Source: Haladaptatus sp. DJG-WS-42 (GTDB lineage: Archaea > Halobacteriota > Halobacteria > Halobacteriales > Halococcaceae). Taken from it: a stretch of 64,000 nucleotides of DNA. Of this stretch, positions 1 to 64,000 are shown one piece after another. The notes beneath the pieces were generated by a model. It was not told the origin of the DNA. It saw only the letters and a program-made list of their open reading frames with translations, and made no database searches. Made by a program: the position numbers and the translations under genes. Each line of letters starts with the position of its first letter. Position 1 is the stretch's first letter. The stretch covers positions 1-64,000 of the forward strand of contig NZ_CP147243.1 of assembly GCF_037198285.1 (NCBI RefSeq). Direction: 5' to 3'.

Positions 1-870
<870 letters not shown>

Positions 871-876
871 CCATCC

Positions 877-2103
877 ATGGTTGGTGAAGCAAAGAATCCA
901 GAGACGAACACCGGGCCGTTGGACGGCGTGACCGTCTTAGACGCCTCGCGCGTGCTCGTCGGACCGTTCTGTACGATGCAGTTGGGCGACCTCGGTGCAG
1001 ACGTCATCAAAATCGAACGCCCTGACGGCGGCGACCAGACACGCGGCTGGCATCCGCCGACATACGGTGACTCAGAAGAGAGTGCCTACTACCTGAGCGT
1101 CAATCGCAACAAGCGCTCGATGACGCTCAACCTCGCGAGCGAAGACGGCCGCGAACTGTTCCGTGACCTCGCAAGCGAGGCAGACATCGTGGTCTCGAAC
1201 TTCCGCGTCGGCAAGATGGAAGACTGGGGTCTCGATTACGAGACGCTCCGAAAGGAGAATCCGGGCCTCGTCTACTGTGCGCTCTCGGGGTACGGCGAGT
1301 GGGGGCCAGACCGCGACCGCCCCGCCTACGACCTCATCATGCAGGCAGAAGGTGGGCTCATGAGCATCACCGGCGAAGAAGACGGCGCACCCGTCCGCGT
1401 CGGCGTCGCCATTGCGGACATCGGCGCGGGGATGTACGCCACCCAAGCCATCCTCGCTGCGTTGCTCGAACGTGAACTCGGCGATGGCACGGGCCAGAAA
1501 ATCGACGTCTCGCTGCTCGACGGGCAGGTGGCGTGGATGAGCTACATGGCCTCTAACTACTTCGCCACCGGAACCCCGCCGGGACGCATGGGGAGCAAAC
1601 ACCCGACGATTGCGCCGTATCAAGCGTTTCCAACGAAAGACGGCTACGTTGTCATCGCGGTTCCCTCGCCAAACCTGTGGCCGAAGTTCTGTGCGGCCAT
1701 CGACCGCGAAGACCTCGTCGACGACGAACGCTTTTCGGACAACGCCTCGCGTGTCGAAAACCGTGAGGTGCTCGATGCGTTGTTAGACGAGGAGTTCGCG
1801 CAGTTCACCACCCAAGAAATCCTCGGCACGATGGACGACTTTGGCGTCCCCGCGAGCGACGTAAAGGATATGGAAGACGTGTTCGAAAACCCGCAAGTCG
1901 AAGCCCGCGGGATGCATCAATCGGTTGCCCACCCGACCGCAGGCGACGTCGAAATGGCTGGCAGCCCGATGCACCTCTCGAAGACGCCGACAAGTATCCG
2001 CCAGCATCCGCCGTTGCTCGGCGAGCAGACCGCAGACATTCTCAAGGAGTACGGCTACACCGACGCGGACGTCGAACGGCTTGAAACCGACGGCATCATC
2101 TGA
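877..2103 (+). CDS. CaiB/BaiF family (class III) CoA-transferase
   Basis: Transfers CoA between carboxylic acids through an enzyme-bound anhydride. The 408-residue length and the order of motifs fit the family: LDGVTVLDASRVLVGP at the N-terminus, LGADVIKIERPDGGD near residue 40, the NRNKRSMTLNL segment, the RPAYDLIMQAEGG block (the Asp near residue 151 is the likely nucleophile) and GSKHPTIAPYQAF. The ATG at 877 lies 6 bases after the acyl-CoA dehydrogenase stop. That pairing suggests activation of a dicarboxylic acid (for example glutarate from succinyl-CoA) followed by its oxidation; this is inference from context. Substrate cannot be read from sequence. Confidence 0.92.
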   Translation: MVGEAKNPETNTGPLDGVTVLDASRVLVGPFCTMQLGDLGADVIKIERPDGGDQTRGWHPPTYGDSEESAYYLSVNRNKRSMTLNLASEDGRELFRDLASEADIVVSNFRVGKMEDWGLDYETLRKENPGLVYCALSGYGEWGPDRDRPAYDLIMQAEGGLMSITGEEDGAPVRVGVAIADIGAGMYATQAILAALLERELGDGTGQKIDVSLLDGQVAWMSYMASNYFATGTPPGRMGSKHPTIAPYQAFPTKDGYVVIAVPSPNLWPKFCAAIDREDLVDDERFSDNASRVENREVLDALLDEEFAQFTTQEILGTMDDFGVPASDVKDMEDVFENPQVEARGMHQSVAHPTAGDVEMAGSPMHLSKTPTSIRQHPPLLGEQTADILKEYGYTDADVERLETDGII

Positions 2104-2193
2104 GCGCCACCGTCTTTCTCTTTCTTCGCGCGCGGAAAGTAACATTATTTGATGAGACGAGTACGGCCGACACAGGTTGCCCCCATTATAGTG

Positions 2194-2232
2194 TTACTGG
2201 CCAGTAATACTGCCCAATAACACTGCCCAATA
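2194..2232. repeat. 14-bp palindrome plus tandem 11-bp repeat between convergent genes
   Basis: TTACTGGCCAGTAA (2194-2207) is a perfect palindrome. It is followed directly by two copies of ACTGCCCAATA (2209-2219 and 2222-2232) spaced 13 bases apart. They lie in the 159-base gap between the CoA-transferase and the convergently transcribed lipoprotein gene. No promoter is needed here, so a role in transcript ends or a protein-binding site is possible; neither is shown. Confidence 0.6.
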
Positions 2233-2262
2233 TTTGCAGGAGGTTGCGCCCGGTTTGCAGCC

Positions 2263-2928
2263 TCATTCGAGTGTTACCGTGAACCCCCACTCAGCCGATT
2301 CTTGCGCTGCGGTCTCCATCGACTCGGTCGGCACAACGTTGTAGCTGGTGGTGAAGTGGAAGTTTCCGACGGGGAGGCAGCCCTCGCCTTCGGGCGCTCC
2401 GTAGAGGTCAACCTTCTCCGAGATGGATACACCGGGGTCTACGGTGCGCGTTCGGTACTCCTCGGTGACGGCGATTGGCTCGTTGAGCCGCCAGCAGCCG
2501 GGCTTTGCGTCGTACCTGTCTGCCGCGGGCAGGAGCATCAACTGATTGTCGTCGTCCATTCTGTACTGGAAGAAGATGGCGCGTCCCTCGCCAACGGTGA
2601 GTTGCTCGTCGCTCGTGTTCGTGAGCGTGACCTTGAGCTGAGGTGGTGCATCCTCGGTCGCAACATCGTGGGTGACGCTCACGGCGAGTTTGAGCGGGAG
2701 GGCCGGTTGTGTATCAGTGGCGTGGAGGAAGAGGCCGGGACCACCTGTCCCTGCAGGCCGGGTTCCGCCTGCACCGTTGTCAGTGGTGTCGTTCGACCCG
2801 GGCATGCCGCCGTCGGTGCTGGTCGGTTCGGTCGTGTTTGGGTCAGCGTCGTTCGAGACACAGCCAGCGAAAAAGCCGGTGACTGCAAGCCCGCCAAGGC
2901 GGAGCAGCGAGCGTCGTGTTGGGGACAT
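2263..2928 (-). CDS. Tat-exported lipoprotein of unknown function
   Basis: A 221-residue protein with a twin-arginine signal (RRSLLRLGG, Arg5-Arg6), a hydrophobic stretch and a lipobox ending in Cys23 (FFAGC), so it should be exported folded and lipid-anchored on the outer face of the membrane. Residues 24-65 are a low-complexity Thr/Gly/Asp/Pro linker typical of haloarchaeal lipoproteins. The rest looks like a beta-sandwich (VTLTNTSDEQLTVGEG, then STSYNVV-like strands), resembling extracellular intracellular-protease-inhibitor-like or DUF4384-like folds only in general character. No catalytic motif seen. It stands alone between a convergent CoA-transferase and a divergent aldehyde:ferredoxin oxidoreductase. 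Function unknown. Confidence 0.75.
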   Translation of the reverse strand: MSPTRRSLLRLGGLAVTGFFAGCVSNDADPNTTEPTSTDGGMPGSNDTTDNGAGGTRPAGTGGPGLFLHATDTQPALPLKLAVSVTHDVATEDAPPQLKVTLTNTSDEQLTVGEGRAIFFQYRMDDDNQLMLLPAADRYDAKPGCWRLNEPIAVTEEYRTRTVDPGVSISEKVDLYGAPEGEGCLPVGNFHFTTSYNVVPTESMETAAQESAEWGFTVTLE

Positions 2929-3041
2929 GCTGTATGAAAGGACAGTTTGAGCATTAACTGTCGTGTAGGCTCAAACACCTCTTTGGTACATGGGTCGCCG
3001 TGACCAGTACTGTTTTTGCGGTACGAGCAAGAAGCCTGAGT

Positions 3042-4712
3042 ATGCTTCACGCACGCGGGCCACTGCTCTCTGTCGATGTGGGAGCGAAAACGACCGAGGA
3101 AGTGAACATCGACGACGCACTCACCCAGTTTATCGGCGGGCGGGGTCTCGCAACGCGACTCTCTCATGAGCGCACGCCGTTCGACGCAGATCCATTCGGC
3201 CCCGAAAATCGGCTTTACTTTACGACCGGGCCGATGCAAACCTCGAATATGAGTTTCACCGGGCGGATGAACGCGACCGCAATTTCACCGCTCACGAACG
3301 GGTTGCTCTCTTCGAATGCGGGCGGGTTCGTCTCGCGCAACTTCGGCGCAACGGGCTACAGCGCCGTCGAATTCGTCGGTCAGAGCGACGAGTTGCTCGC
3401 CGTCCACATCACCGACGAGGGCGTTACCTTCGAGGAGGTTCCTGACCTCGAAGAAGCGACCGTGAGCGAGACGGACGAGTACATGGCCGAACACCACGAC
3501 CTCGGCGAAGACCAACTCTGCGTCATCGGCCCTGCAGGCGAAAATCGCGTCCGCTTTGCGTCCATCATGACCTCAGAATCACGCGCGTTCGGCCGCGGGG
3601 GTCTCGGCGCGGTCATGGGTGCAAAAGGCATCAAAGCCATCAGCTTCGACGGTGACTCCACGCCAGACATCGAGATTTCTGCGACGCAGATGGATATCCA
3701 CCGCGAGGCCGCCACCTCAGACCACATCATGAAGCGACAGGGGACGACGAGCGTCACCGACCTCGCAAACGAGGTGGGTGCGTTCCCGACGAAATACTTC
3801 GCAGAGACCTCCTTCGAGGGAGCGAGCGGCATCAACGGCGACGCAGTCGAGTCAAAAAAGTACAAGAAAGGAACCTGCTCGTCGTGTGCGTTTGCGTGCA
3901 AACTCCCGACCAAAGACGAAGAAGCGGGTGTCGAAACCGAAGGCCCGGAATTCGAGACGGTGATGTCCTTCGGTTCGAACGCGCTCGTAGACGACATCGT
4001 TGACGTGATGAAATCGAACGAACTCTGCGACGAGTTCGGCGTCGACACCATCAGCGCTGGAGACGCAATTTCCGCGTACCTCGCCGCGAACGACGAGTTT
4101 GGCAACGTCTCACTCATCCACGAGTTAGTCGAGAAAATCGCCTATCGTGAAGGCGATGGCGACCTGCTCGCGGAGGGCATCGACCGCTTCCACGAAGAGC
4201 TCGGCGTCGAGAACTGGACGGTCAAAGGCATGGAATTCCCCGCCCACGACGGTCGCACCCTGAACGGACAGGGACTCTCCTTTGCCACCGCAAACCGCGG
4301 CGCAGACCACATGTACGCGACGTTTTACGCGCTCGAATACCCACTCGTGTCGCATAAGGACGCGCTCCCACCGGAGGGATTCGAGGGCAAACCAGCCGCA
4401 CTCATCGAAAAGGAGAACGTCATGGCGCTGAACGACAGCGGCATCGTCTGTAAGTTCTCGCGCGGGTCGATGAGTCCAGAGCGCTACGAAAACCTCTTCG
4501 ATGCGAGCTACGACGAGTTGCTTTCAGTCGGCAGTCGCGTGGTTGAACTCGAACGCCACTTCAACAACCAGCGTGGCTTCTCGCGGGCTGACGACGTACT
4601 CCCCTACGAGTTAGACGGCTTCGACGCGGCGCTCTCTGAGTACTACGAACTTCGGGGCTGGGCGGACAATGGCGTCGTGCCCGACGACGCAGTGACCGAA
4701 TTCGTCGCGTAG
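3042..4712 (+). CDS. aor: Aldehyde:ferredoxin oxidoreductase (tungsten/molybdenum pterin enzyme)
   Basis: Oxidises aldehydes to acids with ferredoxin as electron acceptor, using a W/Mo-bispterin and one 4Fe-4S cluster in the cytoplasm. The N-terminal domain has FIGGRGLATRL and the pterin-binding region with TGPMQTSNMSFTGRMNA. The cluster ligands are C279-x2-C282-x3-C286 and a distant C470 in DSGIVCKF, all present. ATG 3042 is chosen because the family starts right before the LLSVDVG strand; an in-frame GTG at 3000 would add 14 unsupported residues. At 556 residues it is slightly short of the usual 600-620. No partner ferredoxin or cofactor gene adjoins, and the next gene on the same strand is an unknown small protein. 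Confidence 0.93.
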   Translation: MLHARGPLLSVDVGAKTTEEVNIDDALTQFIGGRGLATRLSHERTPFDADPFGPENRLYFTTGPMQTSNMSFTGRMNATAISPLTNGLLSSNAGGFVSRNFGATGYSAVEFVGQSDELLAVHITDEGVTFEEVPDLEEATVSETDEYMAEHHDLGEDQLCVIGPAGENRVRFASIMTSESRAFGRGGLGAVMGAKGIKAISFDGDSTPDIEISATQMDIHREAATSDHIMKRQGTTSVTDLANEVGAFPTKYFAETSFEGASGINGDAVESKKYKKGTCSSCAFACKLPTKDEEAGVETEGPEFETVMSFGSNALVDDIVDVMKSNELCDEFGVDTISAGDAISAYLAANDEFGNVSLIHELVEKIAYREGDGDLLAEGIDRFHEELGVENWTVKGMEFPAHDGRTLNGQGLSFATANRGADHMYATFYALEYPLVSHKDALPPEGFEGKPAALIEKENVMALNDSGIVCKFSRGSMSPERYENLFDASYDELLSVGSRVVELERHFNNQRGFSRADDVLPYELDGFDAALSEYYELRGWADNGVVPDDAVTEFVA

Positions 4713-4752
4713 AAGCGTGCGTTTTTGTAGTCGCTCGCCCAGAGCATGACCC

Positions 4753-5118
4753 ATGCCTGAATCATTTGCCGATACTCTTCCGAACAATCCCGTCCCGGCG
4801 AGCCTCGCTGACGATTTAGAAGCCCTAGACGGTATCGAACAGTGCGTCGCCGTCCGCGGAAATTTTGAGGGCGAAGAGCTCGCCTATCAGTTGCTTATCA
4901 ACATCGTCGACAGAGGCCTGCTCGCGCTTCATTTTGACGACGACGGGGGGTGGCAAGTGGTGTACGATTCGGCGGATGAAGACCCTGACAGTATCGAATC
5001 AGACGAAACCGTGTATCGCCACGCACACAACGCACTCTACGAACTCGCGCCAGCGGATCCTGATTCGAACCACTACGAAACGACGCCGACGTTCTGGTCG
5101 CCGCCAGAAGACCAGTAA
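4753..5118 (+). CDS. Conserved acidic haloarchaeal protein, function unknown
   Basis: A 121-residue, very acidic soluble protein with no signal peptide or membrane segment. It has an alternating strand/helix pattern (GIEQCVAVRGNF, YQLLINIVDRGLLALHFDD, GWQVVYDS) and a helix near the C-terminus (HAHNALYELAP). I do not recognise a domain. It follows the aldehyde oxidoreductase by 40 bases on the same strand and its stop codon abuts the stop of the convergent aldolase without a single spacer base. Codon use matches neighbours, so it is likely a real gene. Confidence 0.7.
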   Translation: MPESFADTLPNNPVPASLADDLEALDGIEQCVAVRGNFEGEELAYQLLINIVDRGLLALHFDDDGGWQVVYDSADEDPDSIESDETVYRHAHNALYELAPADPDSNHYETTPTFWSPPEDQ

Positions 5119-5907
5119 CTATGTCTGTCGCCCGTCCGCAGCCAACCATCCTTCGACTGCGCCTTTGAGGGCGCCAGTCGTGCTCCCAATGTTGAGGAGT
5201 TGATAGCCGGTTTTCGCCTTCTCGTTTACGTCGTCCATTCCAAAGCCGAGGCCGCCAAGTGGAACGCCAGCTTCGACGGCTGCTGTGCGGATGGTTTCGA
5301 CAGCTTCGGTCACGACTGCGTGGTCTATGTCACCGGGATGCCCATAGGCAACTGAGAGGTCGAGCGGCCCGGCGAAGACGAATCCCAACGCTGGAACCGC
5401 GAGGATTTCGTCGATGTGTTCGACGGCTTCGCGGGTTTCGATGGTCACGCCAATCACCGTCTCCGTGTCTTCGCTTCCGACGTAGTCCGCTGCAAGTCCC
5501 CATCGTGCGGCACGCGGACTTGCAAGTCCGCGCTCGCCCGCGGCGTCGCGGTAGCGAAATTGTGTCGCGCTAACAGCGTCTTCGACTTCTTCGACTGTCT
5601 TCACGCGCGAGAGAAACAAGTTTCTCGCGCCGACATCGAGCGCCTTTCGAATCAAGCCAGGTTCCGTCGAAGGAAGGCGGACGAGCAGTTCGGTGTCAAC
5701 CAATTCCGCCGCACGAAGCAGTTCGGTCAACCGTTCACCGTCCCACGGGCTCGGGCCACCGTGTTCGAAATCAATCCACACGAAGTCAAGGCCGAGTTCG
5801 CCGTAGAACTCGACCAGCGTCGGGCTGTATGTGTTATCGAGAATCCCAAGAGCAACGTTCCCCGATTCCAACGTCTTGCGGAGGGTGTTCTGTCGAAGCG
5901 TCTCCAT
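5119..5907 (-). CDS. HpcH/HpaI family class II aldolase
   Basis: Metal-dependent aldolase that cleaves or forms 2-keto-3-hydroxy acids (4-hydroxy-2-oxoheptanedioate or 2-keto-3-deoxysugar-acid type). The 262-residue TIM barrel has the family landmarks in order: LGLDFVWIDFEHGG with the general-base His49, LLVRLPS with the phosphate/carboxylate Arg near 77, GVTIETREAVEHID carrying the metal-binding Glu, and FAGPLDLSVAYG with the metal-binding Asp. Length matches the family. It is convergent with the preceding small gene and has the large gene-free tract behind its start, so it is probably a single-gene transcript. Precise substrate unknown. Confidence 0.9.
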   Translation of the reverse strand: METLRQNTLRKTLESGNVALGILDNTYSPTLVEFYGELGLDFVWIDFEHGGPSPWDGERLTELLRAAELVDTELLVRLPSTEPGLIRKALDVGARNLFLSRVKTVEEVEDAVSATQFRYRDAAGERGLASPRAARWGLAADYVGSEDTETVIGVTIETREAVEHIDEILAVPALGFVFAGPLDLSVAYGHPGDIDHAVVTEAVETIRTAAVEAGVPLGGLGFGMDDVNEKAKTGYQLLNIGSTTGALKGAVEGWLAADGRQT

Positions 5908-7601
5908 ACATCCTCCTCGTTGACTGGGGAGAAAACTCTGCGTCTCGCCGTGGATACCAGCGGCTCACTCCCATTGAGGTGCTTGGGCGTAAGGTCGCCC
6001 AAGCTGGCTGCTGGTATCCTACGTCAGCAACCAACTGGTCGTTTGCAGTGGCGAGGGAAGTACGTTCTGAAACTCACGCGAATAGGTAAATGGAGACAAT
6101 CTTGGACGCGACAATTCAATATAGCAAAATACAGTTTATGCGTTGGTATGGGGACAAACCTATTCGAAAAATTTCGCCACTTACAGTCACACCACCGCCA
6201 AAATGAGGTGGGCCGAAGAATTTGGGCCAACGATCGCGGCATGGTGAGCGTGTAAAGAACCCACAGTCATTTCGGCGCACCGTTTTGCTGCAATTCGTTC
6301 TCCGCGCCTGACAGGCGTTCTGTGCGAATTCTCGGTATGGCTGTACGCTGAGCCGTATTTCCGGCTGTGATAAGATACAGGCCGCCTTGTACGGCCAATT
6401 TTCTGCCGTGTTGTCCGAGAACTCGACTCGCCGTCTACGGGTTGCGCCACCCCCTCGGACGGTGCTTTTGCGTATTTTGTGTTCTCCGTGTAGAGCAGCT
6501 GGGTTGGATGGCTCTTTTGGAATCGTTTGCTCGTAACCTCAATCTCACAGTCATCCTCCTGCGCCTGTTGTGTGCATTGCTGCTGCGGGTGTGTTGGTAG
6601 ACGCTGAACCCATTGAACTGCACTCTGGACCACTGTGGCGCTGTGTGTGCCCATCTATAGCGTGTCGACTGGCAAAGCGTCCGTACGCGTCGAGTTCGTT
6701 GTAGTTTGCGAGTGGCCACTCGAAAGACCGCGAACCACGTTCACGCGTTCAATAATAGTCTGCAATCGCAGAGTGTAGAACCACTGAGAAAATCCCTTGT
6801 CCCATGCTAGCAATACACATGATATGCAAACCCACAACCTTAGTCCACTCAGTGAAATCTCGGCTGGTCGAACACACACAGATGCTGAACGGCTGAGTTT
6901 TCGGGTGGCGTGGCTGACAACCCACTTCACAGCCGGGAACTCTAGGACCCCATCCTACGCACGAAACTCCGGGGGTTTGCATGGTGAGAATGCACCTCCG
7001 TGATAACCGGCCAATTTCGTCCATTTGAGCCGAAAATTGGCAGTATTTCCCCTTCCCAAAGCCGGCAAATATCGATAGGTGTAAAAATATAATTATTCAG
7101 ATATATGGGCGGAATTTCGTATTTTCTCAAGAGTATTACGGACGCATATTTCACTCCCCATTTCCTCTAATTTCAGTCCGACAGAAGCAGCTTGTTCAGC
7201 GCTCGATTTGGGTGGGCCATAGGTCGGTATTTGTGAATGTATTACCCACTCATCAAGCGGCATACTGTGGGTACAATAGCGACCGGTTTGAACCGTGGTC
7301 CCCAGCCAAACTACCATCTATTTGATACAGTAATTTATTTGTGGTGACTGCCACATTTGGGCCAATATACTGATCTGTAAAGCTCGATCAGTTCCACTCT
7401 GAATAATTATGTTGGAACGATACCAACGCAATTATAGAATTTATAGCCAGTATTGTGGACCTAATTGAGTGAATATGGAGTCCCAAATATACGGATTAAA
7501 TCATATTTCGACCTCTATTTGAGTGCCATAGCTCATGATAAGATACTTTATCCAGGTATGTGGGGATACACTGATTAGGGTGGCGTGAGTGTTCAAAAGT
7601 A
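5908..7601. other. 1.7-kb AT-richer tract without a convincing gene
   Basis: No open frame here has haloarchaeal codon bias or a recognisable domain. The possible short frames are low-complexity or carry improbable composition (many Arg/Ser/His/Gln). Composition becomes clearly more AT-rich from about 6100 onward, and most of all from 7080 to 7600. The tract carries a nested hairpin (5952-6019), a smaller bulged hairpin (arms 7010-7019 and 7031-7041), and probably the promoter of the downstream DUF5805 gene. A minus-strand frame at 7093-7317 looks slightly protein-like in its last 50 residues and could be a decayed remnant, but I cannot support it as a gene. Confidence 0.6.
5952..6019. repeat. 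Nested inverted repeat / strong hairpin
   Basis: Outer arms GGATACCAGC (5952-5961) and GCTGGTATCC (6010-6019) are perfect complements. Inside them GCTTGGGCG (5981-5989) and CGCCCAAGC (5996-6004) form a second perfect 9-bp stem closed by a 6-base loop. The 68-base unit lies 45 bases upstream of the aldolase start, so it could be a divergent structured RNA, a mobile-element end or a leader element. Nothing in it identifies which. Confidence 0.75.
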
Positions 7602-8003
7602 ATGACTGATGTCGAGGCCGACACCGAGCGAACGGTGGTCAAAACGTATCTGCCATCCTACCAGAAAGAAATTTGGCAGGAACATGCAGCCGAATTAGAC
7701 ATGAGCCAGAGCGAGTACGTGAGAGCCATGGTACAGGCCGGGAGAAAGGGGTTCGAAGCTGACCCTTCGGAAGCCCGTTCTACACCCTCAAACCCTGGGG
7801 GTGATGGGCTCGAAACACGCATCCTCTCGCTCCTCGAAAATGGGCAATATTTGTCGTGGGATGGGCTCGTCGAAGAACTATCAAATTCGTTTGAAGACCG
7901 GCTCGAATCGGCGCTCGATTCACTCCAGCAAGCCAATCGAATCCAGTACTCGGGACGCCACGGCGGATACACCATTTCTGGAGGTATGAATGGGCGTCAG
8001 TAA
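7602..8003 (+). CDS. DUF5805 family protein (RHH-like N-terminus), recombinase partner
   Basis: A 133-residue protein. The N-terminal part (TVVKTYLPSYQKEIWQEHAAELDMSQSEYVRAMVQAG, given here as a strand then two helices at residues 11-47) reads as a ribbon-helix-helix DNA-binding module. The C-terminal part (residues 70-125, with RILSLLENGQYLSWDGL and SLQQANRIQYSGRHGGY) looks like a small winged helix. Proteins of this type (DUF5805) are commonly found immediately before XerC/D-like integrases in haloarchaea. Here the gene overlaps the recombinase by 14 bases, which implies translational coupling. A role as recombinase directionality or autoregulatory factor is inference. Confidence 0.8.
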   Translation: MTDVEADTERTVVKTYLPSYQKEIWQEHAAELDMSQSEYVRAMVQAGRKGFEADPSEARSTPSNPGGDGLETRILSLLENGQYLSWDGLVEELSNSFEDRLESALDSLQQANRIQYSGRHGGYTISGGMNGRQ

Positions 8004-9045
8004 CCAGACCGACGCGACAGCAGACCCGGTGGGATACTTCCTCCAAGACATGGTCTATCACGGCAAAAGCGAACGGACGAGAAACGCCTACGAACGGGTA
8101 TTACGGGAGTTTGAGGCGTTTTTAGCCGACGGGTCGCGCAATCCGCGCGGCACGGCCATCACCCCCGCCGACGCAGGCCAACGCGACTGCATGGCGTGGG
8201 TACACACCATGCGCGGGCGGCTCGCAGAGAGCACGGTCGCCACCTACGCTTCCTACCTCCACCGGTTTTACGCCTATATGACCCAAGTCGGAGCGTTCGA
8301 TTCGAACCCCATGACCCTCGTCCGTGAAGAGATGGACGAACGCATCAACAAGGACCCGACGCGCCGCGAGATCACACTCCCCGCAATGCGTGAGTTCGTC
8401 CAAGGACTTGGCCACCCGCTCGAACAGGCGGTTGTCGTCACGCTGCTCAAAACTGGGATGCGTGTTGGCGAACTCTGCAACGTCGATTGCAGGGACATTC
8501 ACATCGAAGACGAATGGGTGAAATCAACATACGATAGCTCGATTCGAGTGGCAATCGAAGCGCGTCCGAACTCGTTGTTCGTCGCCAGTGAGCCGTCTCG
8601 CGGACTGGTCGTAAACGGCGAAAAACGCACCGCGTCGAACAAGCGCAAACGAGATACGGTGATACCAATCGACGCGGAGCTGCGTCGCGTGCTGAAACGC
8701 TGGCTCGCAATCCGGCCAGACGCGGCGTCTTCGGCCGCTCCACTCTTCGTGAGCACCGGTGACGAATGGGGCAAGCGACTGACTCCCGAGATGGTGCGCG
8801 CGATGGTCAAAACCCATGCACGAGAGGCCGGTTGGTACCGCTCAGGCGGCGGTGCAGAAGAGAACGTCACGCCCCACTACTTTCGCCACTTTTTCACCAC
8901 GCACCTCCGGGACGCAACGGGCGAGCGCGGCGTCGTGAAGTACCTCCGTGGCGACGTCGCAGAAGACATCATCGACACCTACACCCACAACTGGGGCGAC
9001 CGCGTGCGCGAGGTCTACGCGGAAAACATTTATTCGTTGCTGTAG
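7990..9045 (+). CDS. Tyrosine-type recombinase/integrase (XerC/D-like)
   Basis: Site-specific DNA recombinase of 351 residues. The N-terminal SAM-like core-binding domain (residues 15-110) is followed by a catalytic domain with R158 in KTGMRVGEL, H296-x-x-R299 in HYFRHFF, and Tyr331 in DTYTHNW, the expected nucleophile. The usual second His is replaced in this family by the RGDVAEDII segment. The start ATG lies inside the end of the DUF5805 gene, so both are one operon. No matching attachment-site repeats or phage/plasmid genes were found nearby, so it may be a chromosomal housekeeping recombinase rather than an integration marker. Confidence 0.9.
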   Translation: MGVSNQTDATADPVGYFLQDMVYHGKSERTRNAYERVLREFEAFLADGSRNPRGTAITPADAGQRDCMAWVHTMRGRLAESTVATYASYLHRFYAYMTQVGAFDSNPMTLVREEMDERINKDPTRREITLPAMREFVQGLGHPLEQAVVVTLLKTGMRVGELCNVDCRDIHIEDEWVKSTYDSSIRVAIEARPNSLFVASEPSRGLVVNGEKRTASNKRKRDTVIPIDAELRRVLKRWLAIRPDAASSAAPLFVSTGDEWGKRLTPEMVRAMVKTHAREAGWYRSGGGAEENVTPHYFRHFFTTHLRDATGERGVVKYLRGDVAEDIIDTYTHNWGDRVREVYAENIYSLL

Positions 9046-9213
9046 ACACAACACAATTTGACCGTTGGTTGTGCGACGTGTAAAGTGCATGTTGCTATAT
9101 CGAAACTACCAATGTGGCCACCGCGAAATAGTTAAAATATCAGCATAAGTGGGCGGGTTACTCTCGGTGGGGTTGAGCCAATCTATTTGCGCTGTGTCAT
9201 TGATAGCCATACA

Positions 9214-10212
9214 ATGACCGGGCGATACCCGACGAAACGACCGATTGACGCGGCGGTTGCGGGGAGCGACACGGAATTTGACCCACCCGCCGAACTGCTC
9301 TCGATGCCGTGGATAGACATTCATAACCATGCGCACACGCTCTCGTGGGGAGACCGCGAGAAGTTTGCATTGAGCGGCTGTGAGCAAATGGTGATGATGG
9401 CGGCGGCGTACTACTGGCTACCGTACAAACCAGTCGCGGCCGACGACGTGCGATTTCTTTGGGACGACGCGCTCAACCGCCTCGCACAGATTCGCCAGTC
9501 GCACCTGTTCGACGCGAAACTCGGGATTGGCATTCACACGGGCACGCGCGTCAAGGATGTTTCCGAATTACTCGACTTGATGCCCGACTACTGCGCGCTT
9601 GACGAGGTTGCTGCGGTAGGAGAAATCGGGATTACTGCCTCTCAGCACGTCGACGGCTGGAGGCTTGCCGAGCAAAAAGAGATGATGCGCCGCCAGTTTG
9701 AGATTGCTCGGGACGCGAACCTCCCCGCAATCGTCCACACACCCGCAGACCTCGATGGCGTAGACATTCCAGACCGCGTGCGCGGCGGGCTTCCGGGCTA
9801 CGAATTAGACCTCTCGATGCAACAAGACCCCGTGCTCACCGGGGAGAACGTGAAACTGCAAGCCACTGAACTCGACATTGCGCTCAAAGACGAGGCAGGG
9901 TTGCCTGACGACCAAATGGTCATCTCCCACGGCGACCAGCAGATTGCGCCAACTGTGCTCGAAACGACCGATTGCTACCTGAGTTTTACCGTGAGTTACC
10001 CGTGGCTCTTGGGTGTCACCGCAGAGGATGTCGCGGCGGTCATCAAAGAGTACGGCTCGGAGCGCGTGCTCATCGAAACCGACAGTGCTGGTATCCTTCG
10101 CGGTGACGTGTTCTCGTTCAAGCGGACACTGTTCGAACTCTACCGCCACGGATTGTCTGAAGAAACCATCAAACAGGTTGCTTACGACAACCCGAAATCC
10201 CTACTCTCGTGA
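9214..10212 (+). CDS. TatD-related metal-dependent hydrolase
   Basis: Amidohydrolase-fold metal enzyme of 332 residues. Visible ligands: the N-terminal HxH motif in DIHNHAH, a Glu in AVGEIGIT, His in PAIVHTPADL, His in MVISHGDQQ and Asp in IETDSAG, matching the TatD set. TatD proteins are DNases or deacylases; the haloarchaeal branch is uncharacterised, so substrate is open. ATG 9214 is chosen because an AT-rich TATA-like CTATTTG lies about 30 bases upstream, which suits a leaderless transcript. The longer TTG start at 9187 would fall in the promoter. It stands alone between the recombinase and TFB. Confidence 0.82.
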   Translation: MTGRYPTKRPIDAAVAGSDTEFDPPAELLSMPWIDIHNHAHTLSWGDREKFALSGCEQMVMMAAAYYWLPYKPVAADDVRFLWDDALNRLAQIRQSHLFDAKLGIGIHTGTRVKDVSELLDLMPDYCALDEVAAVGEIGITASQHVDGWRLAEQKEMMRRQFEIARDANLPAIVHTPADLDGVDIPDRVRGGLPGYELDLSMQQDPVLTGENVKLQATELDIALKDEAGLPDDQMVISHGDQQIAPTVLETTDCYLSFTVSYPWLLGVTAEDVAAVIKEYGSERVLIETDSAGILRGDVFSFKRTLFELYRHGLSEETIKQVAYDNPKSLLS

Positions 10213-10343
10213 ATTTCACCGGGTGAATGGCTGTATTCGTGCATTTCCGCGACAGCCTTTTTGCGTTCAACTCCCAATCAGTTACAAGTGTTTTTGCGGT
10301 CGTTGATTCGTTTTCCTCCGACGAGCGCGCACACGACCTACCC

Positions 10344-11315
10344 ATGAGTGACGTAGCAATTCGCTCGTATTCGAGCGACGAGACACCTGTCTCGACAGAA
10401 GTGAAGAAACGCACCGTCGAACTACTCGCCTGCCCCGAATGTGGTGGCCGCCTCGTAGCCGACGCAGAACACGGCGAGACTGTCTGCACCGAGTGTGGAC
10501 TGGTCGTCACAGAACGCAAGATAGACCCCGGCCCTGAGTGGCGCAACCGAAGTGATGGCGAGCAAACCGACGCAAGCCGCGTCGGCGCGCCAGCCACGAA
10601 TCTGCTCCACGACAAGGGGCTTTCGACCAAGATTAGCTGGCAGAACGTCGATGGCTACGGCCAGACGCTCAACTCGCGCCAGCGAAAGCGAATGAACCGC
10701 CTTCGCACGTGGGACGAACGCTTCCGGACGCGTAACCACGGTGAGCGCAATCTGATGCAGGCACTCGGTGAAATCGACCGGATGGCTTCCGGGCTTGGCC
10801 TCAGCAAAGAGGTTCGCGAGACAGCCGCCGCTATCTACCGACGCGCACTCGAAGCCAAACTGCTTCCGGGCCGCTCAATCGAAGGCATGGCAACCGCTGC
10901 GGTTTATGCCGCAGCACGCATCGAAGGGAGTCCACGGAGCATCCCCGAAGTAGCGGTCGTGAGCCGCATCGACGAAATGGAGTTCAAGCGGACCTACCGC
11001 TATCTCATCCGTGAACTGAATTTGGGCGTCACACTCGCAAGCCCCGACGACTACGTCGGCCGGTTCGCCTCGGCGCTCTCGCTCTCGGAGGCGACCGTCG
11101 CACAGGCCCGCGACCTCCTGCGAAGTGGCGAAGAACAGAACCTCCATGTGGGCAAGAGTCCGACCGGCCTCGCCGCGGCCGCGGTGTACGCCGCTGCCCT
11201 CCTGACGAACGAAAAACTCACCCAAGACGAAGTGAGTGCCGTCGCAGACGTGAGCACCGTGACCATCCGCGTCCGGTATCAAGAACTCCTCGAAGCGGCC
11301 GGGAAGACAGCCTAA
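10344..11315 (+). CDS. tfb: Transcription initiation factor TFB (TFIIB)
   Basis: General transcription factor that bridges TBP/TATA DNA and RNA polymerase. The protein is 323 residues from ATG 10344: an N-terminal zinc ribbon with C30-x2-C33 and C48-x2-C51, a B-finger/linker region (WRNRSDGE to SRVGAP, then STKISWQN), and two cyclin repeats (about 125-220 and 225-318) with the repeat cores RSIEGMATAAVYAAAR and SPTGLAAAAVYAAAL. The frame is open further upstream to 10227, but those 39 residues are not family-like. Haloarchaea carry many TFB paralogues, so which regulon this copy serves is unknown. It stands in its own transcript. Confidence 0.95.
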   Translation: MSDVAIRSYSSDETPVSTEVKKRTVELLACPECGGRLVADAEHGETVCTECGLVVTERKIDPGPEWRNRSDGEQTDASRVGAPATNLLHDKGLSTKISWQNVDGYGQTLNSRQRKRMNRLRTWDERFRTRNHGERNLMQALGEIDRMASGLGLSKEVRETAAAIYRRALEAKLLPGRSIEGMATAAVYAAARIEGSPRSIPEVAVVSRIDEMEFKRTYRYLIRELNLGVTLASPDDYVGRFASALSLSEATVAQARDLLRSGEEQNLHVGKSPTGLAAAAVYAAALLTNEKLTQDEVSAVADVSTVTIRVRYQELLEAAGKTA

Positions 11316-11366
11316 GCCACTGGTTCTTGCCATCTCTTTTTGGTCTGTTCTGTCGTATCTACAGAA

Positions 11367-12845
11367 ATGGAACTCTCGGCGGTGGCGGTGGATATCGGGA
11401 CGCGCTCTCCCACCGTCCTCCTCAATCGGGCTGACGCGGCGGAGATGGGTGTCCGGGCGCTTGATAGGGTACAACTCCGTCACGCAGACCGCACGTCGAT
11501 TGGCATCGTTGAGGTGACCGACGGCATCGTCGCTCGCGGAACGCTCGGTGTGACGCGCCGTCTTGGCCATATTTCAGGAACTGTTGACGTGACGCTCGCC
11601 CCGCGGCCCGATTCAGTCTCGTTCATCCGCAAGAAGTTAGACGACATTGAGCTCGAACACCACGAACTCAGGACAATTATCGAAGATATCGACGCAGACC
11701 GACTGAACGACGTAGAACTCGCTGCCTACGTCGCGGCGACGTACACCAACGGGCTCTCGCTCGCAGAGACCCTCTCGCTCACCGAACACATGGCAGCCGT
11801 GGGCGAATCGCTCGCGTGGGACGACGCAGTCATCGCGGACAAACACTCGATTGGCGGCGTTGCCGGGAACCGTATCACGCCAATCGTCGTCTCCATCGTC
11901 GCCGCCGCGGGCGTGAAAATCCCCAAAACCTCCTCACGGGCGATCACCTCGCCTGCAGGTACAGCGGACACGATGGAGGTGTTCTGCCCGGTCGAATTTT
12001 CGCTTGCAGAGATACAGGAGATTGTCGAGCAGACGAACGGCTGTCTCGTCTGGGGCGGGGCAGTGAATCTCTCACCCGTGGACGACAAAATCATCCGCGT
12101 TGAGACACCGCTCGCCATCGACCCACCCGGCCAGATTATCGCCTCCGTCCTCTCGAAAAAGAAGAGTGCCGGCTCTACACACGTCGTCATCGACATCCCT
12201 TACGGCGAGGGAGCGAAAGTGCGTGACCTTCCGGACGCACGCGAACTCGCAGAGGATTTCAAACGAGTGGGCGAACACATCGGTCTCACCATCGAATGCA
12301 CCATCACCGCCGGATCTGCACCAATTGGTCGGGGAATCGGCCCTGTGCTCGAAGCCCGCGACGTACTCGCTGTTTTGCAGGGAAACGGCCCTGAAGAACT
12401 CAAACTCAAGAGCCTCAGACTCGCAGAAATCCTGCTTGGATGTTGTGAGTGTGACGAGAGTGCGAGCGAGTTACTCGACTCTGGGGCCGCCCTCACAAAA
12501 TTCCGTGAGATTATCGGCGCACAGGGTGGCGACCCAACTATCGAAAGTGCCGCCCTCGTTCCCGGCCAAGAAACAGTCGAGGTGCGGGCAGACCGCTCCG
12601 GCGTCGTGACTCACATCGACAACGCGCTCGTGAGCGACCTTGCACGCCGTGCGGGTGCGCCAAAAGACGTCGGTGCGGGCATCCGCCTCGATTGTGCCGT
12701 CGGTGACACGGTGACCAAAGGCCGGTCGCTGTTCACCATCTACGCAGAGCGTGGCGAAAAACTGGCAGACGCGCAGCGACTCCTTGCACACAGCGAACCG
12801 GTTCGCGTGCGGAGTCGAGAAGAAGCGTTGGTCGAACGAATTTAA
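11367..12845 (+). CDS. deoA: AMP phosphorylase
   Basis: Phosphorolyses AMP (and CMP/UMP) to ribose 1,5-bisphosphate and base, the first step of the archaeal pentose-bisphosphate pathway that feeds type III Rubisco. Length is 492 residues. The N-terminal beta domain (1-85) is typical of archaeal AMPpase and absent from bacterial thymidine phosphorylases. The nucleoside phosphorylase core carries DKHSIGGVAGNR (residues about 165-176), the KTSSRAITSPAGTADTME loop and GAVNLSPVDD. ATG 11367 matches the family's MELSAV-type start; the TTG at 11340 is ignored. No Rubisco or isomerase gene lies in the window. Confidence 0.93.
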   Translation: MELSAVAVDIGTRSPTVLLNRADAAEMGVRALDRVQLRHADRTSIGIVEVTDGIVARGTLGVTRRLGHISGTVDVTLAPRPDSVSFIRKKLDDIELEHHELRTIIEDIDADRLNDVELAAYVAATYTNGLSLAETLSLTEHMAAVGESLAWDDAVIADKHSIGGVAGNRITPIVVSIVAAAGVKIPKTSSRAITSPAGTADTMEVFCPVEFSLAEIQEIVEQTNGCLVWGGAVNLSPVDDKIIRVETPLAIDPPGQIIASVLSKKKSAGSTHVVIDIPYGEGAKVRDLPDARELAEDFKRVGEHIGLTIECTITAGSAPIGRGIGPVLEARDVLAVLQGNGPEELKLKSLRLAEILLGCCECDESASELLDSGAALTKFREIIGAQGGDPTIESAALVPGQETVEVRADRSGVVTHIDNALVSDLARRAGAPKDVGAGIRLDCAVGDTVTKGRSLFTIYAERGEKLADAQRLLAHSEPVRVRSREEALVERI

Positions 12846-12928
12846 CCGAGAGAACCGTTCTGTCTGCATTCTGCCACTCTTTTTGGCAAACCTAAACTTC
12901 AAGTCTGGGTAGCGATTCCGGCTAGCCA

Positions 12929-13627
12929 ATGAGTACACACGAAGCCGAGGCGTTCACCTTCGACGACCTCGCCGTTGTGATGGGATCGTACAACGAAGCT
13001 GACGCGATTGCGGCGGTCTGTCGCGACATCAACGACGTCACCGACGAACGAGCGGAAATCGTCTGCGTCGACGGTTCGTCAGACCGTACCCCTGAAATCG
13101 CCCGCGAACACGGCGCAACCGTCGTCGAACAGGAGCCACAGGGCTACGGCATCGCCGTGAAAGAAGCGGTCGAAACGCCAGACAGGCCCGTCGTCGTCAC
13201 AACCGACTGCGACGACACGTACCCAATGGCCAGATTACCGGACTTCCTCGACAAAATCAACGAGGGCTACGACGTGGTCAGCGGCGACCGCCTCTACTAC
13301 GGCGCAGACGCGATGCCCGCGTTCAATCGCTTTGGCAATGAGGCGTTCGCGCTGCTCGCAAGTACGCTCATGGGAAAGCGCGTCCACGATACGACGACTG
13401 GCATGCGCGCCTACCGCCGCGACGTGATTCAGCAAATCGAGTGGACCGAGAACACCGGCCTCTCCGCAGAACTGCTGATGCGCCCGCTCATGCGCGACTA
13501 CCGAATCTACGAGCTGCCCATCGAGTACCACGAACGCGCAGGCGAGACGAAGCTAGACCCACTCTCTGGCGGGGCAGCGATTGCAAAATCCATCGTCAAG
13601 GTCGCGGCCGAAGAACACCTGCGGTAA
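12929..13627 (+). CDS. GT2 glycosyltransferase, dolichyl-phosphate sugar synthase-like
   Basis: Cytoplasmic-face GT-A enzyme that should move a sugar from a nucleotide donor to dolichyl phosphate. The 232-residue protein has the N-terminal nucleotide-binding strand VVMGSYNEADAI, the EIVCVDGSSDRTPEIA block, the TTDCDDTYPM segment (DxD-type metal site near residue 95), and the GMRAYRRDV acceptor-loop typical of DPM1/AglD-like synthases. There is no C-terminal membrane domain. Its stop codon abuts that of the GT-C membrane glycosyltransferase on the opposite strand. A functional pairing (making and then spending Dol-P-sugar) is plausible but inferred. Confidence 0.88.
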   Translation: MSTHEAEAFTFDDLAVVMGSYNEADAIAAVCRDINDVTDERAEIVCVDGSSDRTPEIAREHGATVVEQEPQGYGIAVKEAVETPDRPVVVTTDCDDTYPMARLPDFLDKINEGYDVVSGDRLYYGADAMPAFNRFGNEAFALLASTLMGKRVHDTTTGMRAYRRDVIQQIEWTENTGLSAELLMRPLMRDYRIYELPIEYHERAGETKLDPLSGGAAIAKSIVKVAAEEHLR

Positions 13628-15820
13628 TCACGCGCTCGTCGCGTTCGTCTCGAAGGAGACGCCAGCGATGTAGTCGTCCGCGCCCGGCAGATACGTGCCC
13701 TCGTACCCGCAGTTTGCCTGCAGGCGACAGACGCGCTTTTCGGGCGGCCAAATGAGTTTGACGGAGTCCTTTTTCGGGTCTGCAGCAATCGACACTGCCT
13801 GCCGGTAGGTCACGGTCGAACCGCCGGGCTGGACGAACGTCACCGAGAGCACGACCTCGTCGGTGTCGGCGAGGGCGACCGTGTTGTTTTCGCCCCCACC
13901 GAACCGCCGGAGCTGTTCGTTTTGGATGCTTGCGTTCTCGGGCGTTATCGTCCAATTGAGTGCGAGCGTGCCGTTCAACTCGCCCTCGTAGGCGTATTGG
14001 ACGACTTCGCCGTCGGATTCGAGGCGCACCGTTGCTGACTCTGCGGCGGTCACCACGCCCACAGCAGTTTGGAGGCGGTGTGCAGAGCCGTTTCGAACGG
14101 CGAGGGGCTGAATCGCCGGGGTCACCGGTTCAGGGTCAGCCGTCCAGTCACCGCGGAAGGTGTAGCGGTAGAGGTTCCGGTCTGTGTACCGCCCGATGAC
14201 CGCGAAGTCGTCTTCCGGCGCACTGTCGATGGCGTACACCGCATTTCCGTCGAGGTGGGGCTGATTTCGCAGCGACTGGAACGGGTGGTTGAGCCAGTCG
14301 CCGTACGGCGTGGCGACGAACACGAGCGCGTTGTCGAACTGCTGGGTTTCGAACGGTTCGTAGGCTGACTCGTAGCGTTCGGTGTAGCCGCGATTCTCCG
14401 AGACGGGGTCTGCGAGAACGGCCATCTCGGCGGAGGCGACGACGGGCACACAAATGACGAGCGCGGTGAGAAGTACGGCGCGGGCCGTCTTCGCATCGAA
14501 TCGAGAGCGGACTGTTTCGCGGGCGAGGTCTGCGATGAACAGTGCGCCTGCCGCCCCGAAGACGGCAATCGGGAGGAGCAAGTCGAAGTGATAAAACGGC
14601 CCGAACTGTGCGATGAGGCCGTCCGTAGGCGTGTCCATTCGCCCGAGGATGTTCAGGTTGCCCCAGAAAAAGACGTTGCCAGCCGTAATGCTCACGAACA
14701 GCGCAGCGAGCATCCAGCGAAGCGTCCCGTCGGTGAGACTCCACGGATTCACCGAAATATCGTCTCTGCCCACGCTTGAGCCGACGCCGAGCGCGACGAG
14801 CGCCGTGCCGAGAATACCGGCGGGGAGCCAGCGCGTGGCAAACTCCCAGAGGACGTGGGCGTTGGCTTCGATGGCGAGCGAGGGGCTGTAGATGCGCTCG
14901 TAGCCGAGCAGTTCCTTGCGGCCAAAGCCGATGCCGTCGAGCGGCGCGAACGCCTCGAACGGGAAAATGAACGGCGAGCCGGTGACGTGGGCGTTGTAGG
15001 CAAGCGCGAGCGCCACGCCAGCGCCGCCGAGGACGCCGATGACGGCGTTTCTGAACGTGACGGTGAGCAGGGGTTCACCAGCAGGCAGCGAGACACCGAT
15101 GGTTGAAATCGCGTGGAAGATGAACGGCGCGGCGAACAACATCGCAGTAAACGGCCGTGAGAAGAAGGCGAGGCCGATGGCCACGCCAGCGAGGGCGGCG
15201 TAGGCGTAGCTTCGGCGGCGAATCGCGCGGACGTAACCGAAGGCGAACAGCAAATTCAAGAAAAACGTCGGCGCGTACGGCAAGAACACCGACGAGGAGA
15301 TGAGAAACAGTGGGCTTGCGAGGAGGACGACGATGGCAACGAAGCTCGTGCGCGTATCGAACGCTTCTCTCGTGAGGAGGGCAACGAGAACTGCAGAGCC
15401 AACGGCAATCAGTGCGAGACTGATGCGTGGCTCGCCAAGCGCCATGCCGACCGCGAACATTGCGGCGGGGACGGGGGCGTATTTGGGGTACAGTCGAAAA
15501 CCGTCTTGGACGAAAAACCACGGGCGGAAGGCGTCAGGCAGCGGGGTGGCGAACCAGAGTTCGCCAGAGAGCAGGAGCTGCGCCTGTTGGAGATACACAC
15601 CTTCGTCGTGGTTCGACGAGTGGTACGGAAACAGGTCTGTGGCGATGGCGAAGATGACGACGCCGACGAGCGCACTGAGGAGGGCGAGTGCGAGGGACGT
15701 GAGGACGGCCCGTTTCAGTTCGGACGCATCTGCGTACTTCCCTGGGGGCGCATCGGGTTGGGAATCGTCGGCTGGTGTCGTATCGTGGGGGGACTGGGTT
15801 CGGGGCTCCCGGTTAGTCAT
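13628..15820 (-). CDS. GT-C fold membrane glycosyltransferase (ArnT/GT39-like)
   Basis: Large integral membrane protein of 730 residues that should use a lipid-linked sugar on the outer face. A cytoplasmic Pro/Asp-rich N-terminus (1-35) precedes the first membrane helix. The first external loop holds SSNHDEGVYLQQAQLLLSGE, the acidic catalytic motif of this clan. Around ten more hydrophobic helices follow up to about residue 450, then a 280-residue extracytoplasmic C-terminal domain rich in beta strands. The gene start overlaps the stop of the ABC ATPase by 8 bases, so it is transcribed with the iron-type transporter. Acceptor (S-layer, pilin, lipid) unknown. Confidence 0.82.
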   Translation of the reverse strand: MTNREPRTQSPHDTTPADDSQPDAPPGKYADASELKRAVLTSLALALLSALVGVVIFAIATDLFPYHSSNHDEGVYLQQAQLLLSGELWFATPLPDAFRPWFFVQDGFRLYPKYAPVPAAMFAVGMALGEPRISLALIAVGSAVLVALLTREAFDTRTSFVAIVVLLASPLFLISSSVFLPYAPTFFLNLLFAFGYVRAIRRRSYAYAALAGVAIGLAFFSRPFTAMLFAAPFIFHAISTIGVSLPAGEPLLTVTFRNAVIGVLGGAGVALALAYNAHVTGSPFIFPFEAFAPLDGIGFGRKELLGYERIYSPSLAIEANAHVLWEFATRWLPAGILGTALVALGVGSSVGRDDISVNPWSLTDGTLRWMLAALFVSITAGNVFFWGNLNILGRMDTPTDGLIAQFGPFYHFDLLLPIAVFGAAGALFIADLARETVRSRFDAKTARAVLLTALVICVPVVASAEMAVLADPVSENRGYTERYESAYEPFETQQFDNALVFVATPYGDWLNHPFQSLRNQPHLDGNAVYAIDSAPEDDFAVIGRYTDRNLYRYTFRGDWTADPEPVTPAIQPLAVRNGSAHRLQTAVGVVTAAESATVRLESDGEVVQYAYEGELNGTLALNWTITPENASIQNEQLRRFGGGENNTVALADTDEVVLSVTFVQPGGSTVTYRQAVSIAADPKKDSVKLIWPPEKRVCRLQANCGYEGTYLPGADDYIAGVSFETNATSA

Positions 15821-16970
15821 CCGCCGGACTATCGACCCTCCAGCGGCTGTCAGGTGGGAACCACGCGAGGTCGTGGTCAGCCGCGAGCGAGACGGTTACC
15901 GGCATCCCGAGAGAGACGCGGGCATCGTGATTATGCATACACTCAAGTACGTCTCCCGTTTCGAGTTCCACCCGATATAGCACTGTTGGCCCAAGGTAGC
16001 GACGGTAGACGATATGACCGCCCGCCTGCGATTCGCTCGCTGGCCGGGCGACGAGGTCGTCGGGACGTACGAGCACGTCGATTTCCGTCTCGTCGTACTC
16101 CGTGACGAGGCCGTGGATTTGGTCACGTGGAATCGTCCCGATACCCGTCTCGACGCTGTCGCCGGAGACGGTTCCAGAGAGGAAACTCGCGTGGCCAAGG
16201 AAGCCCGCGACGAACCGCGACTCTGGGTGCTGGAACACCTGTTCAGGGCTGCCGATCTGTTCGAGTTTCCCGTCGTTCATCACCGCAACGCGGTCTGAGA
16301 TGGAAAAGGCCTCTTCCTGGTCGTGGGTGACCGAAATCGCAGTGACGCCCGCCTCTTTGATGATGCGTCGGACTTCCTCGCGCATCTCGACACGGAGGTC
16401 TACGTCTAAGTTCGAAAACGGCTCGTCTAAGAGGAGGATTTCTGGTTCGGGGGCGAGCGAGCGCGCGAGGGCGACCCGCTGTTGTTGCCCGCCTGAAAGC
16501 TGGTCTGGCGTGCTCTCGCGGTGGGTGGTGAGGCCAACGAGGTGGAGGAGTTCCTCGACACGCTTCTCGCGCGCCGCTTTCGGCATGTCCTTGAGGCCGA
16601 AGGCGATGTTCTCTGCGGCGGTGAGGTGGGGAAAGAGGGCGAACTCTTGGAACACGACGCCAATGCCGCGCTCTTCGGGTTCGAGGAATCCGCCGTTTCC
16701 AGCGACGACCGTGTCGTTTAAACGAATCGTCCCGTCGTCCGGGCGGGCGAGTCCAGCAATGAGGCGGAGCGTTGTCGTCTTCCCACACCCCGACGGGCCA
16801 AGTAGGGTGAGGATTTCGCCTTCGCGGACGGAAAACGACAGGTAGTCTAAGACGCGCTCGCTGCCGAAGGACTTGCCCACGTCATTGAGTGTGAGCACGG
16901 CCCGGTCTGAAGGTTCATCGAGTGGTTCATCGACTGAGATATTTCTTGGTGCAAAATCGCTATTTGACAT
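15813..16970 (-). CDS. ABC transporter ATP-binding protein (Fe3+/thiamine-type)
   Basis: ATPase subunit of a binding-protein-dependent importer. The 385-residue protein shows Walker A GPSGCGKTT (58-66), Q-loop VVFQEF near 106, signature LSGGQQQR (158-165), Walker B ILLLDE (178-183) and the switch His in SVTHDQEEA. A C-terminal TOBE regulatory domain covers about 255-380, as in the FbpC/PotA/CysA group. It overlaps the permease gene by 11 bases and the glycosyltransferase start by 8 bases, so translation is coupled along the block. The upstream iron-type operator and the binding-protein type favour iron as substrate; phosphonate or thiamine cannot be excluded. Confidence 0.93.
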   Translation of the reverse strand: MSNSDFAPRNISVDEPLDEPSDRAVLTLNDVGKSFGSERVLDYLSFSVREGEILTLLGPSGCGKTTTLRLIAGLARPDDGTIRLNDTVVAGNGGFLEPEERGIGVVFQEFALFPHLTAAENIAFGLKDMPKAAREKRVEELLHLVGLTTHRESTPDQLSGGQQQRVALARSLAPEPEILLLDEPFSNLDVDLRVEMREEVRRIIKEAGVTAISVTHDQEEAFSISDRVAVMNDGKLEQIGSPEQVFQHPESRFVAGFLGHASFLSGTVSGDSVETGIGTIPRDQIHGLVTEYDETEIDVLVRPDDLVARPASESQAGGHIVYRRYLGPTVLYRVELETGDVLECMHNHDARVSLGMPVTVSLAADHDLAWFPPDSRWRVDSPADD

Positions 16971-18594
16971 CGTATCCCTCCATTGCGAGCATCACGAGCA
17001 TCGACAGCGCCGAGACGACTACGAGCACGAGCGCGGGGATGGCCGCGTGCCCGAAGTGACCGGAGGCCTGTGCCGACCAGATGTGCGTGACGAGCGTCTT
17101 GAAGCCCGTTGGCCGCAAGAGCAGCGTCGCGGGCAGTTCCTTCATCGTCGTCAAGAAGACGAGCAACGCCCCGCCAAGTAAGCCGGGCGCGACGAGCGGC
17201 AACGTCACCTCGCGGAACGCGGCCACCGGTGAGCGTCCGAGCGTGCGGGCGGCGTCAGAAAGCGTCGGGCTGACTTGTAAGAACCCAGCGCGCGTCGAAC
17301 CGACGGCCTGGGGCAGGAAGCGCACGACGTAGGCGAAGATGAGCAGCGGGAACAAGATGAGTTCTTGCTGGTAGAATTGCCCGCCGTAGCGCGCGCCGAA
17401 GTAGACGAGCGCGAGACCCATCACGACGCCCGGGACGGCGTAGCCGACGTAGGAGGCGCGTTCGATGAGCCACGACGCCCGCGAGCGGTGGCGCACGGCG
17501 AGATAGGCAATCGGGAGTCCAGCGAGCCCGGCAACGAGTGCGGCCACCGCCGAAACGCCGACTGAGTTAAACGCGTACTCCCACTGGAACGCAAGCGAGG
17601 CAGCAGCAGATTCAGAGCCACCGCGAATCAGCCACGCCGTGAGAATCCCGACGGGGACGACGAGCGCGAGGCCCGCAACGCCGAGACAGAGTGCGAGTGC
17701 GGGCCATTTCCACGCGCCAAGGTGAACGAGCGCCCCGCGCGTCGAGGTACCACTCGTCGAGATGGTGTCGCTCCCACGCACGCGTGACTCGATTGCGAGA
17801 ATGACGAACGTCACGACGACGAGTTGGAGCGACAGGAGTGCGGCGAGGTCTTGGCCGAACGTCGAAAGCGAGTTCTGCTCTGCGTAAATCACCTTCGTGA
17901 ACACGTCAAAGCGCATGATTGCGGGCGTGCCGAAATCAGAGAGCGTGTAGAGAGCAACGAGGAGCGCACCGGCGGTGACCGCCGGACGAATCTGTGGAAT
18001 CGTTACCCGGCGAAACGCCTCCGTGCGTGAGTGTTTGAGGGTGCGCGCGGCGTCCACGAGGCGGGCGTCCATCGTCTTCAGTGACGCCCGCGTGGAGATA
18101 AACACGTAGGGGTAGGTGTACAGCGTCATCACGAGCGCCGCGCCGGTAAACCCATAAATTTCGGGGAGTTGTTCGATGCCGAGCGGGGCGAGCAACGATT
18201 GGAGTTCTCCTCGTGGCCCGAACGCGGAGACGAAGGCGAACGCGCCGATGTAACTCGGAACCACCAGCGGCATCGAGAGTGCCACCGTCCAGAAGCGTTT
18301 GAACGGCAGATTCGTCCGCACCGTGAGGTACGCGAGCGGGACGGCGATGACGATAGAAGCTGCCGTGACGACGGCAACGAGCAGCGTGCTGTTCAGAAAC
18401 ACCCGGAGGGTCGTTTCACGGGTGAGCAAGTCGAGTGCAGTCGTGCCGCCGACTTCGAGGGCGTTTGCAAGAATCCAGACGAGCGGGAACACGACGGCGG
18501 CCGCGATGGCACCAGAGAGCAGCGTGAGGCCGAGCGGTAGTGACGACTCACCGCGCTGCGAACTGGGGAAGAGCGAATCTGTCTCTGGAGCCAT
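16960..18594 (-). CDS. ABC transporter permease, fused two-domain FbpB type
   Basis: Inner-membrane channel of the importer, 544 residues with about twelve transmembrane helices arranged as two tandem permease domains (about 15-265 and 300-540). Each carries an EAA-like loop that docks the ATPase: DAARTLKHSRTEAFRRVTIP near 185 and DAARTLGRSPVAAFREVTLP near 465. The internal duplication is the hallmark of the FbpB/ThiP/SfuB ferric-iron and thiamine permeases. It starts 7 bases after the binding-protein stop and overlaps the ATPase gene. Confidence 0.93.
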   Translation of the reverse strand: MAPETDSLFPSSQRGESSLPLGLTLLSGAIAAAVVFPLVWILANALEVGGTTALDLLTRETTLRVFLNSTLLVAVVTAASIVIAVPLAYLTVRTNLPFKRFWTVALSMPLVVPSYIGAFAFVSAFGPRGELQSLLAPLGIEQLPEIYGFTGAALVMTLYTYPYVFISTRASLKTMDARLVDAARTLKHSRTEAFRRVTIPQIRPAVTAGALLVALYTLSDFGTPAIMRFDVFTKVIYAEQNSLSTFGQDLAALLSLQLVVVTFVILAIESRVRGSDTISTSGTSTRGALVHLGAWKWPALALCLGVAGLALVVPVGILTAWLIRGGSESAAASLAFQWEYAFNSVGVSAVAALVAGLAGLPIAYLAVRHRSRASWLIERASYVGYAVPGVVMGLALVYFGARYGGQFYQQELILFPLLIFAYVVRFLPQAVGSTRAGFLQVSPTLSDAARTLGRSPVAAFREVTLPLVAPGLLGGALLVFLTTMKELPATLLLRPTGFKTLVTHIWSAQASGHFGHAAIPALVLVVVSALSMLVMLAMEGYDVK

Positions 18595-18601
18595 AAGCTG
18601 G

Positions 18602-19780
18602 TTAGACGCTGATGCCGACTTCGCGCATCAAGTCGAGCGTTGGGCGAATGTCGGACAACTGCGTGAGGTCAAGGTCTGCAGGTGGATTGAGTTCGTCGAT
18701 TGTTGGGAGGTCGCCGACCGGTTCGACGTCGGGGATGAGTGGATACTCGAACGTCGTGGTTGCGAAGTACGCTTGGGCTTCAGCAGAGAGCAGGTGGCGC
18801 ACGAAGTTCGCGGCCAGTTCCGTGTCTTCTGCGGTGTCCACGACCGCCGCGCCGGCGACGTTGAAGATGGCTCCGGCGTCACCTTCGGTGAACGCGGTTG
18901 CGAGTGGGGCGTCTTCGCGGTCTGCGAGCACGCGCTGGATGTAATAGTGGTTCGTAAAGCCAGCGTCAATTTCACCGTCTGCGACGGCGAGCGCGATGGC
19001 GAACTCGTCTGTGTACTCCTCGACACCGAGGTCGACCATGCCCTGAAGCCACTGTTTCGTGGCTTCCTCGCCGTTTAAGATGCGCATGGCCGTGACGAAC
19101 GCTTGGAACGAGCCGTAAGACGGAGCCCAGCCCATGCTGTCGGCCAGTTGTTCTTGGTCGGGGAACGCCATAATGTCGGTCGGAATGTCCGATTCGCTGA
19201 GCGACTCCGTGTTGTACGGAATCGTCCGCGCGCGCCCAGAGGTGCCGACCCAGTTGCCGCTCGGGTCGTGGAACTCTTCGCGCACCATGTCGGTGACGTC
19301 GCTCGGGAGGGGCTCGGTACGGTTTTCGTCCGCGAGGAAGCCAAGCGACCCGGCGTTGACGGAGAAGAACACGTCTGCGGGACTGTTCTGGCCCTCGTTT
19401 AGAATCTTCTGGACGAGCTGGCTCGACCCTTCGTACCGTGGCTGAATGTCGAGGTCGGGGTAGAGGTCTTCGATGTAGGCGATGAGTTCGCCAACGAGTG
19501 CCTCGCCGCGCCCGGAGTAGATAGTGAGTTCGCCAGCAAGGTCTGGCATGTCCTGCATCGACGTGCCGCCTTGAATCTGGTCGCCGATGCGCCCAGAGCC
19601 GATCTGGCCGAACTCGGGAGTTTCGGTGGCGTTCGCGTCTTCACCAGAAAGGAACTGTGTACAGCCGGCGAGCGAAGCGACCCCGACGGCCGCACCAGCA
19701 GACTGCAAGAATCGACGTCGGGACGTGCCCAGTGTTCGACGGCCAGCACCGCCGGCGTCGGACGTGTCTCTCGAATCCAT
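18602..19780 (-). CDS. Tat-exported lipid-anchored substrate-binding protein, iron type
   Basis: Extracellular solute-binding protein of 392 residues. Twin arginines in TSRRRFLQSAG (21-23), a hydrophobic stretch and lipobox LAGC (Cys40) give a Tat lipoprotein. The mature part is a FbpA-like two-lobed binding protein: LTIYSGRGEALVGELI at its start, RYEGSSQLVQKILNEG, DVFFSVNAGSLG, and a distal NHYYIQRV motif resembling the tandem-Tyr ferric-iron ligands of FbpA proteins. An ATTTAGG-N4-CCTAAAT palindrome sits between a TTAAA TATA-like element and the start codon, as expected for metal-dependent repression. First gene of the transporter block. Confidence 0.92.
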   Translation of the reverse strand: MDSRDTSDAGGAGRRTLGTSRRRFLQSAGAAVGVASLAGCTQFLSGEDANATETPEFGQIGSGRIGDQIQGGTSMQDMPDLAGELTIYSGRGEALVGELIAYIEDLYPDLDIQPRYEGSSQLVQKILNEGQNSPADVFFSVNAGSLGFLADENRTEPLPSDVTDMVREEFHDPSGNWVGTSGRARTIPYNTESLSESDIPTDIMAFPDQEQLADSMGWAPSYGSFQAFVTAMRILNGEEATKQWLQGMVDLGVEEYTDEFAIALAVADGEIDAGFTNHYYIQRVLADREDAPLATAFTEGDAGAIFNVAGAAVVDTAEDTELAANFVRHLLSAEAQAYFATTTFEYPLIPDVEPVGDLPTIDELNPPADLDLTQLSDIRPTLDLMREVGISV

Positions 19781-19788
19781 TATTACTA

Positions 19789-19806
19789 ATTTAGGGCCGC
19801 CTAAAT
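19789..19806. promoter_or_regulatory. Iron-type operator upstream of the ABC transporter operon
   Basis: ATTTAGGGCCGCCTAAAT is a palindrome with 7-base arms around a 4-base spacer. On the minus strand it lies 9-26 bases before the ATG of the binding protein, just downstream of TTAAA (19814-19810), so bound protein would block initiation. The arm TTTAGG/CCTAAA matches the half-site type bound by DtxR/IdeR/SirR-family metal regulators (Idr1/Idr2 in Halobacterium). Regulator identity is inferred. Confidence 0.75.
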
Positions 19807-19829
19807 CACTTTAACCTGCCGGTTCGGGG

Positions 19830-20999
19830 TCAGTCGTCTGCGACGGCTTCGACGGCCTGTTTTGGGTGGGACTCGCCGAGTTCTGCGAGGCAGTCGAGCC
19901 AGTCGTGCATGTACTCGCCGACGAAGTTGAGGAAGTCGCCGTTGTTCCACTGGTCGAACTCGCCGTCTGCGAGAGTGTCTGCCATCGCCTCGAACGCTTC
20001 TGCGTAGGAGTCTGCGTCCTCGCCGACCTCGTCTACGAGTTCCCAGACGTGCTCGTTGAGTTCGAGCGCGGGAACTTCGTTGTTCAGGTCGTCGAACGTC
20101 GAACGTGGCGCTTTGTTGTGCTCGCACAGCGGGAAGCCGTTGTAAATCTCGGTTCCCATGATGTCGCAGGCGCGCTTGAGGAAGACGCCGCTCCAGATGT
20201 CGTCAAAGCGCCCGACGTTCCACTCGTTGTCGTCCATTGGGAGCTGGTAGAACGCGGGGATAACCTCGCGGCGGAAGGCGAGATTCATCGAGCAGACGGT
20301 GAGGTAGTTGTCGCGGGCGGCAACAAAGTCGTTGGAGAAGTCTGCATGCCCGGTTCGCGTCTGGGCTTGCCCTTGTAGGTCACCGTCCATGAGGATGCGC
20401 ACGGCGTCTAAGTCAGGGACGTTCGTCCAGAGGCCTTGTGAGGCGACGACGTCTGAGATTTCGGTGGTGTCGGTCTTGACCGTCTCGTTCATCGCGGCGT
20501 ACGGGTAGCCACGCGGGTACAGGCCGTGTTCGTCCGCGTTTTGGTAGAGGACGTTTACCCACTGGGTGTCAGACTGGACGCGCTCGATGTCGCCCTCGTA
20601 GTCGAGGTTGGCCAGGTGGCGACCGAAGAAGTCCTCCTCCGGGTGTGGGAGGGTGTCGTCGTCGATGAAAAAGCCGAGGTCGTACTGCGGGTTCGCCCAC
20701 ATGTAGAGCAGGCCAAAGCTCGTCTCTGCGTGGCTCGCAGCGGGGATGATGTGTGAGTAGTCACCGATATCGTGGGCGTCGTACCACTCCTCGCGGCGAG
20801 AGCCGTCGAACACGTCTCCGGACACGCCTTCGTCTTCGAGCATCGCTTCCATGGCGTCAGTGTCACAGAAGTCCTCTGTGACGAGCAGGAGATGGAGCCT
20901 GTCTATGTCGAACTCGTGTTCGCGTGCGTTGTCAAGATACGCCCGGACGCACTCGTACTCGCGGATAGTTGGGATGATGACACAAATATCGGTGGTCAT
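19830..20999 (-). CDS. Reversibly glycosylated polypeptide / UDP-arabinopyranose mutase family (GT75) protein
   Basis: A 389-residue soluble protein usually annotated in haloarchaea as alpha-1,4-glucan-protein synthase. Plant relatives are UDP-arabinopyranose mutases that become reversibly glycosylated on an Arg. Visible features: N-terminal strand DICVIIPTIREYE, the acidic triplet D113-D114-D115 in FIDDDTLPHPEEDF that binds the nucleotide sugar, the RVQSDTQWVNVLYQN segment, and TVCSMNLAFRREVIPAFYQLP, a strongly conserved block in this family. The archaeal substrate is unknown. Its start region carries a TTTAGG-N4-CCTAAA operator like that of the iron transporter 49 bases downstream, so both should respond to the same metal signal. 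Confidence 0.82.
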   Translation of the reverse strand: MTTDICVIIPTIREYECVRAYLDNAREHEFDIDRLHLLLVTEDFCDTDAMEAMLEDEGVSGDVFDGSRREEWYDAHDIGDYSHIIPAASHAETSFGLLYMWANPQYDLGFFIDDDTLPHPEEDFFGRHLANLDYEGDIERVQSDTQWVNVLYQNADEHGLYPRGYPYAAMNETVKTDTTEISDVVASQGLWTNVPDLDAVRILMDGDLQGQAQTRTGHADFSNDFVAARDNYLTVCSMNLAFRREVIPAFYQLPMDDNEWNVGRFDDIWSGVFLKRACDIMGTEIYNGFPLCEHNKAPRSTFDDLNNEVPALELNEHVWELVDEVGEDADSYAEAFEAMADTLADGEFDQWNNGDFLNFVGEYMHDWLDCLAELGESHPKQAVEAVADD

Positions 21000-21019
21000 T
21001 GGTCGGTTGAATCTATCTT

Positions 21020-21035
21020 TTTAGGTCGCCCTAAA
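21020..21035. promoter_or_regulatory. Second iron-type operator, upstream of the GT75 gene
   Basis: TTTAGGTCGCCCTAAA has the same 6-base arms and 4-base spacer as the box at 19789-19806. It lies 21-36 bases before the minus-strand ATG at 20999, where a leaderless haloarchaeal TATA box would be, so binding should compete with TBP/TFB. Two matching palindromes of this length within 1.2 kb are unlikely by chance. Confidence 0.75.
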
Positions 21036-21164
21036 GTACCTATCGTTTACTCGCGTCTTAGTATGTCATCACTTAACATGCTAGACGAAATGTGAAAAAC
21101 GACGAGTTTTCCTGTGATAGACCGTTGCTTGGTGAACAAACCCATACTATTCTGACACACTCCA

Positions 21165-21273
21165 CATATATAATCCCATATTAGGATAATGCTTATCCCT
21201 CTATCACGGAACGCTTTGAATAAGGGGAACGGGAGTGAGGAACAATGATAAATAGATGGTTCCAATTTGGAAC
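21165..21273 (+). promoter_or_regulatory. Promoter region with two operator-like palindromes before the acyl-CoA operon
   Basis: A strong TATA element CATATATAAT (21165-21174) is followed by GGATAATGCTTATCC (21184-21198), a perfect 6-3-6 palindrome at the expected initiation zone. Further on, ATAAATA (21248-21254) is followed by GTTCCAATTTGGAAC (21259-21273), a perfect 7-1-7 palindrome. The operon's first gene starts at 21307 behind a GGAG ribosome-binding site (21295-21298). The layout suggests two promoters, each with its own operator. Regulators are unknown. Confidence 0.6.
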
Positions 21274-21306
21274 GTCTCCCGTATCAACCCACCTGGAGAT
21301 TACAAA

Positions 21307-22050
21307 ATGGATCTGGAACACCAAACATGCGTTGTAACCGGTGCCTCTCGGGGTATCGGCCGTGGGATTGCTGTTGAATTAGCCAGCGAAGGGGCAAACG
21401 TCGTCGTGAACTACCGCTCTTCAGAGGGCGAGGCGTACGACGTCGTCGAAGAGATTGAAGAAGCCGGTGGGACGGCCATCGCCGTCCAAGCAGACGTTGC
21501 GAACATCGACGAGGTCGAAGCCATGCGCAAGAAGGTCACCAACGCCTTCGGTCCGGCGACGGTGCTCGTGAACAACGCGGGCATCACGGTGGACAAGAAG
21601 TTCACCAACATGACCCGCGAAGACTGGGACCGCGTCATGGACGTGAACTTAGGCGGAATCTTCAACTGCACGAGCGTCTTCTTCGACGACATCACCGACT
21701 CCAAAGACGGCCGCCTCATCAACATCTCAAGCGTCGTTGGCCAGCAGGGGAACTACGGCCAAGCGAACTACGCGACCACGAAAAGTGGCCTGTTCGGGTT
21801 CACCCGGACGATTGCCCTCGAAATGGCGCGCTCGCGGGCCACCGCGAACTGTGTCGCACCTGGTTTCGTCAAGACAGACATGCTCGAAACGGTTCCAGAC
21901 CGTGTCCAAGAGAAAATCATCCAGCGCATTCCGCTTGGGCGCTTCGCCGAAGTAGAAGACATCGCGGGAATGGTTTCGTTCCTCGCGAGCCCGAAATCCT
22001 CGTACATGACGGGCCAGATTCTCGGCGTGAACGGCGGCATGGAGTGGTAG
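21307..22050 (+). CDS. SDR-family 3-oxoacyl-CoA/ACP reductase (FabG/PhaB-like)
   Basis: NAD(P)H-dependent reductase of 247 residues in the classical short-chain dehydrogenase family. It has the cofactor motif TGASRGIGRGIA (about 11-22), NNAGI near 92, the catalytic Ser in NISSVVGQ and the YATTK motif with catalytic Tyr and Lys, ending GVNGGMEW. ATG 21307 follows a GGAG ribosome-binding site by 8 bases; the earlier ATG at 21256 overlaps the operator and is rejected. Three bases separate it from pccB. With the thiolase genes downstream it probably reduces 3-ketoacyl-CoA (a PhaB-like step in polyester or beta-oxidation chemistry). No PHA synthase is in the window. Confidence 0.92.
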   Translation: MDLEHQTCVVTGASRGIGRGIAVELASEGANVVVNYRSSEGEAYDVVEEIEEAGGTAIAVQADVANIDEVEAMRKKVTNAFGPATVLVNNAGITVDKKFTNMTREDWDRVMDVNLGGIFNCTSVFFDDITDSKDGRLINISSVVGQQGNYGQANYATTKSGLFGFTRTIALEMARSRATANCVAPGFVKTDMLETVPDRVQEKIIQRIPLGRFAEVEDIAGMVSFLASPKSSYMTGQILGVNGGMEW

Positions 22051-22053
22051 GCA

Positions 22054-23610
22054 ATGAGTGGGGACGAGGGATCTGGGGCTGGGGAGCTTCAGAAACGACG
22101 AGAGCAGGCGGAAAACGGCGGCGGTAAAGAGCGCATCGAAGCCCAACACGAGAAGGGAAAGCTCACCGCACGCGAGCGTATCGACTACTTCCTAGACGAC
22201 GGAACGTTCCACGAGTTTGACCAGTTCGTCGAACACCGATGTACGAACTTCGGGATGGACGAGCGGACGCAGGCCGGAGACGCGGTCGTGACGGGCTACG
22301 GCGAGGTTGATGGCCGGAAAGTGCTCGTCTTCGCCCACGATTTCACCGTGTTCGGTGGCTCTGTGAGCGAAGTCGTTGGCCAGAAAATCGCCAAGGCGAT
22401 GGAACACGCCATCAACAACGGCGTTCCCATCATCGGCCTCAACGACTCCGGCGGCGCACGGATTCAGGAAGGCCTCGACGCACTCGTGGGCTTTGCGAAA
22501 CTCTTCAAACTGAACACGAAGGCTTCGGGTGTCATCCCACAGATTTCATCGATTATGGGGCCGTGTGCGGGTGGAGCGACCTACTCGCCTGCACTCACCG
22601 ACTTCACTGTCATGGTGCAGGACACGAGCCACATGATGATTACCGGCCCCGAGGTCATCAAGACCGTCACGGGCGAGGACATCACGATGGAAGAACTCGG
22701 CGGGGCAGGAGCTCATTCAACGAAAAGCGGAGTTGCTCACTTCGTCTGCGACGACGACAAAGAGGCGCTTGACCACATTCGCGCACTGCTCTCGTACCTC
22801 CCGTCGAATCACTTAGAAGACCCACCGCGCGTCGAGTCATGGGACGACCCAAACCGGACACTCGATGACATCCTGGACATCGTTCCCGAAGACCCGAAAA
22901 AACCCTACGACGTGCGCGACGTTGTAGACCGCGTTGTAGACGAGGAGTCGTTCCTCGAAGTCCAGCCTGCGTTCGCGCGCACGGTCGTCACCGGCTTTGC
23001 GCGCATGGACGGCAAGCCAGTCGGCATCGTCGCCAACCAGCCAAAAGTCAACGCGGGCACGCTCGACATCGACTCGAGCGAGAAGGCAGCCAGATTCGTG
23101 CGCTTTTGTGATGCCTTCAACTTCCCCATCATCTCGCTCGTAGACGTGCCCGGATTCATGCCGGGAACCGAACAGGAGCACAACGGCATCATCCGTCACG
23201 GCGCGAAACTCATCTACGCATACGCAGAGGCAACGGTGCCGCTGCTCACCGTCATCACGCGCAAAGCCTACGGCGGCGCGTACATCGTGATGGCCTCGAA
23301 GTTCCTCGGCGCGGACGTGAACTACGCCTGGCCAGAAGCTGAAATGGCCGTGATGGGGCCACAGGGCGCGGTAAACGTCCTGTTCAGAAAGCAGATTGCG
23401 GCCGCAGACGACCCGGATGCAGAACGCGAACAGCTCATGGAGGATTTCCGCGAGGAGTTTGCGAACCCGTACGCCGCTGCGAAACGTGGCTACGTAGACG
23501 ATGTGTTGCACCCGCGCGAGACGCGAACGCGGCTCATTGCCGACCTCGACTTACTCGAACGCAAGCGCGTTGACAGCCCGGACAAAGCACACGGAAACAT
23601 CCCACTATGA
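22054..23610 (+). CDS. pccB: Acyl-CoA (propionyl-CoA) carboxylase, carboxyltransferase subunit
   Basis: Transfers CO2 from carboxybiotin to propionyl- or acetyl-CoA. The 518-residue protein contains the two crotonase-like halves of the family: first half with GYGEVDGRKVLVFAHDFTVFGGS and NDSGGARIQEG, second with GFARMDGKPVGIVANQP, LVDVPGFMPGT and KAYGGAYIVM. Glycine-rich oxyanion-hole motifs (CAGGATYSPAL and YGGAY) are intact. It sits in a tight operon: 3 bases after the SDR gene and overlapping the PccX-like gene by 4 bases (ATGA). The biotin carboxylase/BCCP subunit (PccA) is not adjacent and must be encoded elsewhere. Confidence 0.93.
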   Translation: MSGDEGSGAGELQKRREQAENGGGKERIEAQHEKGKLTARERIDYFLDDGTFHEFDQFVEHRCTNFGMDERTQAGDAVVTGYGEVDGRKVLVFAHDFTVFGGSVSEVVGQKIAKAMEHAINNGVPIIGLNDSGGARIQEGLDALVGFAKLFKLNTKASGVIPQISSIMGPCAGGATYSPALTDFTVMVQDTSHMMITGPEVIKTVTGEDITMEELGGAGAHSTKSGVAHFVCDDDKEALDHIRALLSYLPSNHLEDPPRVESWDDPNRTLDDILDIVPEDPKKPYDVRDVVDRVVDEESFLEVQPAFARTVVTGFARMDGKPVGIVANQPKVNAGTLDIDSSEKAARFVRFCDAFNFPIISLVDVPGFMPGTEQEHNGIIRHGAKLIYAYAEATVPLLTVITRKAYGGAYIVMASKFLGADVNYAWPEAEMAVMGPQGAVNVLFRKQIAAADDPDAEREQLMEDFREEFANPYAAAKRGYVDDVLHPRETRTRLIADLDLLERKRVDSPDKAHGNIPL

Positions 23611-23966
23611 CCACGCAAATACTCCAACACCCAGCGGAACTCGAACTCCACGGACGCGACAACCCGCGTCCTGAGCCAGCACCAGTAGAACAGCAACCAC
23701 CGAAACCGGAACTGCCGCCCATCGAGCTTGAAGATGGACGGACGATTTCGGTCCCGGACAACGCCACGGATGCCGAGATGGCGGCGATTGCAGCCGCTGT
23801 GAGCGCACACCTCTCAGCAGAGGATACGGCTCGCACCGAGGCAGAACAGCCGACGTCGGAGAGTAACTGGTCGGTTGCCCGGCGGCTCACGGTGGGCCGT
23901 GAAGCACGCCGGTTGCCACATGCAGCGAGCGGTGATGCGTGGAAACTTGCGGGCCGTCTGCACTGA
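23607..23966 (+). CDS. pccX: Small acyl-CoA carboxylase subunit, PccX / epsilon-like
   Basis: A 119-residue protein with a Pro-rich N-terminal half and a short conserved core, DGRTISVPDNATDAEMAAIAAAV (residues about 44-66), ending in a Trp/Arg-rich tail (NWSVARRL, DAWKLAGRLH). The core resembles the small epsilon subunits that stabilise carboxyltransferases in actinobacteria and the PccX subunit described for Haloferax mediterranei propionyl-CoA carboxylase. Its ATG overlaps the pccB stop (ATGA), which supports stoichiometric coupled synthesis. Assignment rests on context and the short core motif rather than on a strong domain. Confidence 0.75.
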   Translation: MTTQILQHPAELELHGRDNPRPEPAPVEQQPPKPELPPIELEDGRTISVPDNATDAEMAAIAAAVSAHLSAEDTARTEAEQPTSESNWSVARRLTVGREARRLPHAASGDAWKLAGRLH

Positions 23967-24013
23967 CCACGTCACCGAAACACACACAGTAATTCACTGA
24001 TTCAGTCACATAC

Positions 24014-25165
24014 ATGGACGTCGCAGTAATCGGGGCGTCGATGACCCAGTTCGGGAAGCGCGAGGGCTGGATCCGCGACCTGCTCGCGGAAGCCGGCGAA
24101 GCGTGTCTCTCTGACGCGGGCGTCGCCCCCACAGACGTAGACCACCTGTACGTATCGAATATGGCGAGCGGCGAGTTCGAAGGCCAAACTGGCGTTCCGA
24201 ACATGCTGGCCCACGACCTCGGCGCGATGCCTGCCTACACCGCACGCATCGACCAGACCAGTTCCTCTGGCGGCGCTGGTATCTACCACGCGTGGCAGTC
24301 GGTTGCCTCGGGTACAAGCGAGATGACGATGCTCGTTGGCGGCGAGAAGATGACCCACCGTTCGACGGCCGAATCGACGGACATCATCGCCTCAATTACG
24401 CATCCCGTCGAGTACAAACACGGCCTGACGCTGCCGAGTTTCGCCGGTCTCACCGCCCGACTCTATCTCGACAAATACGACGCACCGCGCGAGAGTCTGG
24501 CGAAGGTCGCAGTGAAAAATCACAAAAACGGCGTGGACAACCCCCACGCCCAGTTCAGGAAGGAAGTCGATTTGGAGACGGTCATGGAGTCGCCACTCGT
24601 GGCCGACCCGCTCCGTCTTTACGACTTCTGTCCCATCACCGACGGCAGCGCCGCGCTCATGTTCTGTCCCGAAGAGGTCGCCAAGGAGTACACCGACGAG
24701 TACGTCGTCGTCTCCGGTGTTGGCGGCGCGACGGACACGCACGTCGTCCACGAACGCGACGACCCGACCGTCATGGGCGGGGTCGTCGAAAGCGGAAAAC
24801 AGGCCTACGAGATGTCCGGCTACGGCCCGGAGGACATCGACGTGGCCGAACTCCACGACATGTTCACCATCCTCGAATTCCTCCAGAGCGAAGGCCTCGG
24901 CTTCTTCGAACCCGGCGAAGGCTGGAAGGCAGTCGAAGAGGGCGTCACCGAACGCGACGGCGACCTCCCAGTCAACACCTCCGGTGGTCTCAAATCGAAG
25001 GGCCACCCGCTCGGTGCATCGGGCGTCGCGCAGGGCTATGAAATCTACAAACAGCTCATGGGAGAGGCCGGAGCACGCCAGGTCGAAGCCGATGTCGGCC
25101 TCTGTTGTAACGTCGGCGGCTTTGGAAACTGTGTTATCACCACGATCATGGAGGCCCGCCAATGA
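24014..25165 (+). CDS. Haloarchaeal-type beta-ketothiolase, catalytic (alpha) subunit
   Basis: SCP2/thiolase-fold enzyme of 383 residues that condenses or cleaves acyl-CoAs. N-terminal strand VAVIGASMTQFGKR, then the active-site loop DQTSSSGGAG (80-89), where the usual nucleophilic Cys is Ser83. Downstream are the conserved His motifs AELHDMF and KSKGHPLGASG and the C-terminal CNVGGFGNC. Haloarchaeal BktB/PhaA ketothiolases have been reported to work with a Ser-His-His set and to need a separate OB-fold subunit; both traits are found here, since the next gene is that subunit and overlaps by 4 bases. Position behind SDR and pccB suggests C4-C5 acyl-CoA chemistry. Confidence 0.88.
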   Translation: MDVAVIGASMTQFGKREGWIRDLLAEAGEACLSDAGVAPTDVDHLYVSNMASGEFEGQTGVPNMLAHDLGAMPAYTARIDQTSSSGGAGIYHAWQSVASGTSEMTMLVGGEKMTHRSTAESTDIIASITHPVEYKHGLTLPSFAGLTARLYLDKYDAPRESLAKVAVKNHKNGVDNPHAQFRKEVDLETVMESPLVADPLRLYDFCPITDGSAALMFCPEEVAKEYTDEYVVVSGVGGATDTHVVHERDDPTVMGGVVESGKQAYEMSGYGPEDIDVAELHDMFTILEFLQSEGLGFFEPGEGWKAVEEGVTERDGDLPVNTSGGLKSKGHPLGASGVAQGYEIYKQLMGEAGARQVEADVGLCCNVGGFGNCVITTIMEARQ

Positions 25166-25527
25166 GCTTCGACGCCTACCGTTGTCCGAATGGGCACATC
25201 ACGTACCCGAGCCACCCACTCTGTCCGGAGTGCGGTGAGAAACAGACGGAAACGGTGGACCTCACCGAGGAGACGGCGACCGTCATCACGTGGACGACGA
25301 GCACGGCAACGCCACCCGGTGTCGAGGCGCCGAACACGATTGCCGTCGTGGAGTTCGACGTCGAGGGCGAGACGGTTCGCGCCATCGGACAGGCCACGAC
25401 CGACGAAATCGAGATTGGCGACGAAGTCCGTCCCGTCTACGCAGACCAACTCCGCGAACCCGGCGCGGGTATCCGTGAGCCGGAGAGTCAGGAGTGGGAT
25501 GGGTACCGATTCGAACCTGTCCTGTAA
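25162..25527 (+). CDS. OB-fold zinc-ribbon protein (DUF35), thiolase beta subunit
   Basis: A 121-residue protein with an N-terminal rubredoxin-like zinc ribbon (RCPNGHITYPSHPLCPECGE; Cys8, Cys21 and Cys24 with a possible fourth ligand His12) and a C-terminal OB fold (residues 40-110) containing VAVVEFDVEGETVRAIGQ-type strands. DUF35 proteins organise acyl-CoA transfer between SCP2-type thiolases and partners, and in haloarchaea form the second subunit of beta-ketothiolase. Its start overlaps the thiolase stop (ATGA), so the two are coupled. The last codons are repeated 58 bases downstream (see the repeat at 25510). Confidence 0.87.
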   Translation: MSFDAYRCPNGHITYPSHPLCPECGEKQTETVDLTEETATVITWTTSTATPPGVEAPNTIAVVEFDVEGETVRAIGQATTDEIEIGDEVRPVYADQLREPGAGIREPESQEWDGYRFEPVL

Positions 25528-25588
25528 GCGACGCTTGTGTTGCGGAAGACAGGTTTGAGTCGGAGATTTCGAACCTGTCCTATAAGCG
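25510..25588 (+). repeat. 21-bp direct repeat duplicating the end of the thiolase beta gene
   Basis: Bases 25510-25530 (last codons and stop of the OB-fold gene) recur at 25568-25588 with a single G/A difference. Between them an AGACAGGTTTGAG stretch is roughly complementary to the repeat, so each copy can fold back. The duplication lies entirely between two same-strand genes and may act as a terminator, or mark a small past duplication of the gene end. Confidence 0.75.
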
Positions 25589-25643
25589 GTTCTCGTCTGC
25601 ACTGACCACTATTTCTTTGCCGTCGTCCGTCGTCTTTGAGTCC

Positions 25644-26048
25644 ATGGAGCCACGTCTCAGTGTTGTCACGCTTGGCGTCGAAAATCTCGACCGTGCAATC
25701 GAGTTCTACCGCGACGGGCTTGGTCTGCCACTCGAAAACCGCGACCCAGACAGCGACATCGCGTTTTTCACACTCGGTCCGACGCGACTCGCGCTCTACC
25801 CGCGTGAGTTGCTCGCAGAAGACGCGACCGTGTCGCCAGCAGGCGAGGGATTTTCAGGGATAACGCTCGCGCACAACGTGCGGTCTGCGGAGGCAGTAGA
25901 TGCGCAACTCGAAGAGGCAGTCGATGCAGGTGCAACGCTCGTCAAACCCGGCCAAGAGGTGTTTTGGGGTGGCTATTCGGGCTACTTTGCTGACCCTGAC
26001 GGGCACCTCTGGGAAGTCGCGTGGAACCCGTTTTTCGACAGCGACTAA
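25644..26048 (+). CDS. VOC-superfamily (glyoxalase/bleomycin resistance fold) protein
   Basis: A single-domain metal-site protein of 134 residues. The pattern is that of VOC domains: LSVVTLGVENLDRAIEFYRDGLGLP at the N-terminus, a middle strand FFTLGPTRLALYPRE, ITLAHNVRSAEAVDAQLEEAVDAGATLV, and the C-terminal FADPDGHLWEVAWNP with the conserved Glu ligand. Substrate unknown; members include lactoylglutathione lyase-like and dioxygenase-like enzymes. ATG 25644 begins exactly at the family's first strand; the frame is open further upstream across the repeat, but that part is not protein-like. It is separated from the thiolase gene by 116 bases including the repeat, so probably its own transcript. 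Confidence 0.85.
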   Translation: MEPRLSVVTLGVENLDRAIEFYRDGLGLPLENRDPDSDIAFFTLGPTRLALYPRELLAEDATVSPAGEGFSGITLAHNVRSAEAVDAQLEEAVDAGATLVKPGQEVFWGGYSGYFADPDGHLWEVAWNPFFDSD

Positions 26049-26049
26049 C

Positions 26050-26523
26050 TCAGGTTGCGGGTTGGTGTGGCTGCGCAGATTCGTCGCGGTCGAGGTCTGC
26101 TTCGAGTCGGTCGATGAACTCACTGATGGAGACGGCGTGGTCGCCTTCCGTATGCGGGAACACGTCCACCAACTCGTCGCCATCGTACACGGCAAGACAC
26201 AGCATCGGGAAGATGAGTTCGCTCGTATCTTCGCCGGTGAACCAATGCGATTCGTGAACGTTGAAGTATGGAGCGAGGCTCACGTTATGGTCGTGCGCCC
26301 AGCTATCGAACTCGGCGTAGTGCGAAAGTGCCTCGCGTGCTCGCTCGTCTTCATCCGTGTCGAGCCCGACGCGCATGGGCCACTCGTGGAGATCTACGTG
26401 CGTCCCGTTCATCCGTTCGAGTTCGGAAAGCCGCTCGAAAATGTGGTCTTGTGAACGGCGCGCTTCGTCCGGCGCTGGCGCTCTGTAATACAGTGCTAAT
26501 CGGTGGGGGGGTAGGTTCTTCAT
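26050..26523 (-). CDS. Uncharacterised haloarchaeal protein (possible HTH_63-like)
   Basis: A 157-residue acidic soluble protein. It begins with a conserved-looking segment LALYYRAPAPDEARRSQDHIFERLSELE, continues with DLHEWPMRVGLD and a helical stretch (AREALSHYAEFDSWAHDHN), and ends in a beta-rich part with LCLAVYDGDELVDVFPHTEGD. The overall pattern resembles small haloarchaeal proteins sometimes labelled as HTH-domain proteins, but I cannot identify a DNA-binding helix with confidence. Its stop codon lies one base from the stop of the convergent VOC gene. Function unknown. Confidence 0.65.
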   Translation of the reverse strand: MKNLPPHRLALYYRAPAPDEARRSQDHIFERLSELERMNGTHVDLHEWPMRVGLDTDEDERAREALSHYAEFDSWAHDHNVSLAPYFNVHESHWFTGEDTSELIFPMLCLAVYDGDELVDVFPHTEGDHAVSISEFIDRLEADLDRDESAQPHQPAT

Positions 26524-26628
26524 ACTGCGCTCCTGAAACCGGTGGTTGTTCGACGTTGACTTGCAAATGGTAACACACCCCGTAGTTATGAAGATTTTTT
26601 CTCCGACAGCAGTCTATCCGTTCAGCTA

Positions 26629-27282
26629 TCAGTTTTCATCATCTTCGTCATCGACGGCGTCTAACTCTTGGCGTATCGTTTCTAGCTCCGACTCAATTTC
26701 CTCGTCTGCGAGGGCATCCTCTAGGTCGTGTGGCCCCTCGTCCGGCTCTGGAGCGTCGTCCGATTCGACCGGGATGACGATGGGCTGGTCGCCGGCGTCT
26801 CTCGGTGAGGGTTGTCGCGGCGTTGGTTCCGTGCGTCCGGAGTCTGCCAACCGTTCGTCGATTTCGTCTCTGAGCGCGCGGGCTTCAGTGAGCAGCTTTC
26901 TCGCTTCTGGATTCTCGGGGAGTGCGCCCTCTTCGAGGGAGACTTGAATCTCAGTTAGCGCGCGTTCGAGGCGATCTATCGCATCTTGGCTCACGTCACG
27001 AGCACGCGACGATGCATCTTGCGTCGAGTCGGACGCCTCGAGCCCACGGTTCGTGACGTGGATGAGTTCTTGGACGAGTTCAAGCGCGCGGATGTTCGCT
27101 TCGAGGACGGCAATCGCCGTCGGAATCGCAAACTCATCGGTAAACGAGAGAAGTCGTCGCGGCGACGGTGGTCGTGGAAGGCCGCGTCGTGTGGTTGGTT
27201 CGAGAGCGGTTCTGAGTTCTGCAAGCGTCGCTTCGAGGTCGTCAATCAGGGGGGAGACCTCGTCCCGAGCGTCGTATGACAT
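26629..27282 (-). CDS. Haloarchaeal coiled-coil protein (DUF7547-like)
   Basis: A 217-residue, mostly helical, strongly acidic protein. The N-terminal half has a characteristic run: helix VSPLIDDLEATLAELRTAL, then RGLPRPPSPRRLLSFTDEFAIPTAIAVLEANIRALELVQ-type text (residues 33-72), followed by a long helix with EIQVSLEEGALP and a C-terminal acidic tail (DDLEDALADEEIESELETIRQELD region) likely to be a second coiled coil. There is no signal peptide and no certain membrane helix. This arrangement recurs across haloarchaea as an uncharacterised family. It is divergent from the DUF7504-like gene. Confidence 0.7.
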   Translation of the reverse strand: MSYDARDEVSPLIDDLEATLAELRTALEPTTRRGLPRPPSPRRLLSFTDEFAIPTAIAVLEANIRALELVQELIHVTNRGLEASDSTQDASSRARDVSQDAIDRLERALTEIQVSLEEGALPENPEARKLLTEARALRDEIDERLADSGRTEPTPRQPSPRDAGDQPIVIPVESDDAPEPDEGPHDLEDALADEEIESELETIRQELDAVDDEDDEN

Positions 27283-27387
27283 ACCTTCTCATATGGCGTG
27301 CACATGGAAAAAGGTGGCAACTCGGTGAATCGCTTCTGAAACGCTCCCACAATCTTTATTAGCAACTAATTCCACTTAATATGAAAG

Positions 27388-28080
27388 ATGTCGAGAGAGG
27401 GAGGAACTGGTCTGACGGAAACCACTGCCATCACGCAGGCACTTGCCGCGCTCAAGCGCAGAGGGAGCAGCATTTTGCTCGTCGGATCGGGCTGTGAAAG
27501 CGCCCACCACCACGCGTGTCAGCGCCTGCTGGGTGACGATCCCACAGCATCCCGTCGCAGACTGTTCGTATTCACAGACAGCCCGATTGATGTAGACCGC
27601 CGCCTCCCAAGTGGTAACTGGGGACCTGACTCGCTCAAAGTCATCGACTCTGCGGTGCTCACCCGGAGTGCAAGCACAGCGACGGCAAGCACTTCTACGC
27701 CCGTTTCGACGACAACGGTTGATGAACGCGACCTCGCCGGACTTGGCCGCGCCATCTCTGAGGACATCGAGACGTTCGAACTGCTCTCTGATGGCCTCGA
27801 CCCGGCTGAGTTGCGCCTCTGTGTGGACTCGCTGGTCCCGCTGCTCGCAGACCACGACGACGAATCCGTCTTCTCGTTTCTCCACGCCCTCGAAGGCGAA
27901 CTCCATCGCGTTGGCGGCATGGGGCACTTCCACCTGCCGCTCGCCTACGATTCTGAGGCCGTCCAACTCATCGAACCACTGTTCGATGCGGTCATCGAGA
28001 CACGCTGTGAGGGCGACGTCGAATATCAGCGCTGGCACTTAGAAGACGGCAGCCTCTCGACCGACTGGCTCGCACTGTAA
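27388..28080 (+). CDS. DUF7504-like protein, degenerate RecA/KaiC-type fold
   Basis: A 230-residue soluble protein that begins with a P-loop-like layout lacking the lysine (SSILLVGSGCESAHHHACQRLL, residues 27-48), then FVFTDSPIDVDRRLP, and a C-terminal half with LRLCVDSLVPLLADHDDESVFSFLHALEGEL and GMGHFHLP. The second half matches the strand-helix pattern of KaiC/RecA-like ATPases, where Asp after a hydrophobic strand binds metal, but nucleotide binding is doubtful without an intact Walker A. Haloarchaeal families of this kind are tied to signalling or regulation by context only. A TTTATT element (about 27353) suits a short-leader transcript. Confidence 0.7.
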   Translation: MSREGGTGLTETTAITQALAALKRRGSSILLVGSGCESAHHHACQRLLGDDPTASRRRLFVFTDSPIDVDRRLPSGNWGPDSLKVIDSAVLTRSASTATASTSTPVSTTTVDERDLAGLGRAISEDIETFELLSDGLDPAELRLCVDSLVPLLADHDDESVFSFLHALEGELHRVGGMGHFHLPLAYDSEAVQLIEPLFDAVIETRCEGDVEYQRWHLEDGSLSTDWLAL

Positions 28081-28173
28081 TCGGCGCTGTTCTGTTCTCC
28101 GTACACTATCGCGTTGAGCGCGAGGTCTCCGTGCTGGTGCCTTCAAAGCACCGTAGAGGGTTCGCCGTCGAGC

Positions 28174-28626
28174 TCAGTCATACTCATCGAAACCTTGGAG
28201 CGAGAACTCTTCTGGTTGGTAGCCCGCCCGGTCGACGACGGCGTCGGAGACGATAATCGGGCAGTCAGCGCGCAGTGCGATGGCGATGGCGTCACTTGGG
28301 CGAGCGTCGAAGACGAGTTCTCGACCCTCGCCGCCGACGTACTGTTCTGCGTCGATTTTCGCAAAAAAGGTGCCATCCGCGAGGTCGTCGATGCGCACTT
28401 GGTCGATTGCGCCACCGAACTCAGCTATCATATCCACGAGGAGGTCGTGGGTCAGGGGGCGTTCGAACTGCCGCCCGCGCATGGCGAGTTGCATCGATTG
28501 GGCTTGGTCTGCGCTCACGTAAATCGGGAGCAACTCGCCTCTCACTTCGAGGACCACCGCAGGTGCGCCGGGACCTTCATTCCCCACACTGACCCCGACG
28601 CCCCGAACGACGGCTCGATGAGTCAT
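28174..28626 (-). CDS. Bifunctional nuclease family protein (DUF151)
   Basis: A 150-residue protein of the family related to plant bifunctional nucleases and Thermotoga TM0160. Landmarks: VVLEVRGELLPIYVSADQAQSMQLAMRG at residues about 25-52, a middle helix RPLTHDLLVDMIAEFGG, DDLADGTFFAKI, and the conserved acidic FDARPSDAIAIALR near residue 110, the likely catalytic/metal patch. ATG 28626 is chosen because the family's MTHRAVV-type start is here; the frame runs 23 codons further upstream without similarity. Proteins of this family are soluble and their cellular substrate is unsettled. Stands alone. Confidence 0.88.
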   Translation of the reverse strand: MTHRAVVRGVGVSVGNEGPGAPAVVLEVRGELLPIYVSADQAQSMQLAMRGRQFERPLTHDLLVDMIAEFGGAIDQVRIDDLADGTFFAKIDAEQYVGGEGRELVFDARPSDAIAIALRADCPIIVSDAVVDRAGYQPEEFSLQGFDEYD

Positions 28627-28793
28627 ACCTCGTGATACGACTCCCACCGTCAAAAGCGATAGTGGTTGTCTCACACAATGTATCCGCTGTGTCACCGTTT
28701 GCCTGACTCCCCTGTTTCCCCGAGAACTGTCCGGTCACGAAGGCTCTGCCGCCAAGGCAGTACCTTTAGGAGTTGCCTCCCACATCACGAAAT

Positions 28794-29270
28794 ATGCACG
28801 AACGCGCCGCCCAGTTCGCGGCTCGCGCCGCAGAGGAGTACGGGTTCGAGGTTGATGTTCACGAGTTCCCCGAGGGGACGAAAACGGCCGCGGATGCGGC
28901 AGATGCCATTGGCTGTGCCGTTGCCCAGATTGCGAGCAGTATCGCCGTCGTCGCAGACGGCGACCTGATTGTCGTCGTCACCTCTGGCGCAAACCGCGTC
29001 GATTTCGAGAAAGTCGCAGACTTACAGGAAGTGCCAGAGGGAACGGTCCGGATGGCAAACGCAGACGAAATTAAAGACACACTTGGCTGGTCTATCGGCG
29101 GCGTGCCGCCATTTTGCCATTCGACGCGTGTCCCGGTGTATCTCGACGAGACGCTGCTCGGCCATAACGAGGTGTGGGCGGCGGCGGGGACGCCAGAGAC
29201 GGTGTTCCCAATCGACCCAGACACGCTGTCTTCATTTTCGGACGCCACGGTCGCAGACGTGCGAACGTAA
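28794..29270 (+). CDS. YbaK/EbsC-type aminoacyl-tRNA deacylase family protein
   Basis: A 158-residue editing-domain protein that would hydrolyse mischarged tRNA (Cys-tRNAPro type) or a related aminoacyl ester. Visible motifs: VDVHEFPEGTKTAADAADAIG at the N-terminus, AQIASSIAVVADGDLIVVV, and the defining GWSIGGVPPFCH loop near residue 105 with the following VYLDETLL and VWAAAG. ATG 28794 (an AATATG context behind an AT-rich stretch) is preferred over the in-frame TTG at 28773. It is followed after 47 bases by the acyl-CoA synthetase gene on the same strand. Substrate specificity cannot be read off. Confidence 0.9.
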   Translation: MHERAAQFAARAAEEYGFEVDVHEFPEGTKTAADAADAIGCAVAQIASSIAVVADGDLIVVVTSGANRVDFEKVADLQEVPEGTVRMANADEIKDTLGWSIGGVPPFCHSTRVPVYLDETLLGHNEVWAAAGTPETVFPIDPDTLSSFSDATVADVRT

Positions 29271-29317
29271 CCACCACCTGCGCTTATTTGCCCGCGCGTC
29301 AAATTCCCAACCACTAG

Positions 29318-31411
29318 ATGGGAACGCTATCGACACTGTTTGCACCAGAGCGAATCGCCGTGGTTGGTGCGACCGAACGCACTGGGTCCGTTGGCCGCGC
29401 CATCACCGAAAACTTGCTCGCAGCGTATCGCGGTGAGACCGTCCCGGTCAACCCGCGCGCCGACACCGTCTGCGGCGTAGAAAGTTACGAAACAATCGCA
29501 GCCGTCCCCGGACAGATTGACCTCGCGGTCGTCGTCGTGCCGCCAACCATCGTCGTAGCGGTGGTCAGAGAGGCCGCCGAGGCGGGTGTCGAAAACGTCG
29601 TCGTCATCACCGCAGGCTTCTCTGAAACCGGTGGCGAGGGTGCGGCGCGCGAAGGAGAGCTCACCGCAGTCGCAAACGAGTACGACCTCAACCTCGTCGG
29701 TCCGAACAGCCTCGGCATCATCTCGACCGGCGTCGGGATGAACGCCACCTTCGGCCCGGATAACGCGCTTCCCGGGTCGATTTCCTTCATGAGTCAGTCG
29801 GGCGCGTTCATCACGGCTGTCCTCGACTGGGCAAACGACCGCGACATCGGCTTTCGCGACGTGGTTTCACTCGGGAACAAAGCTGTCCTCTCAGAGGCGG
29901 ACTTCATCCGCGAGTGGGGCGACGACGCGGGAACGGAGGTCATCATGGGCTACTTAGAAGCCATCGAAGACGGTGAGGGGTTCATTCAGGCCGCCCGCGA
30001 GGTGACCCAAGACACACCAATCGTGCTCGTGAAATCGGGACGTACCGAGGCAGGCGCACGCGCCGCCTCCTCGCACACCGGCGCGATTGCGGGGAGCGAG
30101 CGCGCCTACAAAACCGGCCTTGAACAGGCGGGCGTTCTCCGCGTCGAAACCGTCCAGGACTTGTTCGACTTTGCGGGGATTTTGAACGGCCAACCGCTCC
30201 CCGAACGCGGCGATGTGGCGATTGTCACGAACGCTGGCGGCCCCGGCGTAATGACGACCGACGCGGTGGGCGACTCGTCGCTCTCGCTCGCCTCGTTCAC
30301 GCAGGACACGCTTTCCGCACTCACGGAAACGATGCCTGCAGAAGCGAACATCCACAACCCAATCGACGTGATCGGCGACGCCGACATCGGGCGCTTCGAG
30401 ACGGCCATCGACCTCGCGCTCGCAGACGACCGGGTGGGCTGTGCGGTCATCCTCACCTGTCCAACGGCCGTCCTCGATTTCGACGCGTTCGCAGAAAGCG
30501 TCGTCTCGCTGCAAGCAACCCACGAAACGCCGATTTCCGTCTGTTTGATGGGCGGCGATTCGACACGCGAGGCTGCGGCGCGACTGAACAGTGCAGGGAT
30601 TCCAACGTACTTCGACCCGGCGCGAGCCGTCCGCAGTCTCGATGCACTTTGGCGGTATCGGCAGATTAGCGAGCGCGAGTACGTCCCACCGAAGACGTTC
30701 GACGTAGACCGCGAGCGCGCCCGTGAAATTCTCGACGCGGCGGCCGAACGCGGTCAACCACAACTCGGAATCGAAGCGATGGAGTTGCTCTCTGCCTACG
30801 GGATTCAGACGCCTGCTGGCGCAGTCGTGGACTCGCCCGCAGACGCCGTCACCGCCGCACAGGACATTGGCGACCCCGAAGTCGTCATGAAAATCGTTAG
30901 TCCGGACATCCCGCACAAATCCGACATCGGCGGCGTGAAAGTCGGCGTACCGCTCGAAGACGTGTACGATGCCTACGAAGACCTCGTCACCCGCGCCCGA
31001 GAGTACCAGCCGGATGCGACGATTCTCGGCGTTCAGGTACAGGAACTGGTGGCGCGCGAGGAAGCGACCGAAACCATCGTCGGAATGAATCGCGACCCAC
31101 AGTTCGGCCCGCTTGTCATGTTCGGGCTTGGCGGTATTTTCGTGGAGGTCTTAGAAGATGCCACGTTCCGGGTCGCCCCCGTGAGCGAGCGCGATGCAAC
31201 CGCCATGCTTGACGAAATCAAGACGGCACCGCTCTTGCGTGGCGCTCGCGGCCGAAAACCCGTTGACCAGCAGGCGCTCGCAGAGACCATTCAACGGCTC
31301 TCACAGCTCGTGACCGACTTTCCCGAAATTCTCGAACTGGACGTTAATCCACTGCTCGCCACGCCCGAGGGGGCAACGGCACTCGACCTCAGACTCACTA
31401 TCGACCAATGA
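29318..31411 (+). CDS. acd: ADP-forming acetate/acyl-CoA ligase, fused alpha-beta
   Basis: Converts acyl-CoA + ADP + Pi to acid + ATP; the main haloarchaeal route of acetate formation. The 697-residue protein fuses both subunits. The alpha part (1 to about 455) has the CoA-binding Rossmann domain (RIAVVGATERTGSVGRAI), the SQSGAF loop and phospho-His253 in SSHTGAIAGSE. The beta part (about 475-697) is an ATP-grasp domain with VMKIVSPDIPHKSDIGGVK and LELDVNPLLATPEG. It overlaps the phosphotransacetylase-like gene by 4 bases (ATGA), so the two are coupled. Confidence 0.94.
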   Translation: MGTLSTLFAPERIAVVGATERTGSVGRAITENLLAAYRGETVPVNPRADTVCGVESYETIAAVPGQIDLAVVVVPPTIVVAVVREAAEAGVENVVVITAGFSETGGEGAAREGELTAVANEYDLNLVGPNSLGIISTGVGMNATFGPDNALPGSISFMSQSGAFITAVLDWANDRDIGFRDVVSLGNKAVLSEADFIREWGDDAGTEVIMGYLEAIEDGEGFIQAAREVTQDTPIVLVKSGRTEAGARAASSHTGAIAGSERAYKTGLEQAGVLRVETVQDLFDFAGILNGQPLPERGDVAIVTNAGGPGVMTTDAVGDSSLSLASFTQDTLSALTETMPAEANIHNPIDVIGDADIGRFETAIDLALADDRVGCAVILTCPTAVLDFDAFAESVVSLQATHETPISVCLMGGDSTREAAARLNSAGIPTYFDPARAVRSLDALWRYRQISEREYVPPKTFDVDRERAREILDAAAERGQPQLGIEAMELLSAYGIQTPAGAVVDSPADAVTAAQDIGDPEVVMKIVSPDIPHKSDIGGVKVGVPLEDVYDAYEDLVTRAREYQPDATILGVQVQELVAREEATETIVGMNRDPQFGPLVMFGLGGIFVEVLEDATFRVAPVSERDATAMLDEIKTAPLLRGARGRKPVDQQALAETIQRLSQLVTDFPEILELDVNPLLATPEGATALDLRLTIDQ

Positions 31412-32466
31412 ACTCACTGCTCATCACGTCAACCGAAGAAAGCACCGGCAAAACGGCCATCGCCCTCGCGCTTGCGACACTCGCGTCCGCGCAGGGTGCG
31501 TCCGTTGGCTACATGAAACCCAAAGGCACACGCCTCCAGTCGAACGTCGGGAAAATCCTCGACGAAGACCCGATGCTCGCGCGCGACCTGCTCGATTCAA
31601 CGGACGACCTCGCAGAAATGGAGCCGGTCATCTATTCGCCAACGTTCATCGAAAACGCCATCCGCGGGCAAGAAGACCCGGACGCACTCAGAGACCGCGT
31701 CGCGGAGAACTTCGCCCACCTCGCCACAGATCGCGACCTGATGGTCGTCGAAGGCGGCGGGAGCTACACGACCGGTGGTATCATCGGACTGACCGATGCC
31801 GACGTGGCAAACGTCCTCGATTCGAAAGTGCTGTTGGTCGCGACCTACCGCGAACCGGGCGACGTAGACGACGTGCTCGCGGCGGCTGAAAGTTTCGGTG
31901 ACCGACTCGGCGGCGTGCTGTTCAACGCCGTCAAGGACGCAGACTACGACCGCGTCTCGACGGACGTGGTGCCGTTTCTCGAAAGCCGCGGGATTCCTGT
32001 TTACGGTGTGCTCCCACGAAAGCGCGAACTCGCCGGGCTCACCGTTTCAGCCCTCGCCAAAGAACTCGGCGCACAGCTCGTGACGCCAAACGTGCCCACC
32101 GACGGCTACATCGAGCGATTCGTTGTCGGTGCCATGGGTGCAGAGGCCGCGCTCAGTCAGTTCCGACGGACGAAAGCCGCGGCGATGATTACGGGCGGCG
32201 ACCGCACCGACATCCAAACGGCGGCCCTCGAAGCACCGGGCATCACGTGTCTGCTGCTGACTGGCGGGTTCCAGCCCCCGGGAGCCGTCGTTGGGAAGGC
32301 CGCAGAGCGCGGCGTTCCTATCTTGCTCATGCAGACGGACACGATGACGACCATCGAGCGCGCAGAAGACGTGATTCGCTCCGGGCGCACCCGCGACGAG
32401 GAAACCGTCGCCTCGATGCGCGAGTTGTTGGCTGCGCACGCAGACGTAGACGCGATACTTCAGTGA
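31408..32466 (+). CDS. Phosphotransacetylase-type protein: BioD-like P-loop plus DRTGG domain
   Basis: A 352-residue protein with an N-terminal dethiobiotin-synthetase-like NTPase (P-loop STEESTGKTAIALAL at residues about 7-21, VVEGGGSYTTGG near 110, ATYREPGDVDDV) and a C-terminal DRTGG domain (about 210-320; AAMITGGDRTDIQTAALE). This is the N-terminal half of long bacterial Pta proteins without the catalytic acetyltransferase domain, so it is more likely regulatory than enzymatic for acetyl-phosphate. Translational coupling to the ADP-forming synthetase in front suggests it senses or modulates that enzyme. Confidence 0.87.
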   Translation: MNSLLITSTEESTGKTAIALALATLASAQGASVGYMKPKGTRLQSNVGKILDEDPMLARDLLDSTDDLAEMEPVIYSPTFIENAIRGQEDPDALRDRVAENFAHLATDRDLMVVEGGGSYTTGGIIGLTDADVANVLDSKVLLVATYREPGDVDDVLAAAESFGDRLGGVLFNAVKDADYDRVSTDVVPFLESRGIPVYGVLPRKRELAGLTVSALAKELGAQLVTPNVPTDGYIERFVVGAMGAEAALSQFRRTKAAAMITGGDRTDIQTAALEAPGITCLLLTGGFQPPGAVVGKAAERGVPILLMQTDTMTTIERAEDVIRSGRTRDEETVASMRELLAAHADVDAILQ

Positions 32467-32471
32467 GAGCG

Positions 32472-32912
32472 CTACTCGCGTTTTTCTGCCGGAACCGCTA
32501 ACACTGGAATCGAAGATTGTGAGAGGACGCGCGTCGTCGTACTGCCAAGCACCTGTTCGATACCGCGTGCGCCGTAGGTTCCCATGACGATGAGGTCTGC
32601 ATCCGCGCGCTCTGCCGCCGAGACAATGGCCTCGTTGATGTGAATGCCGCGGACGATTTCGGTTGTCGCTTCGACGCCCGCCTCCGTCGCTGCGATTACA
32701 ATTTCTTCGACAGCCTGCTCACCGGCTTCAGTGAACGCTTTGAGCATGTCGCTGAGCGGCTGTGAACTGAACAGCAACGTTGCCGCGCTTTCGTCTACGA
32801 CGTACACCACGTGGAGAGTCGCACCGGTTTCGATTGCGAGGTTGATGGCGTACGTGCCCGCTCTGCGTGCCGCGTCGCTTCCGTCAGTCGGCACGAGAAT
32901 CACGTCATACAT
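32472..32912 (-). CDS. Universal stress protein (UspA family)
   Basis: A 146-residue single-domain ATP-binding stress protein. The N-terminal strand MYDVILVPTDGSDAARRA and the ATP-binding motif GTYGARGIEQVLGSTTTRVL near the C-terminus (G-x2-G-x9-G-S/T pattern) are intact, so it belongs to the nucleotide-binding branch. ATG 32912 matches the family start; the upstream extension is not used. It is divergent from a second UspA gene with about 130 bases between their starts, and its stop lies 5 bases from the stop of the phosphotransacetylase-like gene. Confidence 0.93.
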   Translation of the reverse strand: MYDVILVPTDGSDAARRAGTYAINLAIETGATLHVVYVVDESAATLLFSSQPLSDMLKAFTEAGEQAVEEIVIAATEAGVEATTEIVRGIHINEAIVSAAERADADLIVMGTYGARGIEQVLGSTTTRVLSQSSIPVLAVPAEKRE

Positions 32913-33043
32913 ACCGTACTGTACGCGGGAGAGAACCAAAAGATACGACGGTGCTCCGTGCGTGACGTTCCCAGAAAATGGGAACTGGCGTGCGTCTTAA
33001 GCCCAAAACCCGCCTTTTTACAGACGAGAACTGGGGGATATTC

Positions 33044-33463
33044 ATGTACAACACCATTCTTGTTCCGACCGATGGAAGTGAGCAGGCAGCCCGCGCCGTC
33101 GAGTACGGTATAGAGCTGGCAAAACAGTACGGTGCAACGCTCCACACGATGTTCGTCGTCGATACCCGACGCTACGGCGACCCGGCACTCAGTAGCACCG
33201 AGCTCATCTTAGAAGAGATGGAGGATGTTGGAACCGACCTTCTCGCCGATGTTGAACAGCGCGCCACCGACCGCGGGCTTTCGGTCGTCTCGCGCGTCTG
33301 TCACGGCGTGCCCGACGAAGAAATCGTGACGTACGCCACGGAGGTCGATGCAGACATCATCGTTCTTGGGGCACACGGAAAAAAGCGCGCGAATCGCATC
33401 CCGATTGGGAGCGTCGCAGAGCGCGTCGTCCGCACCGCAGACCGCCCGGTGCTCACGACGTAG
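33044..33463 (+). CDS. Universal stress protein (UspA family), second copy
   Basis: A 139-residue single UspA domain starting MYNTILVPTDGSEQAARA. The ATP motif reads LGAHGKKRANRIPIGSVAERVV, keeping the G-x2-G-x9-G-S spacing. It differs clearly from the divergent copy, so this is an old duplication and not a recent one. ATG 33044 lies after an AT-rich CTTTTTAC element some 25 bases upstream. Its 3' end overlaps the CNNM/CorC gene on the opposite strand by 11 bases. Confidence 0.92.
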   Translation: MYNTILVPTDGSEQAARAVEYGIELAKQYGATLHTMFVVDTRRYGDPALSSTELILEEMEDVGTDLLADVEQRATDRGLSVVSRVCHGVPDEEIVTYATEVDADIIVLGAHGKKRANRIPIGSVAERVVRTADRPVLTT

Positions 33464-34556
33464 CGTCTTTGTCGAGTGGGTCTTCTAAGTCGCCCGTAAT
33501 TGCCTCGAAGGCGTCCGTGGCCGTGACTAGTCCGACCACGGAGCCGGTCACGTCGGCTGCGTCCGCAGCGGCGTCTGGAACCTCCGTCACGAACGCGAGT
33601 TCCTGATTTTCTGCTTGGAACGTGTCGATAACCTCGCTCACAGCGGTTCGGCCGTCGATAGAGAGTGGCTCTGCCGCGACCGACTGGAGGCTGACCGACC
33701 CCTCTGTCACAGCTTCTAAGTCCTGTAACAATGCGGGGGCGTAGACGATGCCCTGGAAGTCTTCGAGCGAGTCACCAACGAGCGGGAATCGCCCGTGTGG
33801 ATTCTCTGCGATGATGTCGAGATTTTCCTCGAGCGAGTTTGCAGTCGAGAGCGTGACGATGGAGTCGCGAGGAACCATCACCTCGTAAACCGGCGTCGTC
33901 CCGATTTCGAGGGCGTTCATTACCTCTTTGCGACGCTCGTCAGTCAGGTCGCCTTCGTCCAACATATCGCCGACGCGACTGCGAAGTTCGCGGCGCGTGC
34001 TCGGACCGTCGCTGCCTTCTTCGTCGGTCCACGAGCGGCCGATTTCGACGCCAAACAGCCCGAGCAACCCTTTTGCAATCTTGTCAGAGACGATGATGAC
34101 CGGCGACATCACCTTCGTCCACCAGTAGAGCACCGGCGCACAGTAGCGGGCGACGAGCTTCGTGCGCTCGACGCCGAGGTACGTTGGTGCTTGCTCGCCG
34201 ACGACGATGTGGGCGATGTTTATCATCCCGAGGGCGAACGCAACCGACAGCGCCGTGTGCCCGCCGCTGGTGATGCCAAGAAGCCCAAATGCGCCCGAGA
34301 ACACCGTTGCCACTGCTGGCTCTGCGACGACGCCGAGGCCGACGCTCGAAATAGTGATGCCGACCTGACACCCGGAGAGATAAATCTCCATTTTTTCGGT
34401 CATTTCCCACGCTTTGTCGAGGCCGGCGCCAGAGAACTCCTCGCGAGAGAACTGCCGCACTCTCGTCAGGGAGAACTCAGTCGTCACGAAAAAGGCGTTT
34501 GCCAGTAACAATACCAGTCCACCGACCAGCCGAAGGGCCGTTGTGAACTCACTCAT
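33453..34556 (-). CDS. CNNM/CorC-family membrane protein (DUF21 + CBS domains)
   Basis: Possible magnesium/cobalt-handling membrane protein of 367 residues. The DUF21 domain (residues 1-180) has an N-terminal helix followed by the conserved FFVTTEFSLTRVRQF segment and several further membrane helices (VGITISSVGLGVVAEPAV, MINIAHIVVGEQAP). A linker with RELRSRVGDMLDEGDLTDERRKEVMNALEIG leads to a CBS pair (about 220-350), beginning VYEVMVPRDSIVTLS. The C-terminal CorC_HlyC transporter-associated domain of longer relatives is missing. Function as Mg2+ exporter is known for some family members and is only inferred here. Confidence 0.87.
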   Translation of the reverse strand: MSEFTTALRLVGGLVLLLANAFFVTTEFSLTRVRQFSREEFSGAGLDKAWEMTEKMEIYLSGCQVGITISSVGLGVVAEPAVATVFSGAFGLLGITSGGHTALSVAFALGMINIAHIVVGEQAPTYLGVERTKLVARYCAPVLYWWTKVMSPVIIVSDKIAKGLLGLFGVEIGRSWTDEEGSDGPSTRRELRSRVGDMLDEGDLTDERRKEVMNALEIGTTPVYEVMVPRDSIVTLSTANSLEENLDIIAENPHGRFPLVGDSLEDFQGIVYAPALLQDLEAVTEGSVSLQSVAAEPLSIDGRTAVSEVIDTFQAENQELAFVTEVPDAAADAADVTGSVVGLVTATDAFEAITGDLEDPLDKDATS

Positions 34557-34599
34557 CTGGCCGGTGGTTAGAACTAGGTACCTGTAAGCCTACGGGCCG

Positions 34600-35007
34600 T
34601 TAGGCAACTTCCTCGATGAGCGAGGAGAGCGTTGCCTTGTCCTGGACGCCAACGAGGCGCTTTGCCTGCTCGCCGTGAGCGTACAGCAGGAGCGTTGGAA
34701 TCCCTTGGACGCCATTCGATTGGGCGAGGTTTTGGTGTTGGTCTACGTCCACCTTGACGATGGTCGCAGCGCCTTCTGCGGCGAGTTCTTCCATCGTCGG
34801 TTCGAGCATCTTACACGGGCCACACCAGTCTGCATAGAAGTCAACGAGCACGACGTCGTGGGTGTCTACGATCTCTTGTAAGTGCTCGGTACTCTCTATG
34901 TGAATCGGTTCTGCGGGCGTTTCTGGGGCCTGTGTTTTCGCCTGCAACTCTTCTGCTTTCTTCTGCCGAATGGCGTCGATGTCGTCGGTACTTGAGGAAT
35001 CGCTCAT
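34600..35007 (-). CDS. trxA: Thioredoxin
   Basis: A 135-residue thioredoxin with an N-terminal extension of about 40 charged residues before the fold. The redox site C62-G-P-C65 lies in VDFYADWCGPCKMLEP, and the cis-Pro loop GIPTLLLYAHGE is intact. It should reduce protein disulfides in the cytoplasm. No thioredoxin reductase lies beside it. It is divergent from the DCC-family thiol protein, with only about 100 bases between the starts, so two thiol-redox genes may share a control region. Confidence 0.95.
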   Translation of the reverse strand: MSDSSSTDDIDAIRQKKAEELQAKTQAPETPAEPIHIESTEHLQEIVDTHDVVLVDFYADWCGPCKMLEPTMEELAAEGAATIVKVDVDQHQNLAQSNGVQGIPTLLLYAHGEQAKRLVGVQDKATLSSLIEEVA

Positions 35008-35111
35008 GCCCCATCATATTACGTGGATGGCTTTAATCACATTGCCCGTGTGCCGACACGATACACAACCGGTTGCGGACAGTATTTTGGGCGCGAGCAC
35101 GTAGTGTGGAT

Positions 35112-35543
35112 GTGACCGCTCCCGACGCCGTGCTCATCTACGACGGCGAGTGTCCGTACTGCTCGATGGCCGCGCTTGCGCTCAAGCGCCTCGACACCGT
35201 CGTCGCCATCTCGTGGTACGACGACGCTTCCCAGCAGTTTCTCGAGGCCCAATTCGGCACGACGCCGTTTGCGATGGTGCTCGTAGACCAACAAGCGCGA
35301 CGGGTGTACGCAGGCAAAGCCGCAGCAAAAGAACTTGCCTCGCGAGCGGGGATGCCGAAACTCGCGGGGACCCTCGTCCGTGACAATTACGAAACAATCG
35401 CCGACCTCGTTGGCCGCGCGAGCGGTCGGGGACGCGACCCGGACGACTATCACGAACAGTATATGTTGGCTGCAAAAGCGAGCAACCTGTTTACCGCGCT
35501 TGCCGCGGCCGCCGCAGAACGCCCCGCAGATGTGACCGCTTAG
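35112..35543 (+). CDS. DCC1-like thiol-disulfide oxidoreductase family protein (DUF393)
   Basis: A 143-residue thioredoxin-like protein of the DCC family, named for its Asp-x-x-Cys-x-x-Cys start: here YDGECPYC with Cys14 and Cys17. The rest fits the family (LKRLDTVVAISWYDDASQQFLEAQFG, then PFAMVLVDQQARRVYAG). The GTG at 35112 is the probable start since the first strand (AVLIYDG) follows closely; an in-frame GTG at 35106 is also possible, and the ORF is open to 35073. The 3' end overlaps the convergent DUF4330-like gene by 4 bases. Confidence 0.82.
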   Translation: MTAPDAVLIYDGECPYCSMAALALKRLDTVVAISWYDDASQQFLEAQFGTTPFAMVLVDQQARRVYAGKAAAKELASRAGMPKLAGTLVRDNYETIADLVGRASGRGRDPDDYHEQYMLAAKASNLFTALAAAAAERPADVTA

Positions 35544-36046
35544 GCAAAGCGGATGACCGTTGGCTTCACCACAACATCTCCGAAGTCGAGGGTAACCCTC
35601 TTTCCGACGTAGATGCGCTCGCCGTTGTAGTAGCGCAACTCGTCTTTCATCGTGAGCGTGGTTTCGACCGTCAACTCAGCCGTGACGGTTTCGTTTGTCT
35701 CTGAAATGATATCGATGTCCTCGACTTCCACGAGCGAGTCGGTGGCGTTGACCGGCCCTTCTTCTATCGGTTCGAGCAGATATTTCGGGACGCTTTCGAG
35801 CCGGTAGACGACGCTCACGTTCTCGGTCGGTGGCGGTGCCGTCGTGTTGTTCGTCTGATTTTGTGGCGTTGCTGTTGGCGTTGGCGTCGGTGTGGCGGTG
35901 GTGTTGTTCGCGGCGGGTTCTGCAGCGTCGTCGCCCAGCACGAACGCGCCACCCGCGCCGACGACCGCAATCACGAGCAAGATAACGAATGCGTCGATGA
36001 TATTCACGAGACCGAACAGGTTCCCGTCCGAATCGAGAAGTGGCAT
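35540..36046 (-). CDS. DUF4330 family single-span membrane protein
   Basis: A 168-residue protein with a short cytoplasmic start (MPLLDSDGNLFGLVNIID), one membrane helix (AFVILLVIAVVGAGGAFVL, about 19-37), a Thr/Pro/Asn-rich linker (about 40-72) and an external beta-rich domain with VVYRLESVPKYLLEPIEEG and a closing VVVKPTVIRFA. The linker contains several N-x-S/T sequons, so it may be N-glycosylated by the AglB encoded 1.5 kb away. The domain family occurs in bacteria and archaea with no assigned function. Confidence 0.8.
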   Translation of the reverse strand: MPLLDSDGNLFGLVNIIDAFVILLVIAVVGAGGAFVLGDDAAEPAANNTTATPTPTPTATPQNQTNNTTAPPPTENVSVVYRLESVPKYLLEPIEEGPVNATDSLVEVEDIDIISETNETVTAELTVETTLTMKDELRYYNGERIYVGKRVTLDFGDVVVKPTVIRFA

Positions 36047-36131
36047 TACTCAAACCGTTGGCAACCCCGGTTACAAACATGTCGGTTTTGCTGCTTTGTG
36101 TGACAGGAAAATAGCGATGGGTACGGAGCAG

Positions 36132-37085
36132 TTAGGCGTATTCGAGGTCGTCGGTGTACCAGTCGAGCGCCAACACGGCCGCCCCGCCGACGATGGCGAT
36201 AAGCACGACCGTGCCAATCGAGAGCGCCGACTCGAACGTGCCGTTTGCGAGCACCCGTTCGGCCGGGAGGCGAAGCGCGCCGACCATCAAACTCACGAGG
36301 AACGTGAGCGTCGCGGCGCGGTAGTGGGTGAGCGCCCACCGGATGACGTGCGCGATGGTCAACAGGCCAACGACCGCGCCCACGCCGAACACGACGACGG
36401 TCGTGGCAGGTTCGATGACGGCAGCTGTTGCACCGCCGCGGACGACGACGAGCAGCGCGTCGATGAACCGGCGGAGGGTCCCGAGCATGAACTCATATTG
36501 GCCCATGAGCAACAGCAAGAACGACCCCGAGATGCCGGGGAGAATCATCGCAGTGATGGCGACGGCCCCGGCGACGAACGCGAATGGGAGCGTGTTCGGC
36601 AGGCCGCCACTGCTCGATGCGCCCGAGATGAGAAACGCGAACACAAAGCCGACGACGGCGACGGCAAGGCGCGCGGGTGTGTTCACGTTGACGTGGTTGT
36701 AGAGCACGATGGCCGAGGCGGCAATCAGCCCGAAGAAGAAGGCGAACGTGAACGCAGGGTACTCGACGAGCGCGGTTTCGACGATGCGCGAGAGCGTGAT
36801 GAGCGCCGTTAGAATGCCCGCACCGAGCGCGGCGAGAAAGACGACGTCCATGCGAAGCAGGTCGTCACGGAACGCTGTGCGGCCCTCTGCGGTGTGGAGC
36901 CGGAAGACGTTCGCAATCGCCGCAGCGTCGAGTTCGGTGATGGCGCTGATGAGTCGCTCGTAAATTCCGGTGATGAGCGCAATCGTGCCGCCCGAAACGC
37001 CGGGAACGGTGTCTGCAGCACCCATAAAAAACCCTTTCAAGTAGATTGAAAACAGCTCCCCACCGGGAATCCGAGAGTCACTCAT
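36132..37085 (-). CDS. DUF368 polyprenyl-phosphate translocase-like membrane protein
   Basis: An integral membrane protein of 317 residues with about eight to nine helices and the family's signature early segment LKGFFMGAADTVPGVSGGTIALITGIYERL (residues about 16-45), repeated in weaker form as MILPGISGSFLLLLMGQYEFML in the second half. Bacterial DUF368 proteins have recently been shown to flip undecaprenyl phosphate back across the membrane. Here the start codon shares one base with the aglB stop (TAATG), so the two are translated together; recycling of dolichyl phosphate released by AglB is the natural inference. Confidence 0.88.
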   Translation of the reverse strand: MSDSRIPGGELFSIYLKGFFMGAADTVPGVSGGTIALITGIYERLISAITELDAAAIANVFRLHTAEGRTAFRDDLLRMDVVFLAALGAGILTALITLSRIVETALVEYPAFTFAFFFGLIAASAIVLYNHVNVNTPARLAVAVVGFVFAFLISGASSSGGLPNTLPFAFVAGAVAITAMILPGISGSFLLLLMGQYEFMLGTLRRFIDALLVVVRGGATAAVIEPATTVVVFGVGAVVGLLTIAHVIRWALTHYRAATLTFLVSLMVGALRLPAERVLANGTFESALSIGTVVLIAIVGGAAVLALDWYTDDLEYA

Positions 37086-40000
37086 TAGGCAACTCGTGGG
37101 AGAGCCGCAGGTATAGTGGCTACGGCCGGGGCGTCAACCGCCTGCCACGAGAGCGCGGCGGGCGGCGTCAGCGATGCCGAGGTGTTGGAGTCGTTCGTGG
37201 TGTTCGTGCCGTTCGGCGCGTCCGTGCCGTTCGGTGCGGTTGTGTTAGTCGAGTTCGTCGCGTTGCCGTCGTCCGACCCGTTCTGTGCGCCTTCGGGGAT
37301 GTCAACGGTCTCTTCAGAGAGTGTGACCGAGACGGCCGACGAATCCTCACCGAGGACTTGGCCTTCGGTCACGTTCGCCGAACCCTGCCACTGCGTGCCG
37401 GTCAGGTTGTCGTCGCGTTCGAGCGGCGACGTGAACGTGTACGGGCCGGTCGCGCGAACGCTCACGTTCGTGTAGCCTTCATCGAGGCCGTACTCCTCGT
37501 AGCCCGTCGACGAGTACGGCAGGGTCATCGTGAACTCGCCATTCTCGTCGGTTTGAGTCTGCTGGGTGTAGGTGAACGTCGAGTTCGACGTTTCCATCCG
37601 CATCTCGACAGCGGCCGTGATGGTCGTGTTCGCAGGACCGGTGCCGGAGACGGTCGCACCCGGAACCTTCTCGAACGTCTTGACCCACGCCGGAGGCGTG
37701 TTGAACAGCGCGTTCGTCGAAAGTCCGCCCTGACCGAGCAGCTGGGCGCGCGTGAAGAACGCCTGCTGGAACGATGGCGACGAGAGCGCAGACGTGTTCG
37801 AAATCTTCACGAGCCGGTAGTGCTGGAGTGCGGGAACGCGTTCGCTTGGGTACTTGCCGATGCCACCGATTTGCGAGGTGGCGTCGTTGTCGACGTACTC
37901 ACGCGCTTCGTCCATCGTGTCGAACCGCTTGACTGCCGAGGCGTTTTGCCCGCTTGGCAGTGCCGGGAACGTCACCGTGCCACGGTTGGTCTGTACCGAA
38001 CTCGTGTCCCAGTCGGAGACGACTGGCTCGACTTCGATTGAGCTGCCGTGGTGGTAGTAGAGCCGTGTCCGCATGCTCTCGTAGTAGCGCTGGGACTGCA
38101 CGGTGTAGACGAGTTGCGTCCCCTGCTGGTTGAACACGGGCGTGATGATGTCCCGCGAGGTCAGGTTCTCGCGGTCGTAGAACACCGTCGGCGCGGAGAA
38201 CTTGTTGGAGCTTGGGTCTGCGAGTTTCCAGTCGATCATGACGTAGCGCGTCTCTTCGCCCTCTGGGCTCACGAGCTGTTCGTTCGCTTCCGTCTCGTTG
38301 GTCGAGAGCAGGAAGTTCGCGGCTTCGGTTGCGCTCTGCTGGAACGGGTTGGCGGCAGGGATGCGCTCGCCTTTGACGGTGATGAAGTGGCCGTAGTCCC
38401 ACCACGACATCACGCCGTAGGAGCCCTCTGGATACTCGAAGTTGTCCGTCTGTCCGTAGGTGCCGTAGAGGTCCATCTGGTTCTGTGCGCCACCGTAGGT
38501 GCCTTCTTTCGGCGTCTCGTTTGCGAGCCAGTCGAGACTGTCGTCCCACTGGGTGACTTCGCCCGGCTGGGAGACCTGCCCGGCGTAGGAGATGGCGTTC
38601 GTCCCGCGCAGCGCGAGCGGGCCGGTGACGACGAGCAAGATGGCGACGACGGTGAGCACCTGATAGAGTTCGATGTCCCGCACCGAGCGAATCGCCTTCT
38701 CGGGGCTGACGTAGCGGAGGATTCCGCCCGCGAGGAAGGCGTTGAGCGCGACAATAGCGAGAATGAGGTAGTAGTTAAAGCGCACCTGCGTGAACGCGGC
38801 GGCCGTCATGAACACGGCCCACGTCAGGACGAACAGGTACTCAGCGCGCGACTTGCCCGCGTAGAAGTACTGGACGAGCATGATGGCCGCGCCGACGACT
38901 GCCGTGTAGAACGTCAGCCCGTAGGAGAAGGAGAGGTAGCTCTGTGCTTGTGAGAGTTGGAGGGGTTGGGCCTCGCCAACGGTTTGAGCGGTGGCGCTCG
39001 ACCCGAAGCCAGCCACCCGGGAGAACTGCGAGACGAAGAAGTTGAACACGTCCGGCACGGTGACCATCAAGAGAAGCGAAACGACCGCGATGGAGCCGAC
39101 GATGACGCCAGGGAACGCGAGACGTGGGTACTCAGTCTCGTCGAGTTTCCGCGCAAGGAACGCGAGGAAAACACAGCCACCCGCAACCGCGAAAGCAAGG
39201 AGTGGCTGGATGAGCGTAAACTGGGTTGGGCTGAGTGCGAAGGAATCGAACGAGAGGAGCGTGAGTATACCTGTGACGCCCATCATCACCGCACCCGTGA
39301 TGGCGAGGTGTTCGGGGCTCTCGCCGCGCACGTAGACGATACTGAGTGCAAGCGCGAAGAAGACGCCGAGGATACCAACGAGGAAGACACCCGGCGGCCA
39401 CGTCCAGATGTACAGCGAGACGGCGACGCCAGCGAGCGCGGCCCACCCGACGGGCGTTCTGAGGGCGTCCCAGTCGCGTTCTTGGAACTGTTCGTACACC
39501 GGTTTCTCGCGCTCTGCGACGGAGAGCGCGACCATCACCGCGAGGACGGCAATCGACTGGAACAGCGCCTCTGCAACGTGGTGGTCCGAGAAGCCAACGA
39601 GGCTGCGGCGGAGGAGCTCACTCGGCGCGAGTGCGAGAATGAGCACGGCGATAACGCCGCCAAAGCGGCCGCCGAGGCGCTTGCCAATGAAGTACGCTGG
39701 AATCGCCACGAGCGTCCCGAACACCGCGGGGGCGAACAGGAGCGTCATCCCAATCGTGTGCTGGTCTGGGCTGCCGAGGCCGACGATGAGTGCGACGGTG
39801 GCCACGAGCTGGTCGTACAGTGTCCCGAACTGACCGACACTCGTACCGACCGGGAAGTGCGTCCACGGGTCAAAGGGCATGGTCGACGGCCAGTTTTGGA
39901 CGGTGTAACTCACCTGTCGGAAGTGGTACCATGCGTCGTTTCCTGAGAAGAAGACGTCGCCATTGATGACGAAATTTTTCCAGCCCTGAACTCGGGTGTA

Positions 40001-40117
40001 CAGCATCACGCCGAGGAGGGCAACGAGGAGCGGAATGTGATACCACTCCTCGATGAGGTCGGCCACCGACCCGGAACGACGGGTCTGTGCCGACGGCTGT
40101 TTATTGCGTTTGCTCAT
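37085..40117 (-). CDS. aglB: Dolichyl-(phospho)oligosaccharide protein glycosyltransferase AglB
   Basis: The archaeal oligosaccharyltransferase (STT3), moving a lipid-linked glycan onto Asn of N-x-S/T in exported proteins. It has 1010 residues. The membrane part (about 25-520) holds the first external loop FSGNDAWYHFRQVSYT with the metal-binding Asp and the SDHHVAEALF segment. The soluble domain begins with the catalytic-site motif W572-W-D-Y-G-H577. The C-terminal third is beta-rich and ends in an Asn/Thr/Gly linker (near 960) before a last hydrophobic stretch. It is the first gene of a minus-strand pair with DUF368; the glycosyltransferase cluster diverges from the same intergenic region (109 bases). 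Confidence 0.95.
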   Translation of the reverse strand: MSKRNKQPSAQTRRSGSVADLIEEWYHIPLLVALLGVMLYTRVQGWKNFVINGDVFFSGNDAWYHFRQVSYTVQNWPSTMPFDPWTHFPVGTSVGQFGTLYDQLVATVALIVGLGSPDQHTIGMTLLFAPAVFGTLVAIPAYFIGKRLGGRFGGVIAVLILALAPSELLRRSLVGFSDHHVAEALFQSIAVLAVMVALSVAEREKPVYEQFQERDWDALRTPVGWAALAGVAVSLYIWTWPPGVFLVGILGVFFALALSIVYVRGESPEHLAITGAVMMGVTGILTLLSFDSFALSPTQFTLIQPLLAFAVAGGCVFLAFLARKLDETEYPRLAFPGVIVGSIAVVSLLLMVTVPDVFNFFVSQFSRVAGFGSSATAQTVGEAQPLQLSQAQSYLSFSYGLTFYTAVVGAAIMLVQYFYAGKSRAEYLFVLTWAVFMTAAAFTQVRFNYYLILAIVALNAFLAGGILRYVSPEKAIRSVRDIELYQVLTVVAILLVVTGPLALRGTNAISYAGQVSQPGEVTQWDDSLDWLANETPKEGTYGGAQNQMDLYGTYGQTDNFEYPEGSYGVMSWWDYGHFITVKGERIPAANPFQQSATEAANFLLSTNETEANEQLVSPEGEETRYVMIDWKLADPSSNKFSAPTVFYDRENLTSRDIITPVFNQQGTQLVYTVQSQRYYESMRTRLYYHHGSSIEVEPVVSDWDTSSVQTNRGTVTFPALPSGQNASAVKRFDTMDEAREYVDNDATSQIGGIGKYPSERVPALQHYRLVKISNTSALSSPSFQQAFFTRAQLLGQGGLSTNALFNTPPAWVKTFEKVPGATVSGTGPANTTITAAVEMRMETSNSTFTYTQQTQTDENGEFTMTLPYSSTGYEEYGLDEGYTNVSVRATGPYTFTSPLERDDNLTGTQWQGSANVTEGQVLGEDSSAVSVTLSEETVDIPEGAQNGSDDGNATNSTNTTAPNGTDAPNGTNTTNDSNTSASLTPPAALSWQAVDAPAVATIPAALPRVA

Positions 40118-40226
40118 TGTCTGTCCTGACTAGGAAAACGCGCATAAACCTTGTTATCTACGCGCCAACACCAGCAAGGAACCGAAAGGAAAACGCCTTT
40201 GGACAAACGTCGCCTTCTTCTCGAAA

Positions 40227-41144
40227 ATGCGGGTCTCCGTCGTCCTCTGTACGTATTCACTCGACCTCTATGACGCCTTCGAGGAAGCAGCAGAGAGCAT
40301 CCTCGCCCAGACGCATCCGAACCACGAACTCATCATCGTGGTCGATGGCACCCCCGAGGTGTACGAGCGCGTCCTCGAAGACTACGGCGCGCGCGACGAC
40401 GTACGCATCCACCTGAACAGCGAGAATCGCGGTCTGCTCGCGAGCCGAAACACGGGCGCAGAACTCGCAGACGGTGATGTCGTTGCGTTCATCGACGACG
40501 ACGCGGTCGCAGACCCAGACTGGCTCGCAGAACTCGTCTCGGTATACGAAGACCACGACGCACTCGCCGCGGGCGGACGCATGACTCCCGAGTGGGTCGC
40601 GGGCAAACCCACGTTTCTCCCCGCCGAATTTTACTGGCTCATCGGCGTCACCCACCGCGGCTTCGCAGACGGCCCCGGCGAGGTGCGAAACACCTTCGGC
40701 TCGAACCTCTCGTTCAAACGCGACGTGTTCTCGGAACTCGGCGGCTTCGACACCGCCATTGGCGGGCGTAAAGGCGACAAGAATCTCCAAGGCGGCGAGA
40801 CGGAACTCTGTGCCCGCCTGCGCCAGCGGTACGACTCTGGCGTCTACTACACCCCCGACGCGCGCGTGGCGCACAAGGTGTTTGCCTACCGAACCGACCC
40901 GGAGTGGCTGGTTCGCCGGGCGTTTTGGCAGGGCTATTCGAAGCGCGCGATGGAAGTGTTGGTTCCTGAGTCAAGTGGCGAGGAGTCCGATTTCCTCGGG
41001 AAACTGCTCACCGAGTTCGCGCCAGAGCGGGCGAAGCGGCTCGTGTTTCACCCGTCGCTTTCCGGGCTGTTGCAGTTGGTGATGCTAGTCGTGTTAACTG
41101 GTACAGTGGGACTTGGGTACGTGTACGGGATGACGAAGTGGTAG
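40227..41144 (+). CDS. GT2 glycosyltransferase, AglG-like
   Basis: A 305-residue family 2 glycosyltransferase resembling glucosyl-dolichyl-phosphate glucuronosyltransferases (AglG) of the haloarchaeal S-layer pathway. GT-A core: VSVVLCTYSLDLYDAFEEA, HELIIVVDGTPEV, NRGLLASRNTGAELADGDVVAFIDDDAV with the DDD metal site at about residue 91-93, FGSNLSFKRDVF and a distal GGETELCARL acid/base motif. A single C-terminal hydrophobic helix (LLQLVMLVVLTGTVGLGYV) should anchor it to the membrane. It diverges from aglB, supporting a role in the same pathway. The exact sugar is not determinable. Confidence 0.88.
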   Translation: MRVSVVLCTYSLDLYDAFEEAAESILAQTHPNHELIIVVDGTPEVYERVLEDYGARDDVRIHLNSENRGLLASRNTGAELADGDVVAFIDDDAVADPDWLAELVSVYEDHDALAAGGRMTPEWVAGKPTFLPAEFYWLIGVTHRGFADGPGEVRNTFGSNLSFKRDVFSELGGFDTAIGGRKGDKNLQGGETELCARLRQRYDSGVYYTPDARVAHKVFAYRTDPEWLVRRAFWQGYSKRAMEVLVPESSGEESDFLGKLLTEFAPERAKRLVFHPSLSGLLQLVMLVVLTGTVGLGYVYGMTKW

Positions 41145-41184
41145 TGTCGATAGTCTTTTGGGTGCAACTTCAGTTTTGACGAGT

Positions 41185-42324
41185 ATGGGAGACGAGCGAC
41201 TCGGAACAATCGAGGACCTCACGGTGGCAATCGCCCATTGGCACGTCAATTCGTGGGGCGGTGCCGAGTACCTCGTCACGAAACTCGCGGAGGTAGTGGG
41301 GGCACAAACTGTGTTCACGCTCGGCGACCCAACCCCGGACACCACGAACCCCTATGGTGACGTCTCGTTTACCGATTTGCTTTCAGGACTCGATTGGACG
41401 CCTCTCCGACGTCTCCAGGGACGAGTTGGTAGAGTCTTCGAGTACGCGCTCTGGGAAGACGTTGATTGGCGTGATTACGGCGACCCAGACGTGCTTATCA
41501 CATCAGGAGCGACCACTCGCGCGGTCATCACACCGGACGACACCTTACATGTGAACTACTGTCACTCCCCTCCGCGGTGGTTCTACGACCTCTATCACGA
41601 CAGAAAAGGAACACTGAGTGGGAAAGTCGCTCGCCCTCTCGTCCGCTATCTTCGGACGCGAGACATGACGATCGACCCACGGGTGGATCATTACTTCGCA
41701 AATAGCCCAATTATCCAGCGTCGCCTCTGGAAGTACTACAAGCGAGATGCGGAAGTACTCTACCCACCGCTTGATTTGAGTAAATATCGTAACGATGGTG
41801 ACGAAGAATTCTACCTCCACCTGGGACGGCTTGATGTCGAAAAAGGCGTTCCCGAAATCGTCGCCGCATTCGAACGGTTAGAAGAAACACTTGTGTTGGC
41901 TGGCGGTAAGGGTGATGTTTCAGACGAGATGGTGGAACGCATCGAACGTGCACCGAATATCGACTATCGAGGATTTGTCTCTGAGGAAGTGAAGTATAAC
42001 TTGCTGGCGACGTGTCGAGGGGTAGTCTTCAATGGCCGAAACGAAGATTTCGGTATCGTTCCTATCGAGGCTAATGCGAGCGGGAAGCCGTGTCTGGTTC
42101 CGAACGAGGGGTTCCCGGAAATGTTCATTGAAGACGGAGTAAACGGACTCATTCACGATGGCTCAGCTACAGGGATTATGAAAGCAATTGGCAAATACTC
42201 AAGTAGTTCTTTCGAGAAGGATTTACGAACTCGCGTACTTGACATGTCGGTACCAGAGTTCAAATCAAAACTCACTCGAGACGTGTCTGAAAAAATAATT
42301 TCTCATATTGGAATTCGAAGATGA
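41185..42324 (+). CDS. GT4 family glycosyltransferase
   Basis: A 379-residue GT-B enzyme. The N-terminal Rossmann domain contains HWHVNSWGGAEYLVTKLAE and LHVNYCHSPPRWFYDLY. The C-terminal domain has the GT4 pattern EFYLHLGRLDVEKGVPEIVAAFE, the YRGFVSEEVKYNLLATCRG block and NEDFGIVPIEANASGKPC with the E-x7-E donor-binding motif. ATG 41185 is used; the TTG upstream at 41158 adds nine unlikely residues. From about 41750 onward the codons turn noticeably AT-richer, marking the left edge of the variable glycan region. Overlaps the next gene by 4 bases. Confidence 0.88.
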   Translation: MGDERLGTIEDLTVAIAHWHVNSWGGAEYLVTKLAEVVGAQTVFTLGDPTPDTTNPYGDVSFTDLLSGLDWTPLRRLQGRVGRVFEYALWEDVDWRDYGDPDVLITSGATTRAVITPDDTLHVNYCHSPPRWFYDLYHDRKGTLSGKVARPLVRYLRTRDMTIDPRVDHYFANSPIIQRRLWKYYKRDAEVLYPPLDLSKYRNDGDEEFYLHLGRLDVEKGVPEIVAAFERLEETLVLAGGKGDVSDEMVERIERAPNIDYRGFVSEEVKYNLLATCRGVVFNGRNEDFGIVPIEANASGKPCLVPNEGFPEMFIEDGVNGLIHDGSATGIMKAIGKYSSSSFEKDLRTRVLDMSVPEFKSKLTRDVSEKIISHIGIRR

Positions 42325-43457
42325 ATATCGGTATTTACAACCCTCGTGCCGGGTTCGCGACAAGCGGAGGTACTGAAACATTCATTCGAGAATTGTTAAA
42401 ACGCACATCTCAAAGACATACGGTTCAACTAATTACTGGAGCAGGACCGTTATCCGAGGAGTTACAGCAACTCGACATTGAGATAATTCAGATTCCGTTC
42501 GTGAAGAAGGAAGACACCCTCAATCGGTATCTGTCAACCTATACGCCATTGTTACCTGCAGAAGTTGAATCATTGACTATGTTTTGGTCAATAAAAAGAC
42601 GAGGCTTACTTGATTCATTAAGTCAGAAAGTAGACGTCTTTTCAACCCATTATTACTTGGACGACTTGCTAATCAGTAATTCATCACCTCTCCCGTCCGT
42701 ATTCCGTTTCCCCGGTGTCAAATCAAAATCCATCCGATGGAAATTGCTCGTCAACCACTCTAAGAGTCGCTTTGTGGCAAATAGCAGCAGCACAGAACGC
42801 AGAATAAAGAAGTGGTTCAATATTGAAGTTGATGATGTCGTTTATGCAGGGGTCGATTGTAATCTCTTTTCTCCAACAGTACCTCCCGCATTTAGTACAG
42901 ATCACCAATCGATTCTATATGTCGGCCGGTTGGATGAAGGAAAGGGGCTTTTTGAGTTACTTGCTGCACACGCCAATTTAGAACCAATCCCAGAATTGTA
43001 TATTATTGGTGGTGGTAGATTAGAGAAGTCTCTAAAAGAAAAATCGAAATCATTAGAGACTCAGGATAATGTTAAGTTCATCGGTGAAATAAACCACGAG
43101 AACTTGCCAGGGTATTATACTGCAGCAGATATCTTTTGCCTCCCATCTCACCACGAAAGCCTTGGTCTCGTAAATTTGGAATCAATGGCTTGTGGAACCC
43201 CTGTTGTGAGTACTCAAATTGATGCGATAGAGGAGTATCTTACAAATGGAGAGAACGGCTTCTTGATCGAACCCGGGAATACTGAAGAACTTACGACTAC
43301 CTTACAACGATTGATTTCTAATCCGTCTGAAAGAGAGTCAATTGGTCTAGCTGGCCGAGAAACAGCGAAGCGCTTTGACTGGAGTAAGCAAACTTCGAGA
43401 ATGATAACCAATTATGAACGAGCCATCTGTTTCAATAATCGTCCCAACGCTCAATAA
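42321..43457 (+). CDS. GT4 family glycosyltransferase, AT-rich
   Basis: A 378-residue GT-B enzyme. The N-terminus NPRAGFATSGGTETFIRELL and the donor site HESLGLVNLESMACGTPVV (E-x7-E) are clear, with SILYVGRLDEGKGLFELLAAH opening the C-terminal domain. Base and codon use differ sharply from the rest of the window (frequent AAT, TTA, AGA, ATA codons), as expected of a recently acquired glycan-biosynthesis gene. It is coupled by a 4-base overlap at its start, and by a 44-base overlap at its end, to its neighbours. Donor and acceptor unknown. Confidence 0.88.
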   Translation: MNIGIYNPRAGFATSGGTETFIRELLKRTSQRHTVQLITGAGPLSEELQQLDIEIIQIPFVKKEDTLNRYLSTYTPLLPAEVESLTMFWSIKRRGLLDSLSQKVDVFSTHYYLDDLLISNSSPLPSVFRFPGVKSKSIRWKLLVNHSKSRFVANSSSTERRIKKWFNIEVDDVVYAGVDCNLFSPTVPPAFSTDHQSILYVGRLDEGKGLFELLAAHANLEPIPELYIIGGGRLEKSLKEKSKSLETQDNVKFIGEINHENLPGYYTAADIFCLPSHHESLGLVNLESMACGTPVVSTQIDAIEEYLTNGENGFLIEPGNTEELTTTLQRLISNPSERESIGLAGRETAKRFDWSKQTSRMITNYERAICFNNRPNAQ

Positions 43458-43956
43458 CGACCCACTCACTCTCCAATCCGTTCCTTCGAACGTTGAGGTT
43501 TGTGTCGTAACTGAGGGTAACCGAGCAGAAGCACGAAATATCGGCGCTTCTCGTACTAACGGCAAGATACTCGTCTTTTGTGATGACGATATTCGTTTCA
43601 GTGAGAATTTTTTCTGGGAGCAGGTGCTAAATTTAGAAGAACGAACAATATGTGGTCTACTCGACTTCGATTTCAATCTCTTGCTCACTCGATTTTTTGT
43701 TGTTCACCGAGATGCGTTTGAAAAACTGGGAGGCTTCGATGAGCGATTAAATCACATGGAAGACACCGAATTCTGTTTAAACGCTCTGACAAATGGATAC
43801 AATCTACAATCGATCCCCAGAGACTCTGTCTACCATAAGGAACATGAAAGCCGGGGTCAGGGCCGGTGGACGACACTGAAGAGTATACTATACTTATCTG
43901 CCAGATATCCAAAGTTTGCACTACGTCTATTCAAGGGCATAATAAAGGAAACTTAA
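43414..43956 (+). CDS. Short GT2-like glycosyltransferase
   Basis: A 180-residue protein, about 100 residues shorter than normal GT2 enzymes. It keeps VSIIVPTLNNDPLTL at the N-terminus, EARNIGASRTNGKILVFCDDDIRF with the DDD metal site near residue 58, and a C-terminal FDERLNHMEDTEFCLNAL acid/base motif. The middle segment between the first strand and the DDD motif is compressed, so this may be a minimal or partly degenerate enzyme. It overlaps the preceding gene by 44 bases in another frame and shares its AT-rich composition. Confidence 0.75.
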   Translation: MNEPSVSIIVPTLNNDPLTLQSVPSNVEVCVVTEGNRAEARNIGASRTNGKILVFCDDDIRFSENFFWEQVLNLEERTICGLLDFDFNLLLTRFFVVHRDAFEKLGGFDERLNHMEDTEFCLNALTNGYNLQSIPRDSVYHKEHESRGQGRWTTLKSILYLSARYPKFALRLFKGIIKET

Positions 43957-43964
43957 TCAAGTCA

Positions 43965-45494
43965 ATGTCTAGAGACGACAACATCGTACGAACACTCTTT
44001 TCAGGAGGTAGTTTAATCGTATTCGGTCTTGCCTTCGAACTCGGACTCTCCTTTGTTGCAAAATTGTTTATCGCACGGGTTCTCGGACCCACCGACTATG
44101 GGGGAATTTCAATCGGAATTACGATATTGACTATGCTTTCGACAGCGGTACTTATTGGTCTCAACACTGGTGTAGCGAGATATCTCCCCAGATCCAAAGA
44201 TGAATCGTTTCGTAGAGGGGTTCTCATCTCTGCATACCGAATTGTTATCCCATTTGCTATTCTCGTCTCACTATTGATAGTCATATTAGCTCCGTGGCTG
44301 GCTAATGACGTCTTTCATAACCCCTCGATTACTGACATCCTCCGTCTTTTTGCCGCGATGATTCCACTAGGTGCAATTATGAAATTGTCAGTTGGTACGG
44401 CGCAGGGAATGAAACAAACGCTGCCAAAAGTTTACATTCAACACATCACGCTCCCGCTCGTGAGATTTACAGGAATAATCGTCGTCATATGGCTCGGGTA
44501 TGGGGCAATCGGTGTTGCTGGAGCATACGCCCTCGCCTATCTCCTTGCTTCAGTAATCGGCGTTTACTACGTAATCAGCCACACGCCGTTGCTTTCCTCT
44601 GTTCCACCAGTGAGAATGGATAGAGAATTGCTCTCTTTTTCAGCTCCGCTCCTTATCACCACGACGATGGTTCTTATTTTTTCTGACATCGACACATTCA
44701 TGCTAGGTGCGATAGCCTCCACCAGCGATGTAGGCATCTACAACGTGGTGTATCCAGTTGCACAGTTGCTAACCGTGGCTACAGCATCATTTGGTTTTAT
44801 TTTCATGCCAGTTGTTTCCGAGCTACACGTAGACGGTAGGGTCACAGAAATGCGACGTCTCTACCAATTGGTCGTGAAATGGGTGTCAATACTGACATTC
44901 CCCTTGTTCACACTCGTTGTCCTCTTTCCTGAGATGACTATATCGAAAACCTTCGGCCCCGAGTACGCCTCCGGAGCATTGGCACTTTCGATACTATCCA
45001 TTGGCTTCTTTACACACGTCGTGGCGGGACCAAACGGTAATACACTTACTTCAATTGGTGAAACGCGCCTCATCATGTACGATAATATACTCGTCGCGGG
45101 CGTCAACCTCGGGTTAAACTTCCTGCTTATCCCCGAATACACGTTCCTCGGGGCGGCAGTGGCAACGGCGGTCGCGTACGTCCTCTTGAATCTACTCTAC
45201 TCGATACAATTGTACACCCGAACTGGCATCCAACCCCTCTCTCAATCACTCGTCAAACCAGGTGTCATTGCGATCACCGTCGCGGGTGTGCTCTATCTCA
45301 TCGGGACTGCGATATTCCCAATCACAGTGGCGTTTCTCTTTGGGTACCTCTTAGTATTCACCGCTGTGTACGCGTTTGCTGTCATCCGGTTCGGTATCGA
45401 AGAGGAAGAGGTGATGTTGGTACTCAGCTTCGAAGAGCGATTTGGTGTCAACCTCGGCCCAGTTAAACAAATTGCCCAACGATTCATTGAGTGA
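43965..45494 (+). CDS. Polysaccharide/dolichol-glycan flippase (AglR/Wzx-like, MOP superfamily)
   Basis: A 509-residue membrane protein with about fourteen helices, of the RfbX/Wzx type that moves lipid-linked glycans to the outer face. The N-terminal SGGSLIVFGLAFELGLSFVAKLFIARVLGP-type segment (residues 13-42), VARYLPRSKDE after helix 3, and DIDTFMLGAIASTSDVGIYNVVYP near the middle are typical. ATG 43965 is chosen, being the first start right before the membrane domain; the open frame before it overlaps the neighbouring gene. It is AT-rich in its first two-thirds and returns to normal codon use toward its end, marking the right edge of the island. Confidence 0.88.
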   Translation: MSRDDNIVRTLFSGGSLIVFGLAFELGLSFVAKLFIARVLGPTDYGGISIGITILTMLSTAVLIGLNTGVARYLPRSKDESFRRGVLISAYRIVIPFAILVSLLIVILAPWLANDVFHNPSITDILRLFAAMIPLGAIMKLSVGTAQGMKQTLPKVYIQHITLPLVRFTGIIVVIWLGYGAIGVAGAYALAYLLASVIGVYYVISHTPLLSSVPPVRMDRELLSFSAPLLITTTMVLIFSDIDTFMLGAIASTSDVGIYNVVYPVAQLLTVATASFGFIFMPVVSELHVDGRVTEMRRLYQLVVKWVSILTFPLFTLVVLFPEMTISKTFGPEYASGALALSILSIGFFTHVVAGPNGNTLTSIGETRLIMYDNILVAGVNLGLNFLLIPEYTFLGAAVATAVAYVLLNLLYSIQLYTRTGIQPLSQSLVKPGVIAITVAGVLYLIGTAIFPITVAFLFGYLLVFTAVYAFAVIRFGIEEEEVMLVLSFEERFGVNLGPVKQIAQRFIE

Positions 45495-45543
45495 GAAGTC
45501 AGTAGGAGAAGGCTTTTGCAGGCCCGGGAACGACCAGAAAGCA

Positions 45544-46536
45544 ATGGAACCCCGCGACGACGTGTGTGTACTCATTCCAACGCTCAATGAAGCCGCGACC
45601 ATCGGGTCGGTCGTAGACGGCTTTCACGAGCAGGGATTGACGAACGTCCTCGTCGTGGACGGCCACTCCTCCGATGGCACGAGAGCGGTCGCGGCCGACC
45701 ACGGTGCGCGGGTTATCACGCAGTCTGGAAGCGGGAAAGGGCAGGCGGTTCGCGAGGCGATTCGGAAGATCACTGCGCCGTACATTCTGATGGTTGACGG
45801 CGACGGTACCTACCGGCCGGAAGACGCAGAAACGATGCTCGAACCGTTGTTGTGGGGCGATGCACAGCACGTCATCGGGGACCGGTTTGCGCACATGGAG
45901 CCGGATGCGATGTCGCGGGTGAACCAGACCGGCAATCGCGTCATCAATGGGGCATTTTCGTTCATTCACGGACGCGACCTCAGAGACATTCTGAGTGGGT
46001 ATCGGGCGTTCACCCGCGAGTCGGTTGAGGCGCTTGGGCTCTACGCAGACGGGTTCGGGATAGAGACAGAACTCGCCGTCGAGTGTGTCAAACACGGGGT
46101 GACGACGGCCGTTGTGGATATTCACTACGGCTCGCGTCCAGCGGCTTCGGACACGAACCTCCACCCGCTTCGTGATGGTGGCATCATCCTGATGACGCTG
46201 TACAAGCTTGCGAAAACCAACAACCCGCTCTTTTACTTCGGGAGCGTGGCGGGCGTGAGCACGATAATTGGCGTTATCATTGGGCTGTATGTGGGTGTCG
46301 AATACGTCACGCTCGGCATCTCTCACGAGGCGATGGCAGTCGTGTCTGCCTTTTTCATCCTCTTTGGGATGCAACTGCTGATGTTTGGCGTGCTTTCGGA
46401 CCTTATTGTGACGCTCAACCGCGAGCAGACGAGACGGCTCGAAGAGATTGCCCGACAGCGACGTGAACCCGCAGCCAAATCTTCGGAGCCACGGCGCGTC
46501 GAGTCAGCGTCACCCGGCCCCGACGAACGGGCGTAA
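45544..46536 (+). CDS. aglJ: S-layer glycoprotein N-glycosyltransferase AglJ
   Basis: Adds the first hexose to dolichyl phosphate in the N-glycan pathway. The protein is 330 residues: a GT2/DPM1-like domain (DVCVLIPTLNEAATIGSVV, VLVVDGHSSDGT, ILMVDGDGTYRPEDAE with the DxD site, DILSGYRAF) and two C-terminal membrane helices (about 235-255 and 265-290), ending in a charged tail. Placement beside aglB and a flippase is the standard haloarchaeal layout. ATG 45544 is preferred; the frame is open upstream into the flippase tail. It marks the conserved right border of the cluster. Confidence 0.92.
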   Translation: MEPRDDVCVLIPTLNEAATIGSVVDGFHEQGLTNVLVVDGHSSDGTRAVAADHGARVITQSGSGKGQAVREAIRKITAPYILMVDGDGTYRPEDAETMLEPLLWGDAQHVIGDRFAHMEPDAMSRVNQTGNRVINGAFSFIHGRDLRDILSGYRAFTRESVEALGLYADGFGIETELAVECVKHGVTTAVVDIHYGSRPAASDTNLHPLRDGGIILMTLYKLAKTNNPLFYFGSVAGVSTIIGVIIGLYVGVEYVTLGISHEAMAVVSAFFILFGMQLLMFGVLSDLIVTLNREQTRRLEEIARQRREPAAKSSEPRRVESASPGPDERA

Positions 46537-46568
46537 TACCTATTTTTCGTGAACCCCTCGCGCCACAC

Positions 46569-46778
46569 ATGACGAAGTACACCTCGGTCTCTATTTCGAA
46601 AGAGCTCGCGGATAAGGTCGAAGAGACAATCGAAGGGACGAGCTTTTCGAGCACGGGCGACCTCGTCCGCTTTTTGCTCCGGAGCATCGTGGTCCAACAC
46701 CAGCGCAAAGGGGAGTTGACCGAAGCCGAGTTCGAAGAGGTCACGCGCCAACTACGCGAGCTTGGCTATCTCAAGTAG
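46569..46778 (+). CDS. Ribbon-helix-helix (CopG/Arc-type) protein
   Basis: A 69-residue protein with the RHH layout: strand KYTSVSISKE, helix LADKVEETIEG and helix TGDLVRFLLRSIVVQHQ, then a charged C-terminal helix. It likely dimerises and binds DNA, though such proteins in haloarchaea also occur as stand-alone antitoxin-like factors. No toxin gene is next to it. It lies 32 bases after aglJ, so it may be cotranscribed with the glycosylation genes and regulate them. Confidence 0.82.
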   Translation: MTKYTSVSISKELADKVEETIEGTSFSSTGDLVRFLLRSIVVQHQRKGELTEAEFEEVTRQLRELGYLK

Positions 46779-46784
46779 CGAGCG

Positions 46785-47198
46785 TCACGGAAGCGGGTCT
46801 TCTGGCGGTTCTGCATCGACGATGGTGAGCGGTTGTACGGTTCCTGTTGCGTCGTAGACGCGGATTGCAGCCTCGTTCCACGGGGGTGTCGCGATGAAAA
46901 CGGTTTCAGAGCGTTCGCGACCCGTGGGTGAGTCACTGAAGCCATCGGGAGCGGAGATGAATCTACCCTGCGACTGTTTTGCTGGGCTGTTCAGGTCAAC
47001 ACCGAAGACCGCTGAGACTGACGTACCAGAATCAGCGAGATAAAAGTGTGAAAATACCGGCGTTTCTGCGGGGAGGTCTAAGTGGTCGGTGAACGACTCG
47101 GCCGGGGTGGTCGCAAGGACGAATACAACGGGCTCTGGGGCCGCCCCTTTCGCGTAGTCACGAAGGACTGTGAGGAGTCCACGAGTCGCATAGACCAT
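46785..47198 (-). CDS. Uncharacterised haloarchaeal protein
   Basis: A 137-residue protein from the ATG at 47198 (four more codons with a GTG start are possible). It has a mixed alpha/beta pattern: helix GLLTVLRDYAKGA, strand PVVFVLATTPA, the conserved-looking LPAETPVFSHFYLADSGTSVSAVFGVDL segment (residues 40-67), QGRFISAPDG, and a closing strand TVFIATPPWNEAAIRVYD. The overall shape recalls JAB/MPN-type or RPN11-like small proteins, but the metal motif is not visible. Convergent with the RHH gene, stop codons 6 bases apart. Function unknown. Confidence 0.62.
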   Translation of the reverse strand: MVYATRGLLTVLRDYAKGAAPEPVVFVLATTPAESFTDHLDLPAETPVFSHFYLADSGTSVSAVFGVDLNSPAKQSQGRFISAPDGFSDSPTGRERSETVFIATPPWNEAAIRVYDATGTVQPLTIVDAEPPEDPLP

Positions 47199-47341
47199 AC
47201 CGGAGAACACGGGAGCGCCTCCATTAAGAAATTCGGCTGAATTGCTGTCTTATGCGTTGGTTTCTTGCGCGCTGTCGGTGCCAGCCACACGCGACCCTCC
47301 TGTGGCGAATACACAAGCTCATGTAGAAATAATCATATCAC

Positions 47342-47366
47342 ATATGTGTAAAAAATTATATGTGTA
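47342..47366 (+). promoter_or_regulatory. Promoter of the 44-residue peptide gene
   Basis: ATATGTGTA occurs twice (47342-47350 and 47358-47366). The second copy overlaps the likely TATA element TTATATG (47356-47362), which is 34 bases before the ATG at 47390, so the transcript should be almost leaderless. The first copy is part of the palindrome CACATATGTG (47339-47348), a possible operator. Confidence 0.6.
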
Positions 47367-47389
47367 GGACATGCTTTGTAGCAACTGTA

Positions 47390-47524
47390 ATGTCTAAAAA
47401 ATCAGTAAAAGAATACCTTGCAAAGAATCCGCGGATGATGGGCATTCTGTTCACAATCTTCCTCTTGCTCATGCAGGCAGGCAACGTCATCGCCGGTGGT
47501 GGAACGTCTACTCCAGGCCCCTGA
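47390..47524 (+). CDS. DUF7503-like 44-residue membrane peptide
   Basis: A very short gene: a charged N-terminus with SVKEYLAKNPRMMG, one hydrophobic segment GILFTIFLLLMQAGNVIAG (residues about 18-36), then a Gly/Thr/Pro tail. This matches the pattern of a family of small haloarchaeal membrane peptides (DUF7503: about 44 residues, NP(R)xxG then a helix ending in QAGN). An AT-rich promoter lies at the right distance, supporting expression. It converges on the CHAT-type protein gene, with 58 bases between stop codons. Function is unknown. Confidence 0.75.
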   Translation: MSKKSVKEYLAKNPRMMGILFTIFLLLMQAGNVIAGGGTSTPGP

Positions 47525-47582
47525 AGCGGTTGCATACGCTCTCTTGTTTTCTCGCGAACGCTCGACACAGGGCGGCGCGTGA

Positions 47583-49646
47583 TTAAAACTCAGCCGCGAT
47601 CTCCGAACTCCAAGTGAACGTGCCATCGAAGATGACTGGCGCTTCTTCAAGCGAGAGGAACGCAATGAGTTCCTCGCGCCCAACACTAAACGTTTTCAGA
47701 TGGCCCGAACTCAGGAACTGGTCTTCGTTGTCCCCGATGTGTGGCCGAAAGAGTGTGCCAATCCCCATGTTGCTGGTTGGATAGGTGCGAATACTCACGT
47801 CGTAGTCGTCACCCCGCGACCGCACGTCACACAGATACGGTGTCAGGCTCTCTGCGTGCGCGATATCGACGTTACCGTCACCGACGACGAGGTACTTACT
47901 CCCGATGATACTCTGGTCTGAGGCGATGGTGAGCGCCGCACGGAGCGGAAAGCCACGGTTAAGCAAGCGCGCCATTGCACTCCCGATTCTGAACGCCCCG
48001 CTGTCGATAACGTCGTCTAAGGTCACAACGCCGCCAACACTGCCCGCTTCGATGAGGTGCATTCCTTGGGTGTACGACCGGCACGCATTGAGCAAGAAGG
48101 CGTCTACACCGACCGAATCAAGCGTCTGCACGTCGAGTTTGCCGTCGGTACACTGGAAGCCGTCGTCGTCGATGTGGCCAATGTAGTGGACAAAGTCCAC
48201 ATCCGATTCGAGGATGGCCGCGAGTTCGGAAACACTCAGATCTGAGGTGAGGGTGACGTTGAACGGAAGCGCCTCGCGCGAACCGTACACGTCGGCCGCC
48301 GCGTGGTGCTCGTCGAGCATCGCCTCGTCGTTACAGACCACCGTGATGTCAACATCCTGTCCCGTCACATCGCGGCGGAGTCGATTGCGGTACGCAGCCA
48401 CCGTTGCCTTCGTGGCTCCGAGCGGCGCGTCGTCACCGACCCACGCCTGCTCGAGGGAGTTCGCAGGCTCTGGCTGGACGACTGAAATCGGTGACCGCTC
48501 GCCGTCCGTCGTCGCCCGCATAAACTCGTCGCGCAAAAATTCGTCAACCGCGGCGGTTTGGCCCTCCGGTTGGGGTACCGTACTTGCCTTTGGCGTTCGA
48601 ATGACGGCAAGGTCGTTTACGAGAAACGGAAGGATTTCGACGTTTTCGGGCGTCGGTGAGATGTGCGTCGTCAGCTTCCACTCCGGCAGGTGGGGTTCGA
48701 TGTGGCGAAACGGTACTTCGAGGTCGGCTTTGAGTTGCTCGCCGACCGACTGACTGTACCGGTTTTCGAACGAGAACGGAATGCTGTCTTCGACCGCGCT
48801 GCGCTCGTGAAGCGACACCTGATAGTAGCCTTCAGTCCGGGTCAAACAGTCTAAAAAGAACGTCTGTTTGAGCAGACGCTCGACTTCTCGTTCAAACGTT
48901 TCGCCGGTACCAAGCGGGTGGGTGTAGCCGGTTTCGGTGACGATGCGCGCCGCTGGGCCCGGTTCAACGTTGGCACCGAGATAGTAGGCGAGAGGGGCAA
49001 TAACGTAGAGCGTCCCCAGTTCCGGTGGCAGTTCGATAGTCACCCCCGTCTCCGGTGGGCTGAGTGCGTCTGGAATGTCGAGTTCATCGCCGAGTTCAAT
49101 CATCGGCGGGTGGCCTCGAAGCGTCGGGTACGACCGTTCACAAGAGGTCGTCTTGAGCGCAGAACTGAGGGCGGATATGGCCGCCATCATATCGTGTGGG
49201 TCTTCGGTCGTCGTGATAGTAGTCGCTGGGTTGTCGTGGTACGACCGGGCTCCAACGAGCACCTCCGTTTCGGCGTCGAATTCAAAGGTCATCTCGGTTG
49301 CACCGGCGGTGACCGAAAACGGCGCTTTGACCCGAATGTAGAGTTTGATTGGCCCGTTGAGTTCGATGCTGTACGTTCCCTTGGGAAGTTCGTGAAACGC
49401 AAAGTGCTCTGCGTGCACGACCATGTCGCCGTCATCGGTACGGATGTAGGTCGCGACGACTTGCGGAAGAACGAGTTCTGAAGTGGTAATCGCAACGGCG
49501 GTGTCGACTGGAAACGTAAACCGGTCTGTGTCCACGGGACGGGGCGTTACCGCACTGTCGCTGGTGAGGGCACACTGTCTGCGTTCAATGGGGTCTGCAA
49601 TCTGTACTCCATGAGCAGTAGCGCACGCCTCAATCGTGACGTGCAT
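47583..49646 (-). CDS. CHAT-type caspase-like protease protein of haloarchaea
   Basis: A 687-residue soluble protein. The C-terminal third is a CHAT-like domain: strand VDFVHYIGHID with His491, then VDAFLLNACRSYTQG with Cys522 as the predicted catalytic dyad, GSVGGVVTLDDVIDSGAFRIG, and LVVGDGNVDIA. The N-terminal 400 residues are beta-rich with no known domain, and may sense a ligand or partner. The start at 49646 is supported by a GGGAGGT ribosome-binding site (49656-49662) 9 bases upstream and a TATA element that places the transcript start near 49700; the ATG at 49706 would be too close. CHAT proteases often act in defence or death programmes, but haloarchaeal ones are uncharacterised. Confidence 0.82.
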   Translation of the reverse strand: MHVTIEACATAHGVQIADPIERRQCALTSDSAVTPRPVDTDRFTFPVDTAVAITTSELVLPQVVATYIRTDDGDMVVHAEHFAFHELPKGTYSIELNGPIKLYIRVKAPFSVTAGATEMTFEFDAETEVLVGARSYHDNPATTITTTEDPHDMMAAISALSSALKTTSCERSYPTLRGHPPMIELGDELDIPDALSPPETGVTIELPPELGTLYVIAPLAYYLGANVEPGPAARIVTETGYTHPLGTGETFEREVERLLKQTFFLDCLTRTEGYYQVSLHERSAVEDSIPFSFENRYSQSVGEQLKADLEVPFRHIEPHLPEWKLTTHISPTPENVEILPFLVNDLAVIRTPKASTVPQPEGQTAAVDEFLRDEFMRATTDGERSPISVVQPEPANSLEQAWVGDDAPLGATKATVAAYRNRLRRDVTGQDVDITVVCNDEAMLDEHHAAADVYGSREALPFNVTLTSDLSVSELAAILESDVDFVHYIGHIDDDGFQCTDGKLDVQTLDSVGVDAFLLNACRSYTQGMHLIEAGSVGGVVTLDDVIDSGAFRIGSAMARLLNRGFPLRAALTIASDQSIIGSKYLVVGDGNVDIAHAESLTPYLCDVRSRGDDYDVSIRTYPTSNMGIGTLFRPHIGDNEDQFLSSGHLKTFSVGREELIAFLSLEEAPVIFDGTFTWSSEIAAEF

Positions 49647-49655
49647 CAGGGACAG

Positions 49656-49733
49656 ACCTCCCGAATCGAATTCCGGTACCCGTGGACGGCAGACATACGT
49701 ATACACCCGATACAGAATGATTTATTAAAAAAG
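49656..49733 (-). promoter_or_regulatory. Promoter and ribosome-binding site of the CHAT protein gene
   Basis: On the minus strand, a long A/T box (CTTTTTTAATAAA, 49733-49721) is followed about 26 bases on by the expected transcript start near 49700. A GGGAGGT sequence (49662-49656), complementary to the 16S rRNA end, precedes the ATG at 49646 by 9 bases. This gives a leader of roughly 50 bases, unlike the leaderless genes elsewhere in the window. Confidence 0.6.
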
Positions 49734-49836
49734 TATCGTCGAAAAAACCTGTCCACTCGCGGAATCATATTCGACGACGATGCTCCGAGACAGATCCGAC
49801 GATGACACGCTGAAAACCGGGTTTCACCCGCCACAT

Positions 49837-50520
49837 CTAGAACGGGAGAACGTTCCGAAGATTTTGCACGTAGAGTTTTGGCATGCGCTTTACTGCTCCT
49901 TCGAGCGCATCTCTGAGCGCCTCCGGGGCATCCTCGGTGATTCCTGCACCGTGGCCAACGAGAATTCGCTCTGGCCTAAGTCCCCGGAACGGACGGCGCG
50001 GTGGCGTCAGGCGCATCGCCGGATGGACGCCCAACCGCTCGTTGTTCGTACAGTAATAGGAGATGGTTCCAAACGCCTCTGGGACGACGAGCGTTCCGGT
50101 GGTATCGTCGTATAGTGCCCCTTCGTTCCAGAAGGAATTATTGTATACTTTCAACAGGGTGTACCCGGTGTCGGCAAGCGTCCCCTCGAACAGCGTTGTC
50201 GGGGCGTCAAGGTCGGCTGAAACGCCTTCCATCCACTTCGGGAGGTAGACCGACACGTCGTGTCGTCGCGCAATCGCGGCCGCGTCGCGTTTGTGGCGGT
50301 CGAGCAACAGCACCACTCCACCGACGGGACCGTGTTCTGCGAGCTGGTCGTCTAACCCTTCGAAATCGACCGGGTCAACGAGCCAGACGCGACCGGCGGC
50401 GACGAGCGCGTGGCTGGCGCGTTGCATCCCCTCGTCTGGATGGGCAATCCAGCCAAAGCCACCTTCCCACTCATCGATTCGTTCCGGCTCACGTGCCGTG
50501 CCGGAGGCTTTCATTGTCAT
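49837..50520 (-). CDS. Degenerate metallo-beta-lactamase-fold protein
   Basis: A 227-residue soluble protein. The strand order resembles MBL enzymes: HALVAAGRVWLVDPVDFEG, GPVGGVVLLLDRHKRDAAAIA, then VLVGHGAGI near the C-terminus. The metal-binding HxHxDH motif is reduced to DRHKRDA, keeping only the second His and Asp, and the later His ligands are mostly missing, so hydrolase activity is doubtful. The ATG at 50520 (MTMKAS) is used, though one two codons further in is equally good. Divergent from the VOC gene. Function unknown. Confidence 0.72.
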   Translation of the reverse strand: MTMKASGTAREPERIDEWEGGFGWIAHPDEGMQRASHALVAAGRVWLVDPVDFEGLDDQLAEHGPVGGVVLLLDRHKRDAAAIARRHDVSVYLPKWMEGVSADLDAPTTLFEGTLADTGYTLLKVYNNSFWNEGALYDDTTGTLVVPEAFGTISYYCTNNERLGVHPAMRLTPPRRPFRGLRPERILVGHGAGITEDAPEALRDALEGAVKRMPKLYVQNLRNVLPF

Positions 50521-50607
50521 ACCACATCTCACGGGCGCACGCCGGATAAACGGAGGGCCTACCCGGTTCGGGAACCGCTTAAGGACAGCCCCGTCGTAGA
50601 GTCAGTT

Positions 50608-51288
50608 ATGTTCTCGTCGCTCCGCTGGCTGGCACTCGAAGTGAAATATCTCGCCCCGGCCGTGTCGTTCTACCGCGAGCATCTCGGCCTCTCCGTGAGA
50701 GGTGAACGCGAAACAGAAGTAGCACTCGCCGTCGGCGACGCCGATCTGATTCTCCGTGCGCCAAGCTCCGTGCCCCGTGGCGGCCTGCACACGCACTACG
50801 CCTTCTCGACGCCAGCGGACGAGTACGACGACTGGTGGAACACACTCTCCCAGCACTTCGACCTCACCGAGTTTCAGTTTGGGGCGGCAAAATCGCTCTA
50901 CTTCTACGACCTCGAAGGCAACTGTGTCGAGATTGGGCAAGCAACCGACGAAGGGGCGGGCATCACCGGTATTTTCGAAATCGTCCTCGAAGTCGAAGAC
51001 TTAGACCGGGCGGTGTCGTTCTACACCGACCTCGGGCTCTCGATTCGCGACCGCGGCGACAATCGCCGTCGGGTACGCCTCGATGCAGGCCCCTTCGACA
51101 TTGAACTGTGGGAGCCACAGCTCGGACTCGCAGACGCACGCGGCGGCGTCCACGTAGATATTGGCGTGACTGCCGCAGATGCAACGACAAAGGTAGAATC
51201 CATCACAGACCAGGCACTCTCGGTACGAGAAACAGAGACAGGGTACGTCATTCGTGACCCAGACGGGCACTATCTCACGATTGCGTGA
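50608..51288 (+). CDS. VOC-superfamily protein with two tandem glyoxalase domains
   Basis: A 226-residue protein with two VOC domains: the first (residues 4-112) opens RWLALEVKYLAPAVSFYREHLGL and ends FYDLEGNCVEIGQ; the second (120-226) opens GIFEIVLEVEDLDRAVSFYTDLGL and ends VIRDPDGHYLTIA. The paired arrangement is typical of catechol-dioxygenase-like and glyoxalase enzymes that bind one metal between domains. Both C-terminal acidic ligand positions are present in the first domain (E in NCVEIG) but the second ends TIA with no acidic ligand, so metal binding may be one-sided. ATG 50608 is used. Substrate unknown. Confidence 0.85.
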   Translation: MFSSLRWLALEVKYLAPAVSFYREHLGLSVRGERETEVALAVGDADLILRAPSSVPRGGLHTHYAFSTPADEYDDWWNTLSQHFDLTEFQFGAAKSLYFYDLEGNCVEIGQATDEGAGITGIFEIVLEVEDLDRAVSFYTDLGLSIRDRGDNRRRVRLDAGPFDIELWEPQLGLADARGGVHVDIGVTAADATTKVESITDQALSVRETETGYVIRDPDGHYLTIA

Positions 51289-51291
51289 GCT

Positions 51292-51582
51292 TCAGAGCCG
51301 TTCGGTGTTGATGCCAACGCCCGGTGGTGTGACGACGAGGAAATCACGAAAGTGCATGAGTTCCCCCTCTAAGTCGCGGATGTCACGGGCGAATCCAGCG
51401 GCAAGACTGTTCAGGTCGCCTTCGATGGCGAGAAACAGCGTTTTCCCCTCTTTGACGGCGGCGACCCACTCGTCCGGTGGCGTCTGCCCGTCTAACACGC
51501 CGAGTACAATTTCGCCGCTTCCCTTTCCTTCTTCTTCGAGTTCACTTTCTGCGGCTCGTAAATCGAGGTCGAAATCGCCCAT
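51292..51582 (-). CDS. DUF5779 family protein
   Basis: A 96-residue acidic protein of a haloarchaea-restricted family. It contains LRAAESELEEEGKGSGEIVLGVLDG, PDEWVAAVKEGKTLFLAIEGDLNSLAAGFARDI (residues 37-69) and a C-terminal HFRDFLVVTPPGVGI. No catalytic motif or membrane helix is visible. It converges on the tandem VOC gene, with a 3-base gap between stop codons. Function unknown. Confidence 0.8.
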   Translation of the reverse strand: MGDFDLDLRAAESELEEEGKGSGEIVLGVLDGQTPPDEWVAAVKEGKTLFLAIEGDLNSLAAGFARDIRDLEGELMHFRDFLVVTPPGVGINTERL

Positions 51583-51690
51583 ATTGTAGGCTCGAAGGCA
51601 GGCGAGAAAAATATACTGTCGGTTGTCTGCGAGTCTGGACGTCCATCAGAGCGACGCCAAAAGAAAACCGTCCTCACTGACGCGCGGAGG

Positions 51691-52143
51691 TCAGTCCTTA
51701 CGGTACTCTTTGCGGTAGCCGCGGAACTCCGTGCGGTGGGCTTCTTCGTCCGCGAGAATGGTGACGGCGAGGTCTTCGGTCACGGGGTCGTCTGCTTTCT
51801 CTGCGGCCTTGATGAGCTTTCGGTACGTGTCGATGGCGTCGATCTCTGCTTCGAGGACGCCATCGATGACCGAGAGCACGTCCGTGGAGTCTTCCGGCGG
51901 CTGGAGGTTCTGCTGGCGGGCTTCGAAGTCGTAGGAACTCGGCGGTCGCTCGTCGAGCTGTTTCAGGCGTTCGCCGAGCAGGCGCGCGTGGGAGAGTTCC
52001 TCGTTGATGTCCGCATCGAGGCTCTCTTTGATTTCTGCAGCGCGGACCCCATCCAGTACGATGGCGTTCGTGAGGTAGTTCATGACCGTTTCAATCTCGT
52101 CGGAATATGCGCGACGCAGGAGGCGGGTTACTTCTTCAGACAT
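51691..52143 (-). CDS. Ferritin-like domain protein
   Basis: A 150-residue four-helix-bundle protein. It has E-x-x-H-type motifs in two positions: an N-terminal RAYSDEIETVMNYLTN with NEELSHARLLGERL, and a C-terminal GVLEAEIDAIDTYRKLIKAAE with ADEEAHRTEFRGY. These give the four Glu and two His needed for a di-iron centre, so it is probably an iron-binding or oxidising ferritin/bacterioferritin-like protein. ATG 52143 is chosen; the GTG just before it gives one extra Met. Upstream DNA shows only a half-site (TTTTAGG) of the iron-type operator. Its neighbour on the other side is leuA's control region. Confidence 0.87.
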   Translation of the reverse strand: MSEEVTRLLRRAYSDEIETVMNYLTNAIVLDGVRAAEIKESLDADINEELSHARLLGERLKQLDERPPSSYDFEARQQNLQPPEDSTDVLSVIDGVLEAEIDAIDTYRKLIKAAEKADDPVTEDLAVTILADEEAHRTEFRGYRKEYRKD

Positions 52144-52500
52144 CACCTAAAACAACGTGCGCGAGCCTCATATCTTCTCGGGCCAACACGATAGGTTGCT
52201 TCGTTTTTCGTGAGCGTGATTGTCTCGCGCGACCGACCATCCGTCCAGTCGCCAGCCTCCCAGAGCGCGCGCACAATTTATTCCATTGTTTTGGGTGGAA
52301 AAGTTACTTTTTCATGATTATTCAAGCCTGCATTTGACGAGATAGCATACCACAGTGTATAAGGATGTTTTGAGAATATTGAGGCGTCGCAGTCATGCGG
52401 TTTTCAAACATTGCCGCTTTTTATCTGAGTTGTCAGCGTGAACGGATGAGTTGATCGAGCGACACTGTTATATATCCGGTAGATTGTTGGTTGCGATACA
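52144..52500. other. Intergenic region and promoter upstream of leuA
   Basis: About 350 bases separate the ferritin-like gene from leuA, with no gene visible. A strong TATA element TTATATAT (52468-52475) lies 33 bases before the ATG at 52501, almost the same spacing as in the ilvB leader (TTATAA to ATG, 32 bases), predicting a leaderless transcript beginning at 52498-52501. A weaker CTTTTTATC (52416-52424) could serve the TTG at 52451. The part from 52270 to 52350 is AT-rich and unassigned. Confidence 0.65.
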
Positions 52501-53731
52501 ATGTCTCACCGACATACCGAGGAAACGTCGTCTCAGACGGCGGGTCGAGTTCTTCGAGGGCACGCTAACTAACACCACCGCCCCCGAGATTGACACGGTA
52601 CGGATTTTCGACACCACGCTCCGCGATGGGGAGCAGACACCACGCACGTCGTTCTCGTATGAAGACAAACGCGAGATAGCGGCGGCGTTGGACGAGATGG
52701 GAACCCACGTCATCGAGGCTGGCTTCCCGGTCAACTCGGACGCCGAGTTCGAGGCCGTCCGCGACATCGCAGAGAGCACGCGCACCACGACGTGTGGACT
52801 GGCGCGGGTCGTCGACAAAGATATCGAGGCTGCACTGGACGCGGGCGTGGAGATGATTCACGTCTTCGCGAGCACCAGTGACATCCAGCTCGAAGACTCC
52901 ATGCACGCCACTCGTGCGGAAGCGAAACAGCGCTCCGTCGAGGCAGTCAGGCGCGCAAAGGAGGCAGGCGTCACGGTGATGTACTCACCCATGGACGCGA
53001 CGCGCACGAACCACGAGTTCCTCATCGAAGTCGTGGAAGCCGTGAGCGACGCAGGAACGGATTGGATTAACATTCCCGACACCTGCGGGGTTGCGACGCC
53101 CACGCGGATGGCCAAACTGGTCTCTGACGTGGTCGCGCACACGGACGCCTACGTGGACGTCCACGCCCACGACGACTTCGGGCTGGCAACGGCGAACGCC
53201 ATCGCCGGGTTCGAGGCCGGTGCCCACCAGGCACAGGTTTCAGTAAACGGCATCGGCGAGCGCGCCGGAAACGCCGCCTACGAAGAGGTCGTCATGTCCG
53301 CAGAGAGTCTGTTTGGCGTCGATACCGGTATCGACACCACGCAGATAATGAAAATCGCAAAAATCGTCGAACAGTGCAGCGACGTGCCGATTCCGGCGAA
53401 CAAACCTGTCGTGGGCAAGAACGCCTTCGCCCACGAGAGCGGGATCCACGCCGCGGGCGTCATCGAGAACGCCTCGACGTTCGAGCCGGGCGTCATGACC
53501 CCAGAGATGGTCGGTGCAACCCGTGAACTGGTCATGGGGAAGCACACTGGTACCCACTCAGTGAGAAAGCGCCTGCAAGACGAAGGGTTCGACCCAACCG
53601 AAGAGCAGGTGCGCGCAGTGACGCGGAAGGTCAAGGACTTCGGCGCAGAAAAACAGCAGGTCACCGATGACGTGCTCACGCGTTTTGCCAACGAAGTCGG
53701 CGTCAAAGAGAAGTCGGAGGTCAAAGCCTGA
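52451..53731 (+). CDS. leuA: 2-isopropylmalate synthase / citramalate synthase family (start uncertain)
   Basis: Condenses acetyl-CoA with 2-oxoisovalerate (or pyruvate, if citramalate synthase) in leucine/isoleucine synthesis. HMGL-type TIM barrel: VRIFDTTLRDGEQTPRTSF, GTHVIEAGFPVNSD, NIPDTCGVATPTRM, VDVHAHDDFGLATANAI with the metal-binding HxH-type site, and KPVVGKNAFAHESGIHAAG in the subdomain. The C-terminal allosteric LeuA domain is absent, as in short archaeal forms. The open frame begins at 52451 (TTG), but no acceptable start lies between the promoter at 52468 and the barrel; the well-placed ATG at 52501 is in another frame. A single-base indel or frame change near 52540 is the simplest explanation. 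Heads the leucine/valine gene set. Confidence 0.88.
   Translation: MIERHCYISGRLLVAIQCLTDIPRKRRLRRRVEFFEGTLTNTTAPEIDTVRIFDTTLRDGEQTPRTSFSYEDKREIAAALDEMGTHVIEAGFPVNSDAEFEAVRDIAESTRTTTCGLARVVDKDIEAALDAGVEMIHVFASTSDIQLEDSMHATRAEAKQRSVEAVRRAKEAGVTVMYSPMDATRTNHEFLIEVVEAVSDAGTDWINIPDTCGVATPTRMAKLVSDVVAHTDAYVDVHAHDDFGLATANAIAGFEAGAHQAQVSVNGIGERAGNAAYEEVVMSAESLFGVDTGIDTTQIMKIAKIVEQCSDVPIPANKPVVGKNAFAHESGIHAAGVIENASTFEPGVMTPEMVGATRELVMGKHTGTHSVRKRLQDEGFDPTEEQVRAVTRKVKDFGAEKQQVTDDVLTRFANEVGVKEKSEVKA
52501..52572 (+). other. Out-of-frame ATG reading frame at the leuA promoter
   Basis: From ATG 52501, 23 codons run to a TAA at 52570-52572, in frame +1 relative to leuA. They read MSHRHTEETSSQTAG, then diverge from the leuA frame. 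Leaving out one base in GGCGGG near 52539-52544 would fuse this start to the leuA frame at VEFFEGTL and give a normal-looking LeuA N-terminus. The peptide has no branched-chain-residue cluster, so an attenuator role is unlikely. Confidence 0.55.
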
Positions 53732-53814
53732 ATTATGACTTCCGGCGTTTTTGCTCGTGACGAGCCTTGCGTGAACGATGTTCGAATGAGCAAGGTTTGC
53801 ACGACGCACAACAG

Positions 53815-53820
53815 TTATAA
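53815..53820 (+). promoter_or_regulatory. TATA element of the ilvB leader transcript
   Basis: TTATAA lies 32 bases before the ATG of the 25-codon leader, giving a predicted transcript start at about 53844-53847, on or next to the ATG. It lies in the 320-base gap between leuA and ilvB, so the ilv-leu genes have a promoter separate from that of leuA. Confidence 0.65.
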
Positions 53821-53846
53821 TGGGCGCGTCACATATCCGTCTACTA

Positions 53847-53924
53847 ATGCAGACACTTGCCGCTCTCACGCGCTCGCAGGCGACGAGCGGTGCTGCGGTT
53901 CAGCTCATTATTGTAGGGGTCTAG
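53847..53924 (+). CDS. Candidate ilvB leader peptide (25 codons, branched-chain-rich)
   Basis: A leaderless ORF of 25 codons plus TAG. Eight of the 25 residues are Leu, Ile or Val and five of them fall in the last six positions (QLIIVGV). The Leu-Ile-Ile-Val codons (53904-53915) abut and enter the 5' arm of a GC-rich hairpin whose loop contains the stop codon. A ribosome held at these codons by shortage of charged tRNA would cover the arm and prevent hairpin formation. This is the layout of a bacterial ilv/leu attenuator peptide. There is no sequence match claimed to a known family; the call rests on position, promoter spacing and composition. Confidence 0.65.
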   Translation: MQTLAALTRSQATSGAAVQLIIVGV

Positions 53925-53933
53925 CTCCCCTAC
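53913..53933 (+). terminator. Candidate attenuator hairpin upstream of ilvB
   Basis: GTAGGGG (53913-53919) and CCCCTAC (53927-53933) form a perfect 7-bp stem with a 7-base loop holding the leader TAG. A second C-run (53937-53941) could pair with the same G-run instead, offering an alternative fold. A T-tract (53953-53957) follows 20 bases on, as in archaeal termination sites. ilvB begins 118 bases downstream of the stem. Confidence 0.55.
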
Positions 53934-54051
53934 CTACCCCCATTTCCACCGATTTTTGCACTGACCACAAAGCCACGGCACTTGCGATACGACACCCTGC
54001 GACCACGACCAAACCGATGACCACCCGACCCACACCAACGGAGGCCCGAAC

Positions 54052-55812
54052 ATGAGCGAACGGGCAACCTCCACCTATCCAGATTCGACCGAGGAATCGA
54101 CCGACGAGAAACCCACACGCCGCCCCGTGACCAACGGCGCACAGTCCGTTGTCCGGGCGCTCGAAAACGCGGGCGTCAAACACCTGTTCGGCGTCCAAGG
54201 CGGCGCCATCATGCCCGTCTACGACGCGCTCTACGATTCGGAGATGACGCACGTCACGATGGCCCACGAGCAGTCTGCATCCCACGCCGCAGACGCATAC
54301 GGCATCGTGTCAGGCACGCCCGGTGTGTGTCTCGCCACGTCCGGACCGGGCGCGACGAATCTCGTGACCGGTATCGCAGACGCGAACATGGACTCAGATC
54401 CAATGATCGCGCTGACGGGACAGGTTCCGTCGGGCATGGTCGGCTCTGATGCGTTCCAAGAGACCGACACCACGGGCGTCACCGCGCCAATCACCAAGGC
54501 GAACTACTTCGCTTCAGACACCGACACCGTTGGTGACATGGTCGGCGAAGCGTTCGCCATGGCCGCGAGTGGCCGACAAGGGCCAACGCTCGTTGACCTG
54601 CCAAAGGACATCACGAACGCGCCGACCGACCGAGAGCCGGGGCCGGGTCGCACGCCATCGACCTACAACCCGCGGACAGACCCTGACCCAGAGGAAGTGT
54701 CTGCGGCCGCAACCGCGCTCGCGGGCGCGAAAAAGCCCGTCATCCTCGCCGGGGGCGGCGTCATCAAGGCAAACGCGACGGAGCAACTGCGCGAGTTCGC
54801 AATCGAACACGAAATCCCCGTCGTCACGACGATGCCTGCCGTTGGCGCGTTCCCCGAAGACCACCCACTCTCGATGGAGATGGCTGGCATGCACGGGACG
54901 GGCTACGCCAACATGGCCATCACCCACTGTGACGTGATGTTGGCCGTCGGCACGCGCTTTGACGACCGACTGACCGGCGGCATCGACACGTTTGCGCCGG
55001 AAGCCGAAATCATCCATATCGACATTGACCCTGCGGAAGTTTCGAAGAACATCTTCGCAGACTATCCAGTCATCGGCGACGCCGGAACGGCGCTCACGCG
55101 CCTGTACGACGCGATGGCACACGAGCCGGACGCAGACGAGTGGCGCGAACGGTGCCAGACGTGGAAAGACGAGTATCCGATGGATTACCAGACGCCCGAA
55201 GACGAGCCGCTCAAACCGCAGTTCGTCGTCGAGGCGTTCGACGCCGTGACCGACGATGACACCATCGTCACCACGGGCGTTGGCCAACACCAGATGTGGG
55301 CTGTCCAGTACTGGACGTTCAAAGAGCCACGGACGTGGGTGTCTTCGCACGGACTTGGCACGATGGGCTACGGCCTGCCCGCCGCCATCGGCGCGCGACT
55401 GGCCGCCCGCGACGACCAAACCATCATCAGCTTCGAGGGAGACGGGTCGTTCCTGATGACCCTCCAAGAGCTGTCGGTGGCCGTCCGTGATAACATGGAC
55501 ATCACCGTCGCCGTGCTCAACAACAAGTACATCGGCATGGTTCGCCAGTGGCAAGACGCCTTCTTCGAAGGCCGCCACTCGGCGTCTGAGTACGGCTGGT
55601 GTCCCGAGTTCGACAAGCTCGCAGAAGCGTTCGGCGCGAAAGGGTTCCGCGTCGATGAGTACGACGAAGTTGCAGACACCATTGAGGCCGCGCTGGCCTA
55701 CGACGGCCCGTCGGTCATCGACTTCCACATCGACCCCGGCGCGAACGTCTACCCGATGGTTGCAAGCGGCGCAGCAAACGGGCTGTTCGCCCTCTCGGAG
55801 GACCAACTATGA
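54052..55812 (+). CDS. ilvB: Acetolactate synthase, large (catalytic) subunit
   Basis: ThDP-dependent condensation of pyruvate units (or pyruvate with 2-oxobutyrate), the first common step to valine, leucine and isoleucine. The 586-residue protein has the three ThDP-enzyme domains: the N-terminal part with the proton-relay Glu in MAHEQSASHAADAYG (about residue 75), a central FAD-type domain (GGGVIKANATEQL to GDAGTAL) and the C-terminal ThDP domain with SFEGDGSFLMTLQEL and NNKYIGMVRQWQ. ATG 54052 has a GGAGG ribosome-binding site 7 bases before it, so this gene is translated from a leader mRNA, unlike the upstream leader ORF. Overlaps ilvN by 4 bases. Confidence 0.96.
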   Translation: MSERATSTYPDSTEESTDEKPTRRPVTNGAQSVVRALENAGVKHLFGVQGGAIMPVYDALYDSEMTHVTMAHEQSASHAADAYGIVSGTPGVCLATSGPGATNLVTGIADANMDSDPMIALTGQVPSGMVGSDAFQETDTTGVTAPITKANYFASDTDTVGDMVGEAFAMAASGRQGPTLVDLPKDITNAPTDREPGPGRTPSTYNPRTDPDPEEVSAAATALAGAKKPVILAGGGVIKANATEQLREFAIEHEIPVVTTMPAVGAFPEDHPLSMEMAGMHGTGYANMAITHCDVMLAVGTRFDDRLTGGIDTFAPEAEIIHIDIDPAEVSKNIFADYPVIGDAGTALTRLYDAMAHEPDADEWRERCQTWKDEYPMDYQTPEDEPLKPQFVVEAFDAVTDDDTIVTTGVGQHQMWAVQYWTFKEPRTWVSSHGLGTMGYGLPAAIGARLAARDDQTIISFEGDGSFLMTLQELSVAVRDNMDITVAVLNNKYIGMVRQWQDAFFEGRHSASEYGWCPEFDKLAEAFGAKGFRVDEYDEVADTIEAALAYDGPSVIDFHIDPGANVYPMVASGAANGLFALSEDQL

Positions 55813-56467
55813 CGCAAGGACTGCAAGGCCCCCGACCAGAAGAACGCCCTCATCCGGAGGGACGGCGTAACGCACAGGGGAAACGCATCGACCCGGTTCA
55901 GGAAGCAGAACAGGAGTCTCGACGAGCCACCGTTTCCGCGCTCGTCAAACACGAACCCGGTGTGCTCTCGCTCGTTTCCGGGCTGTTCAGCCGCCGCCAG
56001 TTCAACATCGAGAGTTTGACCGTCGGACCGACGACGGTTGACGGTCACGCACGCATCACGCTGGTGGTCGAAGAAACCGACGCGGGTATCGACCAAATCA
56101 AGAAGCAGTTGGCAAAGCTGAAACCCTCTATCGCCGTTGGCGAACTCAGTTCGGACGCCGTCCGCGCAGAACTGGTCTTGCTCAAGGTGCAGGGCCACGA
56201 GCCGGACAAAGTTCACGCCATCACGCAGATGTACGAGGGTCAGACGCTCGACGCCGGGCCGCGCACCATCACGGTGCAGATTACGGGTGACCAGCGGAAA
56301 ATCGACGACGCCGTCGATGCGTTCCGTCAGTTCGGTATCATCGAAATCGCCCGGACGGGTCAGACCGCCCTCGCGCGCGGCGACACGCCGACGACGCCGG
56401 GCGAATCGCCTGCCGCATCTGCAGAGAGTACCGCTTCAGAAACGCAAGACAGTTCCAATACACACCA

Positions 56468-56471
<4 letters not shown>
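55809..56471 (+). CDS. ilvN: Acetolactate synthase, small regulatory subunit
   Basis: A 220-residue regulatory partner that brings valine feedback to IlvB. After a 35-residue charged N-terminal extension, an ACT domain begins ([33 protein letters not shown], residues about 41-73). A second ACT-like domain ([27 protein letters not shown], starting near 135) follows, and a Thr/Ser/Ala-rich tail ends the protein. The start overlaps the ilvB stop (ATGA) and the stop overlaps ilvC (ATGA), so translation is coupled through the trio. Confidence 0.95.
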
Positions 56472-57515
<1,044 letters not shown>

Positions 57516-57523
<8 letters not shown>

Positions 57524-57746
57524 AAAGGGCACGATGAAAGATGTGAGTCACACGAACCCCTACACGGGGGAGGCCTTTGGCGACAGTGTGGTGTACAAAC
57601 GAGGCGTCGTCATCACCGACGGTGGCCACGACCCAGAGCGAGAAGGCGAGGCAGAGACGATGGAAGACGTAGATCATGAGCCGCCGAACGGCGAGGGTGC
57701 AAACCCCGTCTTCGAGCGAGGCCCTGACGTAGAAGACGATGAGTAA
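57516..57746 (+). CDS. Conserved acidic 76-residue protein between ilvC and leuC, unknown
   Basis: A short, very acidic, probably disordered protein with the pieces [22 protein letters not shown]-like start (residues 5-26), [16 protein letters not shown] and a nearly repeated [13 protein letters not shown] / PVFERGPD end. No fold or motif is recognised. It overlaps ilvC by 8 bases and leuC by 8 bases, so it is translated with both enzymes. The strict operon position suggests a helper or regulator of the branched-chain enzymes; this is inference from context only. Confidence 0.75.
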
Positions 57747-59160
57747 GGGAACGCTGTACGACAAGGTGTGGGACCGGCATAAAGTCACGACGCTCCCGAA
57801 CGGGCAAGACCAGTTGTTCATCGGACTGCACCTCATCCACGAGGTGACGAGTCCACAGGCGTTTGGGATGCTCCGCGAGCGCGACCTCGAAGTCGCCTAC
57901 CCGGAACGCACCTACGCGACGGTTGACCACATCGTCCCGACGGCAGACCAGTCGCGGCCCTACGCCGACGACGCTGCAGAGGAGATGATGAGCGAACTCG
58001 AACAGAACGTCCGCGACGCGGGCATCCAGTTCGCAGACCCGGACTCCGGGAATCAAGGCATTGTCCACGTCATCGGACCAGAACAGGGTATCACCCAACC
58101 CGGCATGACCATCGTGTGTGGCGACAGCCACACCTCGACCCACGGCGCATTCGGTGCGCTCGCGTTCGGGATTGGCACGTCGCAAATCCGCGACGTGCTC
58201 GCCACCCAGACCGTGGCGATGGAGAAAAAGAAGGTGCGGAAAATCGAGGTCACTGGCGAACTCGGTGACAGCGTCACGGCAAAAGACGTCATCTTGACCA
58301 TCATCAGCAAACTCGGCACCGACGGCGGCGTCGGCTACGTCTACGAGTACGCGGGCGAGGCCATCGAGAGCCTCGACATGGAAGGCCGGATGAGCGTCTG
58401 CAACATGTCCATCGAGGGCGGTGCGCGTGCGGGCTACGTGAACCCGGACGAGACCACCTACGAGTACCTGCGCGAGACGGACGCCTTCGCGGACGACCCC
58501 GAGAAGTTCGAGCATCTGAAGGAGTACTGGGAGTCGATTCGCTCCGACGACGACGCCGAGTACGACGACGTGGTGACCATCGACGGCTCCGAAATCGAGC
58601 CAACCGTGACGTGGGGAACCACGCCCGGGCAGGGTGTCGGCATCAAACAGCCGGTGCCCGCCCCCGAAGAGCTGGCTGCAGACAAGCAGGACACCGCACG
58701 CATGTCGCAGGCGCACATGCGCGTCGACCCCGGCGAGACGATGGAAGGCTACAAAATCGACGTGGCCTTCCTCGGCAGTTGTACCAACGCCCGACTGCCA
58801 GACCTCCGTGCAGGGGCGGCAATCGCCAAAGGACGGCAGGTTCACGAGGACGTTCGCGCAATCGTCGTCCCCGGCAGTCAGCGCGTGAAAGCCGCGGCCG
58901 AGGCAGAAGGTCTCGATACAATCTTCACCGAGGCAGGCTTCGAATGGCGCGGTGCGGGTTGTTCGATGTGCCTTGGCATGAACGACGACCAGTTAGAGGG
59001 CGACGAAGCCTCTGCGTCCTCGTCGAACCGGAACTTCATCGGCCGACAGGGGAGCAAAGACGGGCGCACCGTCCTGATGAGCCCCGAGATGGTCGTGGCA
59101 GCGGCGGTGACTGGCGAGGTCACTGACGTTCGCGAACTGAAGGAGGTGGCCCAGATATGA
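57739..59160 (+). CDS. leuC: 3-isopropylmalate dehydratase, large subunit
   Basis: Aconitase-family hydro-lyase converting 2- to 3-isopropylmalate, with LeuD. The 473-residue protein has the 4Fe-4S ligands in the family positions: [10 protein letters not shown] with the first Cys (near residue 350) and [11 protein letters not shown] with the Cys-x2-Cys pair (near 412-415). DHIVPTADQ and [14 protein letters not shown] near the N-terminus are typical. It overlaps the 76-residue ORF by 8 bases and leuD by 4 bases. Confidence 0.95.
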
Positions 59161-59768
59161 CCGACGTTCCAAGCGTCACCGACGCCTCCGGGACGGGCAT
59201 CCCCGTCCGCGGAAACGACATCGACACAGACCAGATTATTCCAGCGCGGTTCATGAAGGTCGTCACCTTCGAAGGACTCGGTGAGTTCGCGTTCTTCGAC
59301 AAGCGGTTTGACGAAAACGATAACCAGAAAGACCACCCGTTCAACGAAGACCAGTATCAAGGTGCGTCGATTCTCGTGGTCAACAGCAATTTCGGCTGTG
59401 GGTCCTCGCGCGAACACGCCCCACAGGCGCTCATGCGCTGGGGAATCGATGCCATTGTCGGCGAATCCTTTGCCGAAATTTTCGCGGGCAACTGTCTCGC
59501 GCTCGGCATCCCGACGCTCACCGCAGACCACGAAGCGGTTACCGAGATTCAAGACTGGGTCGAAGCGAACCCGGACGAAGAACTCGACGTTGACGTGGCC
59601 GCAGAGACCGTGACCTACGGCGGAGAAACCGTCTCCGTCACTGTAGACGACGCCCAGCGACGGGCGCTCGTCGAAGGCGAATGGGACACTACGGCGTTGC
59701 TCAAATCCAATGCAACTGCCGTCGCAGAGACTGCAAACGCCCTGCCGTACATGGAGAGCGATGACTGA
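59157..59768 (+). CDS. leuD: 3-isopropylmalate dehydratase, small subunit
   Basis: A 203-residue swivelling domain of the LeuCD heterodimer. It carries [15 protein letters not shown] at the N-terminus and [21 protein letters not shown], the substrate-binding loop, at residues about 77-97. Length fits the archaeal/bacterial split form. Its start overlaps leuC by 4 bases and its end overlaps leuB by 8 bases. Confidence 0.95.
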
Positions 59769-60741
59769 ACAAATCGCGGTGATTCCGGGCGACGGAATCG
59801 GGCAGGAAGTGACGCCCGCCGCCGTGGACGTCCTCGACGCCCTCGACCTTGGTTTCGAGTTCGTCTCCGGCGACGCTGGCGACGCAGTGAAAGCAGAAAC
59901 TGGCGAGGCACTACCGCAAGCGACGAGCGACCTCGTCGCCGCCTCCGACGCCACGCTGTTCGGCGCGGCAGGCGAGACCGCGGCGGACGTGATTCTCCCG
60001 CTTCGTGCGCAGGTCGAATCCTTTGCAAACGTGCGCCCGGCAACGGCGTATCCCGGCGTCGAAGCGCTCAAACCGGACACCGACCTCGTGTTCATCCGCG
60101 AGAACACCGAAGGCGTCTACAAGGGCATCGAATCGGAGATTGCCCCCGGTGTGACGACGCTTACGCGCGTCATCACCGAAGAAGCCTCCCGGAACATCGC
60201 GGAGTTCGGCTTCGACTACGCAGAACAGAACGGCTACGACACCGTCACCATCGCACACAAGGCAAACGTGATGCGCAAGACGGACGGGCTGTTCTTGGAG
60301 ACGGCGAAACAAGTCGGCGATGAGCGCGATGTAGACTACGACACGGCGCTCATGGACGCGCTCGCAATGCACCTCATCCTCCGGCCGGAGGAGTACGGCG
60401 TTGTCATCTGCCCGAATCTCGCGGGCGACATGCTCTCTGACTTGTCTGCCGGACTCGTTGGCGGCCTTGGCCTCCTGCCAAGCGCCAACGTCGGCCACGA
60501 AAACGCATTGTTCGAACCGGTTCACGGGAGCGCCCCGGACATCGCCGGCCAGGGCATCGCCAACCCGGCGGCGACGATTCTCTCGGGGGCGATGTTGCTC
60601 GACCACCTCGACTACGGCGAAGAAGCGGGACGGGTTCGCAGTGCTGTTGAATCAGTGCTCGAATCCGGCCCGCACACGCCGGACTTAGGCGGCGACGCGA
60701 GCACGGAAGACGTGACGGCGGCAATCATAGAACGCCTGTAA
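59761..60741 (+). CDS. leuB: 3-isopropylmalate dehydrogenase
   Basis: NAD+-dependent oxidative decarboxylation of 3-isopropylmalate, the last specific leucine step before transamination. The 326-residue protein has the family sequence order: [35 protein letters not shown] with substrate Arg and Glu, the Tyr/Lys pair (about 137 and 180), the acidic [10 protein letters not shown] and [27 protein letters not shown] 59761 lies inside the last codons of leuD; longer upstream frames are not used. It closes the operon. Confidence 0.95.
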
Positions 60742-60782
60742 CGCCCCCTGATTTTATCTTCTGGGGCGTGCTATTTGTTGCT

Positions 60783-60932
60783 ATGCCCCGCGTGCATTTA
60801 GACGAGAAGACGCTCGAACGCTTAGATGGGCTTCGTCAGGAAGACGAATCCTACGACGAGATCATCACCGAACTCATCAACATTTACCAAGCAGAAGAGC
60901 TGACGCTCCACTACAGCGGCGAAGAACTCTAA
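60783..60932 (+). CDS. Small antitoxin-like protein (DUF7557/VapB-type), 49 residues
   Basis: A 49-residue protein starting MPRVHLDEKTLERLDGLRQED, with YDEIITELINIYQAEEL as a second helix: the layout of short ribbon-helix-helix antitoxins widespread in haloarchaea. No PIN-domain toxin lies next to it, so it is an orphan here. It follows leuB by 41 bases, so it may ride on the leucine transcript. Its stop overlaps the stop of the convergent DUF5799 gene by 4 bases. Confidence 0.75.
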   Translation: MPRVHLDEKTLERLDGLRQEDESYDEIITELINIYQAEELTLHYSGEEL

Positions 60933-61384
60933 GCCTGCTCTGCGGCCACGCGGCGAATTTCGTCCCAGCGCCCATTCTCTTCTAAGTGACGCTGGAGGGT
61001 TTCTGCGTACTCGTTTGCGAGGCGTTCTGCGGCACGGATTTCTGCTTCGTCGACTTCCGGCTCGTTACTGCCGAGTCCGAGCGCGTTTTTCACCGACTTC
61101 ATCATCCCGCCGGACTGCTTTTTCTGCGGCGGGCCGCCCATCCCGCCTTGCATTTGCTGGCGGATGTTGTCGAGTTCAGGCACGATGTCTGGCAGTTTCT
61201 CGGTGTTTGCGACGAGTTTCGCTTGCTCTGGGTCGGCTGGATGCTCTATTTCCAACTCGACGGCCATCATAATGAGCCCCCACTCCTGTCGGGTGAGTTG
61301 CGATTCTGCGATGCGGTCTGTGAACAGGTTATCGACCGTCATGCGTGCGCCGACGATGCGGTCAGTCCAAGGGCGCTCTGACAT
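60929..61384 (-). CDS. DUF5799 family protein
   Basis: A 151-residue haloarchaeal protein. It begins with SERPWTDRIVGARMTVDNLFTDRIAESQLTRQEWGLIMMAVELEIEHP (given in pieces: WTDRIVGARMTVD, then TRQEWGLIMMAVELEIEHP at about 32-50), followed by a Gly/Gln/Met-rich linker (PQKKQSGGMMKSVKNALGLG near residue 88) and a C-terminal helix rich in charge (EIRAAERLANEYAETLQRHLE). Family members are soluble and uncharacterised. ATG 61384 is used; the frame extends two codons further to a GTG-like start. Standalone minus-strand gene. Confidence 0.82.
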   Translation of the reverse strand: MSERPWTDRIVGARMTVDNLFTDRIAESQLTRQEWGLIMMAVELEIEHPADPEQAKLVANTEKLPDIVPELDNIRQQMQGGMGGPPQKKQSGGMMKSVKNALGLGSNEPEVDEAEIRAAERLANEYAETLQRHLEENGRWDEIRRVAAEQA

Positions 61385-61425
61385 ACACACTCCTAAAATA
61401 AGCGAACGTATCAGGGTTTCCCCGC

Positions 61426-61851
61426 TCAGACGAGCGCGGCGTTCATCTCAATGTCGATGGCACCGAGCGCCCGCGAGATGATGCAGTTTTCTTTTGCCCC
61501 GGTCGCAATTTCGAGGAACTCGGCTTCGTCAACGTCGGGAGCAGAGCCTTCGAGGTCAACGACGATTTTCGTAATTGACTGGGCGCCATCCACTTTCTCT
61601 AAATGGACGTTCGCTGTCGCACTCACTTTCTCCGGGTCGTAGCCCGCACGCTGGAGGTCCGCAGCGACTTGCATCGCAAGACAGGCGGCGTGGGCTGACC
61701 CGAGCATCTCTTCTGGGTTCGACTCACTCCCATCTTCAAAACGCGACATAAACGTATAGGGCGCTTCGATGACGCCACTGCCGGTTTTGACGGTTCCTGA
61801 TCCTTCACGGAGCGTTCCCTCCCACACAGCCTCAGATGAACGTACTGGCAT
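61426..61851 (-). CDS. OsmC/Ohr family peroxide-reducing protein
   Basis: A 141-residue thiol peroxidase of the OsmC family that reduces organic hydroperoxides. Both catalytic cysteines are present: Cys57 in GSAHAACLAM and Cys123 in KENCIISRAL, with the conserved Arg in the N-terminal part and the NPEEMLGSAHAAC context typical of OsmC. The protein is dimeric in known cases. It is not linked to a regulator (OhrR-like) gene; its neighbours are a DUF5799 gene and an MBL-fold hydrolase on the same strand. Confidence 0.92.
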   Translation of the reverse strand: MPVRSSEAVWEGTLREGSGTVKTGSGVIEAPYTFMSRFEDGSESNPEEMLGSAHAACLAMQVAADLQRAGYDPEKVSATANVHLEKVDGAQSITKIVVDLEGSAPDVDEAEFLEIATGAKENCIISRALGAIDIEMNAALV

Positions 61852-61924
61852 GGTACGTCAGGTACAATGGTGAGACGACAAAATAACTGTGGCGTGTGAA
61901 CAGGCCACAAAAAGGTGTGGTGGG

Positions 61925-62647
61925 TTACTGGGCTGCGAGGTCGAACGTTTCGTCGCCGTCGAGGACGACAACCTCCGTGCCACTTCCGGTCGCCGTCACT
62001 TCTTTCTTGAAGTCTTTCGGGTCCTGTTCGATTGGGGGGAACGTGTCGTAGTGCATCGGGAAGGCGTAGTCAGCGTCGAGCCAGTCTGCGGCGATGGCCG
62101 CCTGCCACGGGCCCATCGTAAAGTGGTCGCCAATCGGAAGCGCCACGGCGTCGGGTTCGAGATACGGGCCGATAACGTCGCGCATCTCGGTCATGAGGCC
62201 GGTGTCGCCTGCGTGATAGAACGTGTAGCTGTCTTCGTCTGCGACCTGCGTTGGCAACGTGTCACTGATGATGAACCCGCCGGGCATTCCGCCCGAGTCT
62301 GCGTACTCGGACATGAGGCCGTTGGTGTGGTCTGCGCGGTGCATCGTGACGAAGGCGTCACCGCACTCGACGGTGCCGCCGATGTTCATGCCAATCGTGT
62401 CCTCGTGGCCGAACTCGTCTGTGATGTAGGCGGCGAGTTCGGGCGTGGCGACGACGGTTGCGTCAGTAAAGGCACCAGCGTCTGCGATGTGGTCTGCGTG
62501 CCCGTGTGTGAGCAACAGATAGTCCGGAGACGGAACGGCTTCGGGCGATTTCTCCGTCTTTGGGTTGTCGAAAAACGGGTCGATAAGGAGGCTCGTGTCG
62601 CCTACGTCCACCTGCCACGTCGAGTGTCCGTACCAAGTAAGTTTCAT
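61925..62647 (-). CDS. UPF0173-family metallo-beta-lactamase-fold hydrolase
   Basis: A 240-residue MBL-fold metal enzyme. The full metal site is present: H48-x-H50-x-D52-H53 in LLTHGHADH, a later His in MHRADHT and FYHAGDTGL with the bridging Asp, and [11 protein letters not shown] at the end. The opening [25 protein letters not shown] is the UPF0173 signature. ATG 62647 is chosen on that basis; the ORF extends 19 codons further upstream without similarity. The substrate is not known; proteins of this family are cytoplasmic and widely annotated as metal-dependent hydrolases. Confidence 0.9.
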
Positions 62648-62700
62648 GCCACATGTGAGTTGTGAGCAGAGCCACTTAACGACTGAGGAGAGTGCACGAC

Positions 62701-62946
62701 TCACCGGAAATAGCGCAGATAGTATCCGGCGGCGAGCGCTGCACCGAGGGTGAAGCCACTAAAGGGCTCGTCAGTAGCGACGTGGGTTGCTTCCGTCGTC
62801 GCGGCGGCCACAACGCCCGGAACCACCGCGGTGAGTGTGACTGCACACCAGAGCAGACACAGCCCCGCAACCGGTCGGTTTCGCAGAGTTAAATGTTCTC
62901 TAGGGCGTGACCTAAGCGTTCTGCCGCGACGATGCAGTTTTAACAT
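62701..62946 (-). CDS. Possible small two-helix membrane protein
   Basis: An 81-codon frame between the hydrolase and the HTH gene. The C-terminal 55 residues look like a genuine small membrane protein: [28 protein letters not shown] forms one helix and [17 protein letters not shown] a second. The N-terminal 20 residues are Arg-rich and may not be translated; a shorter start inside the frame lacks an ATG or GTG. Codon use is ordinary for this genome. Divergent from the HTH gene. Existence rather than function is the open question. Confidence 0.45.
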
Positions 62947-62969
62947 GCGGGAGACATGTTCCAGACTGA

Positions 62970-63344
62970 ATGGTGCGAGACGGCTGGAAGCAGACCGCTC
63001 CAGACGTGCAGATAGTTCTCGATACGTTAGACGACTCTGTCTGTCAGTCGTTGCTCAAAGAACTCACGTCCACGAAAACGGTACAGGAACTCGCAGAAAC
63101 GGCAGACGTTCCGCGGTCGACTGCGTATCGGAAAATCAATCAGCTTGAAGCGGCGTCGCTGGTAGAATCGTTTATTGAGGTTCGAACCGACGGCCATCAC
63201 ACGACGCGCTACCGGCTTGCCTTCGAGGACGTAACGTTCAGTCTCGATGCGAACCGCGAGTTGACAGTCGCCATCACGCGCCCACCAGACGCCCCAGAAG
63301 ACCGGCTGGCGTCGCTTTGGAACGAACTGAGGAAAGAAACATGA
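62970..63344 (+). CDS. Winged helix-turn-helix regulator (partner of DUF7521)
   Basis: A 124-residue DNA-binding protein with a clear ArsR/TrmB-like helix-turn-helix at residues 17-70: VLDTLDDSVCQSLLKEL, then TVQELAETADVPRSTAYRKINQLEAASLVE with the recognition helix. A beta-hairpin wing follows (FIEVRTDGHHTTRYRLAFEDVTFSLD). It overlaps the DUF7521 membrane-protein gene by 4 bases (ATGA), and such pairs recur in haloarchaea as a membrane protein with its own regulator. Ligand unknown. Confidence 0.85.
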   Translation: MVRDGWKQTAPDVQIVLDTLDDSVCQSLLKELTSTKTVQELAETADVPRSTAYRKINQLEAASLVESFIEVRTDGHHTTRYRLAFEDVTFSLDANRELTVAITRPPDAPEDRLASLWNELRKET

Positions 63345-63616
63345 CCGAACTGATCACCGTCGTCGTTGCACTCAAAACAATCACACTCGTCCTTGGTGGG
63401 CTCATCACCTACTTTGCGTACAAAGCCTACCGTCGGACGAATGCCCCCGCACTGAGAGCACTTACTATTGGGTTCGGTATCGTTACAACAGGATCGTTGC
63501 TCGCTGGTATCGCAGACCAGATAATGGGTGTCGATGCGAGTCTCGTCGCCGTCATCGAAAGTGGGCTGACGGCCGTTGGCTTCGCTGTGTTAGTGTACGC
63601 ACTCTACGTCGAGTAA
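63341..63616 (+). CDS. DUF7521-like small membrane protein
   Basis: A 91-residue protein with three hydrophobic segments: VVVALKTITLVLGGLITYFAY, IGFGIVTTGSLLAGIADQIMG and VIESGLTAVGFAVLVYALYV. A basic YKAYRRTN loop after the first helix predicts the topology. It is encoded in a 4-base overlap with the HTH gene in front, so regulator and membrane protein are made together; the unit resembles an HTH/DUF7521 pair seen in many haloarchaea. Function unknown. Confidence 0.82.
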   Translation: MTELITVVVALKTITLVLGGLITYFAYKAYRRTNAPALRALTIGFGIVTTGSLLAGIADQIMGVDASLVAVIESGLTAVGFAVLVYALYVE

Positions 63617-63638
63617 ATACCGTAGAAAAAGGCGTGAT

Positions 63639-64000
63639 TCAGCCGAAGATGTACTGGAGGCGTGGGTAGCGCTCGATGAGCGGTTCGCCACGGACCTCGA
63701 TGCGTTCTAAGTAGGTGTCGAGGCCGAGGATGCGGCCTGCACCGAAGGCGGCCACGGCGAGGAAGACGAGCATGTACGCGAAGTCGCCGTTGATGACGCC
63801 GTGTTCGATGCTCCAGTTACCGAAGTAGAACATGAGCATCATGAACGCGCCGAAGAACGCCGCGAGGCGGGTCAGTGCGCCGACGATGAGTCCAAGACCG
63901 ATGAGGAGTTCACCCCACGGGACGGCGATTGCGAGGAAGTCAGCGAACCATGCGGTCTGTCCCATCCAGAGGAACATCCCTTGCAGTGGGTTGCCGTTGG
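63639..64000 (-). CDS. DoxX family membrane protein (5' end outside window)
   Basis: The C-terminal 120 residues of a DoxX-type membrane protein. The frame is open to the window edge (NGNPLQGMFLWMG at the border) with no start, so the true start lies to the right of the window; an internal Met at 63977 is not the natural start. Several helices are visible: WFADFLAIAVPWGELLIGLGLIVGALTRLAAFFGAFMMLMFY region (residues about 20-60 of the visible part) and AYMLVFLAVAAFGAGRILGLDTYLE. DoxX proteins are membrane redox or thiosulfate-related proteins; function here is unassigned. Confidence 0.85.
   Translation of the reverse strand, partial: NGNPLQGMFLWMGQTAWFADFLAIAVPWGELLIGLGLIVGALTRLAAFFGAFMMLMFYFGNWSIEHGVINGDFAYMLVFLAVAAFGAGRILGLDTYLERIEVRGEPLIERYPRLQYIFG

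Follow-up and report, generated by a model that had tools for sequence, protein, structure and literature searches.

The 64,000-nt stretch of Haladaptatus sp. DJG-WS-42 DNA analyzed here (the window) probably carries an iron-starvation module of haloarchaea, which joins ferric iron import to a short sugar-transfer pathway. A sequence-only reading of the window had proposed that matching operators would raise an iron importer, a membrane glycosyltransferase and a mutase-like protein together when iron is scarce, with a change in cell-surface sugar as the outcome. This interpretation was supported by our analysis, and iron-starved cells probably do change a sugar at their surface.

Genes and Operators of the Locus

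The features of the locus, in window coordinates, are as follows.

12881-12896, no strand assigned: operator 3, TTTTGGCAAACCTAAA, one mismatch, 32 nt before the GT2 start (12929)
12929-13627, plus strand: GT2 dolichyl-phosphate hexose transferase (NF041391, 398 bits, cut-off 375)
13628-15820, minus strand: GT-C membrane glycosyltransferase with a DUF7846 domain (PMT_2, 1.3e-6; DUF7846, 2e-53)
15813-16970, minus strand: ABC ATPase of the FbpC/PotA type (ABC_tran and TOBE_2)
16960-18594, minus strand: ABC permease of the fused FbpB type (BPD_transp_1 in two stretches, Pfam)
18602-19780, minus strand: binding protein (SBP), an FbpA-type Fe(III)-binding lipoprotein (ferric-binding protein 7w3w, E = 1.9e-58; Tat-type RR, lipobox Cys)
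19790-19805, no strand assigned: operator 1, TTTAGGGCCGCCTAAA, SBP promoter, exact TTTAGG-N4-CCTAAA, spacer GCCG
19830-20999, minus strand: GT75, predicted NDP-pyranose/furanose mutase (Pfam RGP, 1.7e-16; MtdL structure 7yua, E = 9e-22)
21020-21035, no strand assigned: operator 2, TTTAGGTCGCCCTAAA, GT75 promoter, exact TTTAGG-N4-CCTAAA, spacer TCGC

Profile, structure-linked and fold matches upheld the gene identities first proposed from the sequence (iron-type ABC transporter, GT-C, GT75). The SBP is related to solved ferric-binding proteins and has their Tyr-Tyr ligands, with RR, GC and N277-H278-Y279-Y280 invariant in relatives. An AlphaFold model of the SBP, built from nine relatives, reached a pLDDT of 44, which is too low for judging tether contacts. 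The importer operon runs into the GT-C gene through gene overlaps, as had been noticed, with 11 nt shared by permease and ATPase and 8 nt by ATPase and GT-C.

The GT2 passes the NCBIfam equivalog test NF041391. In the GT-C, D72-E73 is invariant among relatives and corresponds to the acidic motif of the first outer loop. Searches of the PDB with the GT-C sequence profile gave nothing meaningful; only the Foldseek fold search gave matches, to AglB, STT3, ArnT, ALG9 and Emb. The protein thus combines a GT-C fold with the acidic motif, the fold being read from a modest model (pLDDT 59).

Residues DDD113-115, R163, R264, D267 and H294 of the GT75 are invariant in 12 relatives. These include the DDD motif, the glycosylated Arg (R163) and the metal-binding His (H294), and the study of MtdL found the DDD motif, glycosylated Arg, His metal ligand and catalytic Arg and Asp to be important (PMC9937993). 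The GT75 is therefore predicted, from its retained main catalytic residues, to be an NDP-pyranose mutase-like enzyme. In two genomes (L078 and L081), a second GT75 type, ~60% identical and lacking operators, adjoins a sulfatase-like gene and a UPF0104-like multi-spanning membrane protein, which suggests a separate surface-glycan use. FabG, carboxyltransferase, thiolase-like and DUF35 genes (21256-25527 in the window) adjoin the divergently oriented GT75 gene in several families; the carboxyltransferase has no conserved operators of its own.

Operators 1 and 2 are both exact palindromes with the same arms and spacer length, as the sequence-only reading held, and their spacer letters differ. The positions given there were right, except that the first palindrome begins at 19790 rather than one base earlier. 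Their placement at the starts of the importer operon and GT75 was also borne out: operator 1 ends 9 nt from the SBP start codon (19780, minus strand) and operator 2 ends 20 nt from that of GT75 (20999, minus strand). The third operator, at the GT2 promoter, was absent from that reading. At ≤2 mismatches, the 64-kb window held three palindromes against a mean of 0.49 in shuffles. The DtxR/IdeR-type operator consensus is a palindrome with TTAGG...CCTAA arms, and these arms are present in the TTTAGG-N4-CCTAAA sites. Archaeal TATA boxes are found ~25-30 nt upstream of where transcription starts, and in haloarchaea the leader is often very short, so a protein bound at operators 1 or 2 would probably block transcription.

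A Proposed Pathway and Its Acceptor

We infer that iron would be the signal and repression the mode of control. With metal plentiful, a DtxR-family repressor would probably occupy the TTTAGG-N4-CCTAAA sites, overlapping the core promoters of the SBP, GT75 and GT2, and hold all three transcripts off. Under iron starvation the repressor would leave, and the FbpA-type importer would be made together with GT75, GT2 and GT-C. GT75 would then convert an NDP-pyranose to an NDP-furanose, GT2 would transfer the sugar to dolichyl phosphate, the UPF0104 flippase-like protein found in many lineages may flip the lipid-linked sugar, and GT-C would pass the sugar to an acceptor outside the membrane. This acceptor would most likely be a molecule of the iron-uptake surface; the leading single candidate is a serine of the SBP tether.

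This serine belongs to a Gly-Ser-Gly (GSG) triplet, residues 61-63 of the SBP, between the lipobox and the ferric-binding domain. GSG was present in all 114 glycosyltransferase-linked SBPs (109 distinct tethers, since the loci were drawn from two collections overlapping in a few genomes). It is the only invariant triplet of an otherwise variable tether and nearly always lies 17-21 residues before the ferric-binding domain. SBPs not linked to glycosyltransferases form three lineages nested in the linked clade, plus an outside group lacking the motif in register. One nested lineage of eight contained GSG (3), GTG (1) and GDG (4), a pair kept GSG, and the third lineage (two proteins) had lost the triplet. 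Among the 10 nested proteins with a triplet, therefore, five had GSG, four GDG and one GTG; compared with 114/114, Fisher's exact test gave p = 1e-6, a value uncorrected for relatedness. Judging by sequence conservation, the sugar enzymes thus seem to keep the tether serine in place where they are present, which makes this residue a candidate glycan acceptor. Retention of GSG in five SBPs without the enzymes points to another role as well, or to slow decay, so the pattern does not prove the acceptor. Tentatively, and with a likelihood clearly short of even, we propose a dedicated glycosylation system in which GT75, GT2 and GT-C would attach a sugar, probably a furanose, to the GSG serine of the FbpA tether under iron shortage.

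The strongest alternative is that the enzymes alter the S-layer, a surface lipid or an exopolysaccharide under iron control, the SBP being only jointly regulated and not the acceptor; we consider this a real possibility, lying not far below an even chance. Halocatena and its genus-mates (g75; L114, L119) speak for it, as they keep GT2, GT-C and GT75 side by side but have lost the importer genes (SBP, permease, ATPase) along with the two operators. At the two Halocatena-type loci examined, decay has left the GT75 operator with 2-3 mismatches, and no SBP was found beside the second GT-C copies in these genomes. Another acceptor is consequently possible, and iron control is not obligatory: iron control goes with the importer, and the sugar enzymes can serve another acceptor. 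GalE-like genes and operator-bearing UPF0104 genes, typical of surface-polymer pathways, also adjoin the block in many lineages, and the operator-less second GT75 has its UPF0104-like and sulfatase-like neighbors. Against a general surface polymer stand the dependence of tether-serine conservation on the enzymes and the gene order in 23 of the 78 genomes carrying the GT75-GT-C pair, in which the permease and ATPase are elsewhere and GT-C directly follows the SBP, at 39-233 nt.

A Probable Iron-Type Regulon

The palindrome marks iron-uptake promoters throughout the genome (2.78 Mb), where nine exact and four one-mismatch sites were found compared to one for the reversed-pattern control, consistent with the earlier expectation of a non-random motif. 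One promoter with operators is that of a hydroxamate-type siderophore operon, which encodes an aminotransferase, a decarboxylase, IucA/IucC and a Lys/Orn monooxygenase; others belong to a Peripla_BP_2 (FhuD-like) binding protein and a FecCD permease/ATPase pair, in addition to the FbpA genes. Further operators have as neighbors the gene of a ZIP transporter, a gene with a metallo-beta-lactamase fold, a GNAT/epimerase locus and the pair for an exported GMC dehydrogenase (C1:65493). This regulon make-up, with its siderophore, FhuD-like and FecCD targets, indicates iron. It is strongly supported that the sites are operators of an iron-type repressor co-regulating the importer and sugar genes, its binding being predicted from the sites themselves.

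Two DtxR-family proteins are encoded in the genome. The one at C1:218298, in our reading, carries Asp at the positions of Met10 and Cys102 of DtxR. Such a site resembles the Mn-type sites of MntR and, with the one operator by the ZIP transporter gene, would fit operators whose signal is manganese or metals generally instead of iron. We consider this unlikely, as most annotated targets are ferric-iron genes (siderophore, FecCD, FhuD-like, FbpA).

Several observations accompany the regulon. Operators are paired, 35-36 bp apart, at the siderophore-synthesis, FhuD-like and FecCD promoters (C1:93309/93344, 482637/482673 and 1870160/1870196), compared with single operators at the sugar and FbpA genes. 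A variant perfect palindrome, TTTAGACGCGTCTAAA, lies at C1:218488-218503, 7 nt before a DtxR/FeoA-domain regulator gene; it recurs exactly at C1:1280375 and with one mismatch at C1:2028441, and is perhaps a second type of metal operator. At C1:65493-65508, 1.5 kb past the window end, a one-mismatch operator precedes the genes of a Tat-type gluconate-2-dehydrogenase subunit 3 and of a GMC oxidoreductase. The iron-glycan locus of many relatives includes these two genes, with an operator of their own, which suggests that an exported sugar oxidase belongs to the iron regulon; that this sugar dehydrogenase makes a chelating sugar acid is speculation. In another region of surface-polysaccharide genes, an exact operator (C1:984134; L018:7135-7150) separates a GNAT-family gene from one for an NDP-sugar epimerase and is followed by a 41-aa ORF with four Cys (L018:7217-7342).

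Conservation of Linkage and Operators in Relatives

The distribution of GT75 and GT-C was identical across 117 genomes of the order, with both present in 78. In all 78 the two genes lie on the same contig and strand with the SBP between them, so the link between GT75 and the importer first seen in a single genome extends to every carrier in this draw. A larger draw contained GT75 in 293 of 392 genomes. GT-C was lacking from all 15 GT75-negative genomes with a related SBP. Of the 117 genomes, 27 have a member of the SBP family but no sugar genes, which indicates that the sugar is not needed for such importers in general.

Operators with ≤1 mismatch were found upstream of GT75 in 112/117 loci, between GT75 and the SBP in 102/114, upstream of GT2 in 83/87 and upstream of UPF0104 in 41/44. 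At the same threshold, none was found upstream of GT-C (0/108) or PCCB (0/17). The relatives' loci (1.56 Mb) contained 215 exact sites, and the reversed pattern had no match there. The four spacer letters vary among the exact sites. In Haloferax volcanii, iron starvation raised HVO_1859 11.6-fold and HVO_0655 12.7-fold (PMC11349517). These genes (UPF0104 and GalE family, respectively) were considered as members of the locus and rejected, as the Haloferax loci examined have no such genes beside GT75.

It is very improbable that the linkage is an ancestral gene order without function, in which the GT75 operator merely serves the downstream importer: GT75 is the gene immediately upstream of the SBP and shares its strand, which would allow one promoter for both, but the matching presence and absence of GT75 and GT-C, the separate, conserved operator of the opposite-strand GT2 and the retention of the block across more than 10 families of the order all argue against it.

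Significance and Comparison with Known Systems

The proposed module would give an archaeal GT75 protein a physiological setting, and it predicts that most haloarchaea turn on a sugar pathway when starved of iron. Such a glycan could be missed by surface-glycan studies of haloarchaea in iron-rich media. One named residue, the GSG serine, is open to mass spectrometry, and the presence of the block in Haloferax species makes deletions feasible in a laboratory model.

Haloarchaeal iron regulons are already known, and the importer-linked sugar pathway would be the new part, which we did not find described. Specifically, the open-access papers searched gave no description of iron-controlled, importer-linked furanose-type glycosylation; the main regulon studies, outside this scope, may list part of it. 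The DtxR-family iron regulon of haloarchaea (FerR/Idr/SirR/TroR; Leyn and Rodionov 2015, Schmid 2011, Martinez Pastor 2024, as cited in PMC11349517) shares the control of siderophore and ferric ABC genes and a conserved upstream regulon signal. Linked GT75, GT-C and GT2 genes were not found mentioned as members of this regulon in the open-access papers searched. MtdL and plant UAM/RGP, which are GT75 NDP-pyranose mutases, have the same DDD motif, glycosylated Arg, His ligand and catalytic Arg/Asp (PMC9937993); the GT75 of the window differs from MtdL in having Met at the Gln229 position and His at Asp87, and in its iron-type operator. The ferric importers FbpABC/HitABC share the kind of SBP, matching a ferric-binding structure (E as listed above) and with a Tyr-Tyr pair, as well as the fused permease and the ATPase, whereas the importer described here is tied to glycosyltransferases and has the GSG tether.

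Lipid charging by a GT2 and transfer of the sugar outside by a GT-C are also found in the dolichyl-phosphate sugar pathways of Haloferax (AglD/AglJ/AglS) and in the mycobacterial polyprenyl-P-arabinofuranose/Emb pathway. The locus described here would follow the same division of labor with a GT-C of a distinct subfamily, which carries DUF7846 and is linked both to iron import and to an enzyme predicted to make an NDP-furanose.

Follow-up and report, generated by a model that had tools for sequence, protein, structure and literature searches.

A conserved aglB–DUF368 gene pair in haloarchaea points to a candidate for dolichyl phosphate return in N-glycosylation

In a 64,000-nucleotide stretch of the genome of Haladaptatus sp. 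DJG-WS-42 (the window), the gene for the oligosaccharyltransferase AglB is followed directly by one for a DUF368 membrane protein, and the same arrangement recurs in most of the haloarchaeal genomes that we sampled. With some reserve, we think it probable that aglB and DUF368 constitute a bicistronic unit serving a single lipid-carrier cycle, in which the PopT-like DUF368 protein returns the dolichyl monophosphate released by AglB. Both the substrate of DUF368 in the cell and the direction of transport are predictions.

Both genes lie on the minus strand. Translation and profile matches identify aglB (37085..40117) as encoding an archaeal oligosaccharyltransferase of the STT3 family, 1010 residues long, which scores 896 bits against TIGR04154 (archaeo_STT3, cut-off 450) and 91.7 bits against PF02516 (STT3, cut-off 24.5), with further matches to PF22627 and PF18079 (AglB_core-like, AglB_L1). 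The translation also contains the WWDYG motif of archaeal oligosaccharyltransferases. The DUF368 gene (36132..37085) encodes a VCA0040-like (PopT family) membrane protein of 317 residues, of which residues 21–272 match positions 1–226 of the 246 in PF04018, at 229.3 bits (cut-off 26, E 6.9e-68). These scores bear out the identities given to both genes by an earlier, sequence-only reading of the window. The coordinates likewise confirm the single shared base that it had described: the aglB stop codon (TAA, 37087–37085) and the DUF368 start codon (ATG, 37085–37083) have base 37085 in common, within a TAATG at 37083..37087 on the minus strand. Such a junction suggests coupled translation of the two proteins.

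Membership of the family does not make the DUF368 protein an equivalog of its bacterial relatives. Its scores against the NCBIfam polyprenyl-phosphate transporter equivalogs NF052564 and NF052563 are 202 and 94.7 bits respectively, against cut-offs of 400, and we therefore filed it as a Pfam family member and not as the same protein as VCA0040/PopT. Each half of the protein carries one PG(V/I)SG motif (P28–G32 and P183–G187). In a six-row alignment these motifs are invariant save at the V/I position, and P28, G29, S31, G32, P183, G184, S186 and G187 are present in all 98 haloarchaeal rows (58 linked to aglB, 40 unlinked). We read the twin motif as marking the DUF368 family. No residue separated the 58 linked from the 40 unlinked rows at 90% in both groups. 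An AlphaFold model of the protein has 15 helices, with a mean pLDDT of 81.4 and a pTM of 0.75. No solved relative was found by sequence in the PDB up to E 1, and no Foldseek match to the model at E ≤ 0.001, the BacA entries 6fmt and 5oon reaching only E 0.77 and 1.1. The best VIA match, a ZIP transporter (Z 7.2, rmsd 4.6, 176 residues), falls in the unspecific range.

The pair was then followed through 242 haloarchaeal genomes drawn evenly across the class. Coordinates for both genes were obtained in 237; the other five (G021, G117, G186, G205 and G225) had no match for one or both genes and were dropped. When linkage is defined as a DUF368 gene on the strand of aglB and no more than 6 kb downstream of it, 170 of the 237 genomes are linked, from 52 of 73 genera and nine of ten families, always with the same strand and with DUF368 behind aglB. 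Random placement would give ∼0.2 linked genomes, relatives being non-independent draws in this comparison with the 170 observed. The pairing is far beyond chance. The sequence-only reading had named a lack of association with aglB in other genomes as evidence against its proposal, and in haloarchaea the association is clearly there. Linkage is not obligatory: 67 of the 237 genomes do without the arrangement. Linked or not, DUF368 is matched in 239 of the 242 genomes; in G021, aglB is present and a DUF368 match is absent.

The one-base overlap seen in the window is one among several spacings in haloarchaea. With the start codon closest to the end of aglB taken at each locus, a choice that favours short gaps, the 52 genus representatives divide into eight with a one-base overlap, four with a four-base overlap (12 overlaps in all), 17 with a gap of 0–10 nt, nine with 11–60 nt, ten with 61–200 nt and four with more than 1 kb; in 29, a usable DUF368 start falls in the interval from 4 nt within aglB to 10 nt beyond its stop. 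The two proteins were not fused in any of the 57 linked loci read, where the aglB stop always precedes DUF368.

Among the 67 genomes that keep both genes apart, aglB and DUF368 are on different contigs in 30, and at least G161, perhaps also G051, is affected by a contig edge, so that some of the 67 may in fact be linked. The genes around unlinked DUF368 copies look like housekeeping genes, one example being a thermosome-like ORF. Within g9, a genus resembling Haloferax, the pair is kept in two (G014 and G492) of the 15 genomes with both matches; the AglB match is broken in G491, also among the 15, and in G014, the g9 genome that was read, a UDP-glucose dehydrogenase-like gene lies between aglB and DUF368. 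If g9 is indeed Haloferax, the pair is probably split in most members of the best-studied genus. The published Haloferax and Halorubrum clusters that we consulted either run through other agl genes as far as aglM or begin with aglB; for Halorubrum lacusprofundi an aglB deletion has been published (PMC10384203). These cluster boundaries, together with the mostly split Haloferax pair, may be why the partner of aglB has gone unremarked; our literature search returned no paper on DUF368 together with aglB, and no experiment tying DUF368 to glycosylation or using dolichyl phosphate.

Elsewhere in the phylum, outside the class, DUF368 occurs in ∼37 of ∼241 genomes and is absent from ∼204, and in none of the 37 genomes with both genes is it adjacent to STT3. 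Methanocaldococcus jannaschii, Sulfolobus acidocaldarius and Methanosarcina acetivorans each have STT3 and DedA and lack DUF368. The suggestion that DUF368 might be the recycling flippase of archaea in general does not survive these absences, and the expected neighbourhood with aglB across archaea holds for the haloarchaea and not beyond them in this phylum. Four of the five f30 genomes do carry DUF368 on the strand of STT3, at a distance of ∼13–15 kb. Since the intervening genes, a thermosome-like ORF among them, seem unrelated, and DUF368 itself adjoins uracil phosphoribosyltransferase-like and permease-like ORFs (named by eye), we rejected this proximity as a wider archaeal association and did not count it as support.

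On the other side of aglB, the window holds a cluster of plus-strand genes. A family 2 glycosyltransferase gene divergent from aglB (40227..41144; PF00535, E 3.9e-26) is followed by two group 1 glycosyltransferase genes (41158..42324 and 42321..43457; both PF00534), a short family 2 glycosyltransferase gene (43414..43956; PF00535), a PF01943 gene (43866..45494; E 8.9e-28 on 43953–45491) and a further family 2 glycosyltransferase gene whose product has a C-terminal membrane segment (45442..46536; PF00535 on 45538–46533). The last product appears dolichyl-phosphate-sugar-synthase-like. Behind DUF368 lies a DUF4330 gene (35540–36046), which was considered as a conserved third member of the operon and rejected, as it belongs to no ORF cluster of at least four of the 58 linked loci. 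The genome also encodes three proteins of the rival recycler family DedA, none of which had a match at the 71 aglB loci searched. The cluster beside aglB includes a MOP-type flippase gene, the type to which AglR and Agl15 of Haloferax volcanii presumably also belong. Those two proteins have been proposed as N-glycosylation flippases that export dolichyl phosphate with its sugars attached (PMC3871713), whereas DUF368 would serve the return leg.

The proposal draws on what has been published for bacteria. There, as the sequence-only reading had stated, DUF368 proteins recycle undecaprenyl phosphate (PMC9876793; PMC12826051), and on loss of DedA and DUF368 it stays in the outer leaflet (PMC12826051). 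The bacterial translocases VCA0040/PopT share the Pfam family PF04018 with the haloarchaeal protein, and a bacterial relative from Thalassobacillus (L158) is 30% identical to it and has the PGVSGGT and LPGxSG motifs in common. Unlike VCA0040/PopT, whose carrier is C55-P and not dolichyl phosphate, the haloarchaeal protein scores under the equivalog cut-offs and its gene lies behind that of an oligosaccharyltransferase. The DUF368 protein of H. volcanii partly complements Vibrio cholerae without VCA0040 (PMC9876793). The H. volcanii gene is HVO_RS12060. DedA/UptA (PF09335) has likewise been shown to return polyprenyl phosphate (PMC12826051), and belongs to a different Pfam family.

In the cycle that we propose, AglB would transfer the glycan from dolichyl phosphate to asparagine residues of the S-layer and other exported proteins at the outer face of the membrane, after which the outer leaflet would be left with free dolichyl monophosphate. 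The N-glycan carrier in the Haloferax and Halobacterium pathways is dolichol phosphate (PMC3871713; PMC4335974), so AglB should release the monophosphate directly; of the dolichyl (pyro)phosphate previously suggested, the pyrophosphate is unnecessary. DUF368, as a PopT-type flippase, would move the dolichyl phosphate to the inner leaflet again, where glycosyltransferases from the neighbouring genes could reload it, and the MOP-type flippase of the cluster would work in the opposite direction, carrying the loaded carrier outward. If co-translated, the recycler would stay in proportion to AglB, the maker of its substrate. Counting against carrier return are the 67 unlinked genomes, the mostly split pair of g9, the housekeeping-like surroundings of unlinked copies, the genome without DUF368, the missed equivalog cut-offs and the 0 of 37 outside the class; the three DedA genes of this genome could do the same job.

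Could the pair be inherited synteny with no functional meaning? On the DUF368 tree, a quick tree rooted only at the midpoint and built from 58 linked rows, covering 52 genera and some additional wide-gap loci, and 40 copies from unlinked genomes, the linked set follows families, so most genomes would inherit one event. Against this, the flanks turn over extensively: of 1063 between-family pairs of representatives, all selected as linked, only 133 have a homologous ORF in common in the ∼3.4 kb behind DUF368, and every ORF family other than aglB, DUF368 and their overlapping frames is confined to at most 22 of the 58 linked loci. The pair holds while flanking genes reshuffle, outlasting class-wide divergence, and its spacing is tight in most genera, all of which makes meaningless synteny highly improbable.

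The same persistence bears on a second explanation, that DUF368 is a general polyprenyl-phosphate flippase or a salt or pH tolerance factor, serving exopolysaccharide, O-glycans and mannose-donor recycling with no dedicated link to N-glycosylation, and that an old operon is kept for expression level. The 67 genomes do manage with unlinked copies in which the invariant residues are retained, DUF368 is near-universal in haloarchaea whatever its linkage, and the V. cholerae protein has been connected with fitness in salt and at alkaline pH, with an apparent enrichment of the family in Halobacteria (PMC9876793). Such a factor would, however, have no reason to keep its place after aglB across 52 of 73 genera amid reshuffling neighbours, and we find this explanation doubtful. 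That DUF368 instead moves the loaded carrier outward, as the missing lipid-linked-oligosaccharide flippase feeding AglB, is very unlikely. The gene does neighbour that of AglB, the consumer of the flipped substrate, and translocation before AglB has been termed an unknown mechanism (PMC4335974), but the DUF368 proteins characterized to date act on free undecaprenyl phosphate (PMC9876793; PMC12826051), a MOP-type flippase is already encoded in the window cluster, and for H. volcanii this step has been tentatively assigned to AglR and Agl15 (PMC3871713).

The sequence-only interpretation is partly supported, and the return of dolichyl phosphate by DUF368 is the reading that we prefer. A stronger version, in which AglB and DUF368 form a single membrane complex that passes dolichyl phosphate directly from transferase to flippase, seems unlikely; if true, it would be an oligosaccharyltransferase with a built-in carrier-return module. 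The class-wide pair gives the carrier-return step of archaeal N-glycosylation a named candidate with a predicted substrate. If this role is correct, bacteria and archaea alike would recycle polyprenyl phosphate through DUF368 and DedA, with the haloarchaeal case immediately accessible to genetics.

The aglB and DUF368 genes of the window overlap by one base, as the sequence-only reading had claimed: base 37085 is common to the aglB stop codon TAA and the DUF368 start codon ATG. The aglB gene (40117–37085, minus strand) encodes an archaeal oligosaccharyltransferase of 1010 residues (P0002), which scores 896 bits against TIGR04154 (cut-off 450) and also matches the STT3, AglB core and L1 domains. 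Directly downstream, on the same strand, the DUF368 membrane protein gene (37085–36132) encodes 317 residues (P0001) that match the DUF368 Pfam profile, now named VCA0040-like, undecaprenyl phosphate translocase-like, with 229 bits (cut-off 26). Against the two NCBIfam equivalogs for polyprenyl-phosphate transporters this protein scores 202 and 94.7 bits, short of their 400-bit cut-offs. Its AlphaFold model (six sequences, mean pLDDT 81.4, pTM 0.75) consists entirely of helices, which are broken at both PG(V/I)SG motifs, and no fold stood out when the model was compared with solved structures. Divergent from aglB, the stretch 40227–46536 encodes a family 2 glycosyltransferase, two of group 1, a short family 2 enzyme, a MOP-type flippase and another family 2 enzyme; judged by their content, the genes around aglB are an N-glycosylation cluster.

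A DUF4330 gene (PF14221; 35540–36046, minus strand) lies 85 nt behind DUF368 and is placed to be a third operon gene here; it fell into no cluster of at least four loci when the ORFs of 58 linked loci, with DUF368 close behind aglB on the same strand, were clustered. Also near the glycosylation genes is a 707-residue ORF (47583–49706, minus strand), for which Pfam gave no match at E 0.01. By eye, it resembles a 691-residue ORF near aglB in one unlinked genome (G004; locus L149, 1481–3556) and an ORF family (cluster 20) behind DUF368 in seven linked loci.

The pairing noticed by the sequence-only reading reaches further than a single sequence could reveal, since it is class-wide. PF04018 and the AglB core domain were located in 242 evenly drawn genomes, Halobacteria by content; DUF368 was present in 239 and the AglB core in 238, and coordinates of both genes were obtained for 237. 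The two genes lie within 6 kb in 170 of these 237 genomes, compared with ∼0.2 cases expected from random placement. Every one of these 170 has both genes on one strand with DUF368 downstream, and in 161 the domain matches are <1.5 kb apart. The linked pair is found in nine of the 10 families and in 52 of the 73 genera; 47 of these show it throughout and 5 in part, and the other 21 genera lack it. Among the 67 genomes with no close pair, 37 have both genes on one contig but separated by at least 67 kb, and 30 have them on different contigs, a few of these at contig edges.

Spacing was calculated for one linked representative per genus (n = 52), from the aglB stop to the closest start codon, a choice that favours short gaps. 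The DUF368 start overlaps the stop in 12 (eight by one base, four by four) and follows it at 0–10 nt in 17, 11–60 nt in nine, 61–200 nt in 10 and >1 kb in four. A UDP-glucose 6-dehydrogenase-like ORF, recognised by eye, stands between the pair on the other strand in several members of family f5 (genera g23, g50 and g61) and on the pair's own strand in one g9 genome (G014). The loci of f5 genomes at which such a gene was noted within the pair, mostly on the opposite strand, are among L040, L068, L076 and L086–L090. The aglB cluster of H. volcanii is described as including aglM, a UDP-glucose dehydrogenase (PMC5867893).

The pair is in part an inherited neighbourhood, because the linked state follows families on the DUF368 tree (a quick tree with a midpoint root), with seven changes between linked and unlinked on 98 rows compared with 31.2 in shuffles. 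The neighbours change while the pair stays: when genus representatives from different families were compared, only 133 of 1063 pairs (12.5%) had any homologous ORF in common in the 3.4 kb behind DUF368, and, leaving out aglB, DUF368 and the frames that overlap them, no ORF family occurs in more than 22 of the 58 linked loci. Two routes by which linkage is lost were seen. A separate clade of unlinked DUF368, located away from aglB, takes the place of the linked gene (29 of 40 unlinked rows, most from families f4 and f3), and g9 has a DUF368 gene of the same lineage at another position. Some genomes have two copies, one linked and one unlinked in three of them (G005, G025 and G044). As no residue separates linked from unlinked copies at 90%, both kinds probably have the same function. 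A thermosome-subunit-like ORF was seen within about 1 kb upstream of unlinked DUF368 at eight loci from six genera (among L094–L133).

The sequence-only reading had put DUF368 forward for archaea at large, and here the survey of its position beside aglB gave a divided answer, positive in haloarchaea (170/237) and negative outside the class. In a phylum sample of 294 genomes, DUF368 was found in 89. About 53 genomes were assigned to the class by handle and kinship (52 with a DUF368 match), leaving, by this approximate split, 37 of about 241 outside it. All 37 have STT3, and none has DUF368 within 6 kb of it; in four genomes of family f30 the two are about 13–15 kb apart, with unrelated-looking genes between. 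In these four, a thermosome-like ORF lies several kb from DUF368. A PF04018 search found no DUF368 in Methanocaldococcus jannaschii, Sulfolobus acidocaldarius or Methanosarcina acetivorans, where STT3 and DedA (PF09335) are present. DUF368 therefore cannot be the general archaeal recycler, and DedA is a candidate for that role outside the class. One genome (G021; 1.9 Mb, 120 contigs) is alone in the class sample in matching aglB but not DUF368; provided that the absence does not come from an assembly gap, it would offer a natural test of whether DedA is enough by itself.

Published work ascribes to DUF368 proteins a role in translocating undecaprenyl phosphate. It describes at least partial complementation of a V. 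cholerae mutant by HVO_RS12060, the homologue from H. volcanii, and an apparent enrichment of the family in Halobacteria; dolichol phosphate is named there, in connection with DedA, as a further substrate class on which the findings may bear (Sit et al. 2022, PMC9876793). Undecaprenyl phosphate is reported to build up in the outer leaflet without DedA and DUF368 proteins (2025 review, PMC12826051). The glycans of H. volcanii are built on dolichol phosphate and transferred by AglB on the outside; AglR and Agl15 are the proposed agents of outward transfer (PMC3871713). Hbt. salinarum also uses dolichol phosphate (PMC4335974), and aglB deletion reduces S-layer glycosylation in Hrr. lacusprofundi (PMC10384203). 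No paper on DUF368 together with aglB turned up in the literature searched, and phrases on archaeal DUF368 and three guessed locus tags yielded none either.

In the proposed cycle, AglB would leave dolichyl monophosphate on the outside, the DUF368 protein would bring it back, glycosyltransferases would reload it and the MOP flippase would export the loaded carrier. The release and export legs are grounded in published work in relatives. For the return leg the basis is family membership, the pairing of the genes and the partial rescue that a haloarchaeal homologue gave; the direction of flipping, the substrate in the cell and co-translation are inferred. The DUF368 protein belongs to a known transporter family, and the pathway is newly indicated: putative recycling of dolichyl phosphate, supported for haloarchaea only, is the best explanation of the pair and one that we consider reasonably probable.
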